From assembly GCA_944354035.1 (NCBI GenBank), contig CALVPS010000006.1:1-64000 (forward strand): DNA of 64,000 bases. Reading direction: 5' to 3'. The notes under the pieces are model-generated. The model was not told the origin of the DNA and made no database searches. It saw only the letters and a list, made by a program, of their open reading frames with translations. A program made the position numbers and the translations under genes. Below, one piece after another: positions 1 to 64,000 of the stretch (its first letter is position 1; each line of letters opens with the position of its first letter). The DNA is from an uncultured Clostridia bacterium. Its GTDB lineage: Bacteria; Bacillota; Clostridia; Christensenellales; Borkfalkiaceae.

Positions 1-1
1 G

Positions 2-1162
2 TATTATCAAAAAAAATTTGAAGCCTTCCCGTTGTACGAATGGCTGGAATTTGCGTTGCTGCTGTGTTTTGCGGGCGGGTTCCTCGACGCGTACACGTTC
101 GTCACGCGGGGCGGCGTTTTCGCCAACGCGCAGACAGGCAACCTGGTGCTGCTTGCCATAGGGTTCGCACGCGGCGACGGCGTAGCCGCCCTGCGCTATC
201 TGGTGCCCATCCTGTTCTTTTTTGCCGGCGTGCTTTTCAGCGAACTTGCCCTGCGGCTTGGAAAAAAGCAACGCAGCGATTTCCGCGGACACGCATACGT
301 GCTGCTTGGCGAGGCCGCCGTCTTATCGGCGGTGGCGCTGATGCCCCCTTCCGTCCCCGATATGTTGGTAAACGCGCTCGTCTCGCTGGCGGCGGCGGTG
401 CAGTTCGACAACTTCCGCAAGCTGGAGGGCAAACCGTTTGCCTCGGCATTCTGCACGGGCAACCTGCGTTCCGCCACAGAACACGCCTTTTACGCCGTTG
501 CCGAAAAACGGCGGGAAGCGGCACGCAGCGCCGCTCAGTACCTGATCGCCATCGGCGGATTTGTGGCGGGCGTATTTGCCGGCTACTTTGCCGCACGGGC
601 GTTCGGCGGATATGCGGCTTTTTTTGCGGCGGGCGATCTTGTTTTGCTGTTTGCCGCGGTCGTGGCGGCGCAGGCGGTACGCAGGCGGCGCATTGCGGTG
701 CGCAGGCTGTCCGCACAGGAGACCGACGCGGGACGCGCCCTGATCGACGAAAGTTTTCAGCGCTTTATCGCCCCGAACGTGCCGGGTGAGACGCGGGACG
801 CCTTCCGCGCCTTTTTATACGACCCCGCGCCGACGGCTGCACGCGACATTTACGGCGTATTTGCGGGCGGCATGCTGAAAGCCGCCATGATCGCACAGGC
901 GGACGGAACGCGCATCCACGCCTTTTTTGCTAAAAACGGCGACCAGAGACGCGGTTACGGCGGAAGGCTGATGCGCTGGTTCCTGGCGCATGCCGCCGCG
1001 CGGGAGGTCGCGGCGGACGTGCCGTGCGAGGCGGCGGCCGTCTACCGAAAATTCGGTTTTTTTGCGGACGGCGAACCGTTTGAGCGATACGGCATGCGCC
1101 TGCAGCCCCTACGCTTTCGGCGGGGCGGCGGGGCGGACGGTCGGACGACAGACGAACGATAA
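2..1162 (+). CDS. DUF1275 (YoaK-like) membrane protein fused to a GNAT acetyltransferase domain, 5' partial
   Basis: The frame is open to the window edge, so the true start probably lies upstream. A TTG at 32 is the first start-type codon inside the window, but the residues before it read on smoothly. Residues 1-220 (counting from that TTG) are hydrophobic and carry the DUF1275 hallmarks GGFLDAYTF and GGVFANAQTGN near the N-terminus, followed by several membrane helices. Residues 225-355 look like a GNAT acyltransferase domain, with an RRGYGGRLMRW stretch matching the acetyl-CoA loop. DUF1275 proteins are usually about 220 residues and lack a catalytic tail. Substrate is unknown. The family assignment is firm; the GNAT call is moderately firm. 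Confidence 0.75.
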   Translation, partial: YYQKKFEAFPLYEWLEFALLLCFAGGFLDAYTFVTRGGVFANAQTGNLVLLAIGFARGDGVAALRYLVPILFFFAGVLFSELALRLGKKQRSDFRGHAYVLLGEAAVLSAVALMPPSVPDMLVNALVSLAAAVQFDNFRKLEGKPFASAFCTGNLRSATEHAFYAVAEKRREAARSAAQYLIAIGGFVAGVFAGYFAARAFGGYAAFFAAGDLVLLFAAVVAAQAVRRRRIAVRRLSAQETDAGRALIDESFQRFIAPNVPGETRDAFRAFLYDPAPTAARDIYGVFAGGMLKAAMIAQADGTRIHAFFAKNGDQRRGYGGRLMRWFLAHAAAREVAADVPCEAAAVYRKFGFFADGEPFERYGMRLQPLRFRRGGGADGRTTDER

Positions 1163-1183
1163 CATCTTCGGGAGGGATATGAT

Positions 1184-1819
1184 ATGAACACACGCACCAT
1201 CGAAGTGACGGGCCGCGGCAGCGTTGCAGCTCGCCCCGACCTGATACGGCTGCACCTGACCGTGACGCGGCGGGCGCCTTGCTGCGAGGAAGCCGTTGCG
1301 GACGCGCAGGAGGACGCGCGGCGGCTGACGCAGGCGCTGTGCGGCGCGGGGATCGAAACGCGGAACGTGCACGCGCACGGGCTGCGCGTAGCGGCGCGCT
1401 ACGAAAACGAGCAAACGCCTGCAGGCAGATATGTCCGCACCTTTGCGGGCTACGAGGCCGTACGCCGACTGACGGCGGAATTTCCGGCGGAGAGCGGCCT
1501 GCTCGGCGCGGTGCTGACCGCCGCGGCAGCCGACGCCGCGGCGCCGGAACTGCACATAGAATATGCGCTTTCCGACCCGCAGGCGGCAAGAGACGAGGCG
1601 CTTGCGCGCGCGGCGGCCGACGGACGTCGCAGGGCGGAGATCCTTGCCGCGGCGACGGGCGCGCGGCTTGGCGCCCTCCTCTCTGTCCGCCACGGCGGCG
1701 TAGCGCCCCTTCCCGCCGTACGCACCGCCGCATTTTCCGCACGCGACGGCATGGCGGAGCCGGAACCGGAGACAATAGAGATCGGCGACAGCGCAACGCT
1801 CACATGGGAGCTGCTGTGA
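1184..1819 (+). CDS. SIMPL domain (DUF541) protein
   Basis: The 211-residue protein begins with IEVTGRGSVAARPDLI and contains a long alpha/beta body, typical of SIMPL/DUF541 proteins. These form oligomeric assemblies and have been linked to stress or envelope functions. No signal peptide is visible, so a cytoplasmic location is likely, whereas many family members are periplasmic. The start ATG is preceded by GGGAGGG. It lies 21 bases after the DUF1275-GNAT gene on the same strand, so the two are probably cotranscribed, and a strong terminator follows. Biochemical role is unknown. Confidence 0.75.
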   Translation: MNTRTIEVTGRGSVAARPDLIRLHLTVTRRAPCCEEAVADAQEDARRLTQALCGAGIETRNVHAHGLRVAARYENEQTPAGRYVRTFAGYEAVRRLTAEFPAESGLLGAVLTAAAADAAAPELHIEYALSDPQAARDEALARAAADGRRRAEILAAATGARLGALLSVRHGGVAPLPAVRTAAFSARDGMAEPEPETIEIGDSATLTWELL

Positions 1820-1844
1820 TCCCGCCGACGATCGGACAGCAAAC

Positions 1845-1892
1845 GCGGCGCGCGCCCCCATTGCAGGGGACGCGCGCCGCATTTTTTCTTTT
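1845..1892 (+). terminator. Intrinsic terminator after the SIMPL gene
   Basis: A GC-rich hairpin (arms 1845-1858 and 1866-1880) is followed by a T-rich run at 1882-1892 on the + strand. It separates the SIMPL gene from the convergent MFS gene. Confidence 0.8.
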
Positions 1893-1917
1893 AAAACGCC
1901 GATAAAGCGCCTCGGGC

Positions 1918-3135
1918 TCACGGCCGTGCGGACGAGGGAGCCGTCTCGGCGGCACGGCGCAGTGTGCGGTTGAGCAGTTCGCTCGTCAACAGCAGCAGCG
2001 CGGCAAACGCCCCCAAAAAGAGGGGCAACCATGCGATATCGGCATGCTCCGCGATCAGGCCGAACAACGGCGGCATCAGCGTAGTACCCACATACGCGCC
2101 GGCCATTTCCACGCCGATCACCGCCTGGGAATGCTCCTTCCCGAAGTTGGCGGGAGTCGCATGGATGATGGAGGGATACACGGGCGCGCACCCGAGACCG
2201 ATGACGACAAACCCCGCCAAGGCACAGGCGTCCGGTTCGACCGGGAGCGCCACCAGACCGATGCCGACGGCCGCCGCCGCGATGCCGATGCGGATGAGGA
2301 CGCGGTCCCCCAGCTTTTCGGAAAAAAATCCGCACACGAACCGCCCCACCGTAATACCCGCAAAAAACAGCGAAGCGAACATGGCGGCGCATTCCTCCGT
2401 GACGCCGCGGTGCGCGACCAGATAGCTGCTTGCCCACAGCATGGTCGTCTGCTCCAGGGCACAATAGCAAAAAAACGCCACCAGAACAAGCCCTACGCCG
2501 CGCAGGCGCAGCGTGCGGAGCAACGAGTGCTTCTGCGGCGCCTCCTGCGCGGGTGCGGCCTCCGCCGACGGGGGCGACAGCCGGGCGGCACGCCTTTTCC
2601 AGAGCGGAAGACTGGCAAACAGCCCCGCCGTAAGCGCAAACTGCAGCAGCGCCACGATGCGATACCCCCATTCCCAGCCGATGCCGCCCGAAAGGCACCC
2701 GCCCATGATGTAGGGACTGATGATGGCGCCCAACCCCCAAAAACAGTGCAGCCAGCTCATATGGCGGGCCTTGTAGTGCAGCGCCACATAATTATTGAGG
2801 GCCGCGTCCACGCCGCCCGCGCCCAGCCCGTAGGGAACGGCCAGCACGCACAGCACCCAAAAGGCGCGTGCGAACGAAAAACCGAGCATGGCCGCCGCCG
2901 TAAGCAGCACGCTGACGGCAGTCACCGCGCCCGTGCCCAACTTGCGCGTCAAAAAGTCGGAGGCGAGGCTGGAGAAGATGGTGCCCGCGGCAATGATCAT
3001 GGAGACCGCTCCCGCCGCCGAAACGGAGGCCCCCAGTTCGACATGCATGACGGGCCAGGCCGAACCCAGCAGCGAATCGGGCAGCCCGAGGCTGATAAAG
3101 GCGATATAGATGATGGCAAGCAGCAGCATTCCCAT
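1918..3135 (-). CDS. MFS transporter, probably sugar-associated
   Basis: The 405-residue protein has about 12 hydrophobic segments and an MFS-like motif early in the chain (GLPDSLLGSAWPVMH). The overall pattern recalls fucose-permease-like MFS members. I chose the ATG at 3135, which has GGAG 8 bases upstream; an ATG at 3174 would add 13 residues but has a poorer ribosome site. It lies 97 bases downstream of the alpha-galactosidase on the same strand, so it probably imports the galactoside or exports a product. Substrate is inferred from context only. Confidence 0.8.
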   Translation of the reverse strand: MGMLLLAIIYIAFISLGLPDSLLGSAWPVMHVELGASVSAAGAVSMIIAAGTIFSSLASDFLTRKLGTGAVTAVSVLLTAAAMLGFSFARAFWVLCVLAVPYGLGAGGVDAALNNYVALHYKARHMSWLHCFWGLGAIISPYIMGGCLSGGIGWEWGYRIVALLQFALTAGLFASLPLWKRRAARLSPPSAEAAPAQEAPQKHSLLRTLRLRGVGLVLVAFFCYCALEQTTMLWASSYLVAHRGVTEECAAMFASLFFAGITVGRFVCGFFSEKLGDRVLIRIGIAAAAVGIGLVALPVEPDACALAGFVVIGLGCAPVYPSIIHATPANFGKEHSQAVIGVEMAGAYVGTTLMPPLFGLIAEHADIAWLPLFLGAFAALLLLTSELLNRTLRRAAETAPSSARP

Positions 3136-3232
3136 GGTACGGACTCCGAAAAAAAATCGGAAAGAGCATACCATGTTCTTTCCGAAAACGCAACAAAAAC
3201 GACGGACATTTTTTAGAACGATCTTGTAAAGA

Positions 3233-5401
3233 TCACGCCTGCGTCAGCACGATCAGGCGGCAATCGAATTCCGTCAGCCGCTCGCGCGAGAGATTGAGAC
3301 CCACCTCCATATAATACGCGCCGTCGTGCACCGCACGATCGAAGGTATTGTAATACCGCATTTCACGCGAGAGCCCCTTTAAACGGACAAAGCGGAACTT
3401 ATCCCACTCTTTTTGCCGGTTCATAAACAGCACCACGGAGGCGCTCCGATCGCGCGAGACGCACTGCATGGCCATATAGCTCCCCTCGTGCGGGGCGCAC
3501 AGGTGCCACAGCGTACCCTGCTCTATGACGCTTGCATGATACTTGCGGTAGAGTTCGGCCGTATGGCAGAGCGCCGCGATCTCCTCCTGCGTCAGGCGGC
3601 CGGGATCCATTTCGTAACCGTAGGTCCCGAACAGCGCCAACGCCGCCTTTACGGGATAGGGCGCCACGGGACTGTCGTTGACGTGCGAGCCGATGCAGCA
3701 GAGCGGATACCCGATCGACGTATTGAACTGTATCTCCATGCGCTGGGCGGGATCGGATTCGTCGCTGGCCCATATCTGCGGGCAGTAATACAGCGTTCCG
3801 AGATCGAACCGCCCGCCGCCCGAGGCGCAGCCCTCGATAAAGATGTGCGGGTACTCCCGCGTGATCCGCCCGATCAGCGCATAATAGCCCAGCGTAAGGC
3901 GATGGTACACCTCCCCGCGGCGGTCGGCGGGCAGCCTTGCAGACGTATGTTCCGCCACCGTACGGTTATAATCCCACTTGATATAATCTACGGGATATTC
4001 TTCGAGGAATGCCTTCATCTGCCCGTAAATTTCTTCCACCACGGCGGGATCGGTAAAGTCGAGATGCAGCTGATGACGCATGAGCGAGAGTTCCGTACGC
4101 GAAGGGGTATACCCCAACGCATATTCGGGATGCGCCGCGAACAGTGCGCTGCGGTAATTGACCATCTCCGGCTCGAACCATATCCCGAACTTTAGCCCGC
4201 GCGCCCTGCAATGCGCCATAACGGCGTGCAGGTCGATCTTGTTCCGGTTGACCGTCCAGTCGCCCAGGCCGCTCGTATCGTCCGAACGGGTGGAGAACCA
4301 GCCGTCGTCCAGCACGAACAATTCAGAGCCCAGCTTGCATGCGTCGTCGATATACGAGAGGATGCGCTGCGTATCAAAGTTGAACAGACACCCCTCCCAC
4401 GAGTTGAACAGCACGGGCCGATACGCCCCGAGCGGACACGGGGCAAGCACGTTTTCGCGTACAAAACGGTGCGCCGCAGCGCTCATGCCGTCCATGCCGC
4501 CGCGCGAATAACACAGCGCGGCCTGCGGCGTTTCAAAGACCGCGCCGGGGGAAAGCAGCCAGTCGAAATCTTCGTCGTTGATGCCGTACGTCACATGGAC
4601 GCCGCCGTAAGGCCCCGTATAGGTGCGGAACTTGAAATTTCCGCTGTAGATCAGGTGAAAACCGAGCGCCTCGCCGCTGTCCCACGAGGTCCCCCGCTTG
4701 CGCAGCACGACAAACGGGTTTTCTTCGGCAGACGAACGCCCCAAATTACTAGAAATTTCGCGCACGCCGTCGGGCAGACGCTCTTCGCACCAGTCGCGCT
4801 CCTTGGCCCAGCGCCCCTTAAAATGCACCAGATCGTAATCGTCGGAGGGCAGGTCGAGCTGCATCGACATGGCCCGCAGAATGCGGACGGGCCGCGCGCC
4901 CGCATTTTCGATCGAAAAACTCTTTACCAGCACGTCTTTATCGGCAAGCAGCGTAAGATACAGCCGCAGCAGAACGCCGCTCGCCGCGTCGCGCAGGGAA
5001 AACTCCAGCGTCTCGCAGGCCTCGCCCCGCATGTGCGGCAGCCCCTCGGGGACGTGCGCTCCCGCAAAGCGCCTGTGACCGACATAGCGAAAGTCCGTTT
5101 CGGTCGTCCCGTCCGCCGCCCGCACGACGACGGGCGCGCCGCGCTTATCGAGCAGCCCGTGTGTGGAGACCTCGAGCGGGGCGCAATGTTCCATAAAGCC
5201 GTCCGCGCGCAGGCGCTCCTCGCCGCGGCGCATGTCGTACACGCGCGTGGCGTCCTCCCCGCCGTTGCGCACACACGAAAAATCGGTATCGGCGGCCAGC
5301 GCCGGACCGAAATATACCGTCTCAAGATACCCTGCCTCATTGATGTACACCGTATAGCTCACGCTGCCGTTGGTCAGCGTGACGGGATTTTCCGTCGCCA
5401 T
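3233..5401 (-). CDS. Alpha-galactosidase, GH36 family
   Basis: The enzyme hydrolyses terminal alpha-galactosyl residues (melibiose, raffinose type) and has no signal peptide, so it acts in the cytoplasm on imported sugars. The 722-residue length matches bacterial GH36 enzymes. The KWDYNR motif places the nucleophile at Asp477, and WASDESD places the acid/base at Asp547; the 70-residue spacing fits the family. An N-terminal beta-supersandwich and a C-terminal beta domain flank the barrel. I chose the ATG at 5401 because AAGGAG lies 7 bases upstream; longer starts to 5515 run through the promoter. It is divergent from an AraC regulator and upstream of an MFS transporter. Confidence 0.93.
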   Translation of the reverse strand: MATENPVTLTNGSVSYTVYINEAGYLETVYFGPALAADTDFSCVRNGGEDATRVYDMRRGEERLRADGFMEHCAPLEVSTHGLLDKRGAPVVVRAADGTTETDFRYVGHRRFAGAHVPEGLPHMRGEACETLEFSLRDAASGVLLRLYLTLLADKDVLVKSFSIENAGARPVRILRAMSMQLDLPSDDYDLVHFKGRWAKERDWCEERLPDGVREISSNLGRSSAEENPFVVLRKRGTSWDSGEALGFHLIYSGNFKFRTYTGPYGGVHVTYGINDEDFDWLLSPGAVFETPQAALCYSRGGMDGMSAAAHRFVRENVLAPCPLGAYRPVLFNSWEGCLFNFDTQRILSYIDDACKLGSELFVLDDGWFSTRSDDTSGLGDWTVNRNKIDLHAVMAHCRARGLKFGIWFEPEMVNYRSALFAAHPEYALGYTPSRTELSLMRHQLHLDFTDPAVVEEIYGQMKAFLEEYPVDYIKWDYNRTVAEHTSARLPADRRGEVYHRLTLGYYALIGRITREYPHIFIEGCASGGGRFDLGTLYYCPQIWASDESDPAQRMEIQFNTSIGYPLCCIGSHVNDSPVAPYPVKAALALFGTYGYEMDPGRLTQEEIAALCHTAELYRKYHASVIEQGTLWHLCAPHEGSYMAMQCVSRDRSASVVLFMNRQKEWDKFRFVRLKGLSREMRYYNTFDRAVHDGAYYMEVGLNLSRERLTEFDCRLIVLTQA

Positions 5402-5432
5402 TGCATTGCTCCTTACCGCATTGTCCGCTATG

Positions 5433-5460
5433 ATTGTAACAGATTTTACAAAAAAGTCAA
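5433..5460 (-). promoter_or_regulatory. Promoter of the alpha-galactosidase-MFS operon
   Basis: TTGACT (5460-5455) and TACAAT (5438-5433) on the minus strand are separated by 16 bases. Transcription would start near 5426, just ahead of the AAGGAG at 5414-5409. The 408-base divergent region 5402-5809 otherwise holds no gene. It includes an inverted repeat at 5465-5486 (arms CGGCGGC and GCCGCCG), immediately upstream of this -35 box, which could be a regulator site. Confidence 0.7.
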
Positions 5461-5761
5461 CCATCGGCGGCAAAATATCGCCGCCGTGCGCGCCGCACGT
5501 CTCCCTGAAGGACATTTGTTTACTTTACTTTATATATACGGCAAAAAGACGGCAAAACGCTGCCGCCTTCTTGCCAAAACTATATGGGGGATGGAGTGTA
5601 GATATATTTGCGGGAAACGATCTGTCCGCGATCGGGCGGTCGAGCCCGTTTGGGAGCGATGCCCCGTGGCGCCGCCATACAACATCTTTATTTTACCGCT
5701 TTCCGATAAAAAAAGCAAGTCGTATCTTGTCATATTTCGGACATTTATTGACATTTTAGGA

Positions 5762-5790
5762 TTGACAGATAAACTGCTTCATCTTATAAT
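5762..5790 (+). promoter_or_regulatory. Consensus promoter of the araC-type regulator
   Basis: TTGACA at 5762-5767 and TATAAT at 5785-5790 are separated by exactly 17 bases, a perfect sigma-A promoter. The predicted leader before the ATG at 5810 is only about 13 bases and contains the GGAGG-like ribosome site. Confidence 0.85.
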
Positions 5791-5809
5791 AAAATAAACG
5801 GAGGCCACT

Positions 5810-6682
5810 ATGAGCGCTCAGCGTGAAACATGGAATTACCGCGGAAACTGCAAAGTATGGGCGGGAAAATATAAAAATCCGCACAACTTGCTGCATTGGC
5901 ACTACGACTGCGAACTGATGTATGTGGACGAGGGCTGCGCAGAGATATTCTGCGACCGCCGCCGGCACACGCTGACGGCGGGAGAGACGCTGTTTGCGGA
6001 CAGCGGTCAGGTGCACTCCATCCGCACATGCGGCGAAAGCGCCGTGCTGACCGTGATCGTCTTTGACCGGGCGATCCTGCGCCCCTTTTTAGAAAAGCTG
6101 CAGCTCGCCTCTCCCAAACCCTATTTCCCCTGCCCCGTACCGCAGCTGTACGCCGACCTCGCCGAAGTGCTTTCGGACAAGCAGACATTTTACGAAGCGG
6201 AGGCCGCCTGCCTTGCGGCGCGTTTTATGCTGCGCCTGTTCCGCCGGGAGCGCATGGTACAGCGTCTGGAGGGCGACCGCACGGAAGAGGCGCTGAAACG
6301 GCTGCTGGAAGAGATGATACGGCGGTGCGGCGATTTTTCGTTTGCGGCCGCCGCCCGCGACATGGGCATGAGCGAGGCATATTTTTCGCGCTATTTTAAA
6401 AATGCCACGGGTACCACCTTTTCCGCCTACCTGAACCGCGTGCGTACCGACAATGCCGTGCGTCTGCTGCAATCAAACGGCGGCCTTGCGATGACGGAGA
6501 TCGCCGAGCGATGCGGGTTCCCTACCATCCGCACTTTTAACCGCATCTTTCGGGAAGTCACGGGATACGCCCCTTCGCAGCTGCCCGAGGGATATGTGCC
6601 GGACGACTTACTTTTGCAGGCGAGCTCGGACCGCTTTGACCCGACGCTGCAAGACTGCAAACTGATCGAATCGTTCCGATAG
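5810..6682 (+). CDS. AraC-family transcriptional regulator
   Basis: The 290-residue protein has a cupin-like sensor half (LLHWHYDCELMYV, then a GETLFADSGQVHSI strand-turn pattern) and a C-terminal double helix-turn-helix from about residue 185 (GMSEAYFSRYFKNATG and GFPTIRTFNRIFREVTG). It lies divergently from the GH36-MFS pair, so it probably controls galactoside use in response to a sugar. The ATG is preceded by CGGAGG. It shares the 408-base intergenic region with the alpha-galactosidase promoter. Confidence 0.9.
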   Translation: MSAQRETWNYRGNCKVWAGKYKNPHNLLHWHYDCELMYVDEGCAEIFCDRRRHTLTAGETLFADSGQVHSIRTCGESAVLTVIVFDRAILRPFLEKLQLASPKPYFPCPVPQLYADLAEVLSDKQTFYEAEAACLAARFMLRLFRRERMVQRLEGDRTEEALKRLLEEMIRRCGDFSFAAAARDMGMSEAYFSRYFKNATGTTFSAYLNRVRTDNAVRLLQSNGGLAMTEIAERCGFPTIRTFNRIFREVTGYAPSQLPEGYVPDDLLLQASSDRFDPTLQDCKLIESFR

Positions 6683-6744
6683 CGCAGCGCCGCGCTGTGG
6701 CAGTCATGCGGCCTGCCGCCCTTTCCGCGCATACGCTTTAATAC

Positions 6745-6777
6745 AGAAAAAAGCGGCCCCGAACGGGACCGCTTTTG
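6745..6777. terminator. Bidirectional hairpin terminator between araC-type gene and GGGtGRT gene
   Basis: The arms (AAGCGGCCCC and GGGACCGCTT) are flanked by A/T runs on both sides. On the minus strand the stem is followed by TTTTTT, making it a clear terminator for the GGGtGRT gene. It could also stop the regulator transcript. Confidence 0.8.
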
Positions 6778-6799
6778 CGATCGGAAACCCCTACGCGGG

Positions 6800-7801
6800 T
6801 TATTTGTTCATGCCTTCCTGCACGGCGACCGCAACGGCGACCGTTGCACCGACCATGGGGTTGTTGCCCATACCGATGAGGCCCATCATTTCGACGTGCG
6901 CGGGAACGGACGACGAGCCCGCAAACTGCGCGTCGGAATGCATTCTGCCCATCGTATCGGTCATGCCGTACGACGAAGGGCCCGCCGCCATATTGTCGGG
7001 ATGCAGCGTTCTGCCCGTGCCGCCGCCCGAGGCGACCGAAAAGTACTTAACGCCGTTTTCGACGCACCACTTTTTGTAGGTGCCGGCAACGGGGTGCTGG
7101 AAGCGGGTGGGGTTGGTAGAATTGCCCGTAATGGAGACGCCCACCTTTTCGAGTTTCATAACGGCCACGCCTTCCGGCACGTTGTCTACGCCGTAACACT
7201 TTACCTTGGCGCGGGGACCTTCGGAATAGGGCACCTCGTTGGTCACCGTCACCGTTTCGGTATACGGATCGAACACCGTTTCGACATACGTAAAGCCGTT
7301 GATGCGTGAAATAATAAAGGCGGCGTCCTTGCCCAGACCGTTCAGAATGACGCGCAGGGGCTTTTTGCGCACCTTGTTGGCGTTCATGGCGATGGAGATG
7401 GCGCCCTCCGCCGCCGCAAACGACTCGTGCCCGGCAAGGAAGCAGAAACAATCGGTCTCTTCCGACAGGAGCATTTTGCCGAGATTCCCGTGGCCGAGGC
7501 CGACCCGGCGATTTTCGGCGACCGAACCGGGGATGCAGAACGCCTGCAGGCCGATGCCGATGGCGGCAGCCGCGTCCGCAGCTTTCGTGCAGCCCTTTTT
7601 AATGGCGATCGCGGCGCCCACCGTGTACGCCCATACCGCGTTTTCGAAGCAGATAGGCTGCGTGCCGCGTACGATCTTGTCGCAGTCGACGCCCTTGGAA
7701 AGGCAGATATCTTTGCACGCTTCGATCGAGGAGATCCCGTACTCTTTTAAAACGCCGTTGATCTTATCGATCCTTCTTTCGTATCCTTCAAACAGAGCCA
7801 T
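6800..7801 (-). CDS. GGGtGRT-family protein
   Basis: The 333-residue protein contains GGGTGRT at residues 259-265 within VASGGGTGRTLHPDN, the signature that gives the family its name. Glycine-rich segments (GLGHGNLGKM near 102, SITGNSTN near 223) and several cysteines (30s-50, 71, 89, 118-120) are visible. There is no signal peptide or membrane segment. It follows a NifU-like scaffold gene by 13 bases, and the pairing is known in anaerobes. Function of the family is not established to my knowledge; a role with iron-sulfur clusters is inferred only from the partner. Confidence 0.85.
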   Translation of the reverse strand: MALFEGYERRIDKINGVLKEYGISSIEACKDICLSKGVDCDKIVRGTQPICFENAVWAYTVGAAIAIKKGCTKAADAAAAIGIGLQAFCIPGSVAENRRVGLGHGNLGKMLLSEETDCFCFLAGHESFAAAEGAISIAMNANKVRKKPLRVILNGLGKDAAFIISRINGFTYVETVFDPYTETVTVTNEVPYSEGPRAKVKCYGVDNVPEGVAVMKLEKVGVSITGNSTNPTRFQHPVAGTYKKWCVENGVKYFSVASGGGTGRTLHPDNMAAGPSSYGMTDTMGRMHSDAQFAGSSSVPAHVEMMGLIGMGNNPMVGATVAVAVAVQEGMNK

Positions 7802-7814
7802 TTCGGTTTCCTCC

Positions 7815-8516
7815 TTATTCCTTGCGGGGGTCGATGTACTTCACCGCGCCCTGCTCTTCGGCAAATCTGCCGTAGTGGCCCATCGCCTTTTTCCACGCCT
7901 CGTTGGGTTCCATGCCCTTTTTGATAAAATCGGTCATCTTTCCCAACGCCACGAACTCATAACCGATCACCTGATCGTCCTTATCCAACGCAAGGCGGGT
8001 AACGTACCCTTCGGCCATTTCCAAATAACGCACGCCCTTTAACGCCGTGCCGTACATGGTGCCGACCTGCGAGCGCAGTCCCTTGCCCAGATCTTCCAGC
8101 CCGGCGCCCACCGTAAGGCCGTCGTCCGAAAAGGCCGACTGCGTTCTGCCGTATACGATCTGCAAAAAGAGTTCGCGCATGGCGGTGTTGATGGCGTCGC
8201 ACACAAGGTCGGTATTCAGCGCCTCTAAAATGGTTTTATGGGGCAGGATCTCCGCCGCCATGGCGGCCGAGTGCGTCATGCCCGAGCAACCCAGCGTTTC
8301 GACGAGCGCCTCCTGAATAACGCCCTGCTTTACGTTGAGCGTCAGCTTGCAGGCGCCCTGCTGCGGCGCGCACCAGCCCACGCCGTGCGTAAAGCCGCTG
8401 ATGTCGGCGATCTGCTTTGCGCATACCCACTTGCCCTCTTCGGGAATGGGCGCGGGGTCGTGTTTGGGCCCCTTGGCAACGCAATACATCTCTTCCACTT
8501 CGCGTGAATATTGCAT
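7815..8516 (-). CDS. NifU-like iron-sulfur cluster scaffold protein
   Basis: The 233-residue protein carries a NifU/IscU-like core around ETLGCSGMTHSAAMAAE (Cys77), with further cysteines at 12, 32, 49, 56 and 106. Scaffold proteins assemble Fe-S clusters for transfer to apoproteins, but this sequence is longer and more divergent than classical IscU. The ATG at 8516 has GGAGG 7 bases upstream; the longer reading to 8609 lacks a better site. It is the first gene of a two-gene operon with the GGGtGRT gene, ending in a strong terminator. Confidence 0.75.
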   Translation of the reverse strand: MQYSREVEEMYCVAKGPKHDPAPIPEEGKWVCAKQIADISGFTHGVGWCAPQQGACKLTLNVKQGVIQEALVETLGCSGMTHSAAMAAEILPHKTILEALNTDLVCDAINTAMRELFLQIVYGRTQSAFSDDGLTVGAGLEDLGKGLRSQVGTMYGTALKGVRYLEMAEGYVTRLALDKDDQVIGYEFVALGKMTDFIKKGMEPNEAWKKAMGHYGRFAEEQGAVKYIDPRKE

Positions 8517-8580
8517 GTTGTATCCTCCATAAAAAACTTTAAAAAACAATTTTCCCCCCGCGGGGAACATTACCTTAAGT

Positions 8581-8609
8581 ATTCTATCATATTCTTCCAA
8601 AAAACACAA
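8581..8609 (-). promoter_or_regulatory. Probable promoter of the scaffold-GGGtGRT operon
   Basis: TTGTGT (8609-8604) and TAGAAT (8586-8581) on the minus strand are 17 bases apart. The leader of about 58 bases contains a CCCCGCGGGG palindrome near 8555. Confidence 0.5.
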
Positions 8610-8616
8610 GAGGTTG

Positions 8617-8658
8617 CAAAAAAATTTCCCGCGCGCCGCGGCAAAATTTTGGCGCGCG
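8617..8658 (-). terminator. Terminator of the obg-yhbY operon
   Basis: CGCGCGCC and GGCGCGCG arms (8651-8658 and 8630-8637) are followed on the minus strand by GGGAAATTTTTTT, a typical intrinsic terminator. Confidence 0.75.
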
Positions 8659-8675
8659 TCGGCCGCTGCAGGCCG

Positions 8676-8966
8676 CTACAATCGGATGTGTTCGATCTCT
8701 TTCCGCTGCGAGCGGCGATAAAACACCGCCTTCCTGCCGATGACGATCACGACTTCCGCCCCCAGCAGCTCGGCAATGTTCTGCGCGATCGTGTCCGCGT
8801 CCGCCTCGGCGTTCTGCAGCACGGTCACCTTGATCAGTTCGCGCGCCTCCAGCGCCTCCGAAAGCGTCGTAAGCAGGTTTTCGGAGATGCCGCCCTTGCC
8901 CACCTGCGTGACGGGCGAAAGGTTCGCCGCCAACGATTTTAGTTTGCTGCGCTGTTTGCTTGTCAT
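8676..8966 (-). CDS. yhbY: YhbY-family RNA-binding protein (CRM domain)
   Basis: The 96-residue protein matches the single-domain CRM/YhbY family, with SKQRSKLKSLA at the start and a GKGGISENLL loop at residues 23-32. Family members associate with pre-50S ribosomal particles and are thought to help assembly. It begins 11 bases after the stop of obg, another 50S-assembly factor, so the two form a ribosome-maturation operon that ends in a strong terminator. Confidence 0.9.
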   Translation of the reverse strand: MTSKQRSKLKSLAANLSPVTQVGKGGISENLLTTLSEALEARELIKVTVLQNAEADADTIAQNIAELLGAEVVIVIGRKAVFYRRSQRKEIEHIRL

Positions 8967-8977
8967 ACCCTGTCTCC

Positions 8978-10252
8978 TTACGAAATATATTCAAATTCCA
9001 CTTCGCCCACGACCACCGTATCGCCCTCGCGGCAGCCCGCCTCCTCCAAAGCCCTGAACACGCCGCGGTTTTTTAAGGTGCGCTGAAAGTAGGCCATGGA
9101 ATCGGGATTGTTGAGCACCACGTTACGGCACAGCAGCTCGACCAGCCCGCCCGTGACGACGTACGCGCCCGTCTCGTCTTTAAAAATTTCAAACCGGCGG
9201 GCGTCCTCCTCTTCAAACGCAAATTCGTCCGAAGGGATCTTTTCGGCGGGGGGAAGGGTCTGCAGCAGCTGCCACACCCCGTCCAGCAGCGCTTTCAGTC
9301 CTTCGCCGCGCAGGGCGCTTACGGAATAGACCGATACGTCGGGATGGGCGGCGCAAAAGCGGCGGGCGTTTTCGCGCGCGCCGGGGCAGTCGCTCTTGTT
9401 GAACACCGCGATCTGCGGAAGCTGCGCCAACTTCTGCGAATAGGCGGCCAGCTCGGCGTTGATCGCCGCATAGTCCTCCAGCGGGTCGCGCCCCTCGGTG
9501 CCGGCGATATCCAGCACGTGGCAGATCATGCGCGTGCGCTCGATGTGACGCAAAAAGTCGTGTCCCAGGCCGGCGCCTTCGGCCGCGCCCTCGATCAATC
9601 CCGGGATATCGGCCACCACAAAGGAGTTTTCGTAATAGCGCACCACGCCCAGATTGGGCGAAAGCGTGGTAAAGTGATAGTCGGCGATCTTGGGACGCGC
9701 CGCCGAAATTTTGGAGAGGAGGGTAGATTTTCCCACATTGGGGAACCCCACCAGCCCCACGTCGGCGATCACTTTCATCTCCAAAATCACGGTATGCGGC
9801 TTTACGCACACGCCCTTTTGCGCAAAATTCGGCGCATGCCGGCGCGCCGTGGTAAAGCGCACATTGCCCTTTCCGCCGCGGCCGCCCGCCAACAGCAAAA
9901 TTTTTTCGCCGTGCCCGTATACGTCGCAGATGATCTTTCCGCTCTCGGCGTCGCGCACCAGCGTACCGCACGGCACCTTTAACACAACGTCCTGTCCGCG
10001 CTTTCCGGAGCACTGATTCGACCCCCCACGCTCGCCGTTTTCCGCGTAAAATTTGCCTGTAAAGCGATAGGCAAGCAGATCGTGCAGGTTTTCGTCGCCC
10101 AATAGATATACGCTGCCGCCGTCGCCGCCGTCGCCGCCGTCCGGTCCGCAGGCGGGCTTGCCCTTGTACGCCTTGAACGAATTCATGCCGTCGCCGCCGT
10201 CGCCCGCCTTTACGGTGATCTTTACTTTATCGGTAAACACCTTGTTGTCCAT
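8978..10252 (-). CDS. obg: Obg GTPase, 50S assembly factor
   Basis: The 424-residue protein has the three Obg domains: the glycine-rich Obg fold (FTDKVKITVKAGDGGDG), the G domain (GFPNVGKST and NKSDC motifs) and a C-terminal OCT domain (residues ~345-424). It binds GTP/ppGpp and acts in large-subunit maturation. I chose the ATG at 10252, the usual family start; longer starts are TTG codons in a T-rich tract. No Shine-Dalgarno site precedes this ATG and a promoter -10 lies only 7 bases upstream, so the transcript may be leaderless. rplU-rpmA, its common neighbours, are absent here. Confidence 0.95.
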   Translation of the reverse strand: MDNKVFTDKVKITVKAGDGGDGMNSFKAYKGKPACGPDGGDGGDGGSVYLLGDENLHDLLAYRFTGKFYAENGERGGSNQCSGKRGQDVVLKVPCGTLVRDAESGKIICDVYGHGEKILLLAGGRGGKGNVRFTTARRHAPNFAQKGVCVKPHTVILEMKVIADVGLVGFPNVGKSTLLSKISAARPKIADYHFTTLSPNLGVVRYYENSFVVADIPGLIEGAAEGAGLGHDFLRHIERTRMICHVLDIAGTEGRDPLEDYAAINAELAAYSQKLAQLPQIAVFNKSDCPGARENARRFCAAHPDVSVYSVSALRGEGLKALLDGVWQLLQTLPPAEKIPSDEFAFEEEDARRFEIFKDETGAYVVTGGLVELLCRNVVLNNPDSMAYFQRTLKNRGVFRALEEAGCREGDTVVVGEVEFEYIS

Positions 10253-10259
10253 ATGCAAG

Positions 10260-10288
10260 AGTATACCAACTTTTTTAAAAAAAGGCAA
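10260..10288 (-). promoter_or_regulatory. Possible obg promoter giving a leaderless transcript
   Basis: TATACT lies at 10265-10260 on the minus strand with a TTGCCT box 17 bases upstream (10288-10283). The predicted start, 7 bases after the -10, falls at 10253-10252, the first bases of the obg ATG. Confidence 0.5.
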
Positions 10289-10413
10289 ACTTTTTTGTTA
10301 TGCGCCCGTAGCAAAGCGCGCAAACGGATAAAAAAGCGCCGCTCTGTGTGAAAAACACGCCGCGGCCGTTAAAAAATATTCTTTTCGCGGTATAATAAAA
10401 CAGAGGTATCGTC

Positions 10414-11133
10414 ATGTATATGTACTTGCTGTTTTTATTGCTTTTGCTGCCCTGCCTGGCGCTTTCGGCTTGGGCAAGCGCGCGCGTCCGTTCCACCTAT
10501 TCCAAATACGACGCCGTACCGACGCGCTCGTGCATGACGGGCTACGACGCTGCCACGCGCCTTATGCGCAACCGCGGCGTCGACGATATCGTCGTCAACC
10601 GCATCGAGGGCAAGCTGACAGACCACTATCATCCGGGAAAACACCAGGTGAATCTTTCGATGAGCACGTACGGCAGCGTCTCGGTGGCGGCCGTGGCCGT
10701 GGCCGCGCACGAAGTGGGGCACGTGATGCAGAACCATACGGGGTATCTCCCGTACAAGATCCGCAACGTACTAGTCCCCATCACCAACGTCGGTTCGCGG
10801 CTGGCTCTCCCCCTTATCATCGTAGGCCTGCTGCTGGACATCTTTTGGACGACCGCGCCGCACCCGTACGGTCAGTGGGCGGTATACGCCGGGATCGCGC
10901 TGTACGGGCTTTCCACCCTGTTTTTGCTGGTGACGCTGCCCGTAGAATTCAACGCCAGCCGCCGCGCCAAAAAAATGCTGACGGAAGACGGCATTTTAAC
11001 GGCCGAGGAGCTGCCCGCGGCGGGAAAAGTGCTTTCGGCGGCGGCACTCACCTATGTGGCGTCGCTGCTCGTATCTTTGGTCTACTTTTTGCGATTTGCC
11101 CTTGTGCTTGCCTCGCTGGTGCGGAAGGATTAA
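10414..11133 (+). CDS. YugP-like neutral zinc metallopeptidase, membrane-bound
   Basis: The 239-residue protein has an N-terminal membrane helix, the zinc motif HEVGH at residues 99-103, and two or three further membrane helices after residue 115. This matches the zinc_peptidase_like (YugP) family, whose substrates are unknown. The ATG has AGAGG about 8 bases upstream, and a TATAAT at 10391-10396 implies a leader of only about 11 bases. It is monocistronic and convergent with the kinase-like gene, sharing a terminator. Confidence 0.85.
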   Translation: MYMYLLFLLLLLPCLALSAWASARVRSTYSKYDAVPTRSCMTGYDAATRLMRNRGVDDIVVNRIEGKLTDHYHPGKHQVNLSMSTYGSVSVAAVAVAAHEVGHVMQNHTGYLPYKIRNVLVPITNVGSRLALPLIIVGLLLDIFWTTAPHPYGQWAVYAGIALYGLSTLFLLVTLPVEFNASRRAKKMLTEDGILTAEELPAAGKVLSAAALTYVASLLVSLVYFLRFALVLASLVRKD

Positions 11134-11180
11134 GCAAGAACGTACGGCGCCCCGCCGTACTCATCCTCTCTCATATCCAT

Positions 11181-11210
11181 AAAAAGCGCGCCCTTCACGA
11201 GCGCGCTTTT
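11181..11210. terminator. Bidirectional terminator between the zinc peptidase and P-loop genes
   Basis: AAAAAGCGCGC and GCGCGCTTTT arms are flanked by A and T runs, so the hairpin can terminate transcription from both convergent genes. Confidence 0.8.
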
Positions 11211-11217
11211 GGGTCGT

Positions 11218-11892
11218 TTATTTTTCCAGATCGAAGTGTTTTGCCAAAACCGACAGCACTTCCTCTCGTGTGTCGGTATCAAAATCAGAGCGGGTATATG
11301 AGAAGAATCCGGTATGCTCCCAATCGATCTGCGTCGGAGGACGATATCGCGCCCATGCATAAAAGTTTCTTAAAGCGGCTTCCGGATCGGGGCACTTTCC
11401 GATCTGATCCATCATAAATTTTTTATCGGGATCGTCGCGGTCGAAGAATCGGGCGGCGCATATATCCGGCGGATCACAGAGAAGGATCGCAACACGATGA
11501 TAGGACGAGATCGCGCGCAATACGTCGGGAGGGATATTGGTATCGACGATAACTTTCCTTCCGGACGCCGCCAGTTTTATCAATTCCAAAATCTCAATTT
11601 CTGCGCATTCATCAGAGACTTGCCGTTGCCAGTTCCAATGCTCCTCCGGGGTCATATTTAGCCATTCCTGCCAACCGCTCATCGTATCAAAATAGCATAG
11701 CCCGGGTTGCTTCCAACGGGAAAGTTCCTTCCGAGGAAATACATCGTGGTAGTTTTCGCCGCAACAGATCATATCATATCGCTCGGCTAACAGTTTGACC
11801 ATGGTGGATTTCCCTGCATAGCTGTGCCCGTTTATAAAGTAGACGTTTTGCAGGTAATGTTTTATCAGATTGTCGCTTAGCTGTATTTTCAT
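11218..11892 (-). CDS. P-loop NTPase, small-molecule or zeta-toxin-like kinase (uncharacterised)
   Basis: The 224-residue protein has a Walker A motif GHSYAGKST at residues 22-30 and a kinase-like layout with VIVDTNIPPDV (about 113-123) and a lid-like arginine-rich segment (AARFFDRDDPDKK). No specific substrate can be named. The ATG follows GGGGAAAAG. Its base composition is visibly lower in GC than both neighbours, suggesting recent acquisition. It stands alone between two hairpins. Shikimate/adenylylsulfate-like kinases or a zeta-like toxin without its antitoxin are alternatives. Confidence 0.6.
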   Translation of the reverse strand: MKIQLSDNLIKHYLQNVYFINGHSYAGKSTMVKLLAERYDMICCGENYHDVFPRKELSRWKQPGLCYFDTMSGWQEWLNMTPEEHWNWQRQVSDECAEIEILELIKLAASGRKVIVDTNIPPDVLRAISSYHRVAILLCDPPDICAARFFDRDDPDKKFMMDQIGKCPDPEAALRNFYAWARYRPPTQIDWEHTGFFSYTRSDFDTDTREEVLSVLAKHFDLEK

Positions 11893-11951
11893 CTTTTCCC
11901 CGATGTGCCCCGACCGCGGCTTTCACGCTGCGCCCGATCTCTTTTTAAAGG

Positions 11952-12005
11952 GCGCACCCTTTCCCCATATCCCCTATCGGGATCGCGGTAAAGGGTGCGC
12001 TTTTT
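11952..12005. terminator. Long stem-loop between icd and the P-loop gene
   Basis: An 11-base perfect stem (11952-11962 with 11990-12000) closes a 27-base loop. The T run (12001-12005) lies on the + side, where no + gene is present; on the minus strand the stem lies just after icd and is followed by CCTTT. It is probably the icd terminator with an imperfect U tract. Confidence 0.5.
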
Positions 12006-12028
12006 CCATATTATTCGACTGCTTTTTT

Positions 12029-13240
12029 TTACTGCGCGAGCCGCTCTGCGACCGCCTGCAGAAATCCCTCCGAGGAGAGTTTCTTGGGGGTGATACCCTC
12101 GCGGGAGAAGAGCGGAACAAGATCGCCCGTCATCTCCCCCTCCTCAATGGTCTGCAGCGTCGCACGTTCCAATCGCGCGGCAAACGCCGACAAAGCGGCG
12201 TTGCCGTCCAGCTCGCCGCGCTTTTTCAGCGCGCCCGTCCAGGCAAAGATGGTGGCGACGGAATTGGTGGAAGTCTCCTCCCCCTTTAAATATTTGTAAT
12301 AGTGACGGGTGACGGTGCCGTGCGCCGCTTCGTACTCGTATTTGCCGTCGGGCGAGACCAGCACGCTGGTCATCATGCCGAGCGAGCCGTACGCCGTGGC
12401 CACCATGTCGCTCATCACGTCGCCGTCGTAGTTTTTGCAAGCCCAAAGCAGGCCGCCCTCCGAGCGCACCACGCGGGCCACCGCGTCGTCGATCAGCGTA
12501 TACAAATACCAGATGCCCGCCCGCTCGAACGCCGCCTCGTACTGCGCGTACGTCTCGGCAAAGATCTGCTTGAAGCGCCCGTCGTACACCTTGGAGATGG
12601 TGTCCTTTGTGGCGAAGATCATGGGAAGCTTCTGCTCCAGCGCATATTTAAAACAGGTATGCGCGAACGAGCGTATGGAGGCGTCGCAGTTATGCATGCC
12701 CTGCACCACGCCCGTGGTGCCGTTAAAGTCGTGTACCAGCTGACGCGAGACCTCGCGCCCCTCCTTGTCTTCGGCGACCAGGTATACCTTGTTGCCCTCG
12801 GCCGCAACGGCGTCGACGGCGGAGTAGACGTCGCCGTAGGCGTGGCGGGCCAATACGATGGGCTTGGTCCACGTTGGCACGTACGAACGGATCCCGCGGC
12901 ACACGATGGGCGCGCGGAACACGGTGCCGTCCAAAATGCGCCGGATGGTACCGTTGGGGCTCTTCCACATTTCGTGCAGACGGTATTCGCTCATGCGCTG
13001 CACGTTGGGCGTAATGGTGGCGCACTTTACGGCCACGCCGTACTTTTTCGTGGCCAGTGCGCTTTCTACGGTCACGGTGTCCGCCGTCTCGTCGCGGTGC
13101 TGCAGGCCCAGATCGTAATACTCCGTCTTTAAATCGACGTAGGGTAGGATGAGGATCTCTTTGATCCGCTTCCAAAGGACGCGGGTCATTTCGTCGCCGT
13201 CCATTTCGACGATGGGCGTCGTCATCTGTATTTTTTCCAT
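12029..13240 (-). CDS. icd: NADP-dependent isocitrate dehydrogenase
   Basis: The 403-residue enzyme converts isocitrate to 2-oxoglutarate and CO2. It is of the homodimeric, eukaryote-like type: the start PIVEMDGDEMTRV, the substrate site segment SPNGTIRRILDGTVFR, and the NADP-side AAHGTVTRHY are all visible. That type is less common in bacteria than the E. coli-like enzyme. The ATG at 13240 has GAGG 6 bases upstream. Its promoter overlaps the 3' end of ddl. No other TCA-cycle gene is in the window, so it probably serves glutamate synthesis. Confidence 0.93.
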   Translation of the reverse strand: MEKIQMTTPIVEMDGDEMTRVLWKRIKEILILPYVDLKTEYYDLGLQHRDETADTVTVESALATKKYGVAVKCATITPNVQRMSEYRLHEMWKSPNGTIRRILDGTVFRAPIVCRGIRSYVPTWTKPIVLARHAYGDVYSAVDAVAAEGNKVYLVAEDKEGREVSRQLVHDFNGTTGVVQGMHNCDASIRSFAHTCFKYALEQKLPMIFATKDTISKVYDGRFKQIFAETYAQYEAAFERAGIWYLYTLIDDAVARVVRSEGGLLWACKNYDGDVMSDMVATAYGSLGMMTSVLVSPDGKYEYEAAHGTVTRHYYKYLKGEETSTNSVATIFAWTGALKKRGELDGNAALSAFAARLERATLQTIEEGEMTGDLVPLFSREGITPKKLSSEGFLQAVAERLAQ

Positions 13241-13265
13241 GGCAGACCTCAAAATTTTTTTCTTC

Positions 13266-13294
13266 ATTATACGAAATTCCCGCGCCTTTTGCAA
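13266..13294 (-). promoter_or_regulatory. icd promoter
   Basis: TTGCAA (13294-13289) and TATAAT (13271-13266) on the minus strand are 17 bases apart, overlapping the last codons of ddl. Confidence 0.7.
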
Positions 13295-14379
13295 CCTTTT
13301 CCGCGCGAAAATATTCCCTTCTCCAGGATCCCCGTATGCACCGTGGGCTTGGCGCGGGGCGAAGAGGCCAGTGCTTCGTCCGCAAGCGCAAGCAAAAACC
13401 GCCTTGCCTGCGCAAGCGAATCGGAAAACAGATAGGCGGCAAGCGAACCGGGGACCATGTTCAGCTCGCTGAAAAACACCCCCTCCTCCGTCGCCAAAAA
13501 GTCGGCGCGCACCACGCCGTTCATGCGAAAAGCCTCGTACAGGCGGCGCGTCGCGCCCTGCACCGCGGTACGCTCTTCCTCCGTGAGCCGCGCGGGAAAG
13601 ACGCGGGCGGCGTCTTTTTCGTACTTATCGGAAAAGGACAGCAGCGCTCCGCCGGAGAGCACCTCCTCGCACGGGGAAACGATCACCTCTCCGTCCCGCC
13701 GCACAGCCGCGCAGTTGATGTCGCGTTTGCGTGCAAAATAGCGTTCGACAAGCGCTCCCCCGTCCAGCGTAAATGCCAAGGCGAGGGCGCGCTCCGCCTC
13801 GTCCGCGTTCCGAGCCACGCCGACGCCGATGCTGGAGCCGAGCGTTACGGGCTTGACGACAACGGGGTACCCGAACGCCTCCGCGCGGGCAAGCGCCTCT
13901 GCGCGGTCCCGCCGCCACGCCTCCTCCGTCAAAAAAAAGGAGGGTGCAGTGGCGATGCCCAGCCCCTGCGCGGCAATTTTTCCCAACGCCTTATCCATAA
14001 ATACGCCGCTTGCGGCGGCCGCGGGCGAAGCCGAGGGGATGCCGTTCCAGGCAAGCAGGGCGGCCAGCGTGCCGTCCTCCCCCATGCCGCCGTGACAGCA
14101 GTTGAGCGCCGCGTCGATCTCGGCGACGGGCCGCCTGCGCCCGGGACGCACCAGAGCGCGCCCCTGCAGGACGACGCGCACGGTGCGCACGCCGCCCGCG
14201 GCGGAAAAATCGGCGACGCTGCGAAAATCGCCCGTCACCATGCCCCCCTCGGGCGGCAGATATACGGGGATCGCGCGATAGCGCGACCCGCGCAGCAAAT
14301 TGACGGCATACATGCCCGTGATCACGGAAATTTCGCATTCGTTGGAGACGCCCCCGAAAAAGACGGCCAGCGTCGGCAT
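13267..14379 (-). CDS. ddl: D-alanine--D-alanine ligase
   Basis: The ATP-grasp enzyme joins two D-alanines for peptidoglycan. The 370 residues contain HGGMGEDG near 105-112, the ATP-binding KPVTLGSSIGVGV near 195, and the C-terminal metal-site segment ELNMVPGSLAAYLF. The last differs from the usual NTxPGxT form but resembles a variant seen in clostridial homologues. The C-terminal tail (after LADEAL) is basic and about 20 residues longer than usual. The ATG at 14379 has GGAGGTG upstream. It lies downstream of murF, which uses the product, but a terminator separates them. Confidence 0.88.
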   Translation of the reverse strand: MPTLAVFFGGVSNECEISVITGMYAVNLLRGSRYRAIPVYLPPEGGMVTGDFRSVADFSAAGGVRTVRVVLQGRALVRPGRRRPVAEIDAALNCCHGGMGEDGTLAALLAWNGIPSASPAAAASGVFMDKALGKIAAQGLGIATAPSFFLTEEAWRRDRAEALARAEAFGYPVVVKPVTLGSSIGVGVARNADEAERALALAFTLDGGALVERYFARKRDINCAAVRRDGEVIVSPCEEVLSGGALLSFSDKYEKDAARVFPARLTEEERTAVQGATRRLYEAFRMNGVVRADFLATEEGVFFSELNMVPGSLAAYLFSDSLAQARRFLLALADEALASSPRAKPTVHTGILEKGIFSRGKGCKRRGNFV

Positions 14380-14484
14380 GGTTTCACCTCCCGATCGGTC
14401 TGTGCGCCGCGCCCGCGGCGCCCCGACGCGGCCCGATGTCCGCGCCCGTTCCGTCGCCCCGCGGATGCGGCGCAGACGGCCTTG

Positions 14485-14522
14485 TAAAAAACACCCCCAG
14501 CGCTTTTTCCGGGAGTGTTTTA
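14485..14522 (-). terminator. Terminator after murF
   Basis: On the minus strand ACACTCCC and GGGGGTGT arms close a 12-base loop and are followed by TTTTTT. It ends the tsaE-to-murF operon and leaves ddl as a separate unit. The rest of the 190-base gap to ddl is GC-rich with no evident promoter. Confidence 0.8.
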
Positions 14523-14569
14523 TCGGCATATGTAAGTCCTCATGCGGCGGCCGCCGCAGACAAAGGCGT

Positions 14570-16180
14570 CTAACGGTAACAGTCGGGCAGGTCGTTTAAA
14601 AACAAGACGCACGCCCCTGCGGGAAGCTCTTCGGCGAGCACCCGCTGCGCCGCCGCAAGCGTGGGCACGACGCGCACGTTTTTTTCGTCGCCGCCCGCGG
14701 CAAGATACCCCGCGCGCACGTCCAGCACCAGCGTTTCGCCCACCAGGACGACCAGATCCAGCCCTGCGAACGAGGCGCCCAACGCGCCGTTTTCCTCCTG
14801 CTCCAACTGGCCCAATTCTACGATCCCCGGCGTGACGACCGCCTTTTTGCCGGGCGCGAGCTTTAACACCTCTACCGCGCAGCGCGCGCCTTCGACGTTG
14901 CAGTTATAGGCGTCGTCCAGCACGGTCAGCCCGTCTGCGTCGATGCGCTGTAAGCGATGCGGTACGGGGGCGATATCCGCAATGCCCGCCGCGATCTCGG
15001 GCAGGGTCATGCCCAGCGCCGCGCACAGCATGGCCGCCATGGCAATGTCTTCGGCGGCGTGCCGCCCCAAAACGGGTACGCATACCGGCAGCTCCCCTTC
15101 GGGCAGTCGCAGCAAAAAGCGCGTGCCTTCCGGCGAGAGTTCCACCTGCTCCGCATCGAAATCCCGCCCCATTGCCAGCGCATGTTCCGTCGGCATGTCG
15201 GCGGCGGAACGACCCAACACGCACGTCTTTACCCGCGCGGCGAGCACGGATTTTTCCCGCACGATCGCCTCCGGCGTGCCAAAGGTCTGCAAATGCTGGC
15301 AGGTGACCCCCGTCACAACGCCCACAGAGGGCGACACCATATCGCACAGCGCAGCGATATCCCCCGTGCGGCGCGCGCCCATTTCGGCGAGAAAGATATC
15401 GCAGTCCAACCCCCGCTCGTTGACCGCTTTGGCGATGCCGACGGGCGTATTGTACGAGGCGGGCGTGGCAAAAACGCGGTATTTTTTGGCCAGCAAAACG
15501 GCGGCGAAGTGTTTGACGGAGGTCTTGCCGAAACTGCCCGTAATGCCGACTTTGATGCACGGACTTGCCGCAAGCGCCGCTTTGGCGCGCCGCACAAAAC
15601 GATTGGTATGCGGGATCTCGTACGCCTTTATGACGAGGTTGACAAAAGCAAGCACGAGCGGCGCGACCATCGGAAAAACGGCGGGCGGCACGGCGACGAC
15701 AAAGCACTGCAACATGTGCCGCGCCAACGATTCGTCCGCCCATACGATCAGCCCGGCGAGCGCCGCAAGCCCGAACACCAGCCCCACGCAAAGCGCCATC
15801 ATCACCACCGCATACAACACGGCAAGGCGCATGTAGCGCGCCGTGCGCACGGCGGGGACCTTCAGCGCATATCTGCGCTCGCATACGACGTAGGCAGCCG
15901 TGAGCCCGACGTACGGCAAAAGCGCCAGGGCAAGCGTGAGTTCGGGGACGGCGCCCTCCAAAAAGCTGAAGCACACGCAGAACAGCGCCGAGAGGAGCGC
16001 AAACGCCAGCGACAGAACGGAGGCCTTTTTGCGCTCGACGTTGCGCAGACGGAAATACCATTTTAAAAAGGCACCGCCGGCATAGTGCTCCTGCTGCAGA
16101 ACGGCAAGCAGCCGCAGCGAACACAGCGTAAATAAAAATCCGAACACAATGCCGATCGCGATCTCCACAAAAACGCTCAT
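14570..16180 (-). CDS. murF: MurF-type Mur ligase with an N-terminal membrane domain
   Basis: The 536-residue protein should add D-Ala-D-Ala to UDP-MurNAc-tripeptide. Residues 1-190 contain five or six hydrophobic helices, which classical MurF lacks. The ligase part follows, with the ATP loop GITGSFGKT at 212-220, LAEMGAR near 253, and a C-terminal domain with LDDAYNCN. Such membrane-anchored forms are known in some Gram-positive groups. The ATG overlaps the hydrolase stop (ATGA) with GGAGG upstream. Proximity to ddl supports MurF over other Mur ligases, though a related amino-acid ligase is possible. Confidence 0.78.
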   Translation of the reverse strand: MSVFVEIAIGIVFGFLFTLCSLRLLAVLQQEHYAGGAFLKWYFRLRNVERKKASVLSLAFALLSALFCVCFSFLEGAVPELTLALALLPYVGLTAAYVVCERRYALKVPAVRTARYMRLAVLYAVVMMALCVGLVFGLAALAGLIVWADESLARHMLQCFVVAVPPAVFPMVAPLVLAFVNLVIKAYEIPHTNRFVRRAKAALAASPCIKVGITGSFGKTSVKHFAAVLLAKKYRVFATPASYNTPVGIAKAVNERGLDCDIFLAEMGARRTGDIAALCDMVSPSVGVVTGVTCQHLQTFGTPEAIVREKSVLAARVKTCVLGRSAADMPTEHALAMGRDFDAEQVELSPEGTRFLLRLPEGELPVCVPVLGRHAAEDIAMAAMLCAALGMTLPEIAAGIADIAPVPHRLQRIDADGLTVLDDAYNCNVEGARCAVEVLKLAPGKKAVVTPGIVELGQLEQEENGALGASFAGLDLVVLVGETLVLDVRAGYLAAGGDEKNVRVVPTLAAAQRVLAEELPAGACVLFLNDLPDCYR

Positions 16181-16875
16181 CGTAAAAATTCCTCCGCCGC
16201 CGCGTTGAACGCAAGCGGGTCTTCGAGATGCGCAAAGTGACCGCAGCCCTCCATAACGAACAGCCTGCTCCCCTTTACGCGGGAATGATAGATCTCTGCC
16301 GACGAAAGCGGCGTTTGGATATCCCTGTCGCCGTTGATAAACAGCACGGGCCGATCGATCGAGGCGGCCTCTTCCCGCAGGTCCTCGTTGACAATCTTTT
16401 TATAACTTTCGCGCATGACGGGCGGGAGCGTGCGATACTCCGCGCTGCCGAAATGGCCCTCCGCATACCGCGGCGCAATGCGTTTTACCAGCCGGTACAG
16501 GCCCACGCGCATACGGTACCGCATCGTGCGCGGCGGCACGATACCCGCGCAGCCCGCCAGGACCGCCCTTTCGAACGCTTCGCCGCGCGCCAGACACTTG
16601 ATCGCCACCCGCCCGCCGAACGAGTGCGCCATGACGTGCGCCCTGTCTATCCCGAGCGATGCAAGGGCGCACAGCGTCCAATCGGCATAGTCGGCGACCG
16701 ACCACGGCGCCGTAAGCGCTTCCGCCGCGCCGAATCCGGGAAAATCCAGCGCCGTAACGCAAAAAAAGCGGGAAAAATATTCGATCTGCGGAAAAAAGCT
16801 CTCCTTCGAGGCAAGATAGCCGTGCAGCAGCACCAGATCTTGCCCCTCTCCTTTGCGCAGATACGCAAGTCTCAT
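16177..16875 (-). CDS. Alpha/beta hydrolase
   Basis: The 232-residue protein shows LVLLHGYLASKESF (oxyanion region), the nucleophile elbow AHSFGG with Ser near 90, NGDRDIQTPL with the acid, and GCGHFAHLED with the catalytic His, a complete triad. Substrate is unknown; lipase/esterase or C-C hydrolase activities fit. I chose the ATG at 16875, which overlaps the rimI stop (ATGA). It also overlaps murF by ATGA, so it is translationally coupled between two housekeeping genes. Confidence 0.88.
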   Translation of the reverse strand: MRLAYLRKGEGQDLVLLHGYLASKESFFPQIEYFSRFFCVTALDFPGFGAAEALTAPWSVADYADWTLCALASLGIDRAHVMAHSFGGRVAIKCLARGEAFERAVLAGCAGIVPPRTMRYRMRVGLYRLVKRIAPRYAEGHFGSAEYRTLPPVMRESYKKIVNEDLREEAASIDRPVLFINGDRDIQTPLSSAEIYHSRVKGSRLFVMEGCGHFAHLEDPLAFNAAAEEFLR

Positions 16876-17306
16876 ATCGGCTCCCGCACCATCACCAGCG
16901 CGTCCTCGCCGTCCGCATAGTAGCGCGGGCGCGCATACAGACCGCGGAACCCATGTTTTAAATAGAGCAACAATGCCGCGGAGTTGGAGACGCGTACCTC
17001 CAAAAACATGCGCTTTGCCCCACGGCGCGCCGCCTCGTCGAACAGATCCTGCAAGATCTTTCCGCCGCGGCCGCAGCGACGGTACATCTCCGCCGTGCAA
17101 ACCATTTGGATCTCCGCCTCGTCGCCGACGACCGTCATGCCGCCGTACGCCGTTATCGCGCCGTCCTCCTCGAGCAGCGAACCGAAAAAATTGCCCGAAA
17201 GAAAGGATTCCGCAAGCATGCGATGATTCCACGGATCGGAAAAATTTTCCCGCTCGAGCGCGGCGATCGCGTTCAGATCGGAATACTCCCACGCCCTTCC
17301 GTTCAT
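16872..17306 (-). CDS. rimI: Ribosomal protein S18-alanine N-acetyltransferase
   Basis: The 144-residue GNAT protein has the acetyl-CoA loop region (RRCGRGGKILQDLFDEA, residues ~76-92) and the RimI pattern ending in YYADGEDALVM. RimI acetylates the N-terminal alanine of S18 in E. coli; other targets are possible in Firmicutes. Its position between tsaB and a hydrolase, with ATGA overlap at both ends, is the standard tsaE-tsaB-rimI arrangement and supports the name. Confidence 0.9.
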   Translation of the reverse strand: MNGRAWEYSDLNAIAALERENFSDPWNHRMLAESFLSGNFFGSLLEEDGAITAYGGMTVVGDEAEIQMVCTAEMYRRCGRGGKILQDLFDEAARRGAKRMFLEVRVSNSAALLLYLKHGFRGLYARPRYYADGEDALVMVREPI

Positions 17307-17908
17307 CGTCTCTCCTCCGCCGACGACTTGCGCAGATACAGCGCCTCCAGTTCGCGCGCATCCGCCGCGTCCGCCGCCCGGGCACGAGCGGCACGGTACA
17401 GCCCCTGCGCCGCGTCCGCCGCCGTTACGCCGTCAAACAGCGCCGTCTGCGCGACGAGGACGTATCCTTCCGCCGCCATCCGACGCACCTCGTCCGCCGT
17501 GCAAAAGGCGGGCGTTTCGGCCACAACGCCGCAATAGCGGCACGCGTAGCAACAGCCGTGGCCGGCATCTACCAGGCACAGCTTTTTTTCGTCGTCCGTA
17601 TCAGCGTATGCAAGACAGTCGAAGGCGGTTACCGCCAGCGCGGGCTTTTCCAGCGCCAGGCACAGCCCCTTTACGGTGGCGATGCCGATGCGGATGCCCG
17701 TAAACGATCCCGGCCCCGCCACACAGGCAAAAAAATCGCATTCGGCGAGCGCAAGCCCCGCTTCGCCGCAGGCGGAGGCAACAACGTCCATCAGCAGCTG
17801 CGAATGGCGCATGGCGCAGTCGGAAACGCTGCGGATAACGGCGCGCTCCCCCTTTACGGCGACGACGTTCAGTGCCGCCGCACTGGTATCGATGGCTAAA
17901 AAGTTCAC
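17303..17908 (-). CDS. tsaB: tRNA t6A-modification protein TsaB
   Basis: TsaB is an inactive paralogue and partner of TsaD in threonylcarbamoylation of A37 in ANN-decoding tRNAs. The 201-residue protein starts NFLAIDTSAAALNVV and has GPGSFTGIRIG near 68-78, the family signature. I chose the GTG at 17908, which overlaps the tsaE stop (GTGA); an ATG at 17998 lies deep inside tsaE. TsaD itself is not in the window. Confidence 0.93.
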   Translation of the reverse strand: MNFLAIDTSAAALNVVAVKGERAVIRSVSDCAMRHSQLLMDVVASACGEAGLALAECDFFACVAGPGSFTGIRIGIATVKGLCLALEKPALAVTAFDCLAYADTDDEKKLCLVDAGHGCCYACRYCGVVAETPAFCTADEVRRMAAEGYVLVAQTALFDGVTAADAAQGLYRAARARAADAADARELEALYLRKSSAEERR

Positions 17909-18303
17909 GTCACGATCTCCCGTTCCCGCTCGCCGCGGCGAACGATCGCGATCTGCTTGCACCCTTCCGGCAGCAGCCCGCGGATATTTTGCGCCCACTC
18001 CACAAGGCAGATCTTACCCGCCTCGAAATAGTCGGCAAAGCCGAGTTCCTCCGCCTGGCGAAGGGTCTCTATGCGGTAGCAATCGAAATGAAACATGGGC
18101 CCGTAACTGTTGACATAGGCGTACGTGGGACTGAGCACGTCCTCCTCTATGCCGAGGCCGCGCGCAATACCCTGCGCCAGCACCGTTTTGCCGGCGCCCA
18201 TCTCGCCCTCCAGCAGCACCACGTCGCCCGCCTTCAGGCTCTTTGCGTACTCCTTCGCCCATAAAAACGTCTCTTCGGGCGAATGTGAAAAAAATACCGC
18301 CAT
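17905..18303 (-). CDS. tsaE: tRNA t6A-modification ATPase TsaE
   Basis: The 132-residue P-loop protein has Walker A GEMGAGKT at residues 33-40 and the SPTYAYVNSY and HFDCYR segments diagnostic of TsaE. It binds the TsaB-TsaD complex and its ATPase resets the t6A machinery. It is first in the five-gene operon tsaE-tsaB-rimI-hydrolase-murF and has a well-formed promoter immediately upstream. Confidence 0.95.
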   Translation of the reverse strand: MAVFFSHSPEETFLWAKEYAKSLKAGDVVLLEGEMGAGKTVLAQGIARGLGIEEDVLSPTYAYVNSYGPMFHFDCYRIETLRQAEELGFADYFEAGKICLVEWAQNIRGLLPEGCKQIAIVRRGEREREIVT

Positions 18304-18311
18304 ACGCGGTT

Positions 18312-18340
18312 ATTATAGCGCATACGGCGGCGTTTGGCAA
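18312..18340 (-). promoter_or_regulatory. tsaE operon promoter
   Basis: TTGCCA (18340-18335) and TATAAT (18317-18312) on the minus strand are 17 bases apart, placing the start about 3 bases before the tsaE ATG, so the leader is extremely short or absent. Confidence 0.6.
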
Positions 18341-18359
18341 TGCTTTCGGGCAAAGATTG

Positions 18360-19184
18360 TCAATTTCCGGTATTTTTGTCCTGCGGCGCGGCGGTCGGTC
18401 CCCCCTCCCCCGCGGCCGCCTTGGCCGCCCGGGCGGCCCGGGCGCGCTGCATGCGCCTTTCGAACCTGTCCGAAGTCATTTTAATAAAGCGTGACAGCGG
18501 TTTGTAGATCAAAAATACCGCAATACTGACGGAGACACTTTTAATGGCGTTAAAGGCCAATACATACGCCCATACGCTGCGGAAGGCCGCCGCCGCGTCG
18601 AGATCGCCCAAAAAACCCAGGGCGCCGAAGAAGGGAAAATTGATGTATCGGTTGACGATAAGGCTTATACCGATCTGGATCACGCAGGCGAGGGCCAGAT
18701 AGAGCGCCACCCAGCCCCTTCCCTTTTTAAAGCGATAGACGACGGCGGGCAAAATGACGTATGCAGTCGACATGATAAGATTGGCCACCTCGCCCACGCC
18801 CATCGTCTGCGAATCGATCAGGCAGAACGCCTCTTTTATGGCGATCGAGACGACCGCTTCGACCGGACCCAGCAAAAAACCCTCGATCATAAAAAACAGA
18901 TTGGAAAAATCCAACTTCAACTGATTGGCGAGGGGCACCGCGGGAAAGACGGAAAACTCCAAAAACGTGACCACGTAAGCGAGCGCCGTAAACAGCGCCA
19001 TATACGCCATGCGCGGCGCGGAAAAATGTTCGCGCAATACCGCCTTGGCGCGTGCCCCGCGCCCGATTTTTTCCTCCGCCGGCACAAGGGCCGCTTCGTC
19101 CTCCCGCTCCGTCTTTTCCGCCGGCACGGGAGCCGTCTCTTTTTCGTTTTCCGCCCGCAGACGCAGGGGACGCTCCGTTTGCAT
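18360..19184 (-). CDS. ribU: ECF transporter S component, riboflavin type (RibU-like)
   Basis: The 274-residue protein has about 65 charged N-terminal residues, then roughly six membrane helices beginning with YMALFTALAYVVTFLEF and including LDFSNLFFMIEGFLLGP, the S-component pattern. S components bind the vitamin and pair with a shared ECF energising module, not found in this window. The upstream FMN riboswitch makes riboflavin the likely substrate. The hydrophilic N- and C-terminal extensions are longer than in typical RibU (about 190 residues). GGGAGGG precedes the ATG. Confidence 0.88.
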   Translation of the reverse strand: MQTERPLRLRAENEKETAPVPAEKTEREDEAALVPAEEKIGRGARAKAVLREHFSAPRMAYMALFTALAYVVTFLEFSVFPAVPLANQLKLDFSNLFFMIEGFLLGPVEAVVSIAIKEAFCLIDSQTMGVGEVANLIMSTAYVILPAVVYRFKKGRGWVALYLALACVIQIGISLIVNRYINFPFFGALGFLGDLDAAAAFRSVWAYVLAFNAIKSVSVSIAVFLIYKPLSRFIKMTSDRFERRMQRARAARAAKAAAGEGGPTAAPQDKNTGN

Positions 19185-19230
19185 ACAAGGATCCCTCCCA
19201 AAAAAGAATTCGAGTATCCTTTGCCGCGCA

Positions 19231-19257
19231 AAAACGCGCCCCGAAAGGGGCGCGCAG
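19231..19257 (-). terminator. Expression-platform terminator of the FMN riboswitch
   Basis: On the minus strand CGCGCCCC and GGGGCGCG arms with a four-base loop are followed by TTTTT. Lying between aptamer and ribU-like gene, it is the expected off-state terminator when FMN is bound. Confidence 0.8.
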
Positions 19258-19270
19258 GATCGCGTTTTTC

Positions 19271-19380
19271 TCTTTTCTCATCCGGACTATGACCGTCGGT
19301 ACGGGAATTACACCCGTTCGGGGGCTTGCGCCCTTCGCAGACTATACTGCCGGTGGAGACTTTCACTCCGCCCCAAAGAA
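19271..19380 (-). promoter_or_regulatory. FMN riboswitch (RFN element)
   Basis: The minus strand carries the RFN core segments GGGGCGGAGTGAAAGTCTCC, ACCGGCAGTATAGTCTGCGA, TGTAATTCCCGTACCGACGG and ATAGTCCGGATGAGA in the right order, closed by a P1 helix (TCTTT with AAAGA). It senses FMN and acts through the downstream terminator on the ribU-like gene. Confidence 0.97.
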
Positions 19381-19395
19381 TATTCGATTACCTGT

Positions 19396-19424
19396 ATTAT
19401 AGCGGCGGACGGCGGCAATGTCAA
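19396..19424 (-). promoter_or_regulatory. Promoter of the FMN riboswitch transcript
   Basis: A perfect TTGACA (19424-19419) to TATAAT (19401-19396) promoter with 17-base spacing lies on the minus strand, overlapping the stop region of the small ORF upstream. Confidence 0.85.
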
Positions 19425-19597
19425 GCATTTTTTTCTGCATTGTTGCGCCACACCGCCACGGTAAAGCGTTCGCCCCCCGGAAAGCGCAGTTCCAGCTCAT
19501 CCCCCCGCTTACGCACCGTGGCGATAAATGTATCTTTCAGCAGAAGCCTGATCTCTTCCAAAATTTCTTCCGCCGTCAAAAAAATTTTTGGCTCCAT
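19421..19597 (-). CDS. Small uncharacterised protein, divergent from the Xre regulator
   Basis: The 58-residue product (starting MEPKIFLTAEEILEEIRLL) is charged and probably alpha/beta, with no signal peptide or cysteine. I do not recognise a family. An ATG at 19609 would overlap the TATAAT of its own promoter (19613-19608), so the ATG at 19597 is more likely, leaving a leader of only a few bases. It faces the Xre gene across two operator palindromes, so it is probably regulated by Xre. Coding status is likely but not certain. Confidence 0.55.
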   Translation of the reverse strand: MEPKIFLTAEEILEEIRLLLKDTFIATVRKRGDELELRFPGGERFTVAVWRNNAEKNA

Positions 19598-19611
19598 CGC
19601 CCTTCTCATTA

Positions 19612-19624
19612 TAGTTTTAAACTA
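19612..19624. promoter_or_regulatory. Operator O1 (TAGTTT-T-AAACTA)
   Basis: A perfect 6+1+6 inverted repeat shares AGTTTnAAACT with O2. It overlaps the minus-strand promoter spacer of the small ORF (TTGTAA 19635-19630, TATAAT 19613-19608, 16-base spacing). Confidence 0.7.
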
Positions 19625-19637
19625 CATTTTTACAATT

Positions 19638-19656
19638 ATACAGTTTCAAACTGTAT
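19638..19656. promoter_or_regulatory. Operator O2 (ATACAGTTT-C-AAACTGTAT)
   Basis: A perfect 9+1+9 inverted repeat 26 bases from O1, centre to centre 29 bases. It overlaps the likely -10 (TATCAT, 19654-19659) of the xre gene, consistent with autorepression. Confidence 0.75.
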
Positions 19657-19681
19657 CATGTCAAGTGGTTGGAGGAGAAAA

Positions 19682-19885
19682 ATGCACGAGCTTTACCGAT
19701 TATCCACAAACTTAAAACGCCTGCGCGTGCAATACGGCTATACGCAATCGTACGTCGCCGCGCAGCTGGGGATCAAATACCAGTCATATCATGCGTACGA
19801 AACGGGCATTGCCGTACCCACCCTGCAAAACTTTATTAAGCTTGCAAAGCTGTACGACGTGCCGCTGGACGACCTGATCGAATAG
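19682..19885 (+). CDS. Xre-family HTH regulator (single domain)
   Basis: The 67-residue protein is a bare helix-turn-helix: LKRLRVQYGYTQSYVAAQLG, then QSYHAYETGIAVPTLQNFIKLAKLYDVPLDDLIE. It is similar to SinR/immunity-repressor-like single-domain regulators, lacking a sensor domain. GGAGGAG lies 5 bases before the ATG. The two palindromes upstream are its probable operators, controlling both itself and the divergent 58-residue ORF. What it responds to cannot be told. Confidence 0.9.
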   Translation: MHELYRLSTNLKRLRVQYGYTQSYVAAQLGIKYQSYHAYETGIAVPTLQNFIKLAKLYDVPLDDLIE

Positions 19886-19895
19886 ACGTCCGCAC

Positions 19896-19934
19896 AAAAA
19901 ACGCCGCCCGCGGGCAACAGCCCGCGGGCGGCGC
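19896..19934 (-). terminator. glyA terminator
   Basis: GCCGCCCGCGGG and CCCGCGGGCGGC arms with a six-base loop are followed on the minus strand by TTTTTT. Confidence 0.85.
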
Positions 19935-19954
19935 ACGCTGCACAAAAGACAGCC

Positions 19955-21205
19955 TTACATAATATCGTTGGCGTAGATGGGGAACGCCTCGCACAGCGCC
20001 TTTACTTTGGCGGATACGTCGTCGATCGCCGCTTCGCGGTTGTAGATGATCTCGGTCACCAGATCGGCGATCTCCACGGCCTGCGTCTCCTTCATCCCGC
20101 GCGACGTAACGGAGGGCGTTCCGATACGTACGCCGCTGGTAATAAAGGGCGAAGTCGTTTCGAAGGGGATGGTGTTTTTATTAGCCGTGATGTGCGCGCG
20201 GTCCAAAAGCGCCTCCAGCTCTTTTCCGGTCATCTCCTCCTTGCGCAGATCGACGAGCATCAGATGGTTGTCCGTCCCGCCCGAAACAAGGCGCACGCCG
20301 TTCTGCGTAAAACGGTCCGCCATGGCGGCGGCATTTTTTACGATCTGCCGCTGATACATTTTAAACTCGGGCGAGAGCGCCTCTTTGAAGGCGACCGCCT
20401 TGGCCGCGATCACGTGCATCAGAGGGCCGCCCTGCGTGCCGGGAAATACCGCCTTGTCGATGAGCTTGGCATACTGCGCCTTGCACATGATCACGCCGCC
20501 GCGCGGACCGCGCAGCGTCTTGTGCGTGGTGGTGGTCACAAAGTCGGCATACGGTACGGGGCTGGGATGCAGGCCCGCCGCCACCAGCCCGGCGATGTGC
20601 GCAATATCCACCATCATCAGCGCGCCTACCCTGTCGCAGATCTCGCGGATGCGTTTAAAGTCGAGGATGCGCGGATAGGCGCTGGCACCCGATACGATCA
20701 TCTTCGGCTTGCAGGCAAGGGCGATCTTTTCCATCTCGTCGTAATCGATGGTCTCCGTCTCTTCGGACACACCGTACGGAACAATGTTGAAATAGCTGCC
20801 CGATACGTTGACGGGAGAGCCGTGCGTAAGATGCCCCCCGTGCGAGAGGTTCATGCCCATGATGGTATCGCCCGGCTTTAACATGGCAAAGTATACGGCA
20901 AAATTGGCCTGCGCGCCGCTGTGCGGCTGTACGTTGGCGTGTTCGCAGCCAAACAGCTCCTTCAGCCGATCGCGGGCAAGGTCTTCTACAACGTCCACAA
21001 ACTCGCAGCCGCCGTAATAGCGCTTGCCGGGATAGCCTTCGGCATACTTGTTGGTGAGATGGCTGCCCATGGCCGCCATCACCGCGGGCGAAACGATGTT
21101 TTCGCTGGCGATCAGCTCTAAATTGCCCCGCTGGCGGGCAAGCTCGCGTTCCATTGCCTCGCAAACTTCGGGATCGGTGTTTCTGACTGTGGTAAGATCG
21201 ATCAT
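19955..21205 (-). CDS. glyA: Serine hydroxymethyltransferase
   Basis: The PLP enzyme interconverts serine and glycine with tetrahydrofolate, feeding one-carbon metabolism. The 416-residue length is standard. Motifs: [20 protein letters not shown], and the PLP lysine in [15 protein letters not shown] chose the ATG at 21205, matching family starts, with GGAG 11 bases upstream. It is a single-gene unit with its own promoter and terminator. Confidence 0.97.
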
Positions 21206-21235
21206 ATTCTGCAGCGCTCCGTGCGTTTTTCTGTT

Positions 21236-21264
21236 ATTATAGCAGATAGCGTGCAAAATAGCAA
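21236..21264 (-). promoter_or_regulatory. glyA promoter
   Basis: TTGCTA (21264-21259) and TATAAT (21241-21236) on the minus strand are 17 bases apart. Confidence 0.7.
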
Positions 21265-21312
21265 GAATTTGCAATACATTTTCGCCCGGTCCACTCGGAC
21301 GGACCCGGCATA

Positions 21313-21357
21313 TAAAACCGAGGGGCCGCACGCGCGTTGCGCGTGCGGCCCCTCGGT
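21313..21357 (-). terminator. Terminator of the hisS-trxA operon
   Basis: An 18-base GC-rich stem (ACCGAGGGGCCGCACGCG and its complement, 21317-21357) is followed by TTTTATA on the minus strand. Confidence 0.85.
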
Positions 21358-21375
21358 CCTTTCAAAACGGCGCAC

Positions 21376-21699
21376 TTACAGACTGCGCTGTAAAAACGCC
21401 TTCATGGCTGCGGCCGGCACATAGCCAAGGTTGTTCGCCACGGGATCCCCGCCCTTGAACACGATGACGTTGGGGATGGACATGATGCCGTAGCGCTGCG
21501 CCGCCGCGGGTTCGTCGTCCACGTTGACCTTTACGAATACGGCGCGGTCGGAAAACTCTCCGGCCGCCTCGTCCAATACGGGCGCCAGCATGCGGCAGGG
21601 TCCGCACCAGCTTGCCCAAAAGTCGCACACGACCGTCTTGCCCTCACCGATCAGCGCCTCTAACTCGGCGCCGGTCACCTCTTTTACGTTTTTTGCCAT
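21376..21699 (-). CDS. trxA: Thioredoxin
   Basis: The 107-residue protein has the redox motif WCGPC at residues 31-35, and the cis-proline region SIPNVIVFKGG, the canonical thioredoxin fold. It reduces disulfides in the cytoplasm with thioredoxin reductase (not in the window). The ATG lies 2 bases after the hisS stop, so it is translationally coupled to that gene. Confidence 0.95.
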   Translation of the reverse strand: MAKNVKEVTGAELEALIGEGKTVVCDFWASWCGPCRMLAPVLDEAAGEFSDRAVFVKVNVDDEPAAAQRYGIMSIPNVIVFKGGDPVANNLGYVPAAAMKAFLQRSL

Positions 21700-21701
21700 G
21701 A

Positions 21702-22958
21702 TCAGATCCTCCCTTGTAAATAATTTGCAAGCTCTTCGAATTTTACACGCTCGGAGCAGGAAGTTTTCATGTCCTTCATCTCCGCCGCGCCCTCGGCAAG
21801 TTCGCGCTCGCCCAACACCGCCACAAAGCGCGCGCCCGTCTTGTCGGCATATTTGAACTGCGCCTTGATGGAGCGCTCCATCAGATCGACCTCACACGCA
21901 ATGCCCACACGGCGCAGCGCCTCCGCCAACAAAAACGCCTTTTGGCGGGAAGGCGCGTCCATGCCCGCCAAATAACATGCGGGGCCCGCGTCGGCGGCGG
22001 GCAGACAGTGTTCTGCCTCCATCACCATCAGCAGACGTTCCATGCCCGCGGCAAACCCCACGGCGGGAACGCTTTTGCCGCCCAGCTGTTCCAGGAGCGT
22101 ATCGTAGCGGCCGCCCCCCAGCACGGTGCCCTGCGCGCCCGCCGCGTCGGAGACGAACTCGAACACGGTGCGGCTGTAATAATCGAGCCCGCGGACGATG
22201 CCGGGATCCACCGTAAACGCTACGCCCGCATCGCCGAGCAACCGGTTTACCTGTTCAAAGTGCGCGCGGCAGTCCTCGCACAGGTAATCGAGCATCTCGG
22301 GCGCGCCGGCGGCCAGGCGTTTGCACCCCTCCGCCTTGCAGTCGAGCATGCGCATGGGATTTTTTTCGTAGCGCGTGCGGCAATCCTCGCACAGCTCGTC
22401 CAAGTGCGGCGCAAAGTACTCTTTCAGCGCGCGATGATACTGCGCGCGGCAATGTTTGCAGCCAATGGAATTGATGTGCAGCGCAACGTCTTTCAGCCCA
22501 AGATTTTTTAAAAAAGCGTCGGCAAACGAAATGGTCTCCGCGTCTGCCGCGGCCCCCGCCGCACCGTACAATTCGGCGCCGAACTGATGAAATTCGCGCA
22601 GGCGGCCCGCCTGCGGGCGCTCGTAGCGGAACGCCGAAACCAGATAGTATGCCTTAAAGGGCAGCACGCCGCCCGCCAGCCCGTGTTCTGAAAAGGCGCG
22701 CGCCACACCCGCCGTACCCTCCGGCCGCAGGGTGACCGAACGCCCGCCCTTATCCAAAAAGGTGTACATCTCTTTATTGACGATATCCGTCGTGTCGCCC
22801 ACGCCGCGGGCAAACAGCTCGGTGTGCTCGAACACGGGGGTACGGATCTCGTAAAAGGCGTACCGACGCGCCGTTTCGCGCGCCGTCTCTTCGATGTGAT
22901 GCCAAAGATAGGCCTGCGACGGCAGGACGTCCTTGCACCCCTTGGGAATCTGGATCAT
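21702..22958 (-). CDS. hisS: Histidyl-tRNA synthetase
   Basis: The 418-residue class II synthetase charges tRNA-His. It begins MIQIPKGCKDVLPSQAYLWH (KG-x-x-D-x-LP type), has motif 2 around YERPQAGRLREFHQFGAELYG, and the HisA-type motif VDPGIVRGLDYYSRTVFE. A cysteine-rich insert (about residues 160-240 with several CxxC pairs) suggests bound zinc, as in some bacterial HisRS. GGAGATC precedes the ATG. It is first in an operon with trxA. Confidence 0.95.
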   Translation of the reverse strand: MIQIPKGCKDVLPSQAYLWHHIEETARETARRYAFYEIRTPVFEHTELFARGVGDTTDIVNKEMYTFLDKGGRSVTLRPEGTAGVARAFSEHGLAGGVLPFKAYYLVSAFRYERPQAGRLREFHQFGAELYGAAGAAADAETISFADAFLKNLGLKDVALHINSIGCKHCRAQYHRALKEYFAPHLDELCEDCRTRYEKNPMRMLDCKAEGCKRLAAGAPEMLDYLCEDCRAHFEQVNRLLGDAGVAFTVDPGIVRGLDYYSRTVFEFVSDAAGAQGTVLGGGRYDTLLEQLGGKSVPAVGFAAGMERLLMVMEAEHCLPAADAGPACYLAGMDAPSRQKAFLLAEALRRVGIACEVDLMERSIKAQFKYADKTGARFVAVLGERELAEGAAEMKDMKTSCSERVKFEELANYLQGRI

Positions 22959-23098
22959 AATGACGATCTCCTGTCTGAAAATAAAAACTTACGGTGTTTT
23001 ATCGAACGCATTCTTTTTAAAACAGCGATCCGCTTGTATCGTCGGCCGAACCTTGCCGCGGCGCGGCAAAGCATGACGAAGCCGATCCTGCACGAAAA

Positions 23099-24409
23099 TC
23101 AGAGGACGTATTTTTTAAGATCTCGATCCTTGGTGATCCTGGCAAGGTGCTCTTCGACATATTTGCGGTCGATCTCCACGGTGACTACGGGATAATCGCC
23201 GCCGCCCGCGTTAAAGGAGATGTCTTCCAGCAAAAATTCCATAACGGTGTGCAGCCGACGGGCACCGATATCCTCGCTGGTAAGGTTGATCTCCTCGGAA
23301 ATTTCCGCGATCGCCTCGATGGCGTCGGGCGTAAACTTCAGATCGATGTGATCCACCGAGAGCAGCATGGCATACTGCTGCGTAATGGAGTGCTCGGTGT
23401 TGGTGAGGATGTTTACAAAGTCTTCTTTGGTAAGGCTGGCAAGCTCCACCGAAACGGGGAAGCGCCCCTGCAACTCGGGGATCAGATCTTCTACCCGCGC
23501 CACATGAAAGGCGCCCGCCGCGATAAACAGCATATAGTCGGTCTTTACCGCGCCGTACTTGGTCATAACGGTGCTGCCCTCCACAATAGGCAGAATGTCG
23601 CGCTGCACCCCCTCGCGCGAGACGTCCGCCCCGCCCGTGTTGCCTTTGGCGGCGATCTTATCGATCTCGTCGATAAAGATGATGCCGTCGTTTTCGGCGC
23701 GTCGCAGCGCCTCTTCGGTCACCGCGTCGTCGTCGATCAGTTTATCCGCCTCCTCAGCGACGAACAGTTTCATCGCCTCGGATACGGTCAGCTTACGCTT
23801 TTTGCGCTTTTGCGGCAGCATTTCGCCGAAAATGGAGCCCAAATTGATGGCCGCGCCCCCGGGCACGAGCTCCATGTTCTTCATCTCGTCCTTTACGTCG
23901 GCTTCGACGACCATTTTATCAAAGGTGCCCTTGCGGAGAGATTCCAGCAGATTCTGCTCGAATACCTCGCGCGCCGTTTCGCCGCGGTCGTTCTTTTTGG
24001 CCTCGGCCAAAATTTTTACCATGCGCCGTTCGGCGGCCTCGGTAGCCTTTACCGAAACTTCGGCGGTCTTTTCGTCTTTCACAAGGCGAACGGCGCACTC
24101 CACCAGGTCGCGCACCATGCCCTCTACGTCCTTTCCGACATAGCCGACCTCGGTATACTTGGTGGCCTCTACCTTAATAAAGGGCGCCCTGACCAGTTTT
24201 GCCAGGCGGCGGGCGATCTCCGTTTTACCGACGCCCGTGGGACCCTTCATAATGATGTTTTTTGGCGTGATCTCGTCGCGCACCTCTTTGGGCAGCTGCG
24301 CGCGGCGGTAACGGTTGCGCAGCGCAATGGCCACCGCCTTTTTGGCCTCGTCCTGGCCGATGATATGCTTATTCAGCTCGTTTACGATTTGTCTGGGCGA
24401 AAGATCCAT
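23099..24409 (-). CDS. hslU: HslU, ATPase subunit of the HslUV protease
   Basis: The AAA+ unfoldase feeds substrates to the HslV peptidase. The 436-residue protein has Walker A GPTGVGKTEIAR near 57, the I-domain (about 110-220), Walker B GIIFIDEIDKIAA, and ends with the LKKYVL tail that docks into HslV. GGAGG lies 5 bases before the ATG at 24409. A 121-base gap separates it from hslV. A palindrome at 23053-23070 lies downstream but lacks a U tract. Confidence 0.96.
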   Translation of the reverse strand: MDLSPRQIVNELNKHIIGQDEAKKAVAIALRNRYRRAQLPKEVRDEITPKNIIMKGPTGVGKTEIARRLAKLVRAPFIKVEATKYTEVGYVGKDVEGMVRDLVECAVRLVKDEKTAEVSVKATEAAERRMVKILAEAKKNDRGETAREVFEQNLLESLRKGTFDKMVVEADVKDEMKNMELVPGGAAINLGSIFGEMLPQKRKKRKLTVSEAMKLFVAEEADKLIDDDAVTEEALRRAENDGIIFIDEIDKIAAKGNTGGADVSREGVQRDILPIVEGSTVMTKYGAVKTDYMLFIAAGAFHVARVEDLIPELQGRFPVSVELASLTKEDFVNILTNTEHSITQQYAMLLSVDHIDLKFTPDAIEAIAEISEEINLTSEDIGARRLHTVMEFLLEDISFNAGGGDYPVVTVEIDRKYVEEHLARITKDRDLKKYVL

Positions 24410-24530
24410 GATTTCCTCCAAAATTCTATGCGCGGCCTCCCGGCAAGGGAGCCGTCCGCCGTACTCCGCCGCCCGCCGCAAAGGGCGCGCGATCCGCGCG
24501 GCGCAGACGGGCGATGCGGACGGAATTTGC

Positions 24531-25064
24531 TTATACCGTTTCGCAAATGATGTGATCGTTGGTATACACGCAGATCTCGCTGGCGATCTTTAACGCCTTG
24601 CGGGCGATCTCCTCGGCCGAAAAATCGGTGTTCTGCGCCAGCGCGCGCGCCGCGGCCAACGCATAGTTCCCGCCCGAACCGATGGCGCAGATGCCCTCGT
24701 CCGGCTCGATCACTTCGCCCGTGCCGGAGAGGATGAGCAGCGTATCTTTATCGGCGGTGATCATCATCGCCTCCAGCCGCCGCCCAAGCTTATCGCTGCG
24801 CCACAGCTCGGCAAGCTCCACCGCGGAACGCATTAAATTGCCGGCAAACTTGTTGAGCATGCCCTCGAACCGCTCCGAAAGCGCAAACGCGTCCGTCACC
24901 GATCCGGCAAACCCCAAAATGACCTTTCCGCCGTAGATGCGGCGCACCTTGACGGCCGTGTTTTTGAATACGACGGATTCGCCCATCGTCACCTGACCGT
25001 CGCCGGCGATCGCAGTAACGCCGTTGCGTTTGACGGCGCAGATCGTGGTACCGTGAAATTCCAT
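24531..25064 (-). CDS. hslV: HslV, peptidase subunit of the HslUV protease
   Basis: The 177-residue Ntn hydrolase should be processed before Thr6 ([15 protein letters not shown]), exposing the catalytic threonine; the five-residue propeptide resembles that of Thermotoga HslV. GDGQVTMG and [14 protein letters not shown] are family signatures. AGGAGG precedes the ATG, 10 bases after trmFO. The order topA-trmFO-hslV-hslU matches Bacillus except that xerC (codV) is missing. Confidence 0.96.
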
Positions 25065-25074
25065 AAAATTCCTC

Positions 25075-26364
25075 CTATTGCTCCGAAACGAGGGCGCGCA
25101 CGCGTTCGATCTCCTGCAGGGCGCGCTCCGCCATGCGTCTCTTTTTTTGTATCTTATCCCGTTCGTCCAGGCCGCGCAGGATCCCGTAATTGGCGTTCAT
25201 GGGCTGAAAATGGCGCGCGGGCGCGGCGATATAGCGCGAGAGCGCGCCGCACACGCAGGTATCTTCGGGCACCACGGGCTCTTTTCCCTCCAGCCTGCGG
25301 GCAAGGTGCATGGCGGCCATGAGGCCGCTCATGGCACTCTCCACATACCCTTCCACGCCCGTGATCTGCCCGGCGAAAAACAGTTCTGGGGCGTCCTTTA
25401 CCGAAAAATCGGCGTTCAGGACGCGGGGCGACTGCAAATACGTATTGCGGTGCATTACGCCGTAACGCATAAACTGCGCGTTTTTCAGCGCGGGGATCAT
25501 GGAAAATACCCGCTTCTGCTCGCCGAACTTTAAATTGGTCTGGCAGCCGACCAGCCCCAGCAGGGTGCCCTCTTCGTTTTCCCGCCGCAGCTGCAGCACG
25601 GCATACGGCCGCCTGCCCGCGCCGTCCGAAAGGCCCACCGGCTTGAACGTCCCGTAGCGCAGCGTATCGGCGCCGCGGGCAGCCATCACCTCGACGGGCA
25701 TGCAGCCCTCAAAGATCTCGCGCCGCTCAAACGCCTTCGGCACGACCCGTTCCGCCGAGACGAGCGCCTCTACAAAGGCCTCGTACTGCGCCCTGTCGAG
25801 AGGGCAGTTTATATAATCGTCCGTGCCTTTGCCGTAACGATCGCCCGAAAAGGTGGCCGACGCGTCCACGCTCTCCGCCGTGACGACGGGGGCGGTGGCG
25901 TCGTAAAAGTGCAGAACGTCGCCAAAGCGCGCCCCGATCGCCGCATACAGCGCGCCGTCCGTCAGCGGTCCCGTGGCCACGATCCCCGCGGCAGGAAGCG
26001 CAGTCTCCTCGCGGCAGACGACGCAGATCTTCGGGTGCGACGTCAACTTTTGCGTCACATAGGCCGCAAAGCGTTCGCGGTCGACCGCCAGCGCCCCCCC
26101 GGCGGGAACGCGCGTACGGGCCGCCGCCTCCATCGTAAGCGCCCCCAGCCGCCGCAGTTCTTCCTTTAACAGACCGCAGGCATTGGAGTACGCATCGTCG
26201 CTCTTTAACGAGTTGGAGCACACGAGCTCGCAGAAATCGCCGCTTTGATGCGCGGGCGAACGGCGCGCCGGTTTGATGTCGCACAGCTCCACCGCAATGC
26301 CGCGGTTGGCCAAATACCACGCCGCCTCGCTTCCGGCAAGGCCGGCGCCGATCACCTTGATCAT
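25075..26364 (-). CDS. trmFO: TrmFO, folate/FAD-dependent tRNA m5U54 methyltransferase
   Basis: The 429-residue flavoprotein makes ribothymidine-54 in tRNA using methylenetetrahydrofolate and FADH2. The N-terminal FAD site is [16 protein letters not shown], followed by [13 protein letters not shown], typical of TrmFO, not its MnmG relative. The ATG overlaps the topA stop (ATGA), so the two are coupled. Confidence 0.96.
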
Positions 26365-28721
26365 TGAGGATCGGTCTCCTTGGCGGACGCCCCGCCGGGC
26401 CCCTCCCTCCGCGCAGGAGCGGACGTTCCCGTCTTTGCGGCGGGTACGCGATACGAGCAGGCCTTATCGGAGCAGCGCACGCCGCCGCGCGCCGTCTTTA
26501 CGAGCGCGCCGCCGCACACGGGGCAGCGCTCGCCCGTGGGCTCGTCCCAGCTGCGGAAGTCGCAGGCGGGATAGCCGCTGCAGCCGTAGTAAAATTTCCC
26601 CGTCTTGGTGCGCAGCTTTTTGGTGGACTTGCCGCACACGGGGCAAACGCCCGCATATGCCTCTTGCGGTCTTTCGCCGTAGGGCAGCGTAGATTTGCAC
26701 TCCGGATAGTTCGGACAGGCCAAAAACTTGCCGAATCGTCCGCTTTTTACCACCATCATGGCGCCGCACTTGGGGCAGGGGGTATCGGACACCTCCGCCG
26801 CGCCTTCGCCAATGATGTTGGAACAGGCGGGATAATTCGAACACACCAGATAGGTGCCGTACTTGCCCTTTTTGCGGATCATGAAGTGCCCGCACTTGGG
26901 GCAGGGGATCTCCGTCTGCTCGTCGCCGTCCGTCTTGGCAAAGCGCAGCTGCTCGGCAAAGGGCGGGTAAAACGCCGCGATCACCGCGCGCCAATCCTTG
27001 CCGCCCTCTTCGATCTCGTCGAGTTTCGACTCCATATCGGCCGTAAAGCCGACGTCCATGATGTTGCCGAAATAGCGCACCAGCATATCGGTGATGCGGT
27101 AAGCCACCTCGGTGGGCTTCATGTACTTGCCCTCTTTTTCCACGTATTTGCGCTTGTTCAGCACGGAGATGATGGTGGCGTACGTGGAGGGACGGCCTAT
27201 GCCCTTATCTTCCATGGCCTTTACCAGCGATGCGTCGGTATACCGCACGGGCGGCTTGGTAAACTTCTGCTCGGACTTTACGCCGTTGCAGGTGAGCGCG
27301 TCGCCCTCCCGCACGGGGGGCAGAAGGCCTTTTCCGCCCTCTTCCTCCTCGTTTTTTACGTCGGCGTACACGGCGGTGAAGCCGGGGAAGCGCAGCGCCT
27401 TTCCGCTTGCCTTTAACGTGTAGTCGCCGTTGGCGATCTCCACCTGCATCGAATCGTACAGCGCCTCCGCCATCTGCGAAGCGATGAACCGCTCGTAAAT
27501 GAGCTTATATACGTTGTAGTGTTTTTTATCGAGCAGTTTTTTGACCGATTCGGGCGTGCGCGAAAGGTCGATGGGCCGGATCGCCTCGTGCGCGTCCTGC
27601 GCACCCTTCTTCGAGGCGTAAAAATTGGGCTTTTCGGGCAGATATTCCTTGCCGTACGCGGCCGCGATGTATTCGCGTGCCGCCGCCTGCGCGTCGGAAG
27701 AGACGCGCGTGGAATCGGTACGGATATAGGTGACAAAGGCGACGTGCCCCACGCCCTCTACGTCAAGCCCTTCGTAAAGGTGCTGCGCCATGAGCATGGT
27801 TTCGGGGGCGGTCATACCCAGCTTGTTGGAGGCGTCCTGCTGCAGCGTGCTCGTCGTAAAGGGAGCAGGCGCATGCGAACGGGCGACGGTCTGCTTGACC
27901 GAAGCCACCGTATAGGGACCCGCGGCCAGCGCGGCCAATACGGCGTCGGCCTGCTCGCGGTTGCCGATCTTGCACTTTTTGCCCCTGTATTTTTCGAGCG
28001 AAGCGCGGAAGGGCGTATGTTTTTTCAACGCGTCCTGCAATTCCGCGGTGATCGTCCAATACTCCTCGGGACGGAAGGCCGCGATCTCGCGCTCGCGCTC
28101 CACCACCAGCCGCAGCGCCACCGACTGTACGCGCCCCGCCGAAAGTCCGCTGCAGATCTTGACGTTCAGCAGGGGCGAAAGTTTGTACCCGACCAAACGA
28201 TCGAGCACACGGCGCGCCTGCTGGGCGTCTACCAGATTGTAGTCGATGGCGCGCGGAGAAGATAGCGCACGCTCTACCGCCTTGGGCGAGATCTCGTTGA
28301 ACTCGATGCGGTTTTTGCCGTCGGCGGGCAGTCCCAACACCGTCTGTAAATGCCATGAAATGGCCTCGCCCTCGCGGTCGGGGTCGGTGGCGAGGTATAC
28401 GCGCCCCGCCTTTTTGGCCTCTTCGGCCAGGCGCTTTATGGTCGCCTCCTTTCCGGGGGAGGTGACATAATGCGGCTCGTAATTTTTATCGACCGCCACA
28501 CCCAGCTGCTTTTGCGGCAGATCGCGGATGTGCCCGCCCGAGGCGTCCACCTGATATCTCCCCTTTAAATAGCGCGAAATGGTCTTTGCCTTGCTGGGAG
28601 ACTCCACAATGATCAGGTCCATGCCTTTTTTTTGTCCGCCGCGGCGCGGCTGTTCCTCGGCCGCCGTTTCCTCGGCCGTCTTTTCGTGGAACGGTATCTG
28701 TCGATCGGCTCCTGCACTCAT
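26361..28721 (-). CDS. topA: DNA topoisomerase I (type IA) with four zinc-ribbon repeats
   Basis: The enzyme relaxes negative supercoils. The 786 residues hold a TOPRIM domain (ATDPDREGEAISWHL), the catalytic tyrosine in TYIRTDSTRVS, and four C-terminal CxxC-type zinc modules (CPKCGHF, CPKCGAM, CPVCGKS, CPVCGGA). I chose the ATG at 28721 (AAGGAG 9 bases upstream), which adds a charged 33-residue extension before MDLIIVESPSKAK. The ATG at 28730 is too close to the ribosome site. The MDLIIV start lacks a good site but cannot be excluded. Confidence 0.95.
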   Translation of the reverse strand: MSAGADRQIPFHEKTAEETAAEEQPRRGGQKKGMDLIIVESPSKAKTISRYLKGRYQVDASGGHIRDLPQKQLGVAVDKNYEPHYVTSPGKEATIKRLAEEAKKAGRVYLATDPDREGEAISWHLQTVLGLPADGKNRIEFNEISPKAVERALSSPRAIDYNLVDAQQARRVLDRLVGYKLSPLLNVKICSGLSAGRVQSVALRLVVEREREIAAFRPEEYWTITAELQDALKKHTPFRASLEKYRGKKCKIGNREQADAVLAALAAGPYTVASVKQTVARSHAPAPFTTSTLQQDASNKLGMTAPETMLMAQHLYEGLDVEGVGHVAFVTYIRTDSTRVSSDAQAAAREYIAAAYGKEYLPEKPNFYASKKGAQDAHEAIRPIDLSRTPESVKKLLDKKHYNVYKLIYERFIASQMAEALYDSMQVEIANGDYTLKASGKALRFPGFTAVYADVKNEEEEGGKGLLPPVREGDALTCNGVKSEQKFTKPPVRYTDASLVKAMEDKGIGRPSTYATIISVLNKRKYVEKEGKYMKPTEVAYRITDMLVRYFGNIMDVGFTADMESKLDEIEEGGKDWRAVIAAFYPPFAEQLRFAKTDGDEQTEIPCPKCGHFMIRKKGKYGTYLVCSNYPACSNIIGEGAAEVSDTPCPKCGAMMVVKSGRFGKFLACPNYPECKSTLPYGERPQEAYAGVCPVCGKSTKKLRTKTGKFYYGCSGYPACDFRSWDEPTGERCPVCGGALVKTARGGVRCSDKACSYRVPAAKTGTSAPARREGPGGASAKETDPQ

Positions 28722-28768
28722 CGGCTCCATCTCCTTTTTTTAAAAAATTGTTTCCGCTCCTGCGGAAC

Positions 28769-29842
28769 TTATACCGCCGAATAGCGGTTCCCGCCCGATT
28801 TTACGACCAGGTTCTTTATTTCCAGCGACGAGAGCGCGGCGGCGGCCTCGAATACCGCCAGTCCGGCGCGCTCGGCCACGATCGCCGTATGCAGGCAGCC
28901 CTCCGCGCGCAGCACGGCGAGCACCCGCTCTTCCCGCGCGGTAAGGGCGACCCGAGGGCGCTCTTCGCCCAAAATGCCGTACGCCGACAAAATGTCCTGC
29001 GCCTCGGTCACCAAGGCTGCGCCGCTCTTGATCAGTTCGTTGCAGCCGACCCCCTGTAATGTGCCCGGCTGATGCGGAAAGGCAAATACATCCCTTCCGT
29101 ATTCCAACGCCCGCGCCGCCGTGATGAGCGCCCCGCTTTTGCTGCCGGCCGCCGTCACCAGAACGCCCTCGCAAAGTCCCGCCAGCAGGCGGTTGCGCGC
29201 GTAAAAGGTGTATTTGGCCGCCCGCTCGCCAAACGCGTATTCGCTCAGCAGCAATCCGTGCGCGGCGACGCGCTCTTTCAGCGAAGCATGCGCGGCGGGG
29301 TAACACACGTCCAGCCCGTTGGGAAGCACGCATATGACGTTTTCGTTTTTCAGCGCGCCCGCGGCGGCGGCACGATCGCCCCCTTCGGCAAATCCCGTTA
29401 CGACGGCGAAATGCCGCGAGAGTTCCTCTGCCATAAGCCCCGTCTGCCGTTCGGCCCAGGCGGGCAGCCTGCGCGAACCGACGACGCAAAATTTGCGCCT
29501 GCCGAGCAGCGCGCGGTCCCCCATGCCGTACAACAGCAGCGGGGGATCGGAAATGGCGGCGAGCGAGGCGGGATAATCGTCACTGAGCGGCGTAACGGCA
29601 AAACAGCCGCGGCGCTCCAGCTCGTCCGTCAGTGCCTCCGCCTCCTCCGCGGGCGAAAGGGTGCCGCTAATATATACACGGTTTGCGCCGTCTTTTATCA
29701 CGGCGGCGCAAATTTTTTTAAAATCGAAAAGCAGGCGCGCAGGATCCCCCGCCGCCCGCAACAACGCGGCGCGCGTCCTGTCGTCCGTACGGACACGGGC
29801 CGAGAGCCATATGACCGCCTTTTCCTGCTGCGAATAATGCAT
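28769..29842 (-). CDS. dprA: DNA-processing protein DprA/Smf
   Basis: The 357-residue protein has the Rossmann-like core (VVGSRRLPAWAERQTG, GFAEGGDRAAAAGAL, EYAFGERAAKYTFYARNR) that loads RecA on incoming ssDNA during transformation, and a C-terminal winged-helix-like segment. The ATG at 29842 lies 1 base after the comM stop. Together with comM it suggests competence or general recombination, although no comE/comF genes are in this window. Confidence 0.92.
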   Translation of the reverse strand: MHYSQQEKAVIWLSARVRTDDRTRAALLRAAGDPARLLFDFKKICAAVIKDGANRVYISGTLSPAEEAEALTDELERRGCFAVTPLSDDYPASLAAISDPPLLLYGMGDRALLGRRKFCVVGSRRLPAWAERQTGLMAEELSRHFAVVTGFAEGGDRAAAAGALKNENVICVLPNGLDVCYPAAHASLKERVAAHGLLLSEYAFGERAAKYTFYARNRLLAGLCEGVLVTAAGSKSGALITAARALEYGRDVFAFPHQPGTLQGVGCNELIKSGAALVTEAQDILSAYGILGEERPRVALTAREERVLAVLRAEGCLHTAIVAERAGLAVFEAAAALSSLEIKNLVVKSGGNRYSAV

Positions 29843-29843
29843 A

Positions 29844-31367
29844 TCAGTCGAATTTGTCGTACATTCTGTACGAGACCGCCTCGAACACGTGCTCGGGCAA
29901 AATTTCTTCGCTTGCGGCGAGGTCGGCAATGGTGCGCGCGACCTTTATGATGCGGCCGCGGGCGCGAGCCGAAAGCTTCATCCGCTCGAACGCCGACCGC
30001 AAAATGGCGTTCCCCTCGGCGTTCAATCCGCAAAAGTGCGCAAGTTCGCGCTCCCCCATTTCGGCATTGGTGTGAATACCGCAGCCCTCGAAACGGGCGC
30101 TCTGAATGGTGCGCGCCACATTTACGCGCTCTTTGACCGCGGCGGAGCTCTCCTGCCGGGCCGACGAAGCGAGCGCGTCGTACGATACGTTGTCCACCTC
30201 TACCTGCAGATCGATGCGGTCGAGCAGCGGCCCGGAGATCTTTTTGCGGTAGCGGCGGATCTCGGCGGGCGTGCAGGTACAGGTGCGCTCCGTCGAACCG
30301 TAGTTGCCGCAGGGGCAGGGATTCATGCTGGCGCACAGCATAAAGCGCGCGGGGAAGGTGACTGTACCGCCCGCGCGCGAAACGGTGATCCTGCCGTCCT
30401 CCAGCGGCTGACGCATGGCCTCCAGCGTGCTGCGATTGTACTCGGGCAGCTCGTCCAAAAACAAAACGCCGCCGTGCGCAAGCGACATTTCGCCCGGGTG
30501 CACGGTGCGGTTGCCGCCCCCGCACATCGATACGGTGGTCGCCGTGTGATGCGGCGTGCGGAAGGGGCGCTCCGTAACGATGCCCTCCTCCCCCAACACG
30601 CCCGCCACAGAGTGGATCTTGGTGATCTCCAGCGCCTCTTCAAAGGTAAGGTCGGGCATGACGGAGGGGATGCACCGCGCCAGCATGGTCTTGCCCGTGC
30701 CGGGCGGCCCCACCAACAGCAGATTATGCCCGCCCGCAACGGCCACCTCCAGCGCGCGGCGCGCCACGGGCTGGCCCTTTACGAACATGAGATCGGCGGT
30801 ATTTTTGGAGGAGGCATGCGGCACGAACGCCGCCGTGCCGAGCGGCGCGATCGGCGCCGCCCCCGTGAGATGCCCCACGACCTCGCGCAGGGTACGGGTG
30901 GGAAAGATGTGCGCGCCGCCCAAAAACCGCGCCTCTTTGGCATTGGCGGCCGGCACGATGAATTTTGTAAACCCGTGCCCCTTGGCCGAGATCAGCAGGG
31001 GCAGCAGCCCCGCAACGGGCCGCAGGTCGCCGTTCAGCGCCAGCTCTCCCAAAAAGACGGTATCGGAGACGTCCGCCCCCACCAGCTGTTCGCTGGCCTT
31101 CAGCAAGCTTACGGCGACGGCCAGATCGAACGCCGCGCCCTCCTTGCGCAGATCCGCAGGCGCAAAATTGATGGTGATCCTGCCCACCGGAAAGAGAAAT
31201 CTGCTGTTTTTCAGGGCCGAGCGCACGCGTTCGCGCGCCTCCTTTACCGCAGCGTCCGGTAAGCCGACCATTTCGTACGACGGCATCCCCTTGTTGATAT
31301 CCGTCTCCACCTCTACGGGAACACCCTCCAGGCCGTTGAGCGCATAGCAAACGATCTTGGCGATCAT
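29844..31367 (-). CDS. comM: YifB/ComM-family Mg-chelatase-like AAA+ ATPase
   Basis: The 507-residue protein has an N-terminal Lon-protease-like fold (VEVETDINKGMPSYEMVGLPDAA region), Walker A GPPGTGKTMLAR, and a C-terminal domain with CNPCPCGNYG. In Haemophilus and Vibrio ComM is a branch-migration helicase for transformation. GGGGGAAGG precedes the ATG. It is cotranscribed with dprA and lies 19 bases after the membrane protein gene. Confidence 0.93.
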   Translation of the reverse strand: MIAKIVCYALNGLEGVPVEVETDINKGMPSYEMVGLPDAAVKEARERVRSALKNSRFLFPVGRITINFAPADLRKEGAAFDLAVAVSLLKASEQLVGADVSDTVFLGELALNGDLRPVAGLLPLLISAKGHGFTKFIVPAANAKEARFLGGAHIFPTRTLREVVGHLTGAAPIAPLGTAAFVPHASSKNTADLMFVKGQPVARRALEVAVAGGHNLLLVGPPGTGKTMLARCIPSVMPDLTFEEALEITKIHSVAGVLGEEGIVTERPFRTPHHTATTVSMCGGGNRTVHPGEMSLAHGGVLFLDELPEYNRSTLEAMRQPLEDGRITVSRAGGTVTFPARFMLCASMNPCPCGNYGSTERTCTCTPAEIRRYRKKISGPLLDRIDLQVEVDNVSYDALASSARQESSAAVKERVNVARTIQSARFEGCGIHTNAEMGERELAHFCGLNAEGNAILRSAFERMKLSARARGRIIKVARTIADLAASEEILPEHVFEAVSYRMYDKFD

Positions 31368-31386
31368 ACCTTCCCCCTTGCGATCA

Positions 31387-33465
31387 TCAGCCGAAGACGG
31401 CGCTTACGAGCGAAGACGGCAGCGGCAATCCCGTCGTGAATACAAAACACAGCGCAAACCAAACGACGCCGAGGCCTACCAGCACCCAAGTGACGGCCTT
31501 GGCTGCCGCGGCCGTCCTTCCGGAGAGTCCTTCGGCGTGCGCCAGCGCACCGGCTGCGAGCACAAAACAAAACGCATACGCAAGCACGACAAACCCGTAC
31601 GCGCCGCCGCCGAATGCGGCGGCGATCAGCGAAAGCGCCAGTCCCGCGGCGGGGACGATCAACTCGCGCAGGGCGGCACGCGTCGGCTTATCGAGCGTGC
31701 TGCGGCGCGCCAGCGCGACCGCGCGCCACACGGCGCCCGCAATGCCGACCGCCGCGACGAGCAGCGAAACGGGCCCGGTGAGCGACGCCCACACAAAGGA
31801 ATAGTTTGCCCCGTCCCCGCGCAGCAGCACATAGAACGGATCCCACGCCGAGGCGGCCGCGCCCCCGGCGTTCACGCCGACAAAGCCGCCCGCAAATCCC
31901 TTCCACATCAGCGCAAACAGGCTGAGCGAAGGCGACGCGGGGTTATCGTACAGTTTTACATACGGATAGTATGCCGGAAGCAAACCGATCAGCGCAAGCA
32001 GCAGCGTGCCGAGCAACAATGAAACGGCAAAGGACGCCACGGCAAGCGTATTCTTCTGTTTGTATTCCGCCGCCACCGCGGCCGCCCTGCGCTTGGCGGG
32101 ACCGGGCGCGGGTTGCGCCGCATCTGCCTGCGCCGTACCCGTCTGCGCCCCGTCGGCCTGTACCGCGGGCGCGGCGGCCTCCTCCGCCTCGGCCTCGGCA
32201 ATGGCCTTATCCAGATAGTAGCGGCGCGCCTTCTGCTGGCGCACCATGCCCGCGGCAAACAGCCCCGCAATGCCCAAAACCGGCACGACGAACGCGCCGT
32301 TCACGCAGATCGCGGCGGCAGACAGCAGCCCTGCCCCCACCGTGGGCAGCGCCGTAACAAAGGTCACCTTGGGAATGCCCTCCGCATAAAACTTGTGGCA
32401 GCAGTTGAGCGCGGCCGCAAAGAAAAAGATGCCGAGCATGAGCGGCGTGCCCAGCCCGCCCAACGCCATGGGCGCACAGGAGAGCATGAAAAGCAGCGAA
32501 AAAACAAATCCCGCCTTGTCGCTTTTGGTAAGCCGGCGCACGAAGAAGAACCCGCATACGACGGTACCGAAGGCGGCAAGCATGGAGAAAAAGCGCAGCC
32601 CGAAGGCGTTCATGCCGAACACCAGCGTTCCGAGCGCCAAAAGGTCGACGCCCAACGCCCCGTACACGCGCTCGCCCGCATACACGTTGCCGGCGCCGTA
32701 TTCGTTTCCGGCGCGCATTTCGGCGATGGTCATGAGCGTGGCGATCTCGCCGTCCGAAAAGCGATGGAAGCGCGACTCGGCGGTCTGCGGGATACGCGGC
32801 CGATCGATCAGCGACGCGGCGCGCGCCAGCGCCTCGTCCGTACTTTCGTTTACAAGGGCCGTGGCAGAGGATACGCTCATCGGCACGACGCGATATTCGC
32901 CCGTACCGCGGTCGTCGGCGTCCAACACCTCGCCCACCAGCACCAGCTCGTTGATCAGCATATTGCAGCCCTGCGTCTGCGCCGTAAGGCGCACGTACGG
33001 ATAGGTGGTGAGCCGCCAGCCCGTCTCCGGCAGAGGGAACGCCGCCCAGCGATAGAGCGTTTGATGCGCCGCCTCGTCCTCCTCGTCCTCGTCCGTCTGC
33101 GCGGCCGCGCCGGGCGCGTCAAAGGTGAGCTCCCAGCGTCGTCCGGAAGAATAGCTTGTGGCGGACGTACCGCTCTCTAAACGAAGGGTACCCGTACCCG
33201 TCGCGCCGTACACGGCGCCCACGTTTACATAGGCCTGCATGACCTGCAGCCGGAGCGAGCCGTTTTCGGCGGAGGGATTGCTTAAACGAAACACGACGGA
33301 AGGCGTATCGCCGCCGCTTGCGGCCTTGGCCTTCAGTTCGTATGCTTCGCCCGTGCCGCGGAAGGAGCCCAAAAAACAGAGCCCGACCAGCAAAAATACG
33401 AGCGAAAACACAAAAAAGAGCCGATAATACAGCGACTTTTTGACAACTTTTTCGGGTTTTGGCAT
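31387..33465 (-). CDS. Multi-pass membrane protein, GT-C (PMT/ArnT-like) glycosyltransferase fold
   Basis: The 692-residue protein has a signal-anchor helix, an extracellular beta-rich region (about 35-225), then roughly ten to twelve helices. The stretch around VYGALGVDLLALGTLVFGMN and FGLRFFSMLAAFGTVV resembles PMT/ArnT lipid-linked sugar transferases, and RFSDGEIATLMTIAEMR could hold the catalytic acidic residue. A cytoplasmic Ala/Gln-rich loop (about 430-475) is repeat-like. The ATG at 33465 has AAGGA 10 bases upstream. Substrate unknown; the glycosyltransferase call is from pattern alone. Confidence 0.65.
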   Translation of the reverse strand: MPKPEKVVKKSLYYRLFFVFSLVFLLVGLCFLGSFRGTGEAYELKAKAASGGDTPSVVFRLSNPSAENGSLRLQVMQAYVNVGAVYGATGTGTLRLESGTSATSYSSGRRWELTFDAPGAAAQTDEDEEDEAAHQTLYRWAAFPLPETGWRLTTYPYVRLTAQTQGCNMLINELVLVGEVLDADDRGTGEYRVVPMSVSSATALVNESTDEALARAASLIDRPRIPQTAESRFHRFSDGEIATLMTIAEMRAGNEYGAGNVYAGERVYGALGVDLLALGTLVFGMNAFGLRFFSMLAAFGTVVCGFFFVRRLTKSDKAGFVFSLLFMLSCAPMALGGLGTPLMLGIFFFAAALNCCHKFYAEGIPKVTFVTALPTVGAGLLSAAAICVNGAFVVPVLGIAGLFAAGMVRQQKARRYYLDKAIAEAEAEEAAAPAVQADGAQTGTAQADAAQPAPGPAKRRAAAVAAEYKQKNTLAVASFAVSLLLGTLLLALIGLLPAYYPYVKLYDNPASPSLSLFALMWKGFAGGFVGVNAGGAAASAWDPFYVLLRGDGANYSFVWASLTGPVSLLVAAVGIAGAVWRAVALARRSTLDKPTRAALRELIVPAAGLALSLIAAAFGGGAYGFVVLAYAFCFVLAAGALAHAEGLSGRTAAAAKAVTWVLVGLGVVWFALCFVFTTGLPLPSSLVSAVFG

Positions 33466-33499
33466 GGTTTGTTTTTCCTTATTATACTGTCTGCATTTC

Positions 33500-33528
33500 A
33501 TTGTAACCGATAACGCGCGAATTGTAAA
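33500..33528 (-). promoter_or_regulatory. Promoter of the GT-C-like gene
   Basis: TTTACA (33528-33523) and TACAAT (33505-33500) are 17 bases apart on the minus strand; a second TATAAT lies at 33486-33481 without a good -35. Confidence 0.6.
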
Positions 33529-33576
33529 CAAATTTTGAACGGTTTTTTAAAAAACGCGGCGCGCCGCGCGGCAAAC

Positions 33577-33610
33577 AAAAAACGATCCGTTCCCGACTTT
33601 GAACAGATCG
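33577..33610 (-). terminator. rplS terminator
   Basis: A stem of CGATCTGTTC with GGAACGGATCG is followed by TTTTTTG on the minus strand. A second GC palindrome followed by T's lies at 33549-33568, so the two may act in tandem. Confidence 0.75.
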
Positions 33611-33632
33611 CTCTTTGTTCCGTATCCCGGAC

Positions 33633-33974
33633 TTACTTCTTTTCTTTGATCTTGGCGGCCTTGCCCGTAAGCCCGCGCAGGTAATAAAGCTTTGCCCTTC
33701 TTACCTTGCCCGCTCTTACCACGGTGACGTACGCCACCTTAGGCGAGTGCAGAGGGAAGCAGCGCTCTACGCCGACGCCGAACGAAAGACGGCGCACGGT
33801 GAATGTTTCGCGGATGCCGCCGTTCTTTTTGGCGATGACCACGCCTTCGAAGTTCTGAATGCGCTCTTTGCCGCCCTCAATGATGCGATAGCCCACTTTA
33901 ACGGTGTCGCCGACGTTGAACTGCGGAACGCTCTCCTTCATTCCCTCGGCCTCGATCGCTTCGATGAGTCCCAT
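33633..33974 (-). CDS. rplS: 50S ribosomal protein L19
   Basis: The 113-residue protein shows the L19 pattern [20 protein letters not shown], then [18 protein letters not shown]19 sits at the 30S-50S interface. It is monocistronic here, away from trmD/rimM, with its own promoter, a leader of about 64 bases and a terminator. AGGAGG precedes the ATG. Confidence 0.97.
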
Positions 33975-34044
33975 TGACTTTACCTCCTAAATTACGCGAC
34001 GTTCATTCCCGCATGCGGCAGAGGAACGCCCGAAGTCACCTGTC

Positions 34045-34073
34045 GATTATAGCCGAAAGCGCCGAAAAAGGCA
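34045..34073 (-). promoter_or_regulatory. rplS promoter and structured leader
   Basis: TTGCCT (34073-34068) and TATAAT (34050-34045) are 17 bases apart on the minus strand. The leader down to 33975 can fold a GTTC...GAAC stem around CCGCATGCGG and may be an L19-type autoregulatory leader; I could not confirm that motif. Confidence 0.75.
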
Positions 34074-34133
34074 ACTCATTTTACACGCATTTGCAAAATT
34101 TTTTTCCGCACGAAAAAAATCACGCCCGCATCG

Positions 34134-35408
34134 TCAGCCGCCGCGGGCGGCGGACGACGGTTGGTCCCCCTCCGGCGGGGACGGCGCGGGCGCATCGGAT
34201 GGCGGCGCCTCGTATATGCCGCGCACGGGGGCGTAGCGGTCGCGCCGCAGCCGTCTGCGCGAGAGGAGTTTTCCCGCCGCGTCGTACACCGCCACGTAAC
34301 TTTCGCTTACCATGCCGTCCTTGGGCGCCCGCACCACGCGCGCTTCTTTCCCCTCCAGCACCTGCGCGGCGGGCGGCGGGATGCGCAACAGCACGCGACT
34401 TTCGGCCACATAGCGCCTGCCGTCCGGCTTCCCGTACACCGTAAACGTGACGGTACCGCCGCTCGTTTCCCCCGCGAGATATACGGGAAAGGGATACGGA
34501 TTGACGAACTGCAGATCGCTGTACTTGGAGACCATGGCGTCGAGCGAGGGCGCGACATATCCAACGGACAGCGAGTGCGGGTGACTTTCGGCGATGGTGA
34601 GCCCCGCCGCGATCGCCGCCCCCATCAGCGTGGTGGAGGTCTGGCACACTCCGCCGCCGACGCCCGCGGTAAAACGGCCGTCGTAAATGACGGTGGCCTC
34701 TAAAAAGCCGTTCGCCTCCGTTCGTTCGCCGACGGTCGCGTTGAACGAGAATCGTTCGCCCGGTCCCAACGTGGTGCCGGCGACGCGCTCGCAGGACAGT
34801 GCAATATTGTGCACGCGCGCCCGCTTGGAGGCGTCGAACCGCGTGGTGAACGAGGCAAGTTTTTGCGTGCGCGCCTTTAAATCGCGCACGGTGACCGCAG
34901 GCGCCCAAGGCCGCGTGACGAGCGCGGCATGCTCCTCCCCCCGCGCAAAGGCCGCAAGCGCCGTCTGCAGCGAGCGGGCATAATCGCAGGACGTGCCAAA
35001 CCGCTCGGGCACATACAAAAATCCGCCGCGGGAAAAGCGGACGTCCGCGTCGACGGGTGCGCATGTGTTCATGCGGCACGCCCGTTCGATAAACTCTTCC
35101 GCGTCCGGCCAGAAGCGGCGCACCCGCGCCTCGGCGCGCATCCCCCGTCCGGCAGAGCGCACCAACGCCGATACGTTGTCGGTGTACACGACGGCGGGCA
35201 GCAGCCTTCCGCAGGGCGTATCCAATGCAAAGGGGATCTTTTGCGGGGCGATCGCCTCGCGCACGGCGCGCTCCGCCGCCTCGCAGGGCATGCCCCCGAC
35301 CTCCACGCCCGAGATCACCACATCCCGCCGCACCGTCTTTGTCATTCCCGTCAAGAAAAAGGCGCTCCCCGCCAGGAGGAGCGCCGCAGCCGCCGCACAT
35401 CTCTTCAT
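34134..35408 (-). CDS. VanW-family protein with peptidoglycan-binding-like and G5-like domains
   Basis: The 424-residue protein has an N-terminal signal anchor (residues 4-21), a PG_binding_4-like region (about 30-190), then the VanW core with GPGERFSFNATVGERT and GVGGGVCQTSTTLMGAA, and a G5-like tail with a proline-rich end. Such proteins are exported and act at the cell wall; exact function is unknown. It overlaps the PHP gene stop by ATGA and ends the recF-PHP-vanW run. Confidence 0.9.
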   Translation of the reverse strand: MKRCAAAAALLLAGSAFFLTGMTKTVRRDVVISGVEVGGMPCEAAERAVREAIAPQKIPFALDTPCGRLLPAVVYTDNVSALVRSAGRGMRAEARVRRFWPDAEEFIERACRMNTCAPVDADVRFSRGGFLYVPERFGTSCDYARSLQTALAAFARGEEHAALVTRPWAPAVTVRDLKARTQKLASFTTRFDASKRARVHNIALSCERVAGTTLGPGERFSFNATVGERTEANGFLEATVIYDGRFTAGVGGGVCQTSTTLMGAAIAAGLTIAESHPHSLSVGYVAPSLDAMVSKYSDLQFVNPYPFPVYLAGETSGGTVTFTVYGKPDGRRYVAESRVLLRIPPPAAQVLEGKEARVVRAPKDGMVSESYVAVYDAAGKLLSRRRLRRDRYAPVRGIYEAPPSDAPAPSPPEGDQPSSAARGG

Positions 35409-36244
35409 TCGCCCTCTCCGAGGCGCGCAAACACATCGAGCAGCCGCCCGGAGGGAACAAACTCCGGCAGCCCGATCGTGCGGCCCCTGCCGGCAACGTG
35501 AAAGTCGGACCCGCCTGTGATCAGCAGGCCGCGTTCGCGGGCATAGGCGGCAAAGCGCGCCGTATCATCGGCAGTATGCTGCGAATGAAAGCATTCTATT
35601 CCGTCCAGCCCGCCCGCGACCAACGCGTCGGCAAGCCGAAAGAGCGCCTCCTCCGGCAGGGCGATGCGCCCCGGATGCGCCAACGAAGCGATCCCGCCGC
35701 AGGCATGGATCGCCTCTACGGCGTCCTGCGGGGCGGGGCGGCACAGCCCGGAATAGGCGGGGCGCCCTTCGGCAAAGTAGGCAAGATAGGTCTCGCCCTT
35801 TTTTTTGCCGAGGCGGCGCGCAAACGCCGCCACCACGTGCATAGTGTGCAGCGGCGCGCTCTTTTTAACGTGCTCGCGCTCGGCGTCCTCCAACGTCACG
35901 TTCAAATGCAGTAGCGCGTTGGCCTTTCCGATCATGTCGCGCGCCCGCACCACGGCCCCCTCGCACCGTGCCCGCAAAAAGGTGGCATAGGCCGCGTTTT
36001 CCGTGCAGCCGTATCCCAAAATATGCACCTTTTTATCGCCCTCGTAGGCGGAGACTTCCCAACCGGAGACATATTTCAGCCCGTGCGCGCGCGCCGCGGC
36101 GCGTTTTTCGGCAAGCCCCTCCAGGCTGTCGTGGTCGGTCATGGAAAATAGCGCCGCCCCTGCCTCGCGCGCCATGCGGGCGACCTCGTCGGGCGTGTGC
36201 GCGCCGTCGGAATACACGGTGTGGATGTGCAGGTCGGCTTTCAC
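35405..36244 (-). CDS. PHP-domain phosphoesterase (nucleoside 3',5'-bisphosphate phosphatase / RNase AM type)
   Basis: The 279-residue protein has the metal-binding motifs of the TrpH/YciV group: DLHIHTVYSDG at residues 4-14, TDHDS near 37-41, HPGR near 193, and GSDFHV near 253. Homologues remove phosphate from pAp or trim RNA 5' ends. It overlaps recF and vanW by ATGA at each end, so all three are cotranscribed. Confidence 0.88.
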   Translation of the reverse strand: MKADLHIHTVYSDGAHTPDEVARMAREAGAALFSMTDHDSLEGLAEKRAAARAHGLKYVSGWEVSAYEGDKKVHILGYGCTENAAYATFLRARCEGAVVRARDMIGKANALLHLNVTLEDAEREHVKKSAPLHTMHVVAAFARRLGKKKGETYLAYFAEGRPAYSGLCRPAPQDAVEAIHACGGIASLAHPGRIALPEEALFRLADALVAGGLDGIECFHSQHTADDTARFAAYARERGLLITGGSDFHVAGRGRTIGLPEFVPSGRLLDVFARLGEGE

Positions 36245-37326
36245 GGCTGGATCTTGCCCCCCTTGATCTTGATCTTACGGCTCGACGTGCCGTACAAAAC
36301 GCGCTCGGCGTGCGTGCAGGTGAGGATGCACTGCAGATCCTGCACGCGGTCCAGCAATTTTTTGCGGCGGGAAAGGTCGAGCTCGCTCATCACGTCGTCC
36401 AGGATCAGCACGGGCGCCTCGCCCGCCAGCTCTTTAAAAATTTCCGTTTCGGCAAGCTTTAAGGCCAGCGCCGCCGTGCGCGCCTGCCCCTGCGAGCAGT
36501 ACCCGCGCGCGTCCGCGCCGTCGATGGCGATGCGGATATCGTCGCGATGCGGCCCCACGGAGGTGAATCCCAGGCGCAGATCGCGCTCGCGCGAAGCGGC
36601 GAACTGCCCCAGCAGTTTTTGGGCGATGCGGTCTTCCTCCTCCGGATATTCGCCGTCCATCGAAAGCTGCAGCCGTTCGGCGCCGTCCGTAAGATAGGCG
36701 TGCGCCTCGCCCGCCAGCGGCGAAAGGCGCTTTAAATAGCGACGGCGGTGGCGCACCAACACGGCGGCATATACGGCCAGCTGCTCGTCCCAAACGGGCA
36801 GCGTCTCCTCCACCAGCGCGCCGTCGCGCTCCTTTAGCAGATTGTTGCGCTGATCGAGGATCTTTTGGTAGCGCGCAAGCGCCGTGCAATACTCGCGCGA
36901 AGTCTGCGAGATGGAGAGGTTCAAAAAGCGGCGGCGCTCGTCGGGCCCGTCCTGGATGAGGCGCAGCTCGCCCGGCGAAAAGAATACGCTGTTCATGTTC
37001 CCCACAAAGTCCGCCGCCCGCACCACGCGATTGCCGTTTACGTACAGTTCGCGCTTGTTTTCGCAGATGACCGCCTCCAGCGTGACGCGGCCGAAACGGC
37101 TTTTTAACGTGGCGCCGATGCGCGCGCGGTCCGCGCCGCGACGGATGAGCTGCCGGTCGTGCCGAATGCGCAGCGACGAGCCCGTGCACAGGTAAAACAC
37201 CGCCTCGGCACAGTTGGTCTTACCCTGCGCGTTGCGGCCGGTGAGTACGTTCAGCCCCTCCGAAAAGGTGAAACGCTCCCGCTCGTAATTTCTGAAATTT
37301 TCCAAGGTTAAATTTTCGATGACCAT
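36241..37326 (-). CDS. recF: RecF, recombination mediator ATPase
   Basis: The 361-residue SMC-like ATPase loads RecA at gaps. Walker A GRNAQGKTN lies at about residues 34-42, with the signature CSQGQARTAALALKLAE and Walker B VLILDDVMSELD. There is no clear ribosome site before the ATG at 37326. It is divergent from dnaA, unlike the usual dnaA-dnaN-recF order; dnaN and gyrB are absent here. Confidence 0.95.
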   Translation of the reverse strand: MVIENLTLENFRNYERERFTFSEGLNVLTGRNAQGKTNCAEAVFYLCTGSSLRIRHDRQLIRRGADRARIGATLKSRFGRVTLEAVICENKRELYVNGNRVVRAADFVGNMNSVFFSPGELRLIQDGPDERRRFLNLSISQTSREYCTALARYQKILDQRNNLLKERDGALVEETLPVWDEQLAVYAAVLVRHRRRYLKRLSPLAGEAHAYLTDGAERLQLSMDGEYPEEEDRIAQKLLGQFAASRERDLRLGFTSVGPHRDDIRIAIDGADARGYCSQGQARTAALALKLAETEIFKELAGEAPVLILDDVMSELDLSRRKKLLDRVQDLQCILTCTHAERVLYGTSSRKIKIKGGKIQP

Positions 37327-37347
37327 GCGGATTTTTTAAAAAAACGC

Positions 37348-37376
37348 TTTATTTTTCGACCGATTTGTACTATAAT
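37348..37376 (+). promoter_or_regulatory. Candidate dnaA promoter
   Basis: TATAAT at 37371-37376 has a weak TTTATT 17 bases upstream. It lies about 450 bases before dnaA, with the inverted-repeat element in between. The complementary strand reads TATAGT at the same place and might serve recF. The 500-base recF-dnaA gap has no recognisable DnaA box (TTATCCACA-like). Confidence 0.35.
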
Positions 37377-37512
37377 GAGAACGCGAGGGGCGCGGCATTC
37401 CCCCCTCTTTATCGTTATAACGATATAAACGGCCCGCCGGAACGCCCATGCGCGGTCTGCGGCGCGGCGCACGGCATTTTGTTGCGGTGCGTCATAACAA
37501 CACTACATACAG

Positions 37513-37786
37513 TATCCTGCAAGGGAAAAAATACGCACCACGCCTCTGGCGGCGTCTTTTTGCTCATCTTCCTTGTAACACCTTGGCATTCCCGCGTCAT
37601 CTTCGCAAAAATCTGACGCGAAAATTTTCTCGCCAAAGGTGCAAAACGATCAAAAGCGGCAAAACGGGCGATAAAACAAGGCGACAAGTACAGGGCGTGC
37701 CGTGCGGCACGGTCAGGCCTTTCAACGAAGGATGAGCGCCGCAGGTTCCGCTTTCGATCGGGTTCGTATTACTCCCTTACAGTATA
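37513..37786. repeat. Dispersed inverted-repeat element, copy A (dnaA leader)
   Basis: The 274-base element is bounded by TATCCTGCAAGGG (37513-37525) and CCCTTACAGTATA (37774-37786), imperfect inverted repeats. Its interior matches copy B at roughly nine of ten positions by eye, in opposite orientation. It contains stem-forming segments CGCGTCA/TGACGCG and CGTGCCGTGCGGCACG. It codes for no protein I can support. It sits between the candidate dnaA promoter and the dnaA gene. The small size, terminal repeats and lack of a transposase fit a MITE-like element. Confidence 0.75.
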
Positions 37787-37827
37787 GCAAAAAACCCAAA
37801 AAAAGCAAAGCGTTGACGAGGGGAAAT

Positions 37828-39168
37828 ATGACGGCTCAATTCGATATTTTATGGAACAAGATCCGCGAGCGGGCAAAAACGCTGGTAACGCCCATTGCGT
37901 ACAGCACCTTTATCGAAGATCTCGTACCCATAGACGTGGTGGGCAAAAAAATCGTTTTGCAGGCGGAGAGCGAGCTTGCCGCCGGGACGATCACCAAAAA
38001 GCATCTGGACAAACTGCGCGAGGCCGTGGCAACGGCCGACGTGGGATTGAACGACGTGGCGATCGTGGTAGAGGGCAGCGAGGAGTATTCGCTGCACGAG
38101 ACGCCGGACGCGCTGGAAGATCCCCCGCTCGTTTTGGACAAGCGCTACACGTTTGAATCGTTTGTGGTGGGCAACTCCAATAAATTTGTATTCGCCGCCG
38201 CAAAGTCGGTGGCGGAGGCCCCCGGCGAAAATTTTAATCCCCTGTACATTTACGGCGGCACCGGCCTGGGAAAGACGCACCTTATGCAGGCCATTGCCAA
38301 CGACATCTCCACAAAAAAGCCTTCGCTGAAAGTCATTTACACGACCAGCGAAAAGTTTTTAAACGAATATGTGGACAGCATGTACGCCAAAAAAGGCGCC
38401 GGACGCGACAACGAATCGCGCTTCCGCAACCGTTACCGCGGCGTAGACGTGCTGCTGATCGACGACATCCAGTTCTGGGCCGGCAAATACGGCGTGCAGG
38501 AGGCGTTTTTCCACGCCTTTAACGAGCTATTCTCGCAGCATAAGCAGATCGTCATCTCCTCCGACTGCCCCGCAAAGGAACTGACGACGCTGGAAGAGCG
38601 ACTGCGCACACGCTTCGAGGGAGGGCTGATCGCCGACATCCAGCCGCCCGACATGGAGACCAAGATCGCCATTTTAAAGCGCAAGGCTCTGGAAAAAAAG
38701 TATATCGTCCCCGACGACGTGCTGGCTTTCCTCGTGAAAAATTCCGACAACAACGTGCGCACGCTGGAGGGCCGCCTGAACACCGTGATCTTTGCCAGCA
38801 AACTGCACGAAGAGCCCATATCGCTCAAGCTGGCGGCACTTGCCCTGCAGGAGAGCATCAACACGGACGAACAGGAAGAGGTCACGCCCGAGGCGATCAT
38901 CCGCGCCACCTGCAGCTATTACAACGTGACCGAGAGCGACCTTTTGGGCAAAAATAAGCGGCAGGACATTGTACGCGCTCGACAGATATGTACCTTTTTG
39001 ATGTGCGACATGCTGGCCCTCCCTTTGGTGACGATCGGCAAGATCATGGGCGGACGCGATCACTCCACGATCATTTACGCGCGCGACAAAGTGAGCGAGC
39101 TGATGCGCGTCAACGACAAGGTATTAAAGGGCGTAAACGACGTAAAGAGCGCGGTATTAAAGCAGTAA
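37828..39168 (+). CDS. dnaA: DnaA, chromosomal replication initiator
   Basis: The 446-residue AAA+ protein opens the origin. Domain III has Walker A GGTGLGKTHL and Walker B VLLIDDIQFW; domain IV carries the DNA-binding signature MGGRDHSTIIYARDKV. I chose the ATG at 37828, preceded by GAGGGG, which gives the normal MTAQFDILWNKIRERAK start. It is followed by mnmG instead of dnaN, with a terminator between. Confidence 0.97.
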   Translation: MTAQFDILWNKIRERAKTLVTPIAYSTFIEDLVPIDVVGKKIVLQAESELAAGTITKKHLDKLREAVATADVGLNDVAIVVEGSEEYSLHETPDALEDPPLVLDKRYTFESFVVGNSNKFVFAAAKSVAEAPGENFNPLYIYGGTGLGKTHLMQAIANDISTKKPSLKVIYTTSEKFLNEYVDSMYAKKGAGRDNESRFRNRYRGVDVLLIDDIQFWAGKYGVQEAFFHAFNELFSQHKQIVISSDCPAKELTTLEERLRTRFEGGLIADIQPPDMETKIAILKRKALEKKYIVPDDVLAFLVKNSDNNVRTLEGRLNTVIFASKLHEEPISLKLAALALQESINTDEQEEVTPEAIIRATCSYYNVTESDLLGKNKRQDIVRARQICTFLMCDMLALPLVTIGKIMGGRDHSTIIYARDKVSELMRVNDKVLKGVNDVKSAVLKQ

Positions 39169-39268
39169 CGCCGCGGCGCAAAGCACGGCGGCCCCTTCGG
39201 AAAGATACGGACGGCGAAACCCGGCGCAAACGGCACGGGCGGCCCACCCCGTGACCATACAAAATACA

Positions 39269-39291
39269 GGCCCCGGACGGGGCTTTCTTTT
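39269..39291 (+). terminator. dnaA terminator
   Basis: A short GCCCCG-GACG-GGGC hairpin is followed by TTTCTTTT, 100 bases after dnaA and 13 bases before mnmG. Confidence 0.65.
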
Positions 39292-39303
39292 ACGGAAACG
39301 ACC

Positions 39304-41166
39304 ATGCATACATTTTTGGAAGGACAATACGACGCCGTGGTGATCGGCGCGGGGCACGCGGGGTGCGAAGCCGCCCTTGCCCTTGCCCGCACGGGCATGC
39401 GCACGGTCATGCTGACGCTCAATTTGGACAGCATCGGCTTTATGCCGTGCAATCCATCGATAGGCGGCACGGCCAAAGGGCATCTGGTGCGCGAGATCGA
39501 CGCCCTGGGCGGCGAAATGGGGCTTATTGCCGACCTCGCCGCTCTGCAGTACCGCATGCTCAACCAAGGTAAAGGCGCTGCCGTGCAGTCGCTGCGCGCC
39601 CAGACGGATAAAAACCGCTATCATACCGAAATGAAGCGCGTTCTGGAACATACCGAAAACTTGCGCATCGTGCAGGGCGAGGCAGCGGATATCCTTACCG
39701 AAGACGGGCACGTAACGGGCGTCGTCGCCTCGTACGGGGGGATCTTCGGCTGCCGCGCGGTCGTGGTGGCGACGGGCGTATACCTCAACGCGCGCACCAT
39801 TACGGGCGAGACGATCGCCGAGGCGGGACCCAACGGGTTTTCCCGCGCCACGCTGCTGACAGAGTGCCTGCTGCGCCTGGGGTATGGCGTGCGCCGCTTT
39901 AAAACGGGCACCCCCGCCCGTCTGGACGGGCGCACGGTAGACGTATCCTCCCTGGCCGTACAGCCTGGCGAAGCGGTATTCCCCTTTTCGTTTTTAAACG
40001 ACGGCGCGCCCCCCGTCGAACGGCAGCAGCCGTGCTATTTGACGTATACCAACGCACAGACGCACAAACTCATTTTGGAAAATCTGGACCGCGCCCCCCT
40101 GTACAACGGCACCATCTCCTCAACGGGACCCCGCTACTGTCCCTCGATCGAGACCAAGGTTGTCCGCTTTGCCGAAAAAGAACGACATCAGCTGTTTTTG
40201 GAACCGGAAGGCGCCGATACGACCGAAGTGTATGTACAAGGGCTTTCCACCTCCCTTCCGCACGACCTGCAAAAGGAGATGTACCGCACGGTAAAAGGGC
40301 TGGAGGCGTGCGAGATCGTGCGGTACGCCTATGCCATTGAGTACGACTGCATCGACACTTTAGACGTTTTGCCCACGCTCGAATTCAAAAAGGTGCGGGG
40401 ACTGTACACCGCGGGGCAGATCAACGGCACCAGCGGCTACGAAGAGGCGGCGGCGCAGGGTCTGATGGCGGGACTGAACGCCTCGCTGCAGCTGCGCGGC
40501 ATGCAGCCCCTTGTGCTGCGGCGCGATCAGGCATATATCGGCGTGCTCATCGACGACCTGGTGACCAAGGGCACCGACGAGCCCTATCGCATGATGACTT
40601 CGCGCGCGGAATACCGCCTCTTCCTCCGGCAGGACAACGCAGACGAACGGCTGACCGAAACGGGACGCGCCTGCGGACTTGTCACCGACGAACGCTACGC
40701 AACATTTTGCGAACGGCGCCGCTTGCGGCGCGAGACGGCGGCCGTTTTGGAGGAACGCGCCGAGCAAAAAGCGGCAAGCGCCCTTGTGCAGGCGCACGGC
40801 CAGCCCCCCCTTGCGGCGGGCGTAACGTACGCCGACCTGCTGCGCCGCGGCATCCCCCTGAACGAACTGTGCGAGACGTTCGGCATTTTGCAGCACGTTC
40901 CCGCCGACGTAAAGCTATCCTGCGAGACGGAGGTGCGCTACGCAGGCTACTTAAAACGCAGCCGCGACGAAGCGGAACGCGCAAAAAAACTGGAGTTAAG
41001 CCCTCTTCCCGCCGATATCGACTATTCCGCCATTGCGGGGCTGCGCCTTGAGGCGCGCGAAAAACTTTCGCGCATCCGCCCGCTGAACCTCGGGCAGGCA
41101 CAACGCATTTCGGGCGTCTCCCCCGCCGATATCGCCGTTTTAATGGTGTATCTGAGCATAAAATGA
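39304..41166 (+). CDS. mnmG: MnmG (GidA), tRNA U34 carboxymethylaminomethyl-modification FAD enzyme
   Basis: With MnmE the enzyme installs cmnm5 at U34 of tRNAs. The 620 residues include the FAD loop VIGAGHAGCEAALALAR, the CNPSIGG motif, GQINGTSGYEEAAAQGL, and the C-terminal helical domain ending in the SGVSPADIAVLM type motif. No strong ribosome site precedes the ATG. mnmE and rsmG, its usual neighbours, are absent. Confidence 0.96.
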   Translation: MHTFLEGQYDAVVIGAGHAGCEAALALARTGMRTVMLTLNLDSIGFMPCNPSIGGTAKGHLVREIDALGGEMGLIADLAALQYRMLNQGKGAAVQSLRAQTDKNRYHTEMKRVLEHTENLRIVQGEAADILTEDGHVTGVVASYGGIFGCRAVVVATGVYLNARTITGETIAEAGPNGFSRATLLTECLLRLGYGVRRFKTGTPARLDGRTVDVSSLAVQPGEAVFPFSFLNDGAPPVERQQPCYLTYTNAQTHKLILENLDRAPLYNGTISSTGPRYCPSIETKVVRFAEKERHQLFLEPEGADTTEVYVQGLSTSLPHDLQKEMYRTVKGLEACEIVRYAYAIEYDCIDTLDVLPTLEFKKVRGLYTAGQINGTSGYEEAAAQGLMAGLNASLQLRGMQPLVLRRDQAYIGVLIDDLVTKGTDEPYRMMTSRAEYRLFLRQDNADERLTETGRACGLVTDERYATFCERRRLRRETAAVLEERAEQKAASALVQAHGQPPLAAGVTYADLLRRGIPLNELCETFGILQHVPADVKLSCETEVRYAGYLKRSRDEAERAKKLELSPLPADIDYSAIAGLRLEAREKLSRIRPLNLGQAQRISGVSPADIAVLMVYLSIK

Positions 41167-41270
41167 GCGACCGCTCCCCTTCTGCATTTTTTGCCCCGCG
41201 CGTGCCTTTTTCACGCGCGGGGCAAACGGTATTCCGGGAAAAAATCCCCGAACAATTATACAAAAATCGC

Positions 41271-41301
41271 TTGACAATCGCACAGATATATGATAGTATC
41301 A
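41271..41301 (+). promoter_or_regulatory. padR-type gene promoter with overlapping palindrome
   Basis: TTGACA (41271-41276) and TAGTAT (41294-41299) are 17 bases apart. A TGATA-G-TATCA palindrome (41291-41301) covers the -10 and is a likely autoregulatory operator. A strong hairpin (41192-41224) after mnmG lies just upstream; its T run is on the 5' side. Confidence 0.65.
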
Positions 41302-41340
41302 AATCAGTTCCTTGCATAACAAGCCACAGAGGAGAACGCC

Positions 41341-41691
41341 ATGGGAACGGACGCACAACTCAATAAGGGCGTGCTGGAAGGCTGCGTTTTGCGCCTCGTA
41401 AAAGACGCGTTCCTCTTTTCGAGTGAGATCGTCGCCGCCATGCGCGCCTGCGGCTTTGCGGACTTTTCTGAAGGGACGCTCTACCCTATGCTGCTGCGGC
41501 TGGAAAAGGACGGATGTTTTATCGTGGCGCGCAAGCCGAGCGGCAACAGCCCGCCCAAAAAGTACTATAAACTTTCCGAAAGAGGGCTGGAAAAACTCGA
41601 AATATTTGAAGAGCAATGGAACGATCTGACACGCAATATTGCCAACGTGTTTGCAGAAAAGGAGAGCGATCATGCTGAACAAGGCCAATAG
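41341..41691 (+). CDS. PadR-family transcriptional regulator
   Basis: The 116-residue winged-helix protein matches PadR: LNKGVLEGCVLRLVKD, SEGTLYPMLLRLEKDGC and KKYYKLSERGLEKLE. PadR proteins usually repress a neighbouring membrane or transport gene. The 3' end overlaps the next gene by 20 bases, so that membrane protein is its most likely target. Confidence 0.92.
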   Translation: MGTDAQLNKGVLEGCVLRLVKDAFLFSSEIVAAMRACGFADFSEGTLYPMLLRLEKDGCFIVARKPSGNSPPKKYYKLSERGLEKLEIFEEQWNDLTRNIANVFAEKESDHAEQGQ

Positions 41692-43423
41692 AAAATTGTA
41701 CCGCTCGCTGCGCGGGGAATACAAAAAATATGCGCGGCGGCTGAAAGACACGCTGTTCGACTGCTGCCGCGGCAAAGACGCCGTGAACGATTCCTTAAGC
41801 GACGTATTCATCATGCTTGCGGAGGCGCAGAGCGCACGCCGCGCCTTTGCAGACGTCATCTCCGACCCCCACGCCGGCATCCGCGAAACGGCGCTCTGTT
41901 TCCCCGCGCGCAAAATGCGCAGAAATACCGCCGTCATCCTCTGCCTTTGCGCCGCGCTCGTCCTGCTGGGCGGCTCCGCCGTGGCGATCGAACTTTCGGG
42001 CGACGTGTGGCTTTCGCAGCCCGTCCCCTACTATGACGCAGAACAGAACACCGTCTATTGGCAGCCCGTGGAACATGCGCAGGCATATACGATCAGCATC
42101 AACGGATCGGAGGTCGGCACGACCGGCGAGACCATCTTCCGTCTGGAAAATGCGCCCGAGGAATTCATTGTCATCCAGGTGACGGCAACGGCGGGCGGCA
42201 GATACCGGGAAAGCAGCGGTTTTGTGGATTATCGCCCCACCGCGCCGGAGACGCATTCCGTCGATCGGTCTTTCAGCCTTTGGCAGCTCTTTTTAAACGG
42301 CGCCACGGCAACGTTTTCCTACCCGGCCGGCCTTTGCGAAAGCATCCGGATCGAGATCGTGCCGGAAGTCAATGCCTATGTAAAAATCGAAGGGACCGTT
42401 CTCGGCCTGTACGAAGGCTCGCTCGAAACAAGCACAGAGAAACTCGGCCAACCGCTTGAAACAAACAAATATGTGCTTTTGCGTGCGGAAACAAATTACC
42501 TCCTCCTGCTCGATCCGCAGCCGGATCATTCCGACGCGGAAGGCATTGTGCGGCTCGCCGACCCTCTTGCCATTGCCGAAGAAGGCGTCCCTCTCCCCGA
42601 CGGTCAGACGCTTTTTGCGACCGAAGACCCCGACCGGGAGGAAAATATTGCAATGACGGCGGACGGGTTCCGTTTTGCATACATGGAGTACGTCATTGAC
42701 CTTGGGTCCCCTTCCGAACTGCAATGGATGGACAGCTTCTATCCGCAGCACCTCGGCGGAGATCATGGCGATCACTTCTGGCTCGTCGACAACCTCACAC
42801 AGGAACGCCCCCTCGTCCTGACCGACCGCCTGCAGGAAATCGATGTTTCAACAGAGCGCAAAAGCATTGAGGTCCCTGCGGGCTGGTCGACCTATCGGTT
42901 TTCGATCGCAAAAGAGCAGTTTGGCAGCGATTTCAAAAATTGGAAATACCTTATGCTGTACACCAACACGAACGACGCCCTTGAACTGCGCCGCCCGACA
43001 GCTGAAAAGGTGGAATTCCACGTCTCTCACGGCTCGCTTGCCGCCTGCAACTTTATTTTTTATCCCCGGGTTTTCGAAACCGATCCGATCACATTTACGA
43101 TTTCGGTATTCAACCCGTCCGAAAGCGCCGCTCGGATCGCATATGAGATCATGCCGGAAATCAGCCTTACACAGGAAGCGCTTTCGCAGGGTACGCTGAC
43201 GCTGCAGCCCGGCATCACCTATGTGGAGAACGAGACCGCCGCGCTCATCATGGCACGCGCCGAACAGGAGTTCTCCGCCCATGAATATACATTTCTGCGG
43301 CTCGATTCGTATAACCTGATTGCCGCGCAATATTTCCCGTTTGAACAATATGCCTATTTCTTTAACCCCTACGACGAGCCGATCGTCCTGACGCTCACCG
43401 CATACGTTCCCGGCACAGGCTGA
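41672..43423 (+). CDS. Single-pass membrane protein with N-terminal cytoplasmic helical domain and large extracellular part
   Basis: The 583-residue product begins with an 80-residue helical, basic domain, reminiscent of DUF1048/DUF1700-type partners of PadR regulators. One membrane helix follows (about 86-107, NTAVILCLCAALVLLGG), then about 475 extracellular residues. Residues 115-190 resemble a fibronectin type III fold (VYWQPVEHAQAYTISINGS). The rest is beta-rich with no match I recognise. GGAGAG precedes the ATG at 41672. Likely a PadR-controlled surface sensor or anchor; function unknown. Confidence 0.7.
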   Translation: MLNKANRKLYRSLRGEYKKYARRLKDTLFDCCRGKDAVNDSLSDVFIMLAEAQSARRAFADVISDPHAGIRETALCFPARKMRRNTAVILCLCAALVLLGGSAVAIELSGDVWLSQPVPYYDAEQNTVYWQPVEHAQAYTISINGSEVGTTGETIFRLENAPEEFIVIQVTATAGGRYRESSGFVDYRPTAPETHSVDRSFSLWQLFLNGATATFSYPAGLCESIRIEIVPEVNAYVKIEGTVLGLYEGSLETSTEKLGQPLETNKYVLLRAETNYLLLLDPQPDHSDAEGIVRLADPLAIAEEGVPLPDGQTLFATEDPDREENIAMTADGFRFAYMEYVIDLGSPSELQWMDSFYPQHLGGDHGDHFWLVDNLTQERPLVLTDRLQEIDVSTERKSIEVPAGWSTYRFSIAKEQFGSDFKNWKYLMLYTNTNDALELRRPTAEKVEFHVSHGSLAACNFIFYPRVFETDPITFTISVFNPSESAARIAYEIMPEISLTQEALSQGTLTLQPGITYVENETAALIMARAEQEFSAHEYTFLRLDSYNLIAAQYFPFEQYAYFFNPYDEPIVLTLTAYVPGTG

Positions 43424-43459
43424 CGGCACGGCCGCGCCGTACGTACCCGAACATCGGAC

Positions 43460-43499
43460 AAAAAAAGCCTGCGGCGCAACTGCGCCGCAGGCTTTTTTC
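43460..43499. terminator. Bidirectional terminator between the surface-protein and nitroreductase genes
   Basis: A 15-base perfect stem (AAGCCTGCGGCGCA and complement) is flanked by A6 and T6 runs and serves both convergent genes. The nitroreductase stop codon lies inside its T run. Confidence 0.9.
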
Positions 43500-44028
43500 A
43501 GAACCGGTTGTATGCAACCAGCGTTTCCATCGGTTTTTTCTCGGCATGCGTGGGCGAAGGCGCGGCGTCCGGCGCGGGGTAGCCCATGATCAGAACGGCA
43601 ACGGGTTCGTATGCTTCGGGCAGTAAAAATTCCCTGCGCACGGCGGCGGGATCGAAGTGCATCACCCACGTGGTGCCCACGCCGAGCGCGGCGGCTTCAA
43701 GCATCATGTGCGTGGTAACGATGGCCGCATCGATCTCGCCGCTCGGCTTTTTGTCAAATCGGTCGCGCGTCCAGCAGACGTCTTTGTCATAGCAGACGAG
43801 CAGCGCCGCGGGCGCGCCGAAACGGCACTTGGTGCAGGCGTCGAGCTTTGCGAGCGCACCTTCTTCATCGAGGACGAGAATGCGCTGCGGCTGTAAATTT
43901 TTTGCCGTAGGCGCAAGGCGCCCCGCTTCTAAAATGCGACCGATCGTTGCACGGTCAAGGCTGCGTTCCTCAAATTTGCGCACCGAATAACGGCTGCGCA
44001 CCAATACTTCAAATTCCGCCGATCCCAT
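43498..44028 (-). CDS. Nitroreductase-family FMN oxidoreductase
   Basis: The 176-residue protein has the nitroreductase start VLVRSRYSVRKFEERSL, the FMN-contact segment AGRLAPTAKNLQPQ, and AAALGVGTTWVMHF. It likely reduces nitro or quinone compounds with NAD(P)H; substrate unknown. GGAGG lies 5 bases before the ATG at 44028. It follows yfbR by 56 bases; that gap contains tandem GCGCATATG-type repeats. Confidence 0.9.
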   Translation of the reverse strand: MGSAEFEVLVRSRYSVRKFEERSLDRATIGRILEAGRLAPTAKNLQPQRILVLDEEGALAKLDACTKCRFGAPAALLVCYDKDVCWTRDRFDKKPSGEIDAAIVTTHMMLEAAALGVGTTWVMHFDPAAVRREFLLPEAYEPVAVLIMGYPAPDAAPSPTHAEKKPMETLVAYNRF

Positions 44029-44084
44029 ATATTCCTCCTCTGCGCATATGCGCACATATGCGCATTCTTTCTTACCGAATATGT

Positions 44085-44666
44085 TCAAAGGCCTTCCAGC
44101 TCGTCGAGCGTCAACGAAAACGCGGGAATAAAATGTTCGAAAAAATATTCGACCGCGCGCATCTTCCGTTCGTGCAGCGCTCTTTCGATCGTCTGCTTTG
44201 CCTGCACGAACTCGTTATTGCCCGAACGTAGCTCTTCCAGACACTTGATATAGGCAGAAAGCTTATCCGCCGCCTTGACGAACGCATACTCCTCCGACGA
44301 CTTATCGGCCTGAAGCACGGGGTACATCGTCTCTTTCAGGGCGGGCGGCAACGTGGCGGCGATCTTGTCGACGGCAAGGCGCTCCACCTTTTCGTACTCG
44401 CCGTGCAACTGTCCGTTAAAATACTTTACGGGCGTGGGCATATCGCCCGTCATTACCTCGCTCACCTCGTGATAGAGCGCATACAGCACCGCCCTGCCCG
44501 CATCGACGTTTCCGCCGTACACCTCGTTTTCGATGGAGACGAGCGCATGCGTCAGAACGGCCACCTGGTGAGAGTGCTCCATAATGTTTTCTTCGCGGGT
44601 CGAGCGCATCAGCTGCCAGCGCTTGATAAACTTCATCCTGTCCAGATATGCATAAAATTTTTCCAT
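44085..44666 (-). CDS. yfbR: YfbR-like 5'-deoxynucleotidase (HD domain)
   Basis: The 193-residue HD phosphohydrolase removes phosphate from deoxynucleoside 5'-monophosphates. WQLMRSTREENIMEHSHQVA gives the substrate and first metal ligands, ALYHEVSEVMTGDMPTPVKY the HD-like pair, and AADKLSAYIKC the last aspartate. It is first in an operon with the nitroreductase gene. Confidence 0.92.
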   Translation of the reverse strand: MEKFYAYLDRMKFIKRWQLMRSTREENIMEHSHQVAVLTHALVSIENEVYGGNVDAGRAVLYALYHEVSEVMTGDMPTPVKYFNGQLHGEYEKVERLAVDKIAATLPPALKETMYPVLQADKSSEEYAFVKAADKLSAYIKCLEELRSGNNEFVQAKQTIERALHERKMRAVEYFFEHFIPAFSLTLDELEGL

Positions 44667-44684
44667 GTTCCGACCTCTCTTTTG

Positions 44685-44713
44685 ATTATACTACAAATTT
44701 TTTTAAATTTCAA
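44685..44713 (-). promoter_or_regulatory. yfbR operon promoter
   Basis: TTGAAA (44713-44708) and TATAAT (44690-44685) are 17 bases apart. The -35 box directly abuts the -35 of the divergent TPP-riboswitch promoter. Confidence 0.8.
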
Positions 44714-44742
44714 TTGACTTTTTGCAAAAAACACGCTATACT
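44714..44742 (+). promoter_or_regulatory. Promoter of the TPP riboswitch transcript
   Basis: TTGACT (44714-44719) and TATACT (44737-44742) are 17 bases apart, back to back with the yfbR promoter with no base between the -35 boxes. Confidence 0.8.
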
Positions 44743-44762
44743 TTTGTTTACAAAAAATAAAT

Positions 44763-44832
44763 ATCCGTCGTGGGTGCTGTAACAGGCTGAGATGATACCA
44801 CTTGAATCGGGCAAGGTAATGCTTGGACGAAA
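44763..44832 (+). promoter_or_regulatory. TPP riboswitch (THI element)
   Basis: The conserved segments GGGTGCT, AGGCTGAGATGATACCACTT, GAATCGGGCAAGGTAATGCT and the closing GGACGAA are present in order. It senses thiamine pyrophosphate and controls the downstream thiamine transporter through a terminator. Confidence 0.96.
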
Positions 44833-44849
44833 GACAGGATTTTTTCAGG

Positions 44850-44878
44850 ACGCTCACGCTTTTGCGCGGGCGTTTTTT
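44850..44878 (+). terminator. Expression-platform terminator of the TPP riboswitch
   Basis: ACGCTCACGC and GCGCGGGCGT arms with a short T-rich loop are followed by TTTTTT, between the aptamer and the ThiT-like gene. Confidence 0.8.
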
Positions 44879-44921
44879 GGTTGGGACCCCTAAAAAATCG
44901 TGACGGATAGAAGGAGCGGTT

Positions 44922-46259
44922 ATGTCATTTGTTTCTTTGCTGACCGCGTACGTCGGAACGACCGAGGACGCGGAAGGCAACACGCAGTACATCTACGGCG
45001 ATGTATGGACAAGCTTTGCAAAAGATTCGCTGATGTACGTATTTATGTACGCGGCGATCGCGCTGGCGGTGATCCTGCTGGGCGTGGGGCTGTTTGTCAA
45101 CCGCAAAAAGCCCCAATCGCTGGCGGGCTACGTGCGCACGGCCATAGCGCTTGCCGTGGGATTTTCGCTGACCGTGATCGTAGCCATGCTGGCGCTGGAA
45201 TTTTACGACATGGCCGAAAACGGCTATGTGTTTGACCTGGTGCTGTGGCCTTCGGTCGCGCTGGGGATCGTCATTCTTTTGGGCGCCGCGGCCGTATACG
45301 TCGCCTCGCTCTACTCCAAAAAAGCGCTTAAAATTGCCGCCATTGCGGCGGGAAGCGCGGCGGGCGCCGCCTTTGTGGCGCTGTTTGTATGCCTGTGCGT
45401 ATACTTTGCCACCGGCGCAGCCGAGGACAACAACTACATCGACATCACGCCCTCCGAAAACGTCGCCCTGTACCTGTGCGCGGCCGCACTGATCGCCGTG
45501 ATCGTAGCGCTGGCCTTTGTGTGCGGCAAACGCGACAAAAAGGGATTTGATTCCAAGTCCATTTCGTACGCCGCCATCTGCATTGCCATGAGCTTTGCTC
45601 TCTCGTACATTGCGCCCATCCACATGCCGTACGGCGGCTCGGTCACCATTGCCTCGCTGGTGCCGCTGATGATCTATTCGTACATGTTCGGCACCAAAAA
45701 GGGCGCGCTGGCCGGCGCGGTGTACGGACTGCTGCAAGTGATTCAGGATCCCTGGATCATTCACCCCGCGCAGCTGCTGCTCGACTACCCCATCGCCTTT
45801 GCGGGCATAGGGCTTGCCGGCATGTTCGCGCACGTAAAGTCGCTGAAAAAGGTACCGCAGGTACAGTTTTTGCTGGGCGCGCTGATCGCCGGCGTACTTC
45901 GCTTTACGGCGCACCTGTTTTCGGGCGTGTTCGCCTTTTCCGAAAACGCGCCGGACGTAAACGCCTGGATCTATTCGCTGGGCTATAACTCCGCGTACGT
46001 CTTCCCCGATATCGCCATCTGCATCGTGGTCGGCGCGATCGTCTTCAGCTCCAAGGCATTCATGCGCCAGGTCAAAAGGCTTGCGGCGGAAAAGACGCCC
46101 GTCTCCGCGGTCGCAGAAGAACCGCTGCCCGCGGCGGAACCCGCACAATTGCCCACGGCGGAACCCGCACAATTGCCCGCGGCGGAGCCCATGCCGCTGC
46201 CCGACGCCGACAGAAAGCTGCCGGCCGACGAAGAAAGCAGCCGTCCCGCAAACGAATAG
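44922..46259 (+). CDS. thiT: ECF transporter S component, thiamine type (ThiT-like), with extra N-terminal membrane domain
   Basis: The 445-residue protein has a ThiT-like core from about residue 210 to 400 (SYAAICIAMSFALSYI, PYGGSVTIASLVPLMIYSY, QDPWIIHPAQLLLDYPIAF), which binds thiamine and pairs with an ECF module. Residues 1-200 form an additional domain of about five helices that ThiT lacks. The last 45 residues contain AEPAQLP repeats and are acidic. AAGGAG precedes the ATG, and the TPP riboswitch upstream supports the substrate. Confidence 0.88.
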   Translation: MSFVSLLTAYVGTTEDAEGNTQYIYGDVWTSFAKDSLMYVFMYAAIALAVILLGVGLFVNRKKPQSLAGYVRTAIALAVGFSLTVIVAMLALEFYDMAENGYVFDLVLWPSVALGIVILLGAAAVYVASLYSKKALKIAAIAAGSAAGAAFVALFVCLCVYFATGAAEDNNYIDITPSENVALYLCAAALIAVIVALAFVCGKRDKKGFDSKSISYAAICIAMSFALSYIAPIHMPYGGSVTIASLVPLMIYSYMFGTKKGALAGAVYGLLQVIQDPWIIHPAQLLLDYPIAFAGIGLAGMFAHVKSLKKVPQVQFLLGALIAGVLRFTAHLFSGVFAFSENAPDVNAWIYSLGYNSAYVFPDIAICIVVGAIVFSSKAFMRQVKRLAAEKTPVSAVAEEPLPAAEPAQLPTAEPAQLPAAEPMPLPDADRKLPADEESSRPANE

Positions 46260-46287
46260 CGGCCGCGCATACGGCGCACCTACAACC

Positions 46288-46315
46288 AAAAACCGCCCGT
46301 TTTGGGCGGTTTTTT
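46288..46315. terminator. Bidirectional terminator between thiT-like gene and rseP
   Basis: AAAAACCGCCC and GGGCGGTTTTT arms surround GTTTT, with A and T runs on both sides; it serves both convergent genes. Confidence 0.9.
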
Positions 46316-47672
46316 ATATAAACTGCAAAATATCTACCAAGATCGCAAACCCAAGCAGCAATACAAACCCCACCGCGTGGATCACCGCCTCCACCTTGCG
46401 GGAGACAGGCTTTTTGCGGATCCATTCGATCAGTGTGAATACGATCTTGCTGCCGTCGAGCGCGGGGATGGGCAGCAGATTGAACACGGCTAAATTGACG
46501 CCGATAAACCCGGAGATCTCCAAAAATCCGCGCAGACTTCCCCCCGCGATCTGCGAGGTCATGGCGATCGTCGTTACGGGACCGCCGAGCGCGGAAAGTC
46601 CGAGTTTGCCCGTCAGCAATTCGCCCAACACCTGAAAAATGGAGCCCGCGATCTTGAACGAATACACAAACGCACGGCCCAGCGTTTGGAAAAATCCGAA
46701 CTTGTAGGCGGCGTTTGCCAGCATGTACCCCTCGCCCGAAGCGTCCTGCACGTATTTTACGCCAAGCGCCTTCCATACGCCGTTTAAATCGGCGCTGTTT
46801 TGCACGTTTACGTCGGAACGCAGCTGCACCTTTACCACAACTTCGCGCCGAAGGTCGTTCCCTGCCTCGTCCGTTCCCACCACGCGGGAGACACGCAGTT
46901 CCACCAGATCGCCCTGTTTTTTGCCGTTCAGCGCGCGGGCGAGGTCGGCGGTGAGGTACAGACTGCGCCCCTCCGCCTGCAAAAACACGTCTCTGTCTTG
47001 CAGGCAGTACTCCGCCGGGATCGAATCGCTCTGCTCCGTCTCGTATACGGCGACCATCGTCTGGCCGCAGGCAAAAAAACACACGACGATCAGCAGCAGT
47101 GCCAAAAGATAATTCATGCACGCGCCCGCAAGCAGCACCACAATGCGCTGCCACGGCTTTTTGTTGGTAAAGTACCGCGCTCGCTCCTCCGACAAGACGT
47201 CGCGCGCTCCCGCATCGGACGGCGGATCCGGCCGCGCGTCCCTTTCCTGCGCAGACGTCCTCGCATCGGACGAAAGATCCGGCCGCGCGTCCCCCCCTTC
47301 TGAAGGCATCCCGCGGCCCTCCTCGCCGGAGGACGGGGCGGTCAGCTCGATAAAGGGCTCCGAGGCCTCCTCCCGCCCGACGGGCGACACCTTGGACGGG
47401 CGGGCAGGCGGTTCTTCGCCGTCCTCGCCCGCAAAGGCGCAGTATCCGCCCAGCGGGATCAGGCGCAGCGCAAACAGTTCGCCCGTCTTGCGGCTGCGCC
47501 GCTTGAACAGCGCGGGGCCGAAGCCGATAGAAAATTCGTCGATCTTAAATTTTAACAGCTTTCCCGCCAGATAATGCCCGAACTCGTGGACGGTGATCAT
47601 GACGAGAAGGATCAAAACAGCAAGCGCGATCGAGCCGACCGTGCCCCATACGCCGATCAGATTATTTGCCAT
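46314..47672 (-). CDS. rseP: RseP-type site-2 protease with an unusual inserted linker
   Basis: The 452-residue intramembrane metalloprotease has the zinc motif HEFGH at residues 29-33 and the C-terminal NLLPIPALDGSK motif holding the third ligand, with a PDZ-like region between. It cleaves membrane-bound regulators such as anti-sigma factors or signal-peptide remnants. Residues ~84-165 are a Ser/Asp/Arg/Pro-rich insert with repeated DARPD units, absent from typical homologues. The ATG at 47672 overlaps dxr by 11 bases and lacks a strong ribosome site, suggesting coupling. Confidence 0.93.
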   Translation of the reverse strand: MANNLIGVWGTVGSIALAVLILLVMITVHEFGHYLAGKLLKFKIDEFSIGFGPALFKRRSRKTGELFALRLIPLGGYCAFAGEDGEEPPARPSKVSPVGREEASEPFIELTAPSSGEEGRGMPSEGGDARPDLSSDARTSAQERDARPDPPSDAGARDVLSEERARYFTNKKPWQRIVVLLAGACMNYLLALLLIVVCFFACGQTMVAVYETEQSDSIPAEYCLQDRDVFLQAEGRSLYLTADLARALNGKKQGDLVELRVSRVVGTDEAGNDLRREVVVKVQLRSDVNVQNSADLNGVWKALGVKYVQDASGEGYMLANAAYKFGFFQTLGRAFVYSFKIAGSIFQVLGELLTGKLGLSALGGPVTTIAMTSQIAGGSLRGFLEISGFIGVNLAVFNLLPIPALDGSKIVFTLIEWIRKKPVSRKVEAVIHAVGFVLLLGFAILVDILQFI

Positions 47673-48783
47673 ATAACACATTTTGCGCATATGCGCGCGC
47701 ACGCACGTCCGTCTCCCGCAGCACGGCAAAGCCATCCGCGCGCTCGCGGGGAAAGGCGTCCATTGTTTCACGAATAGTTTCGGCGATCTGCAAAAAACCT
47801 ATGCGTTCCGCCAAAAAGGCGCGTACGGCCTCCTCCGCGGCGGCGTTCAGCACCGTGGGAAGGGTGCCCCCCGCCCGCCCCGCCTCCAGCGCCAGTCGAT
47901 AGCAGGCAAAGCGATCTGCGGGAAAGGGCAAAAAGGTAAGTTTCCCCAGGGCGGCCAGATCGAGCGCAGGCTCGCAGGGGAGCCGATCGGGATAGGTCAG
48001 CGCCAACTGGATGGGAACGCGCATATCGGGATAGCCAAGCTGCGCGATCGCCGCGCCGTCGGCAAAATACACCAGGGAGTGCACAATGCTTTCGGGATGT
48101 ACCACCGCCTCGATCTTTTCAAAAGGCGCGCCGTACAGCCAATGTGCTTCGATCACCTCGTAACCCTTGTTCAGCAGGGTAGCGCTGTCTATGGTGATTT
48201 TAGGCCCCATCTTCCATGTGGGGTGTTTCAGCGCGTCCCGCGCCGTCACACGGGCAAGTTCGTCCTCGGAGAGCGCATAAAACGGCCCGCCGCTGGCGGT
48301 GAGCACCAACCGCTCGAACGGCATGTCGCGACGAAAGCCGAGCGCCTGAAAAATGGCGGAGTGCTCGCTGTCCACGGGAACGATCTGCGCCCCCGTCTCC
48401 CGCGCGCGCCGCATGACCAGCTCGCCGCCGCACACCAGCGATTCCTTGTTGGCAAGCGCCACCCGCACGCCCGCCTCCACCGCCTGCAGCGTATATTCCA
48501 GCCCGGCAAACCCGCCCGCGGCGATCAGCGCTACGTCGCACGTCTCAAACAATTGCGCGCGTTCCTCCCGCCGCAGGGCGCGCACGCCGTTCGGGAGCGG
48601 ACACTCCCCCGCGTCGCAGTACACGTACCGCGGCAAAAATTCGTCCGCCAGGGCCTGTAAGGCCGCGCCGCCGTGCCCGGCGGCCAGCGCCGTAAAACAA
48701 AACCGTTCGGGATAGCGGCGCACGACGTCGGCCGTCTGGCGGCCGATGCTGCCCGTGCAGCCGATAAGTGCAATGCGAACCAT
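47662..48783 (-). CDS. dxr: 1-deoxy-D-xylulose 5-phosphate reductoisomerase
   Basis: The second enzyme of the non-mevalonate isoprenoid pathway makes MEP using NADPH. The 373 residues begin ALIGCTGSIGRQT (NADPH site), with VDSEHSAIFQAL and LTASGGPF (metal and substrate sites), and EAHWLYGAPFEKIEAVVHPES. The ATG at 48783 follows GGGAGG by 8 bases. Neighbours cdsA, uppS and rseP give the usual envelope-lipid cluster. Confidence 0.96.
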   Translation of the reverse strand: MVRIALIGCTGSIGRQTADVVRRYPERFCFTALAAGHGGAALQALADEFLPRYVYCDAGECPLPNGVRALRREERAQLFETCDVALIAAGGFAGLEYTLQAVEAGVRVALANKESLVCGGELVMRRARETGAQIVPVDSEHSAIFQALGFRRDMPFERLVLTASGGPFYALSEDELARVTARDALKHPTWKMGPKITIDSATLLNKGYEVIEAHWLYGAPFEKIEAVVHPESIVHSLVYFADGAAIAQLGYPDMRVPIQLALTYPDRLPCEPALDLAALGKLTFLPFPADRFACYRLALEAGRAGGTLPTVLNAAAEEAVRAFLAERIGFLQIAETIRETMDAFPRERADGFAVLRETDVRARAYAQNVLYGK

Positions 48784-48879
48784 GGATGTTTCCTCCCGGA
48801 CCCGATACAACGGGTGCGCCGCTACACAGCGGCGCGTAAAACAAATGCCCGCCTTGCGGCGGGCGCAATCGCTGTTATT

Positions 48880-49938
48880 TTATGCCGGAACGCCCGCCGT
48901 CATGAGCCTGATCACAAAAATCAACGCAACGACAAGGCTTGCGTACAGTGCGGAATCGATCCGGTCGAGCACGCCGCCGTGTCCGGGCAAGATTTTTCCC
49001 ATATCTTTTAAACCGAGCTTGCGCTTGATGCTGCTTTCCACCAGGTCGCCGAACTGCGAAAATGCCGAGGTCACCACGCCGATGCCGACAAAAAAGAACA
49101 TCTCGTCCCACTCGAACACGGGCGCGGAAAGCGTGAACTGCGCAAAGCCCGTAAGATCGACGCATTTGCAGAGGCCGAAGTACAAAAAGAATACGAGCAC
49201 CCCGCCCAGCGCGCCGCCGACAAGCCCGCCGAATCCGCCGATGAGTGTTTTGTTGGGACTGACGGAGGGCGCCATTTTGGCGGGCAGTCTTTTGCCGAAC
49301 AGCTTTCCGAACACATAGGCCAGGGAATCGGCGATGGAACCGATGGCAAACACAAAGGCGATGGCGACGTCGGAATAGTAGGCGAGGTGGTTGCACACGG
49401 CCATGATCACCAAAAAGACGGAGGGATACATGTATGCGATCAGCGAATAGCCCACGGATTCCAAACTGATGCGCGCGTGCACGAACACGAGCAGGCCGAA
49501 CAGCACGGCAATGCCCGTAATGAATATGACCAGCGCAATGTGGGGCGCATAGTTGCGGCCCTTTGCATCGAGCGGGCTGCCGTCCGGCAGGGTCACGCCG
49601 TATACGTCGGTAAAAATGACGTCGCTCACGACATAGGCGATCACGACGAGCGCCGAAAAGATCCCGACGACGATCCGCTGCGAGCGATGCAGCCGATCGC
49701 CGAACGCACGCAGCATTTCGTAGGTGCCGATCACCGTAAATATCAGAATGAACAGGTCGAAGAACAGCCGGTCCACCAAAATTTTAAGGGTAAAAAAGCC
49801 CAGCAACACAACGACGTATACCACGCTCGTGATCGAGCGCTTCTGCGTCTCGCTCAACGGACGCCGGGCCTTTTCTGCCGGCGCGCGCTGCGCCTTATCC
49901 GTCTGCTCTTGTTCGTGTTCGGGCAGATTGCCGTTCAT
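48880..49938 (-). CDS. cdsA: Phosphatidate cytidylyltransferase
   Basis: The enzyme makes CDP-diacylglycerol for phospholipids. The 352-residue protein has a charged 35-residue N-terminal tail, about eight membrane helices, and the CdsA signature SxxKRxxxxKDxGxxxPGHGGxxDRxD, seen here as [20 protein letters not shown] then [14 protein letters not shown] precedes the ATG at 49938. It lies between uppS and dxr. Confidence 0.95.
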
Positions 49939-49949
49939 AGTTCTCCTTA

Positions 49950-50636
49950 TTACACCTTTCCGAACCGACGATCCCGCCGTTCGTATGCCTCGATCGCGCG
50001 GTCGAGCTCTGTGTCCGAAAAATCGGGGAACAGCGTATCGGTAAAATACAGCTCGCTGTATGCCGCCTGCCACAATAAAAAATTAGAAATACGGAGCTCA
50101 CGCCCGGTGCGGATCAGCAGATCGGGATCGGGCAGGCCGTTTGTCCACAGCAACGAAGAAAAATTTTCGGCCGTGACCGGCTGCCCGCGGCGGATCGCTT
50201 CGTTGACGGCGGAAAGGATGTCCTGCCGTCCGCCGTAGCCCACCGCCAGCGTCAGCACGCCGCGCCCGCCATCCGCAGTGAGGGCCTCGCCCGCGGCGAT
50301 CAGCTCGCAGATGTCTGCGGGGAGCAGCGAACGGTCCCCGATCACGCGCAGCGCGATCCCCTTTTTCTTTAAGCGCTCGGCGTTGGCGGAAAAATATTCG
50401 CGGAACAGCGAAAACAGGCTGTTCAGCTCTTCCTGCGGGCGGGAAAGATTTTCCGTCGATAGCGCAAACAGCGTACAATAGCGCACGCCGCAATCGAACG
50501 CGTGATCGGCCAGCGCGACCATGCGGTTCATGCCGGCGCGGTGACCCGCACTGCGCGGCAGCAGTCGCTTTTTCGCCCAGCGCCCGTTACCGTCCATGAT
50601 AATGGCAATATGGCAGGGCACGCCGCACGTTTTCAT
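49950..50636 (-). CDS. uppS: Isoprenyl transferase (undecaprenyl diphosphate synthase type)
   Basis: The 228-residue cis-prenyltransferase makes the C55 lipid carrier for wall synthesis. The motif [16 protein letters not shown] near residue 9 holds the catalytic aspartate; GHRAGMNRM and [15 protein letters not shown] are further conserved parts. The start overlaps the frr stop (TGATG), so they are coupled. Confidence 0.95.
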
Positions 50637-51208
50637 CAGACCGTCATAAGCTCCTTTTCTTTTGCGGAGGCCGCCTTATCGATCTCTTCGATGCAGGCGC
50701 CGATCTTTTTTTCCACGTCCTGCTCGCACGACTTGCCCTCGTCCTCGGAAAGCTCCTTGTTGTTCTTCATCTTTTTTAACGCTTCCATCGCCTCACGGCG
50801 GACATTGCGCGCCGCCACCTTGGAATCTTCGCCCATGCGCTTGATCTGTTTTACGAGCTCGCGGCGACGCTCCTCGGTAAGGTCGGGGAACACCAGGCGG
50901 ATCACGTTGCCGTCGTTGGTGGGCGTGATGCCGATATTCGAGGTGAGGATGGCCTTTTCGATGGCCTTTAACAGCGACTTATCCCACGGGCTGATCACAA
51001 GGCAGCGCGCGTCGAGCGCGGAGATGTTGCCCAGCTGATTTAAGGGACTGACCCCGCCGTACGCCTCCACATGGATCTTATCGAGCACGTGCGGATTGGC
51101 GCGGCCGGCGCGGATGGTCGCAAACTCTTCCTTTAAAACGCTTACCGTTTTATCCAATTTGTCCTCGAGTACAAGAAAAATTTCTTCCACCTTTTCGTTT
51201 TCGATCAT
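50636..51208 (-). CDS. frr: Ribosome recycling factor
   Basis: The 190-residue protein shows the RRF pattern TIRAGRANPHVLDKIHVEAYGG, TPTNDGNVIRLVFPDLTEERR and a long C-terminal helix (NKELSEDEGKSCEQDVEKK). With EF-G it splits post-termination ribosomes. AAGGAG lies upstream of the ATG. It follows pyrH by 51 bases in the conserved order. Confidence 0.96.
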   Translation of the reverse strand: MIENEKVEEIFLVLEDKLDKTVSVLKEEFATIRAGRANPHVLDKIHVEAYGGVSPLNQLGNISALDARCLVISPWDKSLLKAIEKAILTSNIGITPTNDGNVIRLVFPDLTEERRRELVKQIKRMGEDSKVAARNVRREAMEALKKMKNNKELSEDEGKSCEQDVEKKIGACIEEIDKAASAKEKELMTV

Positions 51209-51259
51209 ACTGCTTGCTCCTTATACGTTTGATGTCTGTTTTATATATTTTATCTATGC

Positions 51260-51970
51260 TCAGTCGTTGGAGATGAGCGTTCCCAGCTTTTCGCCGCAGA
51301 CGGCGCGGACGATGGAATCTTTTTCGTCCAGCCCGAACGCAAGAACGGGCACGTTGTTCTCCATGCACATGGTGGCGGCGGTGGCGTCCATCGCCTTTAA
51401 CCCCTTGTTTACGATATCGCCGAACGTAAGGTGTTCGTACTTTTTGGCGTTGGGATTTTTGGCAGGATCGCTATCGTAAATGCCGTCTACGTTTTTGGCC
51501 ATCAGCAACACGTCGGCATCGATCTCGCAGGCGCGCTGGGCGGCCGCCGTATCGGTGGAACAATAGGGATTGCCCGTGCCGCACGCCATGATGACGATGC
51601 GCCCCTTTTCGAAATGCGAAAGCGCCTTACGCAGAATATACGGCTCGGCGACCGAAGTCATGATGAGTGCCGTCTGCACGCGGGTGGGGATGCCCTTCTT
51701 TTCGATGGCGTCCATCATGGCCAGCGAATTCATCACCGTGGCCAGCATGCCCATGTGATCGGCCGTGGTACGGTCCATATTCGTCCCCTGCCGGCCGCGC
51801 CAAAAGTTGCCGCCGCCGATGACAAGGCCGATCTGCACCCCCATTTCGTGCACTTTTACGAGCTGATCGACAACCATCGAAACGACGTCTTCGTTGAGAC
51901 CGAACCGCTGCTTGCCGGCAAGTGCCTCGCCCGAAAGTTTCAAAAGGATCCGATGATATTTCGGCGTCAT
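51260..51970 (-). CDS. pyrH: UMP kinase
   Basis: The 236-residue amino-acid-kinase fold protein phosphorylates UMP. KLSGEALAG near residue 11, VIGGGNFWRG near 56, and the ADV-LLMAKNVDGIYDSDP segment near 170 identify bacterial PyrH. GGGAGTAGG precedes the ATG. It is normally directly behind tsf; here a terminator and the inverted-repeat element B intervene. Confidence 0.96.
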   Translation of the reverse strand: MTPKYHRILLKLSGEALAGKQRFGLNEDVVSMVVDQLVKVHEMGVQIGLVIGGGNFWRGRQGTNMDRTTADHMGMLATVMNSLAMMDAIEKKGIPTRVQTALIMTSVAEPYILRKALSHFEKGRIVIMACGTGNPYCSTDTAAAQRACEIDADVLLMAKNVDGIYDSDPAKNPNAKKYEHLTFGDIVNKGLKAMDATAATMCMENNVPVLAFGLDEKDSIVRAVCGEKLGTLISND

Positions 51971-52025
51971 ATCCTACTCCCGTTTCCGTCGCCGGAATTA
52001 TTTTTTATATGCCGTTCTCTTACAG

Positions 52026-52297
52026 TATCCTGTAAGGGGGTGATACGGATCCGATCGAAAGCGGAACCTGCGGCGCTCATACTTCGTTGAAAGGCTTGAC
52101 CGTGCCGCACGGCACGCCCTGTGCCTTTCGCCTTGTTTTATCGCCCGTTTTGCCGCTTTTGATCGTTTTGCACCTTTGGCAGAAAATTTTTGCGTCAGAG
52201 TTTTGCGAAGATGACGCGGGAATACCGAGGTATCGTAAGGAAGATGCGCAAAAAGACGCCGCCAAAGGCATGGTACGTATTTTTCCCTTACAGTATA
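52026..52297. repeat. Dispersed inverted-repeat element, copy B (tsf-pyrH gap)
   Basis: The 272-base copy is bounded by TATCCTGTAAGGG (52026-52038) and CCCTTACAGTATA (52285-52297). Its interior is the reverse complement of copy A apart from scattered differences. The left end sits in an 18-base palindromic unit, CTTACAGTATCCTGTAAG. It splits the usually tight rpsB-tsf-pyrH-frr order. It fills most of the 446-base tsf-pyrH gap. Confidence 0.75.
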
Positions 52298-52320
52298 GCA
52301 TACCAAAACAAAAAATGCAA
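52292..52320 (-). promoter_or_regulatory. Promoter-like site spanning the edge of copy B, reading toward pyrH
   Basis: On the minus strand TTGCAT (52320-52315, flanking DNA) and TATACT (52297-52292, inside the terminal repeat) are 17 bases apart with an extended-10 TGC. It would transcribe through copy B into pyrH and the downstream operon. Confidence 0.5.
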
Positions 52321-52356
52321 GACGAAACACTAAAAATACCGCGCCCTTTGCAGGCA

Positions 52357-52391
52357 TAAAAAAGCGGCCGCCGCATGTCGGCGACGGCCGC
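52357..52391 (-). terminator. rpsB-tsf terminator
   Basis: GCGGCCGTCGC and GCGGCGGCCGC arms are followed on the minus strand by TTTTTTA, ending the rpsB-tsf transcript before copy B. Confidence 0.85.
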
Positions 52392-52416
52392 AATCCGAAC
52401 GCGTTGAAACGCGCCG

Positions 52417-53313
52417 TTACTTTTTCATTGCCTCGACCTGCTTGGCAACTTCTTCCTGCAGATCTTCGCTCTTCTTTTCGAGGCCCTCGCCGCGGACAAA
52501 GAAGCAGAAGCGCTTGAGCGCCGCGCCCTTTGCGCCGGCAAGCAGCTGCGCGACGGTGATCTTATCGTCCTTTACGAACTTCTGATCCATCAGGCAGTTC
52601 TCTTCGTAGAACTTCTTCACCTTGCCCATGACGATCTTTTCGGCAATGTTGGCAGGCTTGCCCTCGTTGATGACCTCCTGCATGAGGATGGATTTTTCTT
52701 TATCGATGGTCTCCTGCGAAACTTCCGCCGCCGTCATATACTGCGGCTTGGCAAACGCCACATGCAGGGCAACGTCGTGCGCGACGGCCTTGGCCTGTTC
52801 GGTCGCTTCGCCGTCGAAATCGAGCATGACACCCAGCGTACCGCCCATATGGATATACGTCTCTACAAAGCCGTTCGACTCGTACAGCGCAAAGCGGCGG
52901 ACGGAGATCTTTTCGCCGATGACGGCCACCTGTTCCTGCACATACGTCTCCACCGTTTTTCCGCCCATGTCGCTCGCCAAAAGCGCCTCGACCGTTTCGG
53001 GCTTGACTGCCGCGATCTGCTTGGCGACTTCGCTGACGAGCGCCTTGAACTTATCGCCCTTGGCAACAAAGTCCGACTCGCAGTTGACTTCTACCAAAAC
53101 GCCCGTCTTGCCCTCTACCAGCGCATACACAATGCCTTCCGCCGCAATTTTCGAGGCGCGCTTTGCCGCCTTTGCGATGCCGCGCTCGCGCAGAAGGTCT
53201 GCCGCCTTGTCCATATCGCCGTCCGCATCCGTCAGCGCGCGCTTACAATCCATCATGCCGGCGCCCGTCTGCTCGCGGAGCTTCATAACATCCTTTGCCG
53301 TAAATTCAGCCAT
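52417..53313 (-). CDS. tsf: Elongation factor Ts
   Basis: The 298-residue nucleotide-exchange factor for EF-Tu has the UBA-like start (KDVMKLREQTGAGMMDCKRAL) and the core VEVNCESDFVAKGDKF near residue 75, then two dimerisation-like subdomains. AAGGAG precedes the ATG. It follows rpsB by 36 bases. Confidence 0.97.
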   Translation of the reverse strand: MAEFTAKDVMKLREQTGAGMMDCKRALTDADGDMDKAADLLRERGIAKAAKRASKIAAEGIVYALVEGKTGVLVEVNCESDFVAKGDKFKALVSEVAKQIAAVKPETVEALLASDMGGKTVETYVQEQVAVIGEKISVRRFALYESNGFVETYIHMGGTLGVMLDFDGEATEQAKAVAHDVALHVAFAKPQYMTAAEVSQETIDKEKSILMQEVINEGKPANIAEKIVMGKVKKFYEENCLMDQKFVKDDKITVAQLLAGAKGAALKRFCFFVRGEGLEKKSEDLQEEVAKQVEAMKK

Positions 53314-53349
53314 ATCTGTCTTCTCCTTGCAAAAAATTTACAAATGCCC

Positions 53350-54126
53350 TTATTCTGCAGCGGGCTCTTCCGCCGCCGCAACGACCTCTTCGATGTCACT
53401 GGGCTCCGCCGCCTCGGCAGGCGCCTGCTCGGGAACGGGCGTTTCGCCTTGGTTGGCCTCGATGACCGCGTTGGCGATCACCGAAGAGATCAGCTTGATG
53501 GCGCGGATGGCGTCGTCGTTGCCGGGGATCACGTAGTCGATAAGGTCGGGATCGCAGTTGGTATCGGTAATGGCGACGATGGGGATGCGCAGCTTGCGCG
53601 CCTCGGCCACCGCAATGTCCTCGTTGTGCGGGTCGACGACAAACATTACGCCGGGCATGCCGCGCATGTTCTTAATGCCGCCCAAATTTTCCTGCAGCTT
53701 GTCCATCTCCTTTTTCAGGCCCAAAACTTCCTTTTTGGGAAGGAGATCGAACTCGCCGGAAGCCTCCATCCTCTCCAGCTTTTCTAAATAGTCGATGCGG
53801 GAACGGATGGTCTTGAAGTTGGTGAGCGTGCCGCCCAGCCAGCGCGAATTGACATAGAACTGCCCGCAGCGCTCCGCCTCCTCTTTGATGGCGTCCTGCG
53901 CCTGGCGCTTGGTGCCGACGAACAGCACGGACTTGCCCGCCTTTACCTGCTCGACAACGAACGCATACGCCTCCTCGATGAGCTTTGCCGTCATTTCGAG
54001 ATCGATGATGTGGATGTCGTGACGGGCGGCAAAGATGTACTTCTTCATCTTGGGGTTCCACTTTCTCGTCTGGTGCCCGAAATGGACGCCCGCTTCGAGA
54101 AGTTGCTTCATGGTGATAACTGCCAT
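53350..54126 (-). CDS. rpsB: 30S ribosomal protein S2
   Basis: The 258-residue protein carries the S2 landmarks [42 protein letters not shown] and the C-terminal [19 protein letters not shown]. The last 30 residues are an acidic Ala/Glu/Pro tail beyond the usual core. GGAGG precedes the ATG. First gene of the rpsB-tsf unit. Confidence 0.97.
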
Positions 54127-54247
54127 ACTTCCTCCGTTTTACCTCCCCGCCTTGCGTTGATCCCGCCCCTATCCGCAGCAAAAAGAATTTACGGACACGG
54201 AGAGCGGCGCGTGCGCGGGTGTGGATTGCGCCTTTGGCGCATGTGGT

Positions 54248-54276
54248 ATTGTACCATATCGCGCAGGCTTTGGCAA
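54248..54276 (-). promoter_or_regulatory. rpsB promoter with ~115-base leader
   Basis: TTGCCA (54276-54271) and extended TGG-TACAAT (54253-54248) are 17 bases apart on the minus strand. The leader begins with a GCGCCAAAGGCGC hairpin and could hold S2-dependent autoregulation. The 348-base gap 54127-54474 has no gene; besides this promoter it contains a long palindrome at 54399-54444. Confidence 0.75.
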
Positions 54277-54398
54277 CTTATTTTAAAGGGATTTCTCCGG
54301 TTTTTTCGTTCGCCGTCTAAAAGGCCTTTTCCGTTCCCGCGGCGGCATATGCGCCCTGCCGCAGGCCGGCATTTTTTACGGACGGCGGCGCATGCAAA

Positions 54399-54444
54399 GG
54401 GCCGTGTGGGCGGCGGCCCATATGCGCCGCCGCCCACACGGCCC
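54399..54444. repeat. 46-base near-perfect palindrome after engB
   Basis: Arms of about 18 bases (GGGCCGTGTGGGCGGCGG and complement) surround CCATATG-like centre. It lies 30 bases after the engB stop and may end that transcript, though neither side has a U tract. Confidence 0.7.
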
Positions 54445-54474
54445 GATCGCTGCACACGCGCGGCGCCCGCGCGC

Positions 54475-55051
54475 TCACGCGCGGACGCCCGCCGCCTGCG
54501 CGATACGGGCAAGGAGCGCGTCCCTGCCCTCGCCCGTCGTTCCGGAGACGGCGATCACGTTGTCCGCCCCCAGCCCCAGGGCATTGGCAACGGCGCGCAC
54601 GCGCTCTTTCTGCTTCATGCGGGAGAGCTTATCGCACTTGGTGGCGACGACGGTGAACGGGATATTGTGATACGCCAGAAATGCCAGCATGTCGCAGTCG
54701 TCTGCCGAAGGGTCGCGGCGGATATCGGAGAGCAGCAGCACGTGCGCCACATCCTCCCGCCGGGCGAAGAACGCGTCCAGCGTCTTGCCCCATTTGGCCT
54801 GTTCCTCCTTGGAGACGGCGGCGTACCCGTAGCCCGGAAGATCGGCCAGCCAAAACCACCCGAAATCGAAATAATTTACAAGGCGGGTACGCCCGGGCGC
54901 AGCGCTCGTCCTGGCCAGGTGCCGTTGCCCCGCCAGCATGTTGATCAGCGTCGACTTCCCCGCGTTCGACTTGCCGCACACCGCGATCATCGGCTGTTCG
55001 GGGTGCAAAAACTGCTGCTCACGGGCGGCGCCGGTAATAAATTTTGCGACT

Positions 55052-55062
<11 letters not shown>
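54475..55062 (-). CDS. engB: EngB (YsxC/YihA) ribosome-assembly GTPase
   Basis: The 195-residue GTPase has G1 GKSNAGKST, the G2 region TSAAPGRTRLVNYF, G3 DLPGYG, and TKCDKL as G4. EngB is needed for 50S maturation. It overlaps the end of lon by 11 bases, the classic lon-engB pairing. Confidence 0.95.
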
Positions 55063-57379
<2,317 letters not shown>

Positions 57380-57429
57380 ATGTTTTTCTCCTTGTCCGCC
57401 CGCAAACGCGCAACCGAGCGGACTTACAT

Positions 57430-57458
57430 ATTATATCACCCGTATGCGCGCCTTTCAA
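57430..57458 (-). promoter_or_regulatory. lon-engB promoter
   Basis: TTGAAA (57458-57453) and TATAAT (57435-57430) are 17 bases apart on the minus strand. Confidence 0.8.
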
Positions 57459-57583
57459 TCGCATTCGCGCAATTTTTTGCCCGTCGGGGCGCCCGCACGG
57501 ACATGCCTACGCCGCGGAAAAGACTGCACGGACCTGTCGGGCCGGGGCGGCGGCACAAAAAGCCCCCCGCCGAAAACGCCGCG

Positions 57584-57617
57584 AAAAAGCGGAGAGAATG
57601 CCATTCCCTCCGCTTTT
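57584..57617 (-). terminator. Rubredoxin/flavodiiron operon terminator
   Basis: AAAAGCGGAGGGAATG and CATTCTCTCCGCTTTT arms, followed by TTTTT on the minus strand. Confidence 0.8.
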
Positions 57618-57642
57618 AACGCCCTTTACGGCAAACGGTCCC

Positions 57643-57804
57643 TTAATCTTCCTTTGTAAAGTCCTCTTTGCCCACGCCGCAAAGCGGGCAGGTAAAGTCG
57701 TCGGGAACGTCCTCCCACTTGGTGCCGGGCGCAATGCCGTTATCGGGATCGCCGGCAGTTTCGTCGTAGATGTAACCGCACACCGAGCATACATATTTTG
57801 CCAT
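57643..57804 (-). CDS. Rubredoxin
   Basis: The 53-residue product starts [20 protein letters not shown] and has the two iron-binding CxxCG pairs at Cys6/Cys9 and Cys39/Cys42, a complete rubredoxin. GGAGG lies 7 bases upstream of the ATG. It follows the flavodiiron gene by 33 bases and is the likely electron donor to it, forming an oxygen- or nitric-oxide-scavenging pair. Too short for many gene callers, but unmistakable. Confidence 0.97.
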
Positions 57805-57837
57805 TTTTATTCCTCCGTTTTTTGCCCGAAGGCATTT

Positions 57838-59055
57838 TTATTTTGTCTGTTCGGACGCCTTTACGTCGTCCGCCGCTTCTTTGGCCAGCGCGCGCAGCCG
57901 TTCGGCGCACGGCTCGTCGACGGCCGAAAGAATGGTCACCTTTTCGCCGATTTGGCGCATATTCTTCATCGAGGCCAGCGTTTCGCCCATCAGCGCACCC
58001 GCCTGCGGCGACCACGATCCGTTTTCGATCAGCGCATACGCCCTGTTTTGGTAGTTATGCGCCTTTAGATCGGCCAAAAGGTTCTCCATGTACAGAAAGA
58101 CCCCGTTGTTGTAAGTGGCAGAGGCGAACACGGCGTGCGAATAGCGGAACGCCTGCGCAAGCAGCTCGCTGACGTGCGCCGCCGATACGTCGTATACCTG
58201 CACGGGTACGCCCTGCGCCGCCGCGGCCGCGGCAAAAATTTCGGCCGCGTTTTGCGTGTGGCCGTACACCGAGGCGTAGAACACCGCAATGCCGCGCTCC
58301 TCCGGTGCGTAGGCGCTCCAGGTAAGGTACTTCTCAAGATACCACGCGATCCCCTCCTGCGTTCTCCAGACGGGACCGTGCAGCGGACAGATCGTGCGGA
58401 CGCACAGCGTAGCCGCCTTTTTGAGTACGTTTTGCACCTGCACGCCGTACTTGCCCACAATGTTGAAATAGTAACGGCGGGCGTCGTTTAAAAAGTCGCG
58501 CTCAAAGTGCACTTCATCGGCAAAAATACTGCCGGGGAGCGCGCCGAACGTGCCGAACGCGTCGGCCGAGAACAGGATGCCGTCCTCCGGCACATAGGTG
58601 AACATGACCTCCGGCCAGTGCACCATGGGCGCGAACACAAACCGCAGCGTGCGCCTGCCCACGGAGAGCGTATCGCCCTCCTTTACCTGCCGCACCGCGC
58701 CGGAAAAGCCGAAGTACTGCTTTAACAGCTGCGCCGTCTTTTGATTGGCGACCACGGTGACTGCGGGATATTTTTCGATCAGCCGCGCAAATGTGGCCGA
58801 ATGATCGGGCTCCATGTGATGCACGACGACGTAATCGAGCGCACGCCCCTGCAGCGCAAAGGCAAGATTTTCGAAAAACGCGTCGCCGACGGCGCTGTCG
58901 ACGGTATCGAACAGCACCGTCTTTTCGTCCGTCAACAGGTAAGAATTGTAGCTGACGCCGCGCGGGACGGGAAACGCGCCCTCGAACAGCGCAAGGCGAC
59001 GATCGTTTGCGCCCAAATACCAAAGCCCTTCCGCGACGGGAATACAATTTTGCAT
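57838..59055 (-). CDS. FprA-type flavodiiron protein (A-type flavoprotein)
   Basis: The 405-residue enzyme reduces O2 to water or NO to N2O. A metallo-beta-lactamase-like domain binds the di-iron site (HMEPDH at residues 80-85, more ligands at HWPE and HGP), followed by a flavodoxin domain from about 255 (VFYASVYGHTQNAAE). The ATG at 59055 has GGAG 10 bases upstream. Its promoter and the adjacent rubredoxin gene suit oxygen defence in an anaerobe. Confidence 0.95.
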   Translation of the reverse strand: MQNCIPVAEGLWYLGANDRRLALFEGAFPVPRGVSYNSYLLTDEKTVLFDTVDSAVGDAFFENLAFALQGRALDYVVVHHMEPDHSATFARLIEKYPAVTVVANQKTAQLLKQYFGFSGAVRQVKEGDTLSVGRRTLRFVFAPMVHWPEVMFTYVPEDGILFSADAFGTFGALPGSIFADEVHFERDFLNDARRYYFNIVGKYGVQVQNVLKKAATLCVRTICPLHGPVWRTQEGIAWYLEKYLTWSAYAPEERGIAVFYASVYGHTQNAAEIFAAAAAAQGVPVQVYDVSAAHVSELLAQAFRYSHAVFASATYNNGVFLYMENLLADLKAHNYQNRAYALIENGSWSPQAGALMGETLASMKNMRQIGEKVTILSAVDEPCAERLRALAKEAADDVKASEQTK

Positions 59056-59088
59056 GTTTTTTACTCCGTAAATTGCTTTTCGCCGAGC

Positions 59089-59117
59089 ATTATAGCACAT
59101 TGCGCGGCAAAATGCAA
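59089..59117 (-). promoter_or_regulatory. Flavodiiron operon promoter
   Basis: TTGCAT (59117-59112) and TATAAT (59094-59089) are 17 bases apart on the minus strand. Confidence 0.75.
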
Positions 59118-59229
59118 GCGCGTAGCCGAAGCGATATGCAAATTACCGACCGCGCACGGTTAAAACTGTTGCCGTTAAGACCGCCCCGCCGCGTTGCGAT
59201 CGGCACGGCACGGCGATATCGGGCATGCG

Positions 59230-59742
59230 CTATAACAGGCCGCGGTTTTCGTCCATCAACGTAATTACGTTCTGCAGCCCCGCATCGTCGTCCAAATACA
59301 CCACGCCGTCTGCGGACGCGCCGATCATATAGCAGAAAGTTCCGTCCATATAGATCCAGGACGAAGCGGTCACCAAAAGTTCCTTGCCCTGTTTTGCGAT
59401 CTCAAAAAAGCCGCTTTCGATCAACAGCGCCGCATTGGCGGGTAAAATTTCCAACGCGCTGAAATAATACTCCGTCTCCATGCCGTCCCGAAAGGTGAGT
59501 TCCAAATAAAGACTTTCGTCGGGCGGGAGCGGCATGGAGGGATCCCACGAGTGCCAAACCCAACCGCGCTCTTCTTCATGGACAAGCACGCGGATATCGG
59601 ATACGATCCCGGCATACGTATAATAGTTGGAGCGGTCGCTTAAATGACGGTACATGATGCCGTTGAACCCGCAGGCAGTCAAAAGAAACGCCGCTGCCGC
59701 AGAAACGGCCGCCGCGGCGGCATACAGGATCGATCGCTTCAT
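59230..59742 (-). CDS. Putative lipoprotein
   Basis: The 170-residue protein starts MKRSILYAAAAAVSAAAAFL followed by LTAC, a lipobox with Cys24 as the lipid-attached residue. The mature part is acidic and beta-rich with many aromatic residues; I recognise no family. A strong AAGGAGG ribosome site precedes the ATG at 59742. It is a single gene with a good promoter and probably sits on the outer face of the membrane. Confidence 0.8.
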   Translation of the reverse strand: MKRSILYAAAAAVSAAAAFLLTACGFNGIMYRHLSDRSNYYTYAGIVSDIRVLVHEEERGWVWHSWDPSMPLPPDESLYLELTFRDGMETEYYFSALEILPANAALLIESGFFEIAKQGKELLVTASSWIYMDGTFCYMIGASADGVVYLDDDAGLQNVITLMDENRGLL

Positions 59743-59837
59743 ATCGCACCTCCTTTCCGCAAGGCCCTGCACAAACACTGTGCCGTCGCTTTGCGGCAAA
59801 CCGCCCGCTCGACGCGCCCGTCGACCGTTGCTGTTTT

Positions 59838-59866
59838 ATGATATCACGGCTATGGCCAAATGTCAA
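59838..59866 (-). promoter_or_regulatory. Lipoprotein gene promoter
   Basis: TTGACA (59866-59861) and TATCAT (59843-59838) are 17 bases apart on the minus strand. Confidence 0.75.
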
Positions 59867-59889
59867 TACCGGAAAATTTTTGCGGCGCG

Positions 59890-60594
59890 CTATGTCTGCC
59901 GCGACGCCCTGCCGTTCAGCTTTTTGATCAGAGCGATATAGCCGATCGAAATGCCCGAAATAAACAGGATCAGCAGAACGATCCACCAGACGCAACCCAT
60001 AAAATAGGGCATCTCCGAACTAAAGCCGAACGCACCGGCGGGCGAATCCCAATTGAGGAAAAAGTAGGGATAATTGTTGCCGCCGCCGAAATCCCAATCG
60101 AGCGCATACCCGATACCCGCAAATACAAGGTAATACACGGGCGGGATCAGCGCAAAGAAAAACTGCTTATAGCCGAGCTTTTGCGGACGGCAGAGGAACA
60201 GATCGACCACTGCGGCAAGCGGCACGACGACGTGGGTCAGCACGTTCGCCGCCGATCGGAAACTGTTCGGCATGGTGGGAGCAAGCACGCAACAGAAGAC
60301 GATCCCCGTCAGGGTGATCGAGACGGTGAACACAAACTTGACGACGTGCAGAGCGTGCGGGATCACAAAAGCAGGTTTAACGAGTGTGACGAGGTTCAGC
60401 ACAAAAAATACGGCGCAGACGGCGCCGATCCAGAGATTGGACTGTACGGTAAAGTATAAAAACGCCGTACCTCCGGCCATAAAGTCCCCGCCCATCCGCG
60501 AAGTGAGCGCGATCCCCGCGATCATGCACGTCGCGGTAAGAAGCTGCAGCACGAGCGAAACGGCCTTTGCCGCCGTGCATCTGCGTTCTGTCAT
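59890..60594 (-). CDS. Pr6Pr-family membrane protein
   Basis: The 234-residue protein has six or seven membrane helices and the Pr6Pr pattern FTVQSNLWIGAVCAVFFVLN, HVVVPLAAVVDLFLC and PPVYYLVFAGIGYA. The family has no defined biochemical function. The ATG at 60594 has a GGGTAAAGGG-like site. The nearest DNA upstream is repeat copy C. Confidence 0.85.
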   Translation of the reverse strand: MTERRCTAAKAVSLVLQLLTATCMIAGIALTSRMGGDFMAGGTAFLYFTVQSNLWIGAVCAVFFVLNLVTLVKPAFVIPHALHVVKFVFTVSITLTGIVFCCVLAPTMPNSFRSAANVLTHVVVPLAAVVDLFLCRPQKLGYKQFFFALIPPVYYLVFAGIGYALDWDFGGGNNYPYFFLNWDSPAGAFGFSSEMPYFMGCVWWIVLLILFISGISIGYIALIKKLNGRASRQT

Positions 60595-62665
60595 ACCCTT
60601 TACCCCGTTTTCCTTTTGATTTTTTACAATACGCCGGATGGGAGCGGCGCGTCCCTTCCCCCGCGGCATGCCGTAAGGAGCGACGCGTACCCGCCGGCAC
60701 GCAAAATACGACGCGATCGAATGCGGCAAGACGGGCGCCTCGGCGAGGTGAAGGCCGCAGCGCACCGCGCAACGCGGGCAAGCGCTTAGCAACGCATAGG
60801 CGCCCCGGGTTTCGCTTTCGATCGGGTTCGTCCGATCCCCTTACAGTATACCAAAAAAATTTGCCGACCGCAAGGATTTGCGGCCGACGGCTTTGCATTA
60901 TTTCCGTTCGAGACAAAGCAGCGTCTCGACGTGTGTCGCCGCTGCCTTTTTGATACGCATCTTCGCCCTCGTATTCCGACGAGTGATACGATTCTTTACG
61001 GGCGGTATAGCTTTTGCGCGGACTCCTGAAATCGTGCGATGTCAGGCTGTCCTTAAAGCCAGATTTATAGATAAAAGTTATAAGTTCGGGGTCTTTGTTG
61101 CCCTCTTCATCATAGCCGCCGACAATTACCCTTTCGACAATGCTTTCAAAGACGTATCTGTCAAATTCTTCAAGCACGGCGTGTTCTTCCAGCGTCTTGC
61201 GGAATACCGCTATTCTCTCCCTGACGTTGCCGTAAACCTTTGCCGCTTCCTCGCATTGGGCGAGCTCGCCCTTGGCTACCTCTATTTTAGCAGACAGCTC
61301 TGAATATTTCAACTCAAAATCTTCTTTAATTAAAACTTCGTCCAGCCTCATATCGACGAGCTTTGCCCTCTTCCCTTCGAGCGCGGCGACATCGCGTTTA
61401 GCTTTTTCGAGCTGTTTTAAAGAATTATCTTCCGAAAGATTCTTTTCAACACGCGCAAGGAATTCTTCCAGCACCCCGTCGGCATTTTCGCAGAGCAGCT
61501 TGTACGACTCGACAAACGCCTTCTTAATTTGCACTTCCTCCACGCCCTTGCTGTCGGGGCAGAATTTTTTGCCGCCTTTCGTGGCTTCGACGCACTGCCA
61601 TACAACTTTGCTGTGAGCAGTTCCGCTATGCCAGCATCTGCGCGTCAGAGTCCCGCCGCAAAATCCGCATTTAATCAGACAACTGAAAGCGTACTTGCGC
61701 GTAAATATTTCGCGCTTCCCGCCGTCGGTCTTGCGGGGATTGCTTCTGCGGTGTAATATTTCCTGCGCCTTTTCGAAAACTTCTTCCGAAATAATCGGCT
61801 CGTGGTGGTCAGCCAGATAATATCTGTCCTCTTCCCCGAAATTGGTGAGTCTGCGCTTTGATATGGGGTCAACGGTGAAGGTTTTGCCCATTAGTAAATC
61901 GCCCTTGTACTTTTCGTTTTTGATAATGCCTATAACCGTAGATTCGGGCCAAGCCGTGCCGCCGCGCTTGGTTTTATAGCCGAGATTTCGTAGCTCTTTT
62001 GAAATGACGCTGCCGCCTGCACCTTCAATATATCTTCTGAAAATGTAGCGCACAATCTCCGCTTCCTCTTCGTTGACGGATATGGATTTGCTTACGGGGT
62101 CATAGTCGTATCCGAGGCAGCCCTGAAAGCCGACCATTTCACCGCGTTGCATCTTCATCTTTAAGCCCTTTTTGACATTGGCAGATATGTTCTCCACTTC
62201 CTGCTGGGCGACTGAGCTCAGGACGACGAGCAAAAGCTCGCCGTCCATCGTCAGCGTGTTGATGTTCTCTTCCTCGAAGAATACGGCAATATTCCTCTCT
62301 TTGAGCATACGCACATATTTCAGCGTGTCCAGAGTATTCCTTGCAAAACGCGAAATTGACTTGGTTATGACCATATCCACCTCGCCGTTCATACAATCAT
62401 TGATGAGCCTTTGGAATTCCTCGCGCTTGGCAACCTGCGTACCCGTAATACCCTCATCGGCGTAGATTCCCGCGAACAGCCAATCGTCTTTCTTTTTTAT
62501 GAGCTCAGTATAGTATGTAACCTGCGAGCGATAGCTGTTTAGCTGGTCTTCGTCGTTCGTGCTCACCCTGCAATAGGCGGCTACGCGCAGTTTCCCCTTT
62601 GCGTTACCGCCTTTTCTGCGGGCATAAACACGATTATTGCCTTTAATTACTTCAACGTTCATCAT
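60377..62665 (-). CDS. Large serine recombinase (integrase), reading through the element boundary
   Basis: The N-terminal resolvase domain has the catalytic serine in AAYCRVSTNDED (Ser35), followed by the Recombinase domain, a zinc-ribbon (CGFCGGTLTRRCW ... FCPDS) and a long coiled coil (about 420-500). Such enzymes integrate conjugative or genomic-island elements. About 570 residues fit the family; the remaining ~190 (from about 60946 downward) are translated from host DNA, the rlmD remnant, repeat C and the Pr6Pr 5' region, with no in-frame stop until 60377. The two adjacent ATGs at 62665/62662 follow AAAGGTGA. Lower GC than the host backbone marks it as acquired. Confidence 0.9.
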   Translation of the reverse strand: MMNVEVIKGNNRVYARRKGGNAKGKLRVAAYCRVSTNDEDQLNSYRSQVTYYTELIKKKDDWLFAGIYADEGITGTQVAKREEFQRLINDCMNGEVDMVITKSISRFARNTLDTLKYVRMLKERNIAVFFEEENINTLTMDGELLLVVLSSVAQQEVENISANVKKGLKMKMQRGEMVGFQGCLGYDYDPVSKSISVNEEEAEIVRYIFRRYIEGAGGSVISKELRNLGYKTKRGGTAWPESTVIGIIKNEKYKGDLLMGKTFTVDPISKRRLTNFGEEDRYYLADHHEPIISEEVFEKAQEILHRRSNPRKTDGGKREIFTRKYAFSCLIKCGFCGGTLTRRCWHSGTAHSKVVWQCVEATKGGKKFCPDSKGVEEVQIKKAFVESYKLLCENADGVLEEFLARVEKNLSEDNSLKQLEKAKRDVAALEGKRAKLVDMRLDEVLIKEDFELKYSELSAKIEVAKGELAQCEEAAKVYGNVRERIAVFRKTLEEHAVLEEFDRYVFESIVERVIVGGYDEEGNKDPELITFIYKSGFKDSLTSHDFRSPRKSYTARKESYHSSEYEGEDAYQKGSGDTRRDAALSRTEIMQSRRPQILAVGKFFWYTVRGSDEPDRKRNPGRLCVAKRLPALRGALRPSPRRGARLAAFDRVVFCVPAGTRRSLRHAAGEGTRRSHPAYCKKSKGKRGKGYDRTQMHGGKGRFARAAASYRDVHDRGDRAHFADGRGLYGRRYGVFILYRTVQSLDRRRLRRIFCAEPRHTR
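60669..60850. repeat. Dispersed inverted-repeat element, copy C (shorter, diverged)
   Basis: The right end (TTCGCTTTCGATCGGGTTCG then CCCCTTACAGTATA to 60850) and an inner segment near 60718-60740 (GCGGCAAGACGGGCG) match copies A and B in the orientation of A. The left part is much reduced and poorly conserved; the left boundary (GCCGTAAGG) is uncertain. It lies between the Pr6Pr gene and the mobile-element boundary. Confidence 0.6.
60853..60892 (-). terminator. Terminator after the rlmD remnant
   Basis: On the minus strand an imperfect stem (TTGCGG/CCGCAA core, GCCG flanks) is followed by AAATTTTTTT. It lies directly behind the remnant stop codon and abuts repeat C. Confidence 0.7.
60898..60960 (-). 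pseudogene. 3' remnant of rlmD-like 23S rRNA uracil methyltransferase gene
   Basis: In a frame different from the recombinase, the minus strand reads RIKKAAATHVETLLCLERK and a TAA at 60900-60898. The HVET motif plus a short basic tail is the usual C-terminus of RlmD/RumA-type m5U methyltransferases. A terminator follows directly. This is what remains on this side if the element integrated at the 3' end of that gene. How much of the first residues is host or element DNA is unclear. Confidence 0.5.
60930..60965. other. Probable attachment-site junction of the mobile element
   Basis: Upstream of about 60960 the minus-strand DNA encodes recombinase; downstream it encodes the methyltransferase tail. 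The crossover must lie near here, but the exact core cannot be fixed without the other junction. Confidence 0.45.
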
Positions 62666-62728
62666 TCACCTTTCATAAAAATCGTATTAACTTTATAGTG
62701 TGTATTATACAATATCTCCTATAAAATG

Positions 62729-62890
62729 TCAAGCGGTCAAATCTGACCTGACGCCATAATCATTCATAAGATCTTTTTTAATAGCGTTGTATTCCTCCTT
62801 AGAAATCAATCCGCACGATAACAGCGTTCTCAACATTGAAAGCTGTATGCTGTATCGCGCAACCCTTTCATTGCATTTGTTTTCCGTAAT
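62729..62890 (-). CDS. Short SHOCT-like protein next to the recombinase, ATT start
   Basis: The 53-residue product reads (M)TENKCNERVARYSIQLSMLR and ends with LISKEEYNAIKKDLMND plus a short tail, the SHOCT-type short C-terminal motif often found beside serine recombinases. The frame has a stop just upstream, leaving ATT at 62890 as the apparent start behind AAGGGG. The first in-frame ATG would drop 18 residues. It ends 64 bases before the recombinase start and is probably cotranscribed. Function unknown. Confidence 0.6.
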   Translation of the reverse strand: MTENKCNERVARYSIQLSMLRTLLSCGLISKEEYNAIKKDLMNDYGVRSDLTA

Positions 62891-63320
62891 ATTTTCCCCT
62901 TAAAATTTATTCGTTGTTTTTTCTATAGTTCTCCTTTCCGTATTCACGGCGCTTCTATTAATTACACTACTGCGCGCATATCACTTCGGCATCTTTTTTG
63001 AACCGTATGCCGCAGAAGTTTTTTGATTTTTCTCTCCCTGCGCAACGTCACGCAGAATTATTTTGCATTGTAGTCGCCACTCTGCGACTCACTGCTTAAA
63101 TTTTTAAAATTAGCAACCACTTTGTTTTGCTGATTAAATGTTTATATCTAGGCAATAGTTTTGGCGGGTTTCCCGCAAAATTTGCGCAAGCAAAATCTGT
63201 CGAAGGTGGCATTTATCCCACCTTCCTTATCCTGCTTGCAAAAATCCCAATTTTTGTACCACAGTTTTAAAACTTTTGCTTGCACGTTTGGTTGTTCTTT
63301 GCTTTCTGATTACCCCTATA
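62891..63320. other. AT-rich intergenic region of the mobile element
   Basis: No gene is supported in these 430 bases. Visible structures are a GAAGGTGG/CCACCTTC stem (about 63203-63225), which may end the 63321-63977 transcript, and a GCGGG-TTT-CCCGC hairpin near 63165. Base composition is clearly lower in GC than the host backbone. Confidence 0.6.
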
Positions 63321-63977
63321 CTATGTGCCGATTATCGCACTTCGGTTGCTGATTATTCTATAAAGACTTGTCTCCGATTTCCACTCTTCGCTCTTATGTA
63401 TCGCGTGGTTGAGCGCCATCCAATCAACGCCCTCTTTCAACCTTTCGCTGTACACGTCGTCTTTGATTTGTGGGTTGAGTACGAGAAATTCTGCAAAATT
63501 TAGCGGCTTGTCCTCGGTTTTCTTTTTAGCTTTTCCCCCCTTGCGTCCGCTCTCGCTTCGCACTTTGCTCAAATCAAGGCTTTTGCGAAACAACTTGAAG
63601 TAAGAGTCAACGGGCGGTTTGAGTTCCGTGGGTTCGACACCTTCGAGCATATAATCACACATAGCTTTTACAAATTGCCCTGCGCTTGCGTTGTCTTTGA
63701 GTGTGTTCAGCATGCGCGCGTATGCCGCTGAGAAGGTGAAATGCTTCATCTTGCGGTTGAGATAGTAGGGCTTTTTATCTTGCCTTTCTATTGCGGTCGC
63801 GTCGTTCAGTGTGGGATAGATTATCTCCCAGAAGCAATTTTCGTTCTCTGTCTTGCCCTGACTATCCACGCCGTTGAACGTATAATTACAAATCCGCTTT
63901 GCAAATCTGCCCGCCTCGTCGTCCTCCAACTGCGATATGACGTCATAGTAAATGTCGTAAAAAGTAAATTGTTCCAA
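63321..63977 (-). CDS. DUF6291-like mobile-element protein with an internal duplication
   Basis: The 218-residue protein contains two related halves: EQFTFYDIYYDVISQLEDDE with AGRFAKRICNYTFNGV (1-45) and KHFTFSAAYARMLNTLKDNA with AGQFVKAMCDYMLEGV (77-120). Each resembles the DUF6291 unit common in phage and conjugative elements. A basic linker (SGRKGGKAKKK) and a short C-terminal region follow. The start is TTG at 63977 with GGAGG 6 bases upstream. Function is unknown; replication-associated roles are plausible for the family. Confidence 0.65.
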   Translation of the reverse strand: MEQFTFYDIYYDVISQLEDDEAGRFAKRICNYTFNGVDSQGKTENENCFWEIIYPTLNDATAIERQDKKPYYLNRKMKHFTFSAAYARMLNTLKDNASAGQFVKAMCDYMLEGVEPTELKPPVDSYFKLFRKSLDLSKVRSESGRKGGKAKKKTEDKPLNFAEFLVLNPQIKDDVYSERLKEGVDWMALNHAIHKSEEWKSETSLYRIISNRSAIIGT

Positions 63978-64000
63978 TATATTCCTCCTTATTTTGTTTT

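Follow-up and report, generated by a model that had tools for sequence, protein, structure and literature searches.

A MITE-like mobile element of chicken-gut Clostridia that probably enters -10 boxes and rebuilds them as TATACT

The spacer between the divergent genes dnaA and recF of a chicken-gut Clostridia bacterium, placed by its DnaA relatives in or beside Candidatus Gallimonas, holds a repeated segment of about 270 bp, which raises the question of what this segment is and how it can occupy such a place. The window, i.e. the whole stretch of DNA analyzed, comprises 64 kb. The initial annotation had described a segment at 37513-37786 which recurs nearly whole at 52026-52297 and in shortened form at 60669-60850, and sequence inspection and BLAST confirmed these copies (A, B and C, respectively, the last at 60671-60850), with copy B lying on the opposite strand to copy A at 91% identity. 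The inverted ends were also confirmed, but not the TATC/TATA termini, since these include target sequence. Copy A proper extends from 37516 to 37783 (+; CCTGCAAGGG...CCCTTACAGT; 268 bp with the C(A)CTG...CAGT termini counted in) and is flanked by a 2-bp AT target duplication at 37514-37515 and 37784-37785. Copy B (52029-52294, -) is located in the pyrH leader, and most of the GTATC that flanks it on the left belongs to the target. The sequence CTCTTACAG adjoining copy B was considered as a second element end and rejected, since a near-identical flank in the empty site of genome G043 marks it as ancestral. Copy C (60671-60847, +) is internally reduced to about 177 bp. An open frame of 762 aa encoding a large serine recombinase (Resolvase, Recombinase, zinc ribbon; 60377-62665, -) crosses copy C without a stop, and the native end of this gene may have been lost.

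Judged from its sequence features, the element is non-coding, MITE-like and mobile, with a length of about 270-280 bp and inverted ends of roughly 22 bp (ACTGTAAGGGANNAATACGAACC). Sampled copies ranged from 27 to 630 bp with a mode of 275 bp. The absence of a supported ORF was borne out, and the ORFs seen in forms of 486-630 bp appear to be fortuitous. Also, the MITE-like character proposed at the outset agrees with the short length (under about 600 bp), the inverted ends and lack of coding capacity, the target duplication, many copies, empty sites and a copy interrupting a gene; a source transposase was not found.

The three copies in 64 kb noted at first are real but understate the size of the family. 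When copy A was compared by BLAST with the 51 contigs (1.5 Mb) of the host genome, 11 match rows resulted, some of which belong to one and the same copy, and the end CCTTACAGTATA with at most one mismatch occurred at 22 sites versus 5 for the reversed control; the end scans also uncovered more divergent copies. The exact 13-mer end CCCTTACAGTATA was present in 20 of 103 congeneric genomes with up to 38 matches per genome (controls 0-1), in some of them paired about 275-283 bp apart, and the fuller end CTGTAAGGGANNAATNCGAAC gave 3-44 matches in each of 11 genomes with none for the control. In a family-level sample of 201 genomes, end matches were found in 27. The spread is patchy: in three other genera (G114, G172, G266), a single species each is rich in copies; some other family-level matches are single ones with two mismatches and may be due to chance. 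All copy counts are from sequence searches. The mean similarity of copies was 0.85-0.97 within one genome and 0.80 between genomes, which fits species-specific bursts. Searching the genome and its relatives thereby yielded further copies as well as alleles of relatives that lack the element, and showed that similarity does not extend past the inverted ends, so that the initial annotation's reading of a mobile element stands. The element was not found in the viral contigs, phages and plasmids searched, and none of the papers searched that name Gallimonas, judged by title and abstract, was about repeats.

By alignment of filled and empty loci, copies A and B and five copies in relatives could be matched to orthologous sites without the element. 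The target is a T[AT]A core, usually within a sigma-A -10 box, with a 2-bp duplication of AT; of 71 sites, 68 had a matching AT at both flanks, and 82% had T before and A after. The dnaA-recF spacer is empty in about 20 congeners, most of them with TATAAT where the host genome (G000, copy A) and G040 hold the element, and on the minus strand the relatives' recF promoter reads TGG/TGC-TATAAT at the exact insertion point of both. Since the insertions in G000 and G040 are oppositely oriented, they are probably independent. Several relatives (L112, L113, L115, L116) carry other, unrelated long inserts right beside the recF promoter in this spacer, a possible hot spot of insertion.

Further empty alleles point to the same target. 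Three sites in G025 have single-TATA empty alleles in G011, G036, G039, G043 and others, and a single TATA core was also found in empty orthologs of the pyrH site (copy B) and of loci L107 and L108. In the G043 assembly, pyrH-leader sequence adjoins an element at one contig end, whereas the pyrH site is empty on a different contig (L102, 1234-1508, and L280), which reflects strain variation or an assembly join. At L108, the -10 box is TATCAT when empty and TATACT when filled, and at L107 the insertion lies immediately after TATAAT/TACAAT. With the two loci sharing one orientation, symmetry leaves two possibilities, namely ends ACTG...CAGT with duplication of AT, or ends TACTG...CAGTA without any duplication. 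A four-bp TATA duplication was ruled out by L107, L108 and their empty sites, and the TA duplication of IS630/Tc1-derived elements does not agree with these two loci, which fit AT (or no duplication). Neighboring copies abut with the TATA common to both. In G040, one copy splits an ABC-type ATPase ORF, and the frame is continuous again over 376 codons once the element and 4 bp are taken out.

What an insertion of this kind would do to a promoter can be read from the junction. As the duplicated AT forms -10 positions 2-3 and the element starts with ACTG, TAT is joined to ACT and a new -10 hexamer TATACT arises in an unchanged place, with the native -35, the spacing and any TG extension untouched by the insertion. 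The rebuilt promoter can be read directly from the sequences; that it is active is a prediction. At copy A, the rebuilt -10 TATACT (37781-37786, -), which is preceded by TGC and is TATAAT in element-free relatives, lies 16 nt from the -35-like TTGCTT (37803-37808, -), or 17 nt from TTTGCT, and this promoter end is co-directional with recF (SMC_N/RecF family; 36241-37326, -). Copy A had been proposed to separate a candidate promoter from dnaA (37828-39168, +). It does lie between dnaA and a candidate -10 box TATAAT (37371-37376, +) that is conserved before this gene in congeners; the site that it entered, however, is precisely the -10 box of the divergent recF promoter. With the conserved dnaA -10 box upstream of it, the transcripts of dnaA and recF would both carry copy A in their leaders. 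The effect on initiation control put forward by the initial annotation, through altered DnaA levels, is hypothetical. At copy B, the rebuilt -10 TATACT (52292-52297, -) is 17 nt from the native -35 TTGCAT (52315-52320, -) of the putative pyrH promoter, and a pyrH-like UMP kinase gene (AA_kinase family; 51260-51970, -) follows downstream of the copy. The end of copy C makes a -10 TATACT (60845-60850, -) 17 nt from a -35-like TTGCGG (60868-60873, -).

Across the sampled copies, a TTGNNN motif 16-18 nt from the rebuilt -10 box gave 26 promoter/gene pairings, and all 26 were co-directional with the gene beyond the element. In a stricter set, a -35 was found at 22 of 35 sites with correct directions in 23 of 23 cases; about a third of the copies are without a recognizable -35. 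As the -35-bearing copies are all co-directional with a gene, each would become the 5′ leader of that gene. In the G036 subfamily (L260, L261), both ends are changed together (GTGTAAGGG...CCCTTACAC) and the rebuilt -10 is TATAGT. Solo ends of about 30-60 bp stand before genes as -10 plus start region (L085, about 1175; L009, about 1501; L017, about 1501) and look as if the rebuilt promoter stayed while the remainder of the element went.

These counts have to be read against intergenic TATA sites lacking the element, of which 44 of 110 (40%) have a -35, with 42 of 45 directions pointing to a gene. The difference between filled sites (63%) and control sites (40%) is modest (Fisher p = 0.02), and with this null set of 110 sites an initially assumed strong targeting of promoters was cut to a modest one. 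Since 40% of the control sites are promoter-like, most of the promoter association is credited to TATA targeting and survival. There is an about even chance that the promoter link is a by-product, i.e. that the enzyme reads TATA only, coding insertions are purged, intergenic TATA sites are mostly -10 boxes and the rebuilt hexamer is coincidental. The target profile, which is symmetric about TATA, agrees with this, as do the control frequencies, whereas the excess of -35 motifs at filled sites does not, nor does the fact that the element end supplies exactly -10 positions 4-6 and converts TATCAT or TATAAT to TATACT at the same spacing. Since such a by-product concerns the choice of sites and not the rebuilt promoter, it is compatible with the explanation we prefer.

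This explanation, to which we assign a probability of roughly 0.8, is that a MITE-like element enters -10 boxes or other T[AT]A cores, rebuilds TATACT, is kept as a folded leader and is moved in trans. Insertion at a T[AT]A core, in many copies a sigma-A -10 box, would duplicate AT, and the end letters of the element would form a new TATACT with retention of the native -35 and spacing. The promoter would go on firing, now into the element, which would head the host gene's mRNA as some 270 nt of folded 5′ leader. As promoter firing would be preserved, insertion would be nearly neutral and copies could build up before genes. The branched fold would be under selection either as leader RNA or as DNA or RNA required for mobilization, which would be accomplished by an enzyme acting in trans.

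Such a fold was found by alignment of 30 full copies (284 columns), the consensus having two branched arms and a terminal stem in which the ends pair. Double changes occurred in 22 of 74 pairs, in 124 cells versus a mean of 36 after shuffling and 3-32 in slid controls, and in the three other genera the architecture is kept with different arm sequences. Of the structured RNA suggested by the initial annotation, the conserved, covarying fold can therefore be retained; it could be formed by RNA of either strand or by DNA, GU/AC counts being 40 versus 33 overall and 31 versus 16 in the inner helices (p = 0.04, uncorrected and with the kinship of copies ignored). End 1 is at the promoter side in 19 of 25 cases (19 vs 6, p = 0.015, uncorrected for the shared ancestry of copies), hinting at a preferred transcript strand.

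The fold allows two other readings. In one, the copies are regulatory RNAs (genes or leaders, akin to riboswitches or attenuators) that spread together with their promoter; mobility is then incidental, and the fold controls the downstream gene. Strong covariation, the bias of end 1, solo ends before genes and weak terminator-like hairpins within the element are in line with it, but the latter are no more frequent than in shuffles (2 vs 1.5), the GU/AC test favors neither strand overall, the downstream genes (recF, pyrH and others) are unrelated, most sites are not common between species and one copy lies within a gene. Moreover, a search of the element against Rfam 15 gave no match at gathering (best 15.3 bits, E 2.3). 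We therefore regard a regulatory RNA as distinctly improbable. The sole Rfam match within the window is an FMN riboswitch at 19266-19384 (-; 100.8 bits). The second reading takes the fold as functionless and its covariation as unselected, with stems kept matched by template switching between palindrome arms. Long inverted arms are known substrates of this quasipalindrome correction, and the strand counts do not decide the matter; yet correction would tend toward perfect palindromes, whereas here the separate stems of a branched fold stay paired across genera and unpaired stretches are conserved, which makes this origin of the covariation rather doubtful.

For the preferred explanation, the mobilizing enzyme is the remaining component. 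Element end pairs enclosing a transposase, or an IS with ACTGTAAGGG ends, were not found in 11 genomes, which are incomplete metagenome assemblies. A full-length, autonomous relative was not found either, as the copies at contig ends all carry the inside of the short element. PF00665 matches were rejected as a source, being IS3-like or IS30-like with different ends. An IS30-family IS is common to G025 and G266 (L362 and L363, about 911-1992), which belong to different genera, at 82% DNA identity, and in the host genome an IS30-family fragment lies where one contig starts (start of L364).

The element could descend by internal deletion from an IS of the IS630/Tc1 or IS30 type with a 2-bp duplication. 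IS30 is a family with short target duplications, and the 2-bp duplication, the abutting copies sharing TATA, and the IS30-family gene in G025 and G266 and fragment in G000 are consistent with such an origin. Against it, the ends of the IS30-type IS (TGAATT...AAGTGCAACA) differ from those of the element, for which an IS30 derivation was rejected, PF13358 (the DDE_3 domain of IS630) and PF01609 were absent from nine element-rich genomes (incomplete metagenome assemblies), and the end pairs never enclose a transposase; descent from these IS types thus appears unlikely. A further conceivable but tentative proposal is a mobile structured nucleic acid that prefers -10 boxes, repairs them by means of its ends, is kept as a folded 5′ leader and is moved by an enzyme outside the DDE families tested, so that promoter-borne leaders would have spread across the family by transposition.

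The preferred explanation suggests how a mobile element can occupy housekeeping promoters (recF beside dnaA, pyrH) without silencing them, by rebuilding the -10 box. The copies also serve as natural experiments on promoter tolerance and on leaders that are long and folded, and they call for caution when promoters and leaders are annotated in these genomes. Rebuilding of this type is known in some Neisseria Correia copies; in the present case it is common, the lineage is unrelated and ancestral alleles reveal the state before and after.

Among known systems, the element resembles prokaryotic MITEs such as ERIC, RUP, BOX and others in size, inverted ends, copy number, intergenic place, a stable transcript fold (predicted here) and occasional interruption of a gene (PMC10969869). 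A 2024 review describes promoter-bearing and transcript-folding MITEs in general (PMC10969869); the element differs in that no IS was detected as its source and that rebuilding of the -10 by its ends is a common outcome. With the CREE (nemis) of Neisseria it shares a short, non-coding sequence with inverted ends starting TATA, an intergenic place before genes, transcribed stem-loops (predicted here) and the absence of a transposase inside. In CREE, the "Snyder promoter" combines a native -35 with the element's six initial bases, and 15 potential Snyder promoters were counted among about 113 copies in one strain (PMC2649163). The combination of a native -35 with a -10 in the element end, at 22 of 35 sites and always in the correct direction, is comparable by analogy only. 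In contrast to CREE, with 15 of about 113, more than half of the sampled copies here carry potential promoters, the ends are TATACTGTAAGGG instead of TATAGYGGATTAA, an AT duplication fits best, the hosts belong to another phylum and the 275-bp branched fold shows internal covariation. With end sequence, host phylum, fold and frequency all differing, the element works like CREE but is not CREE.
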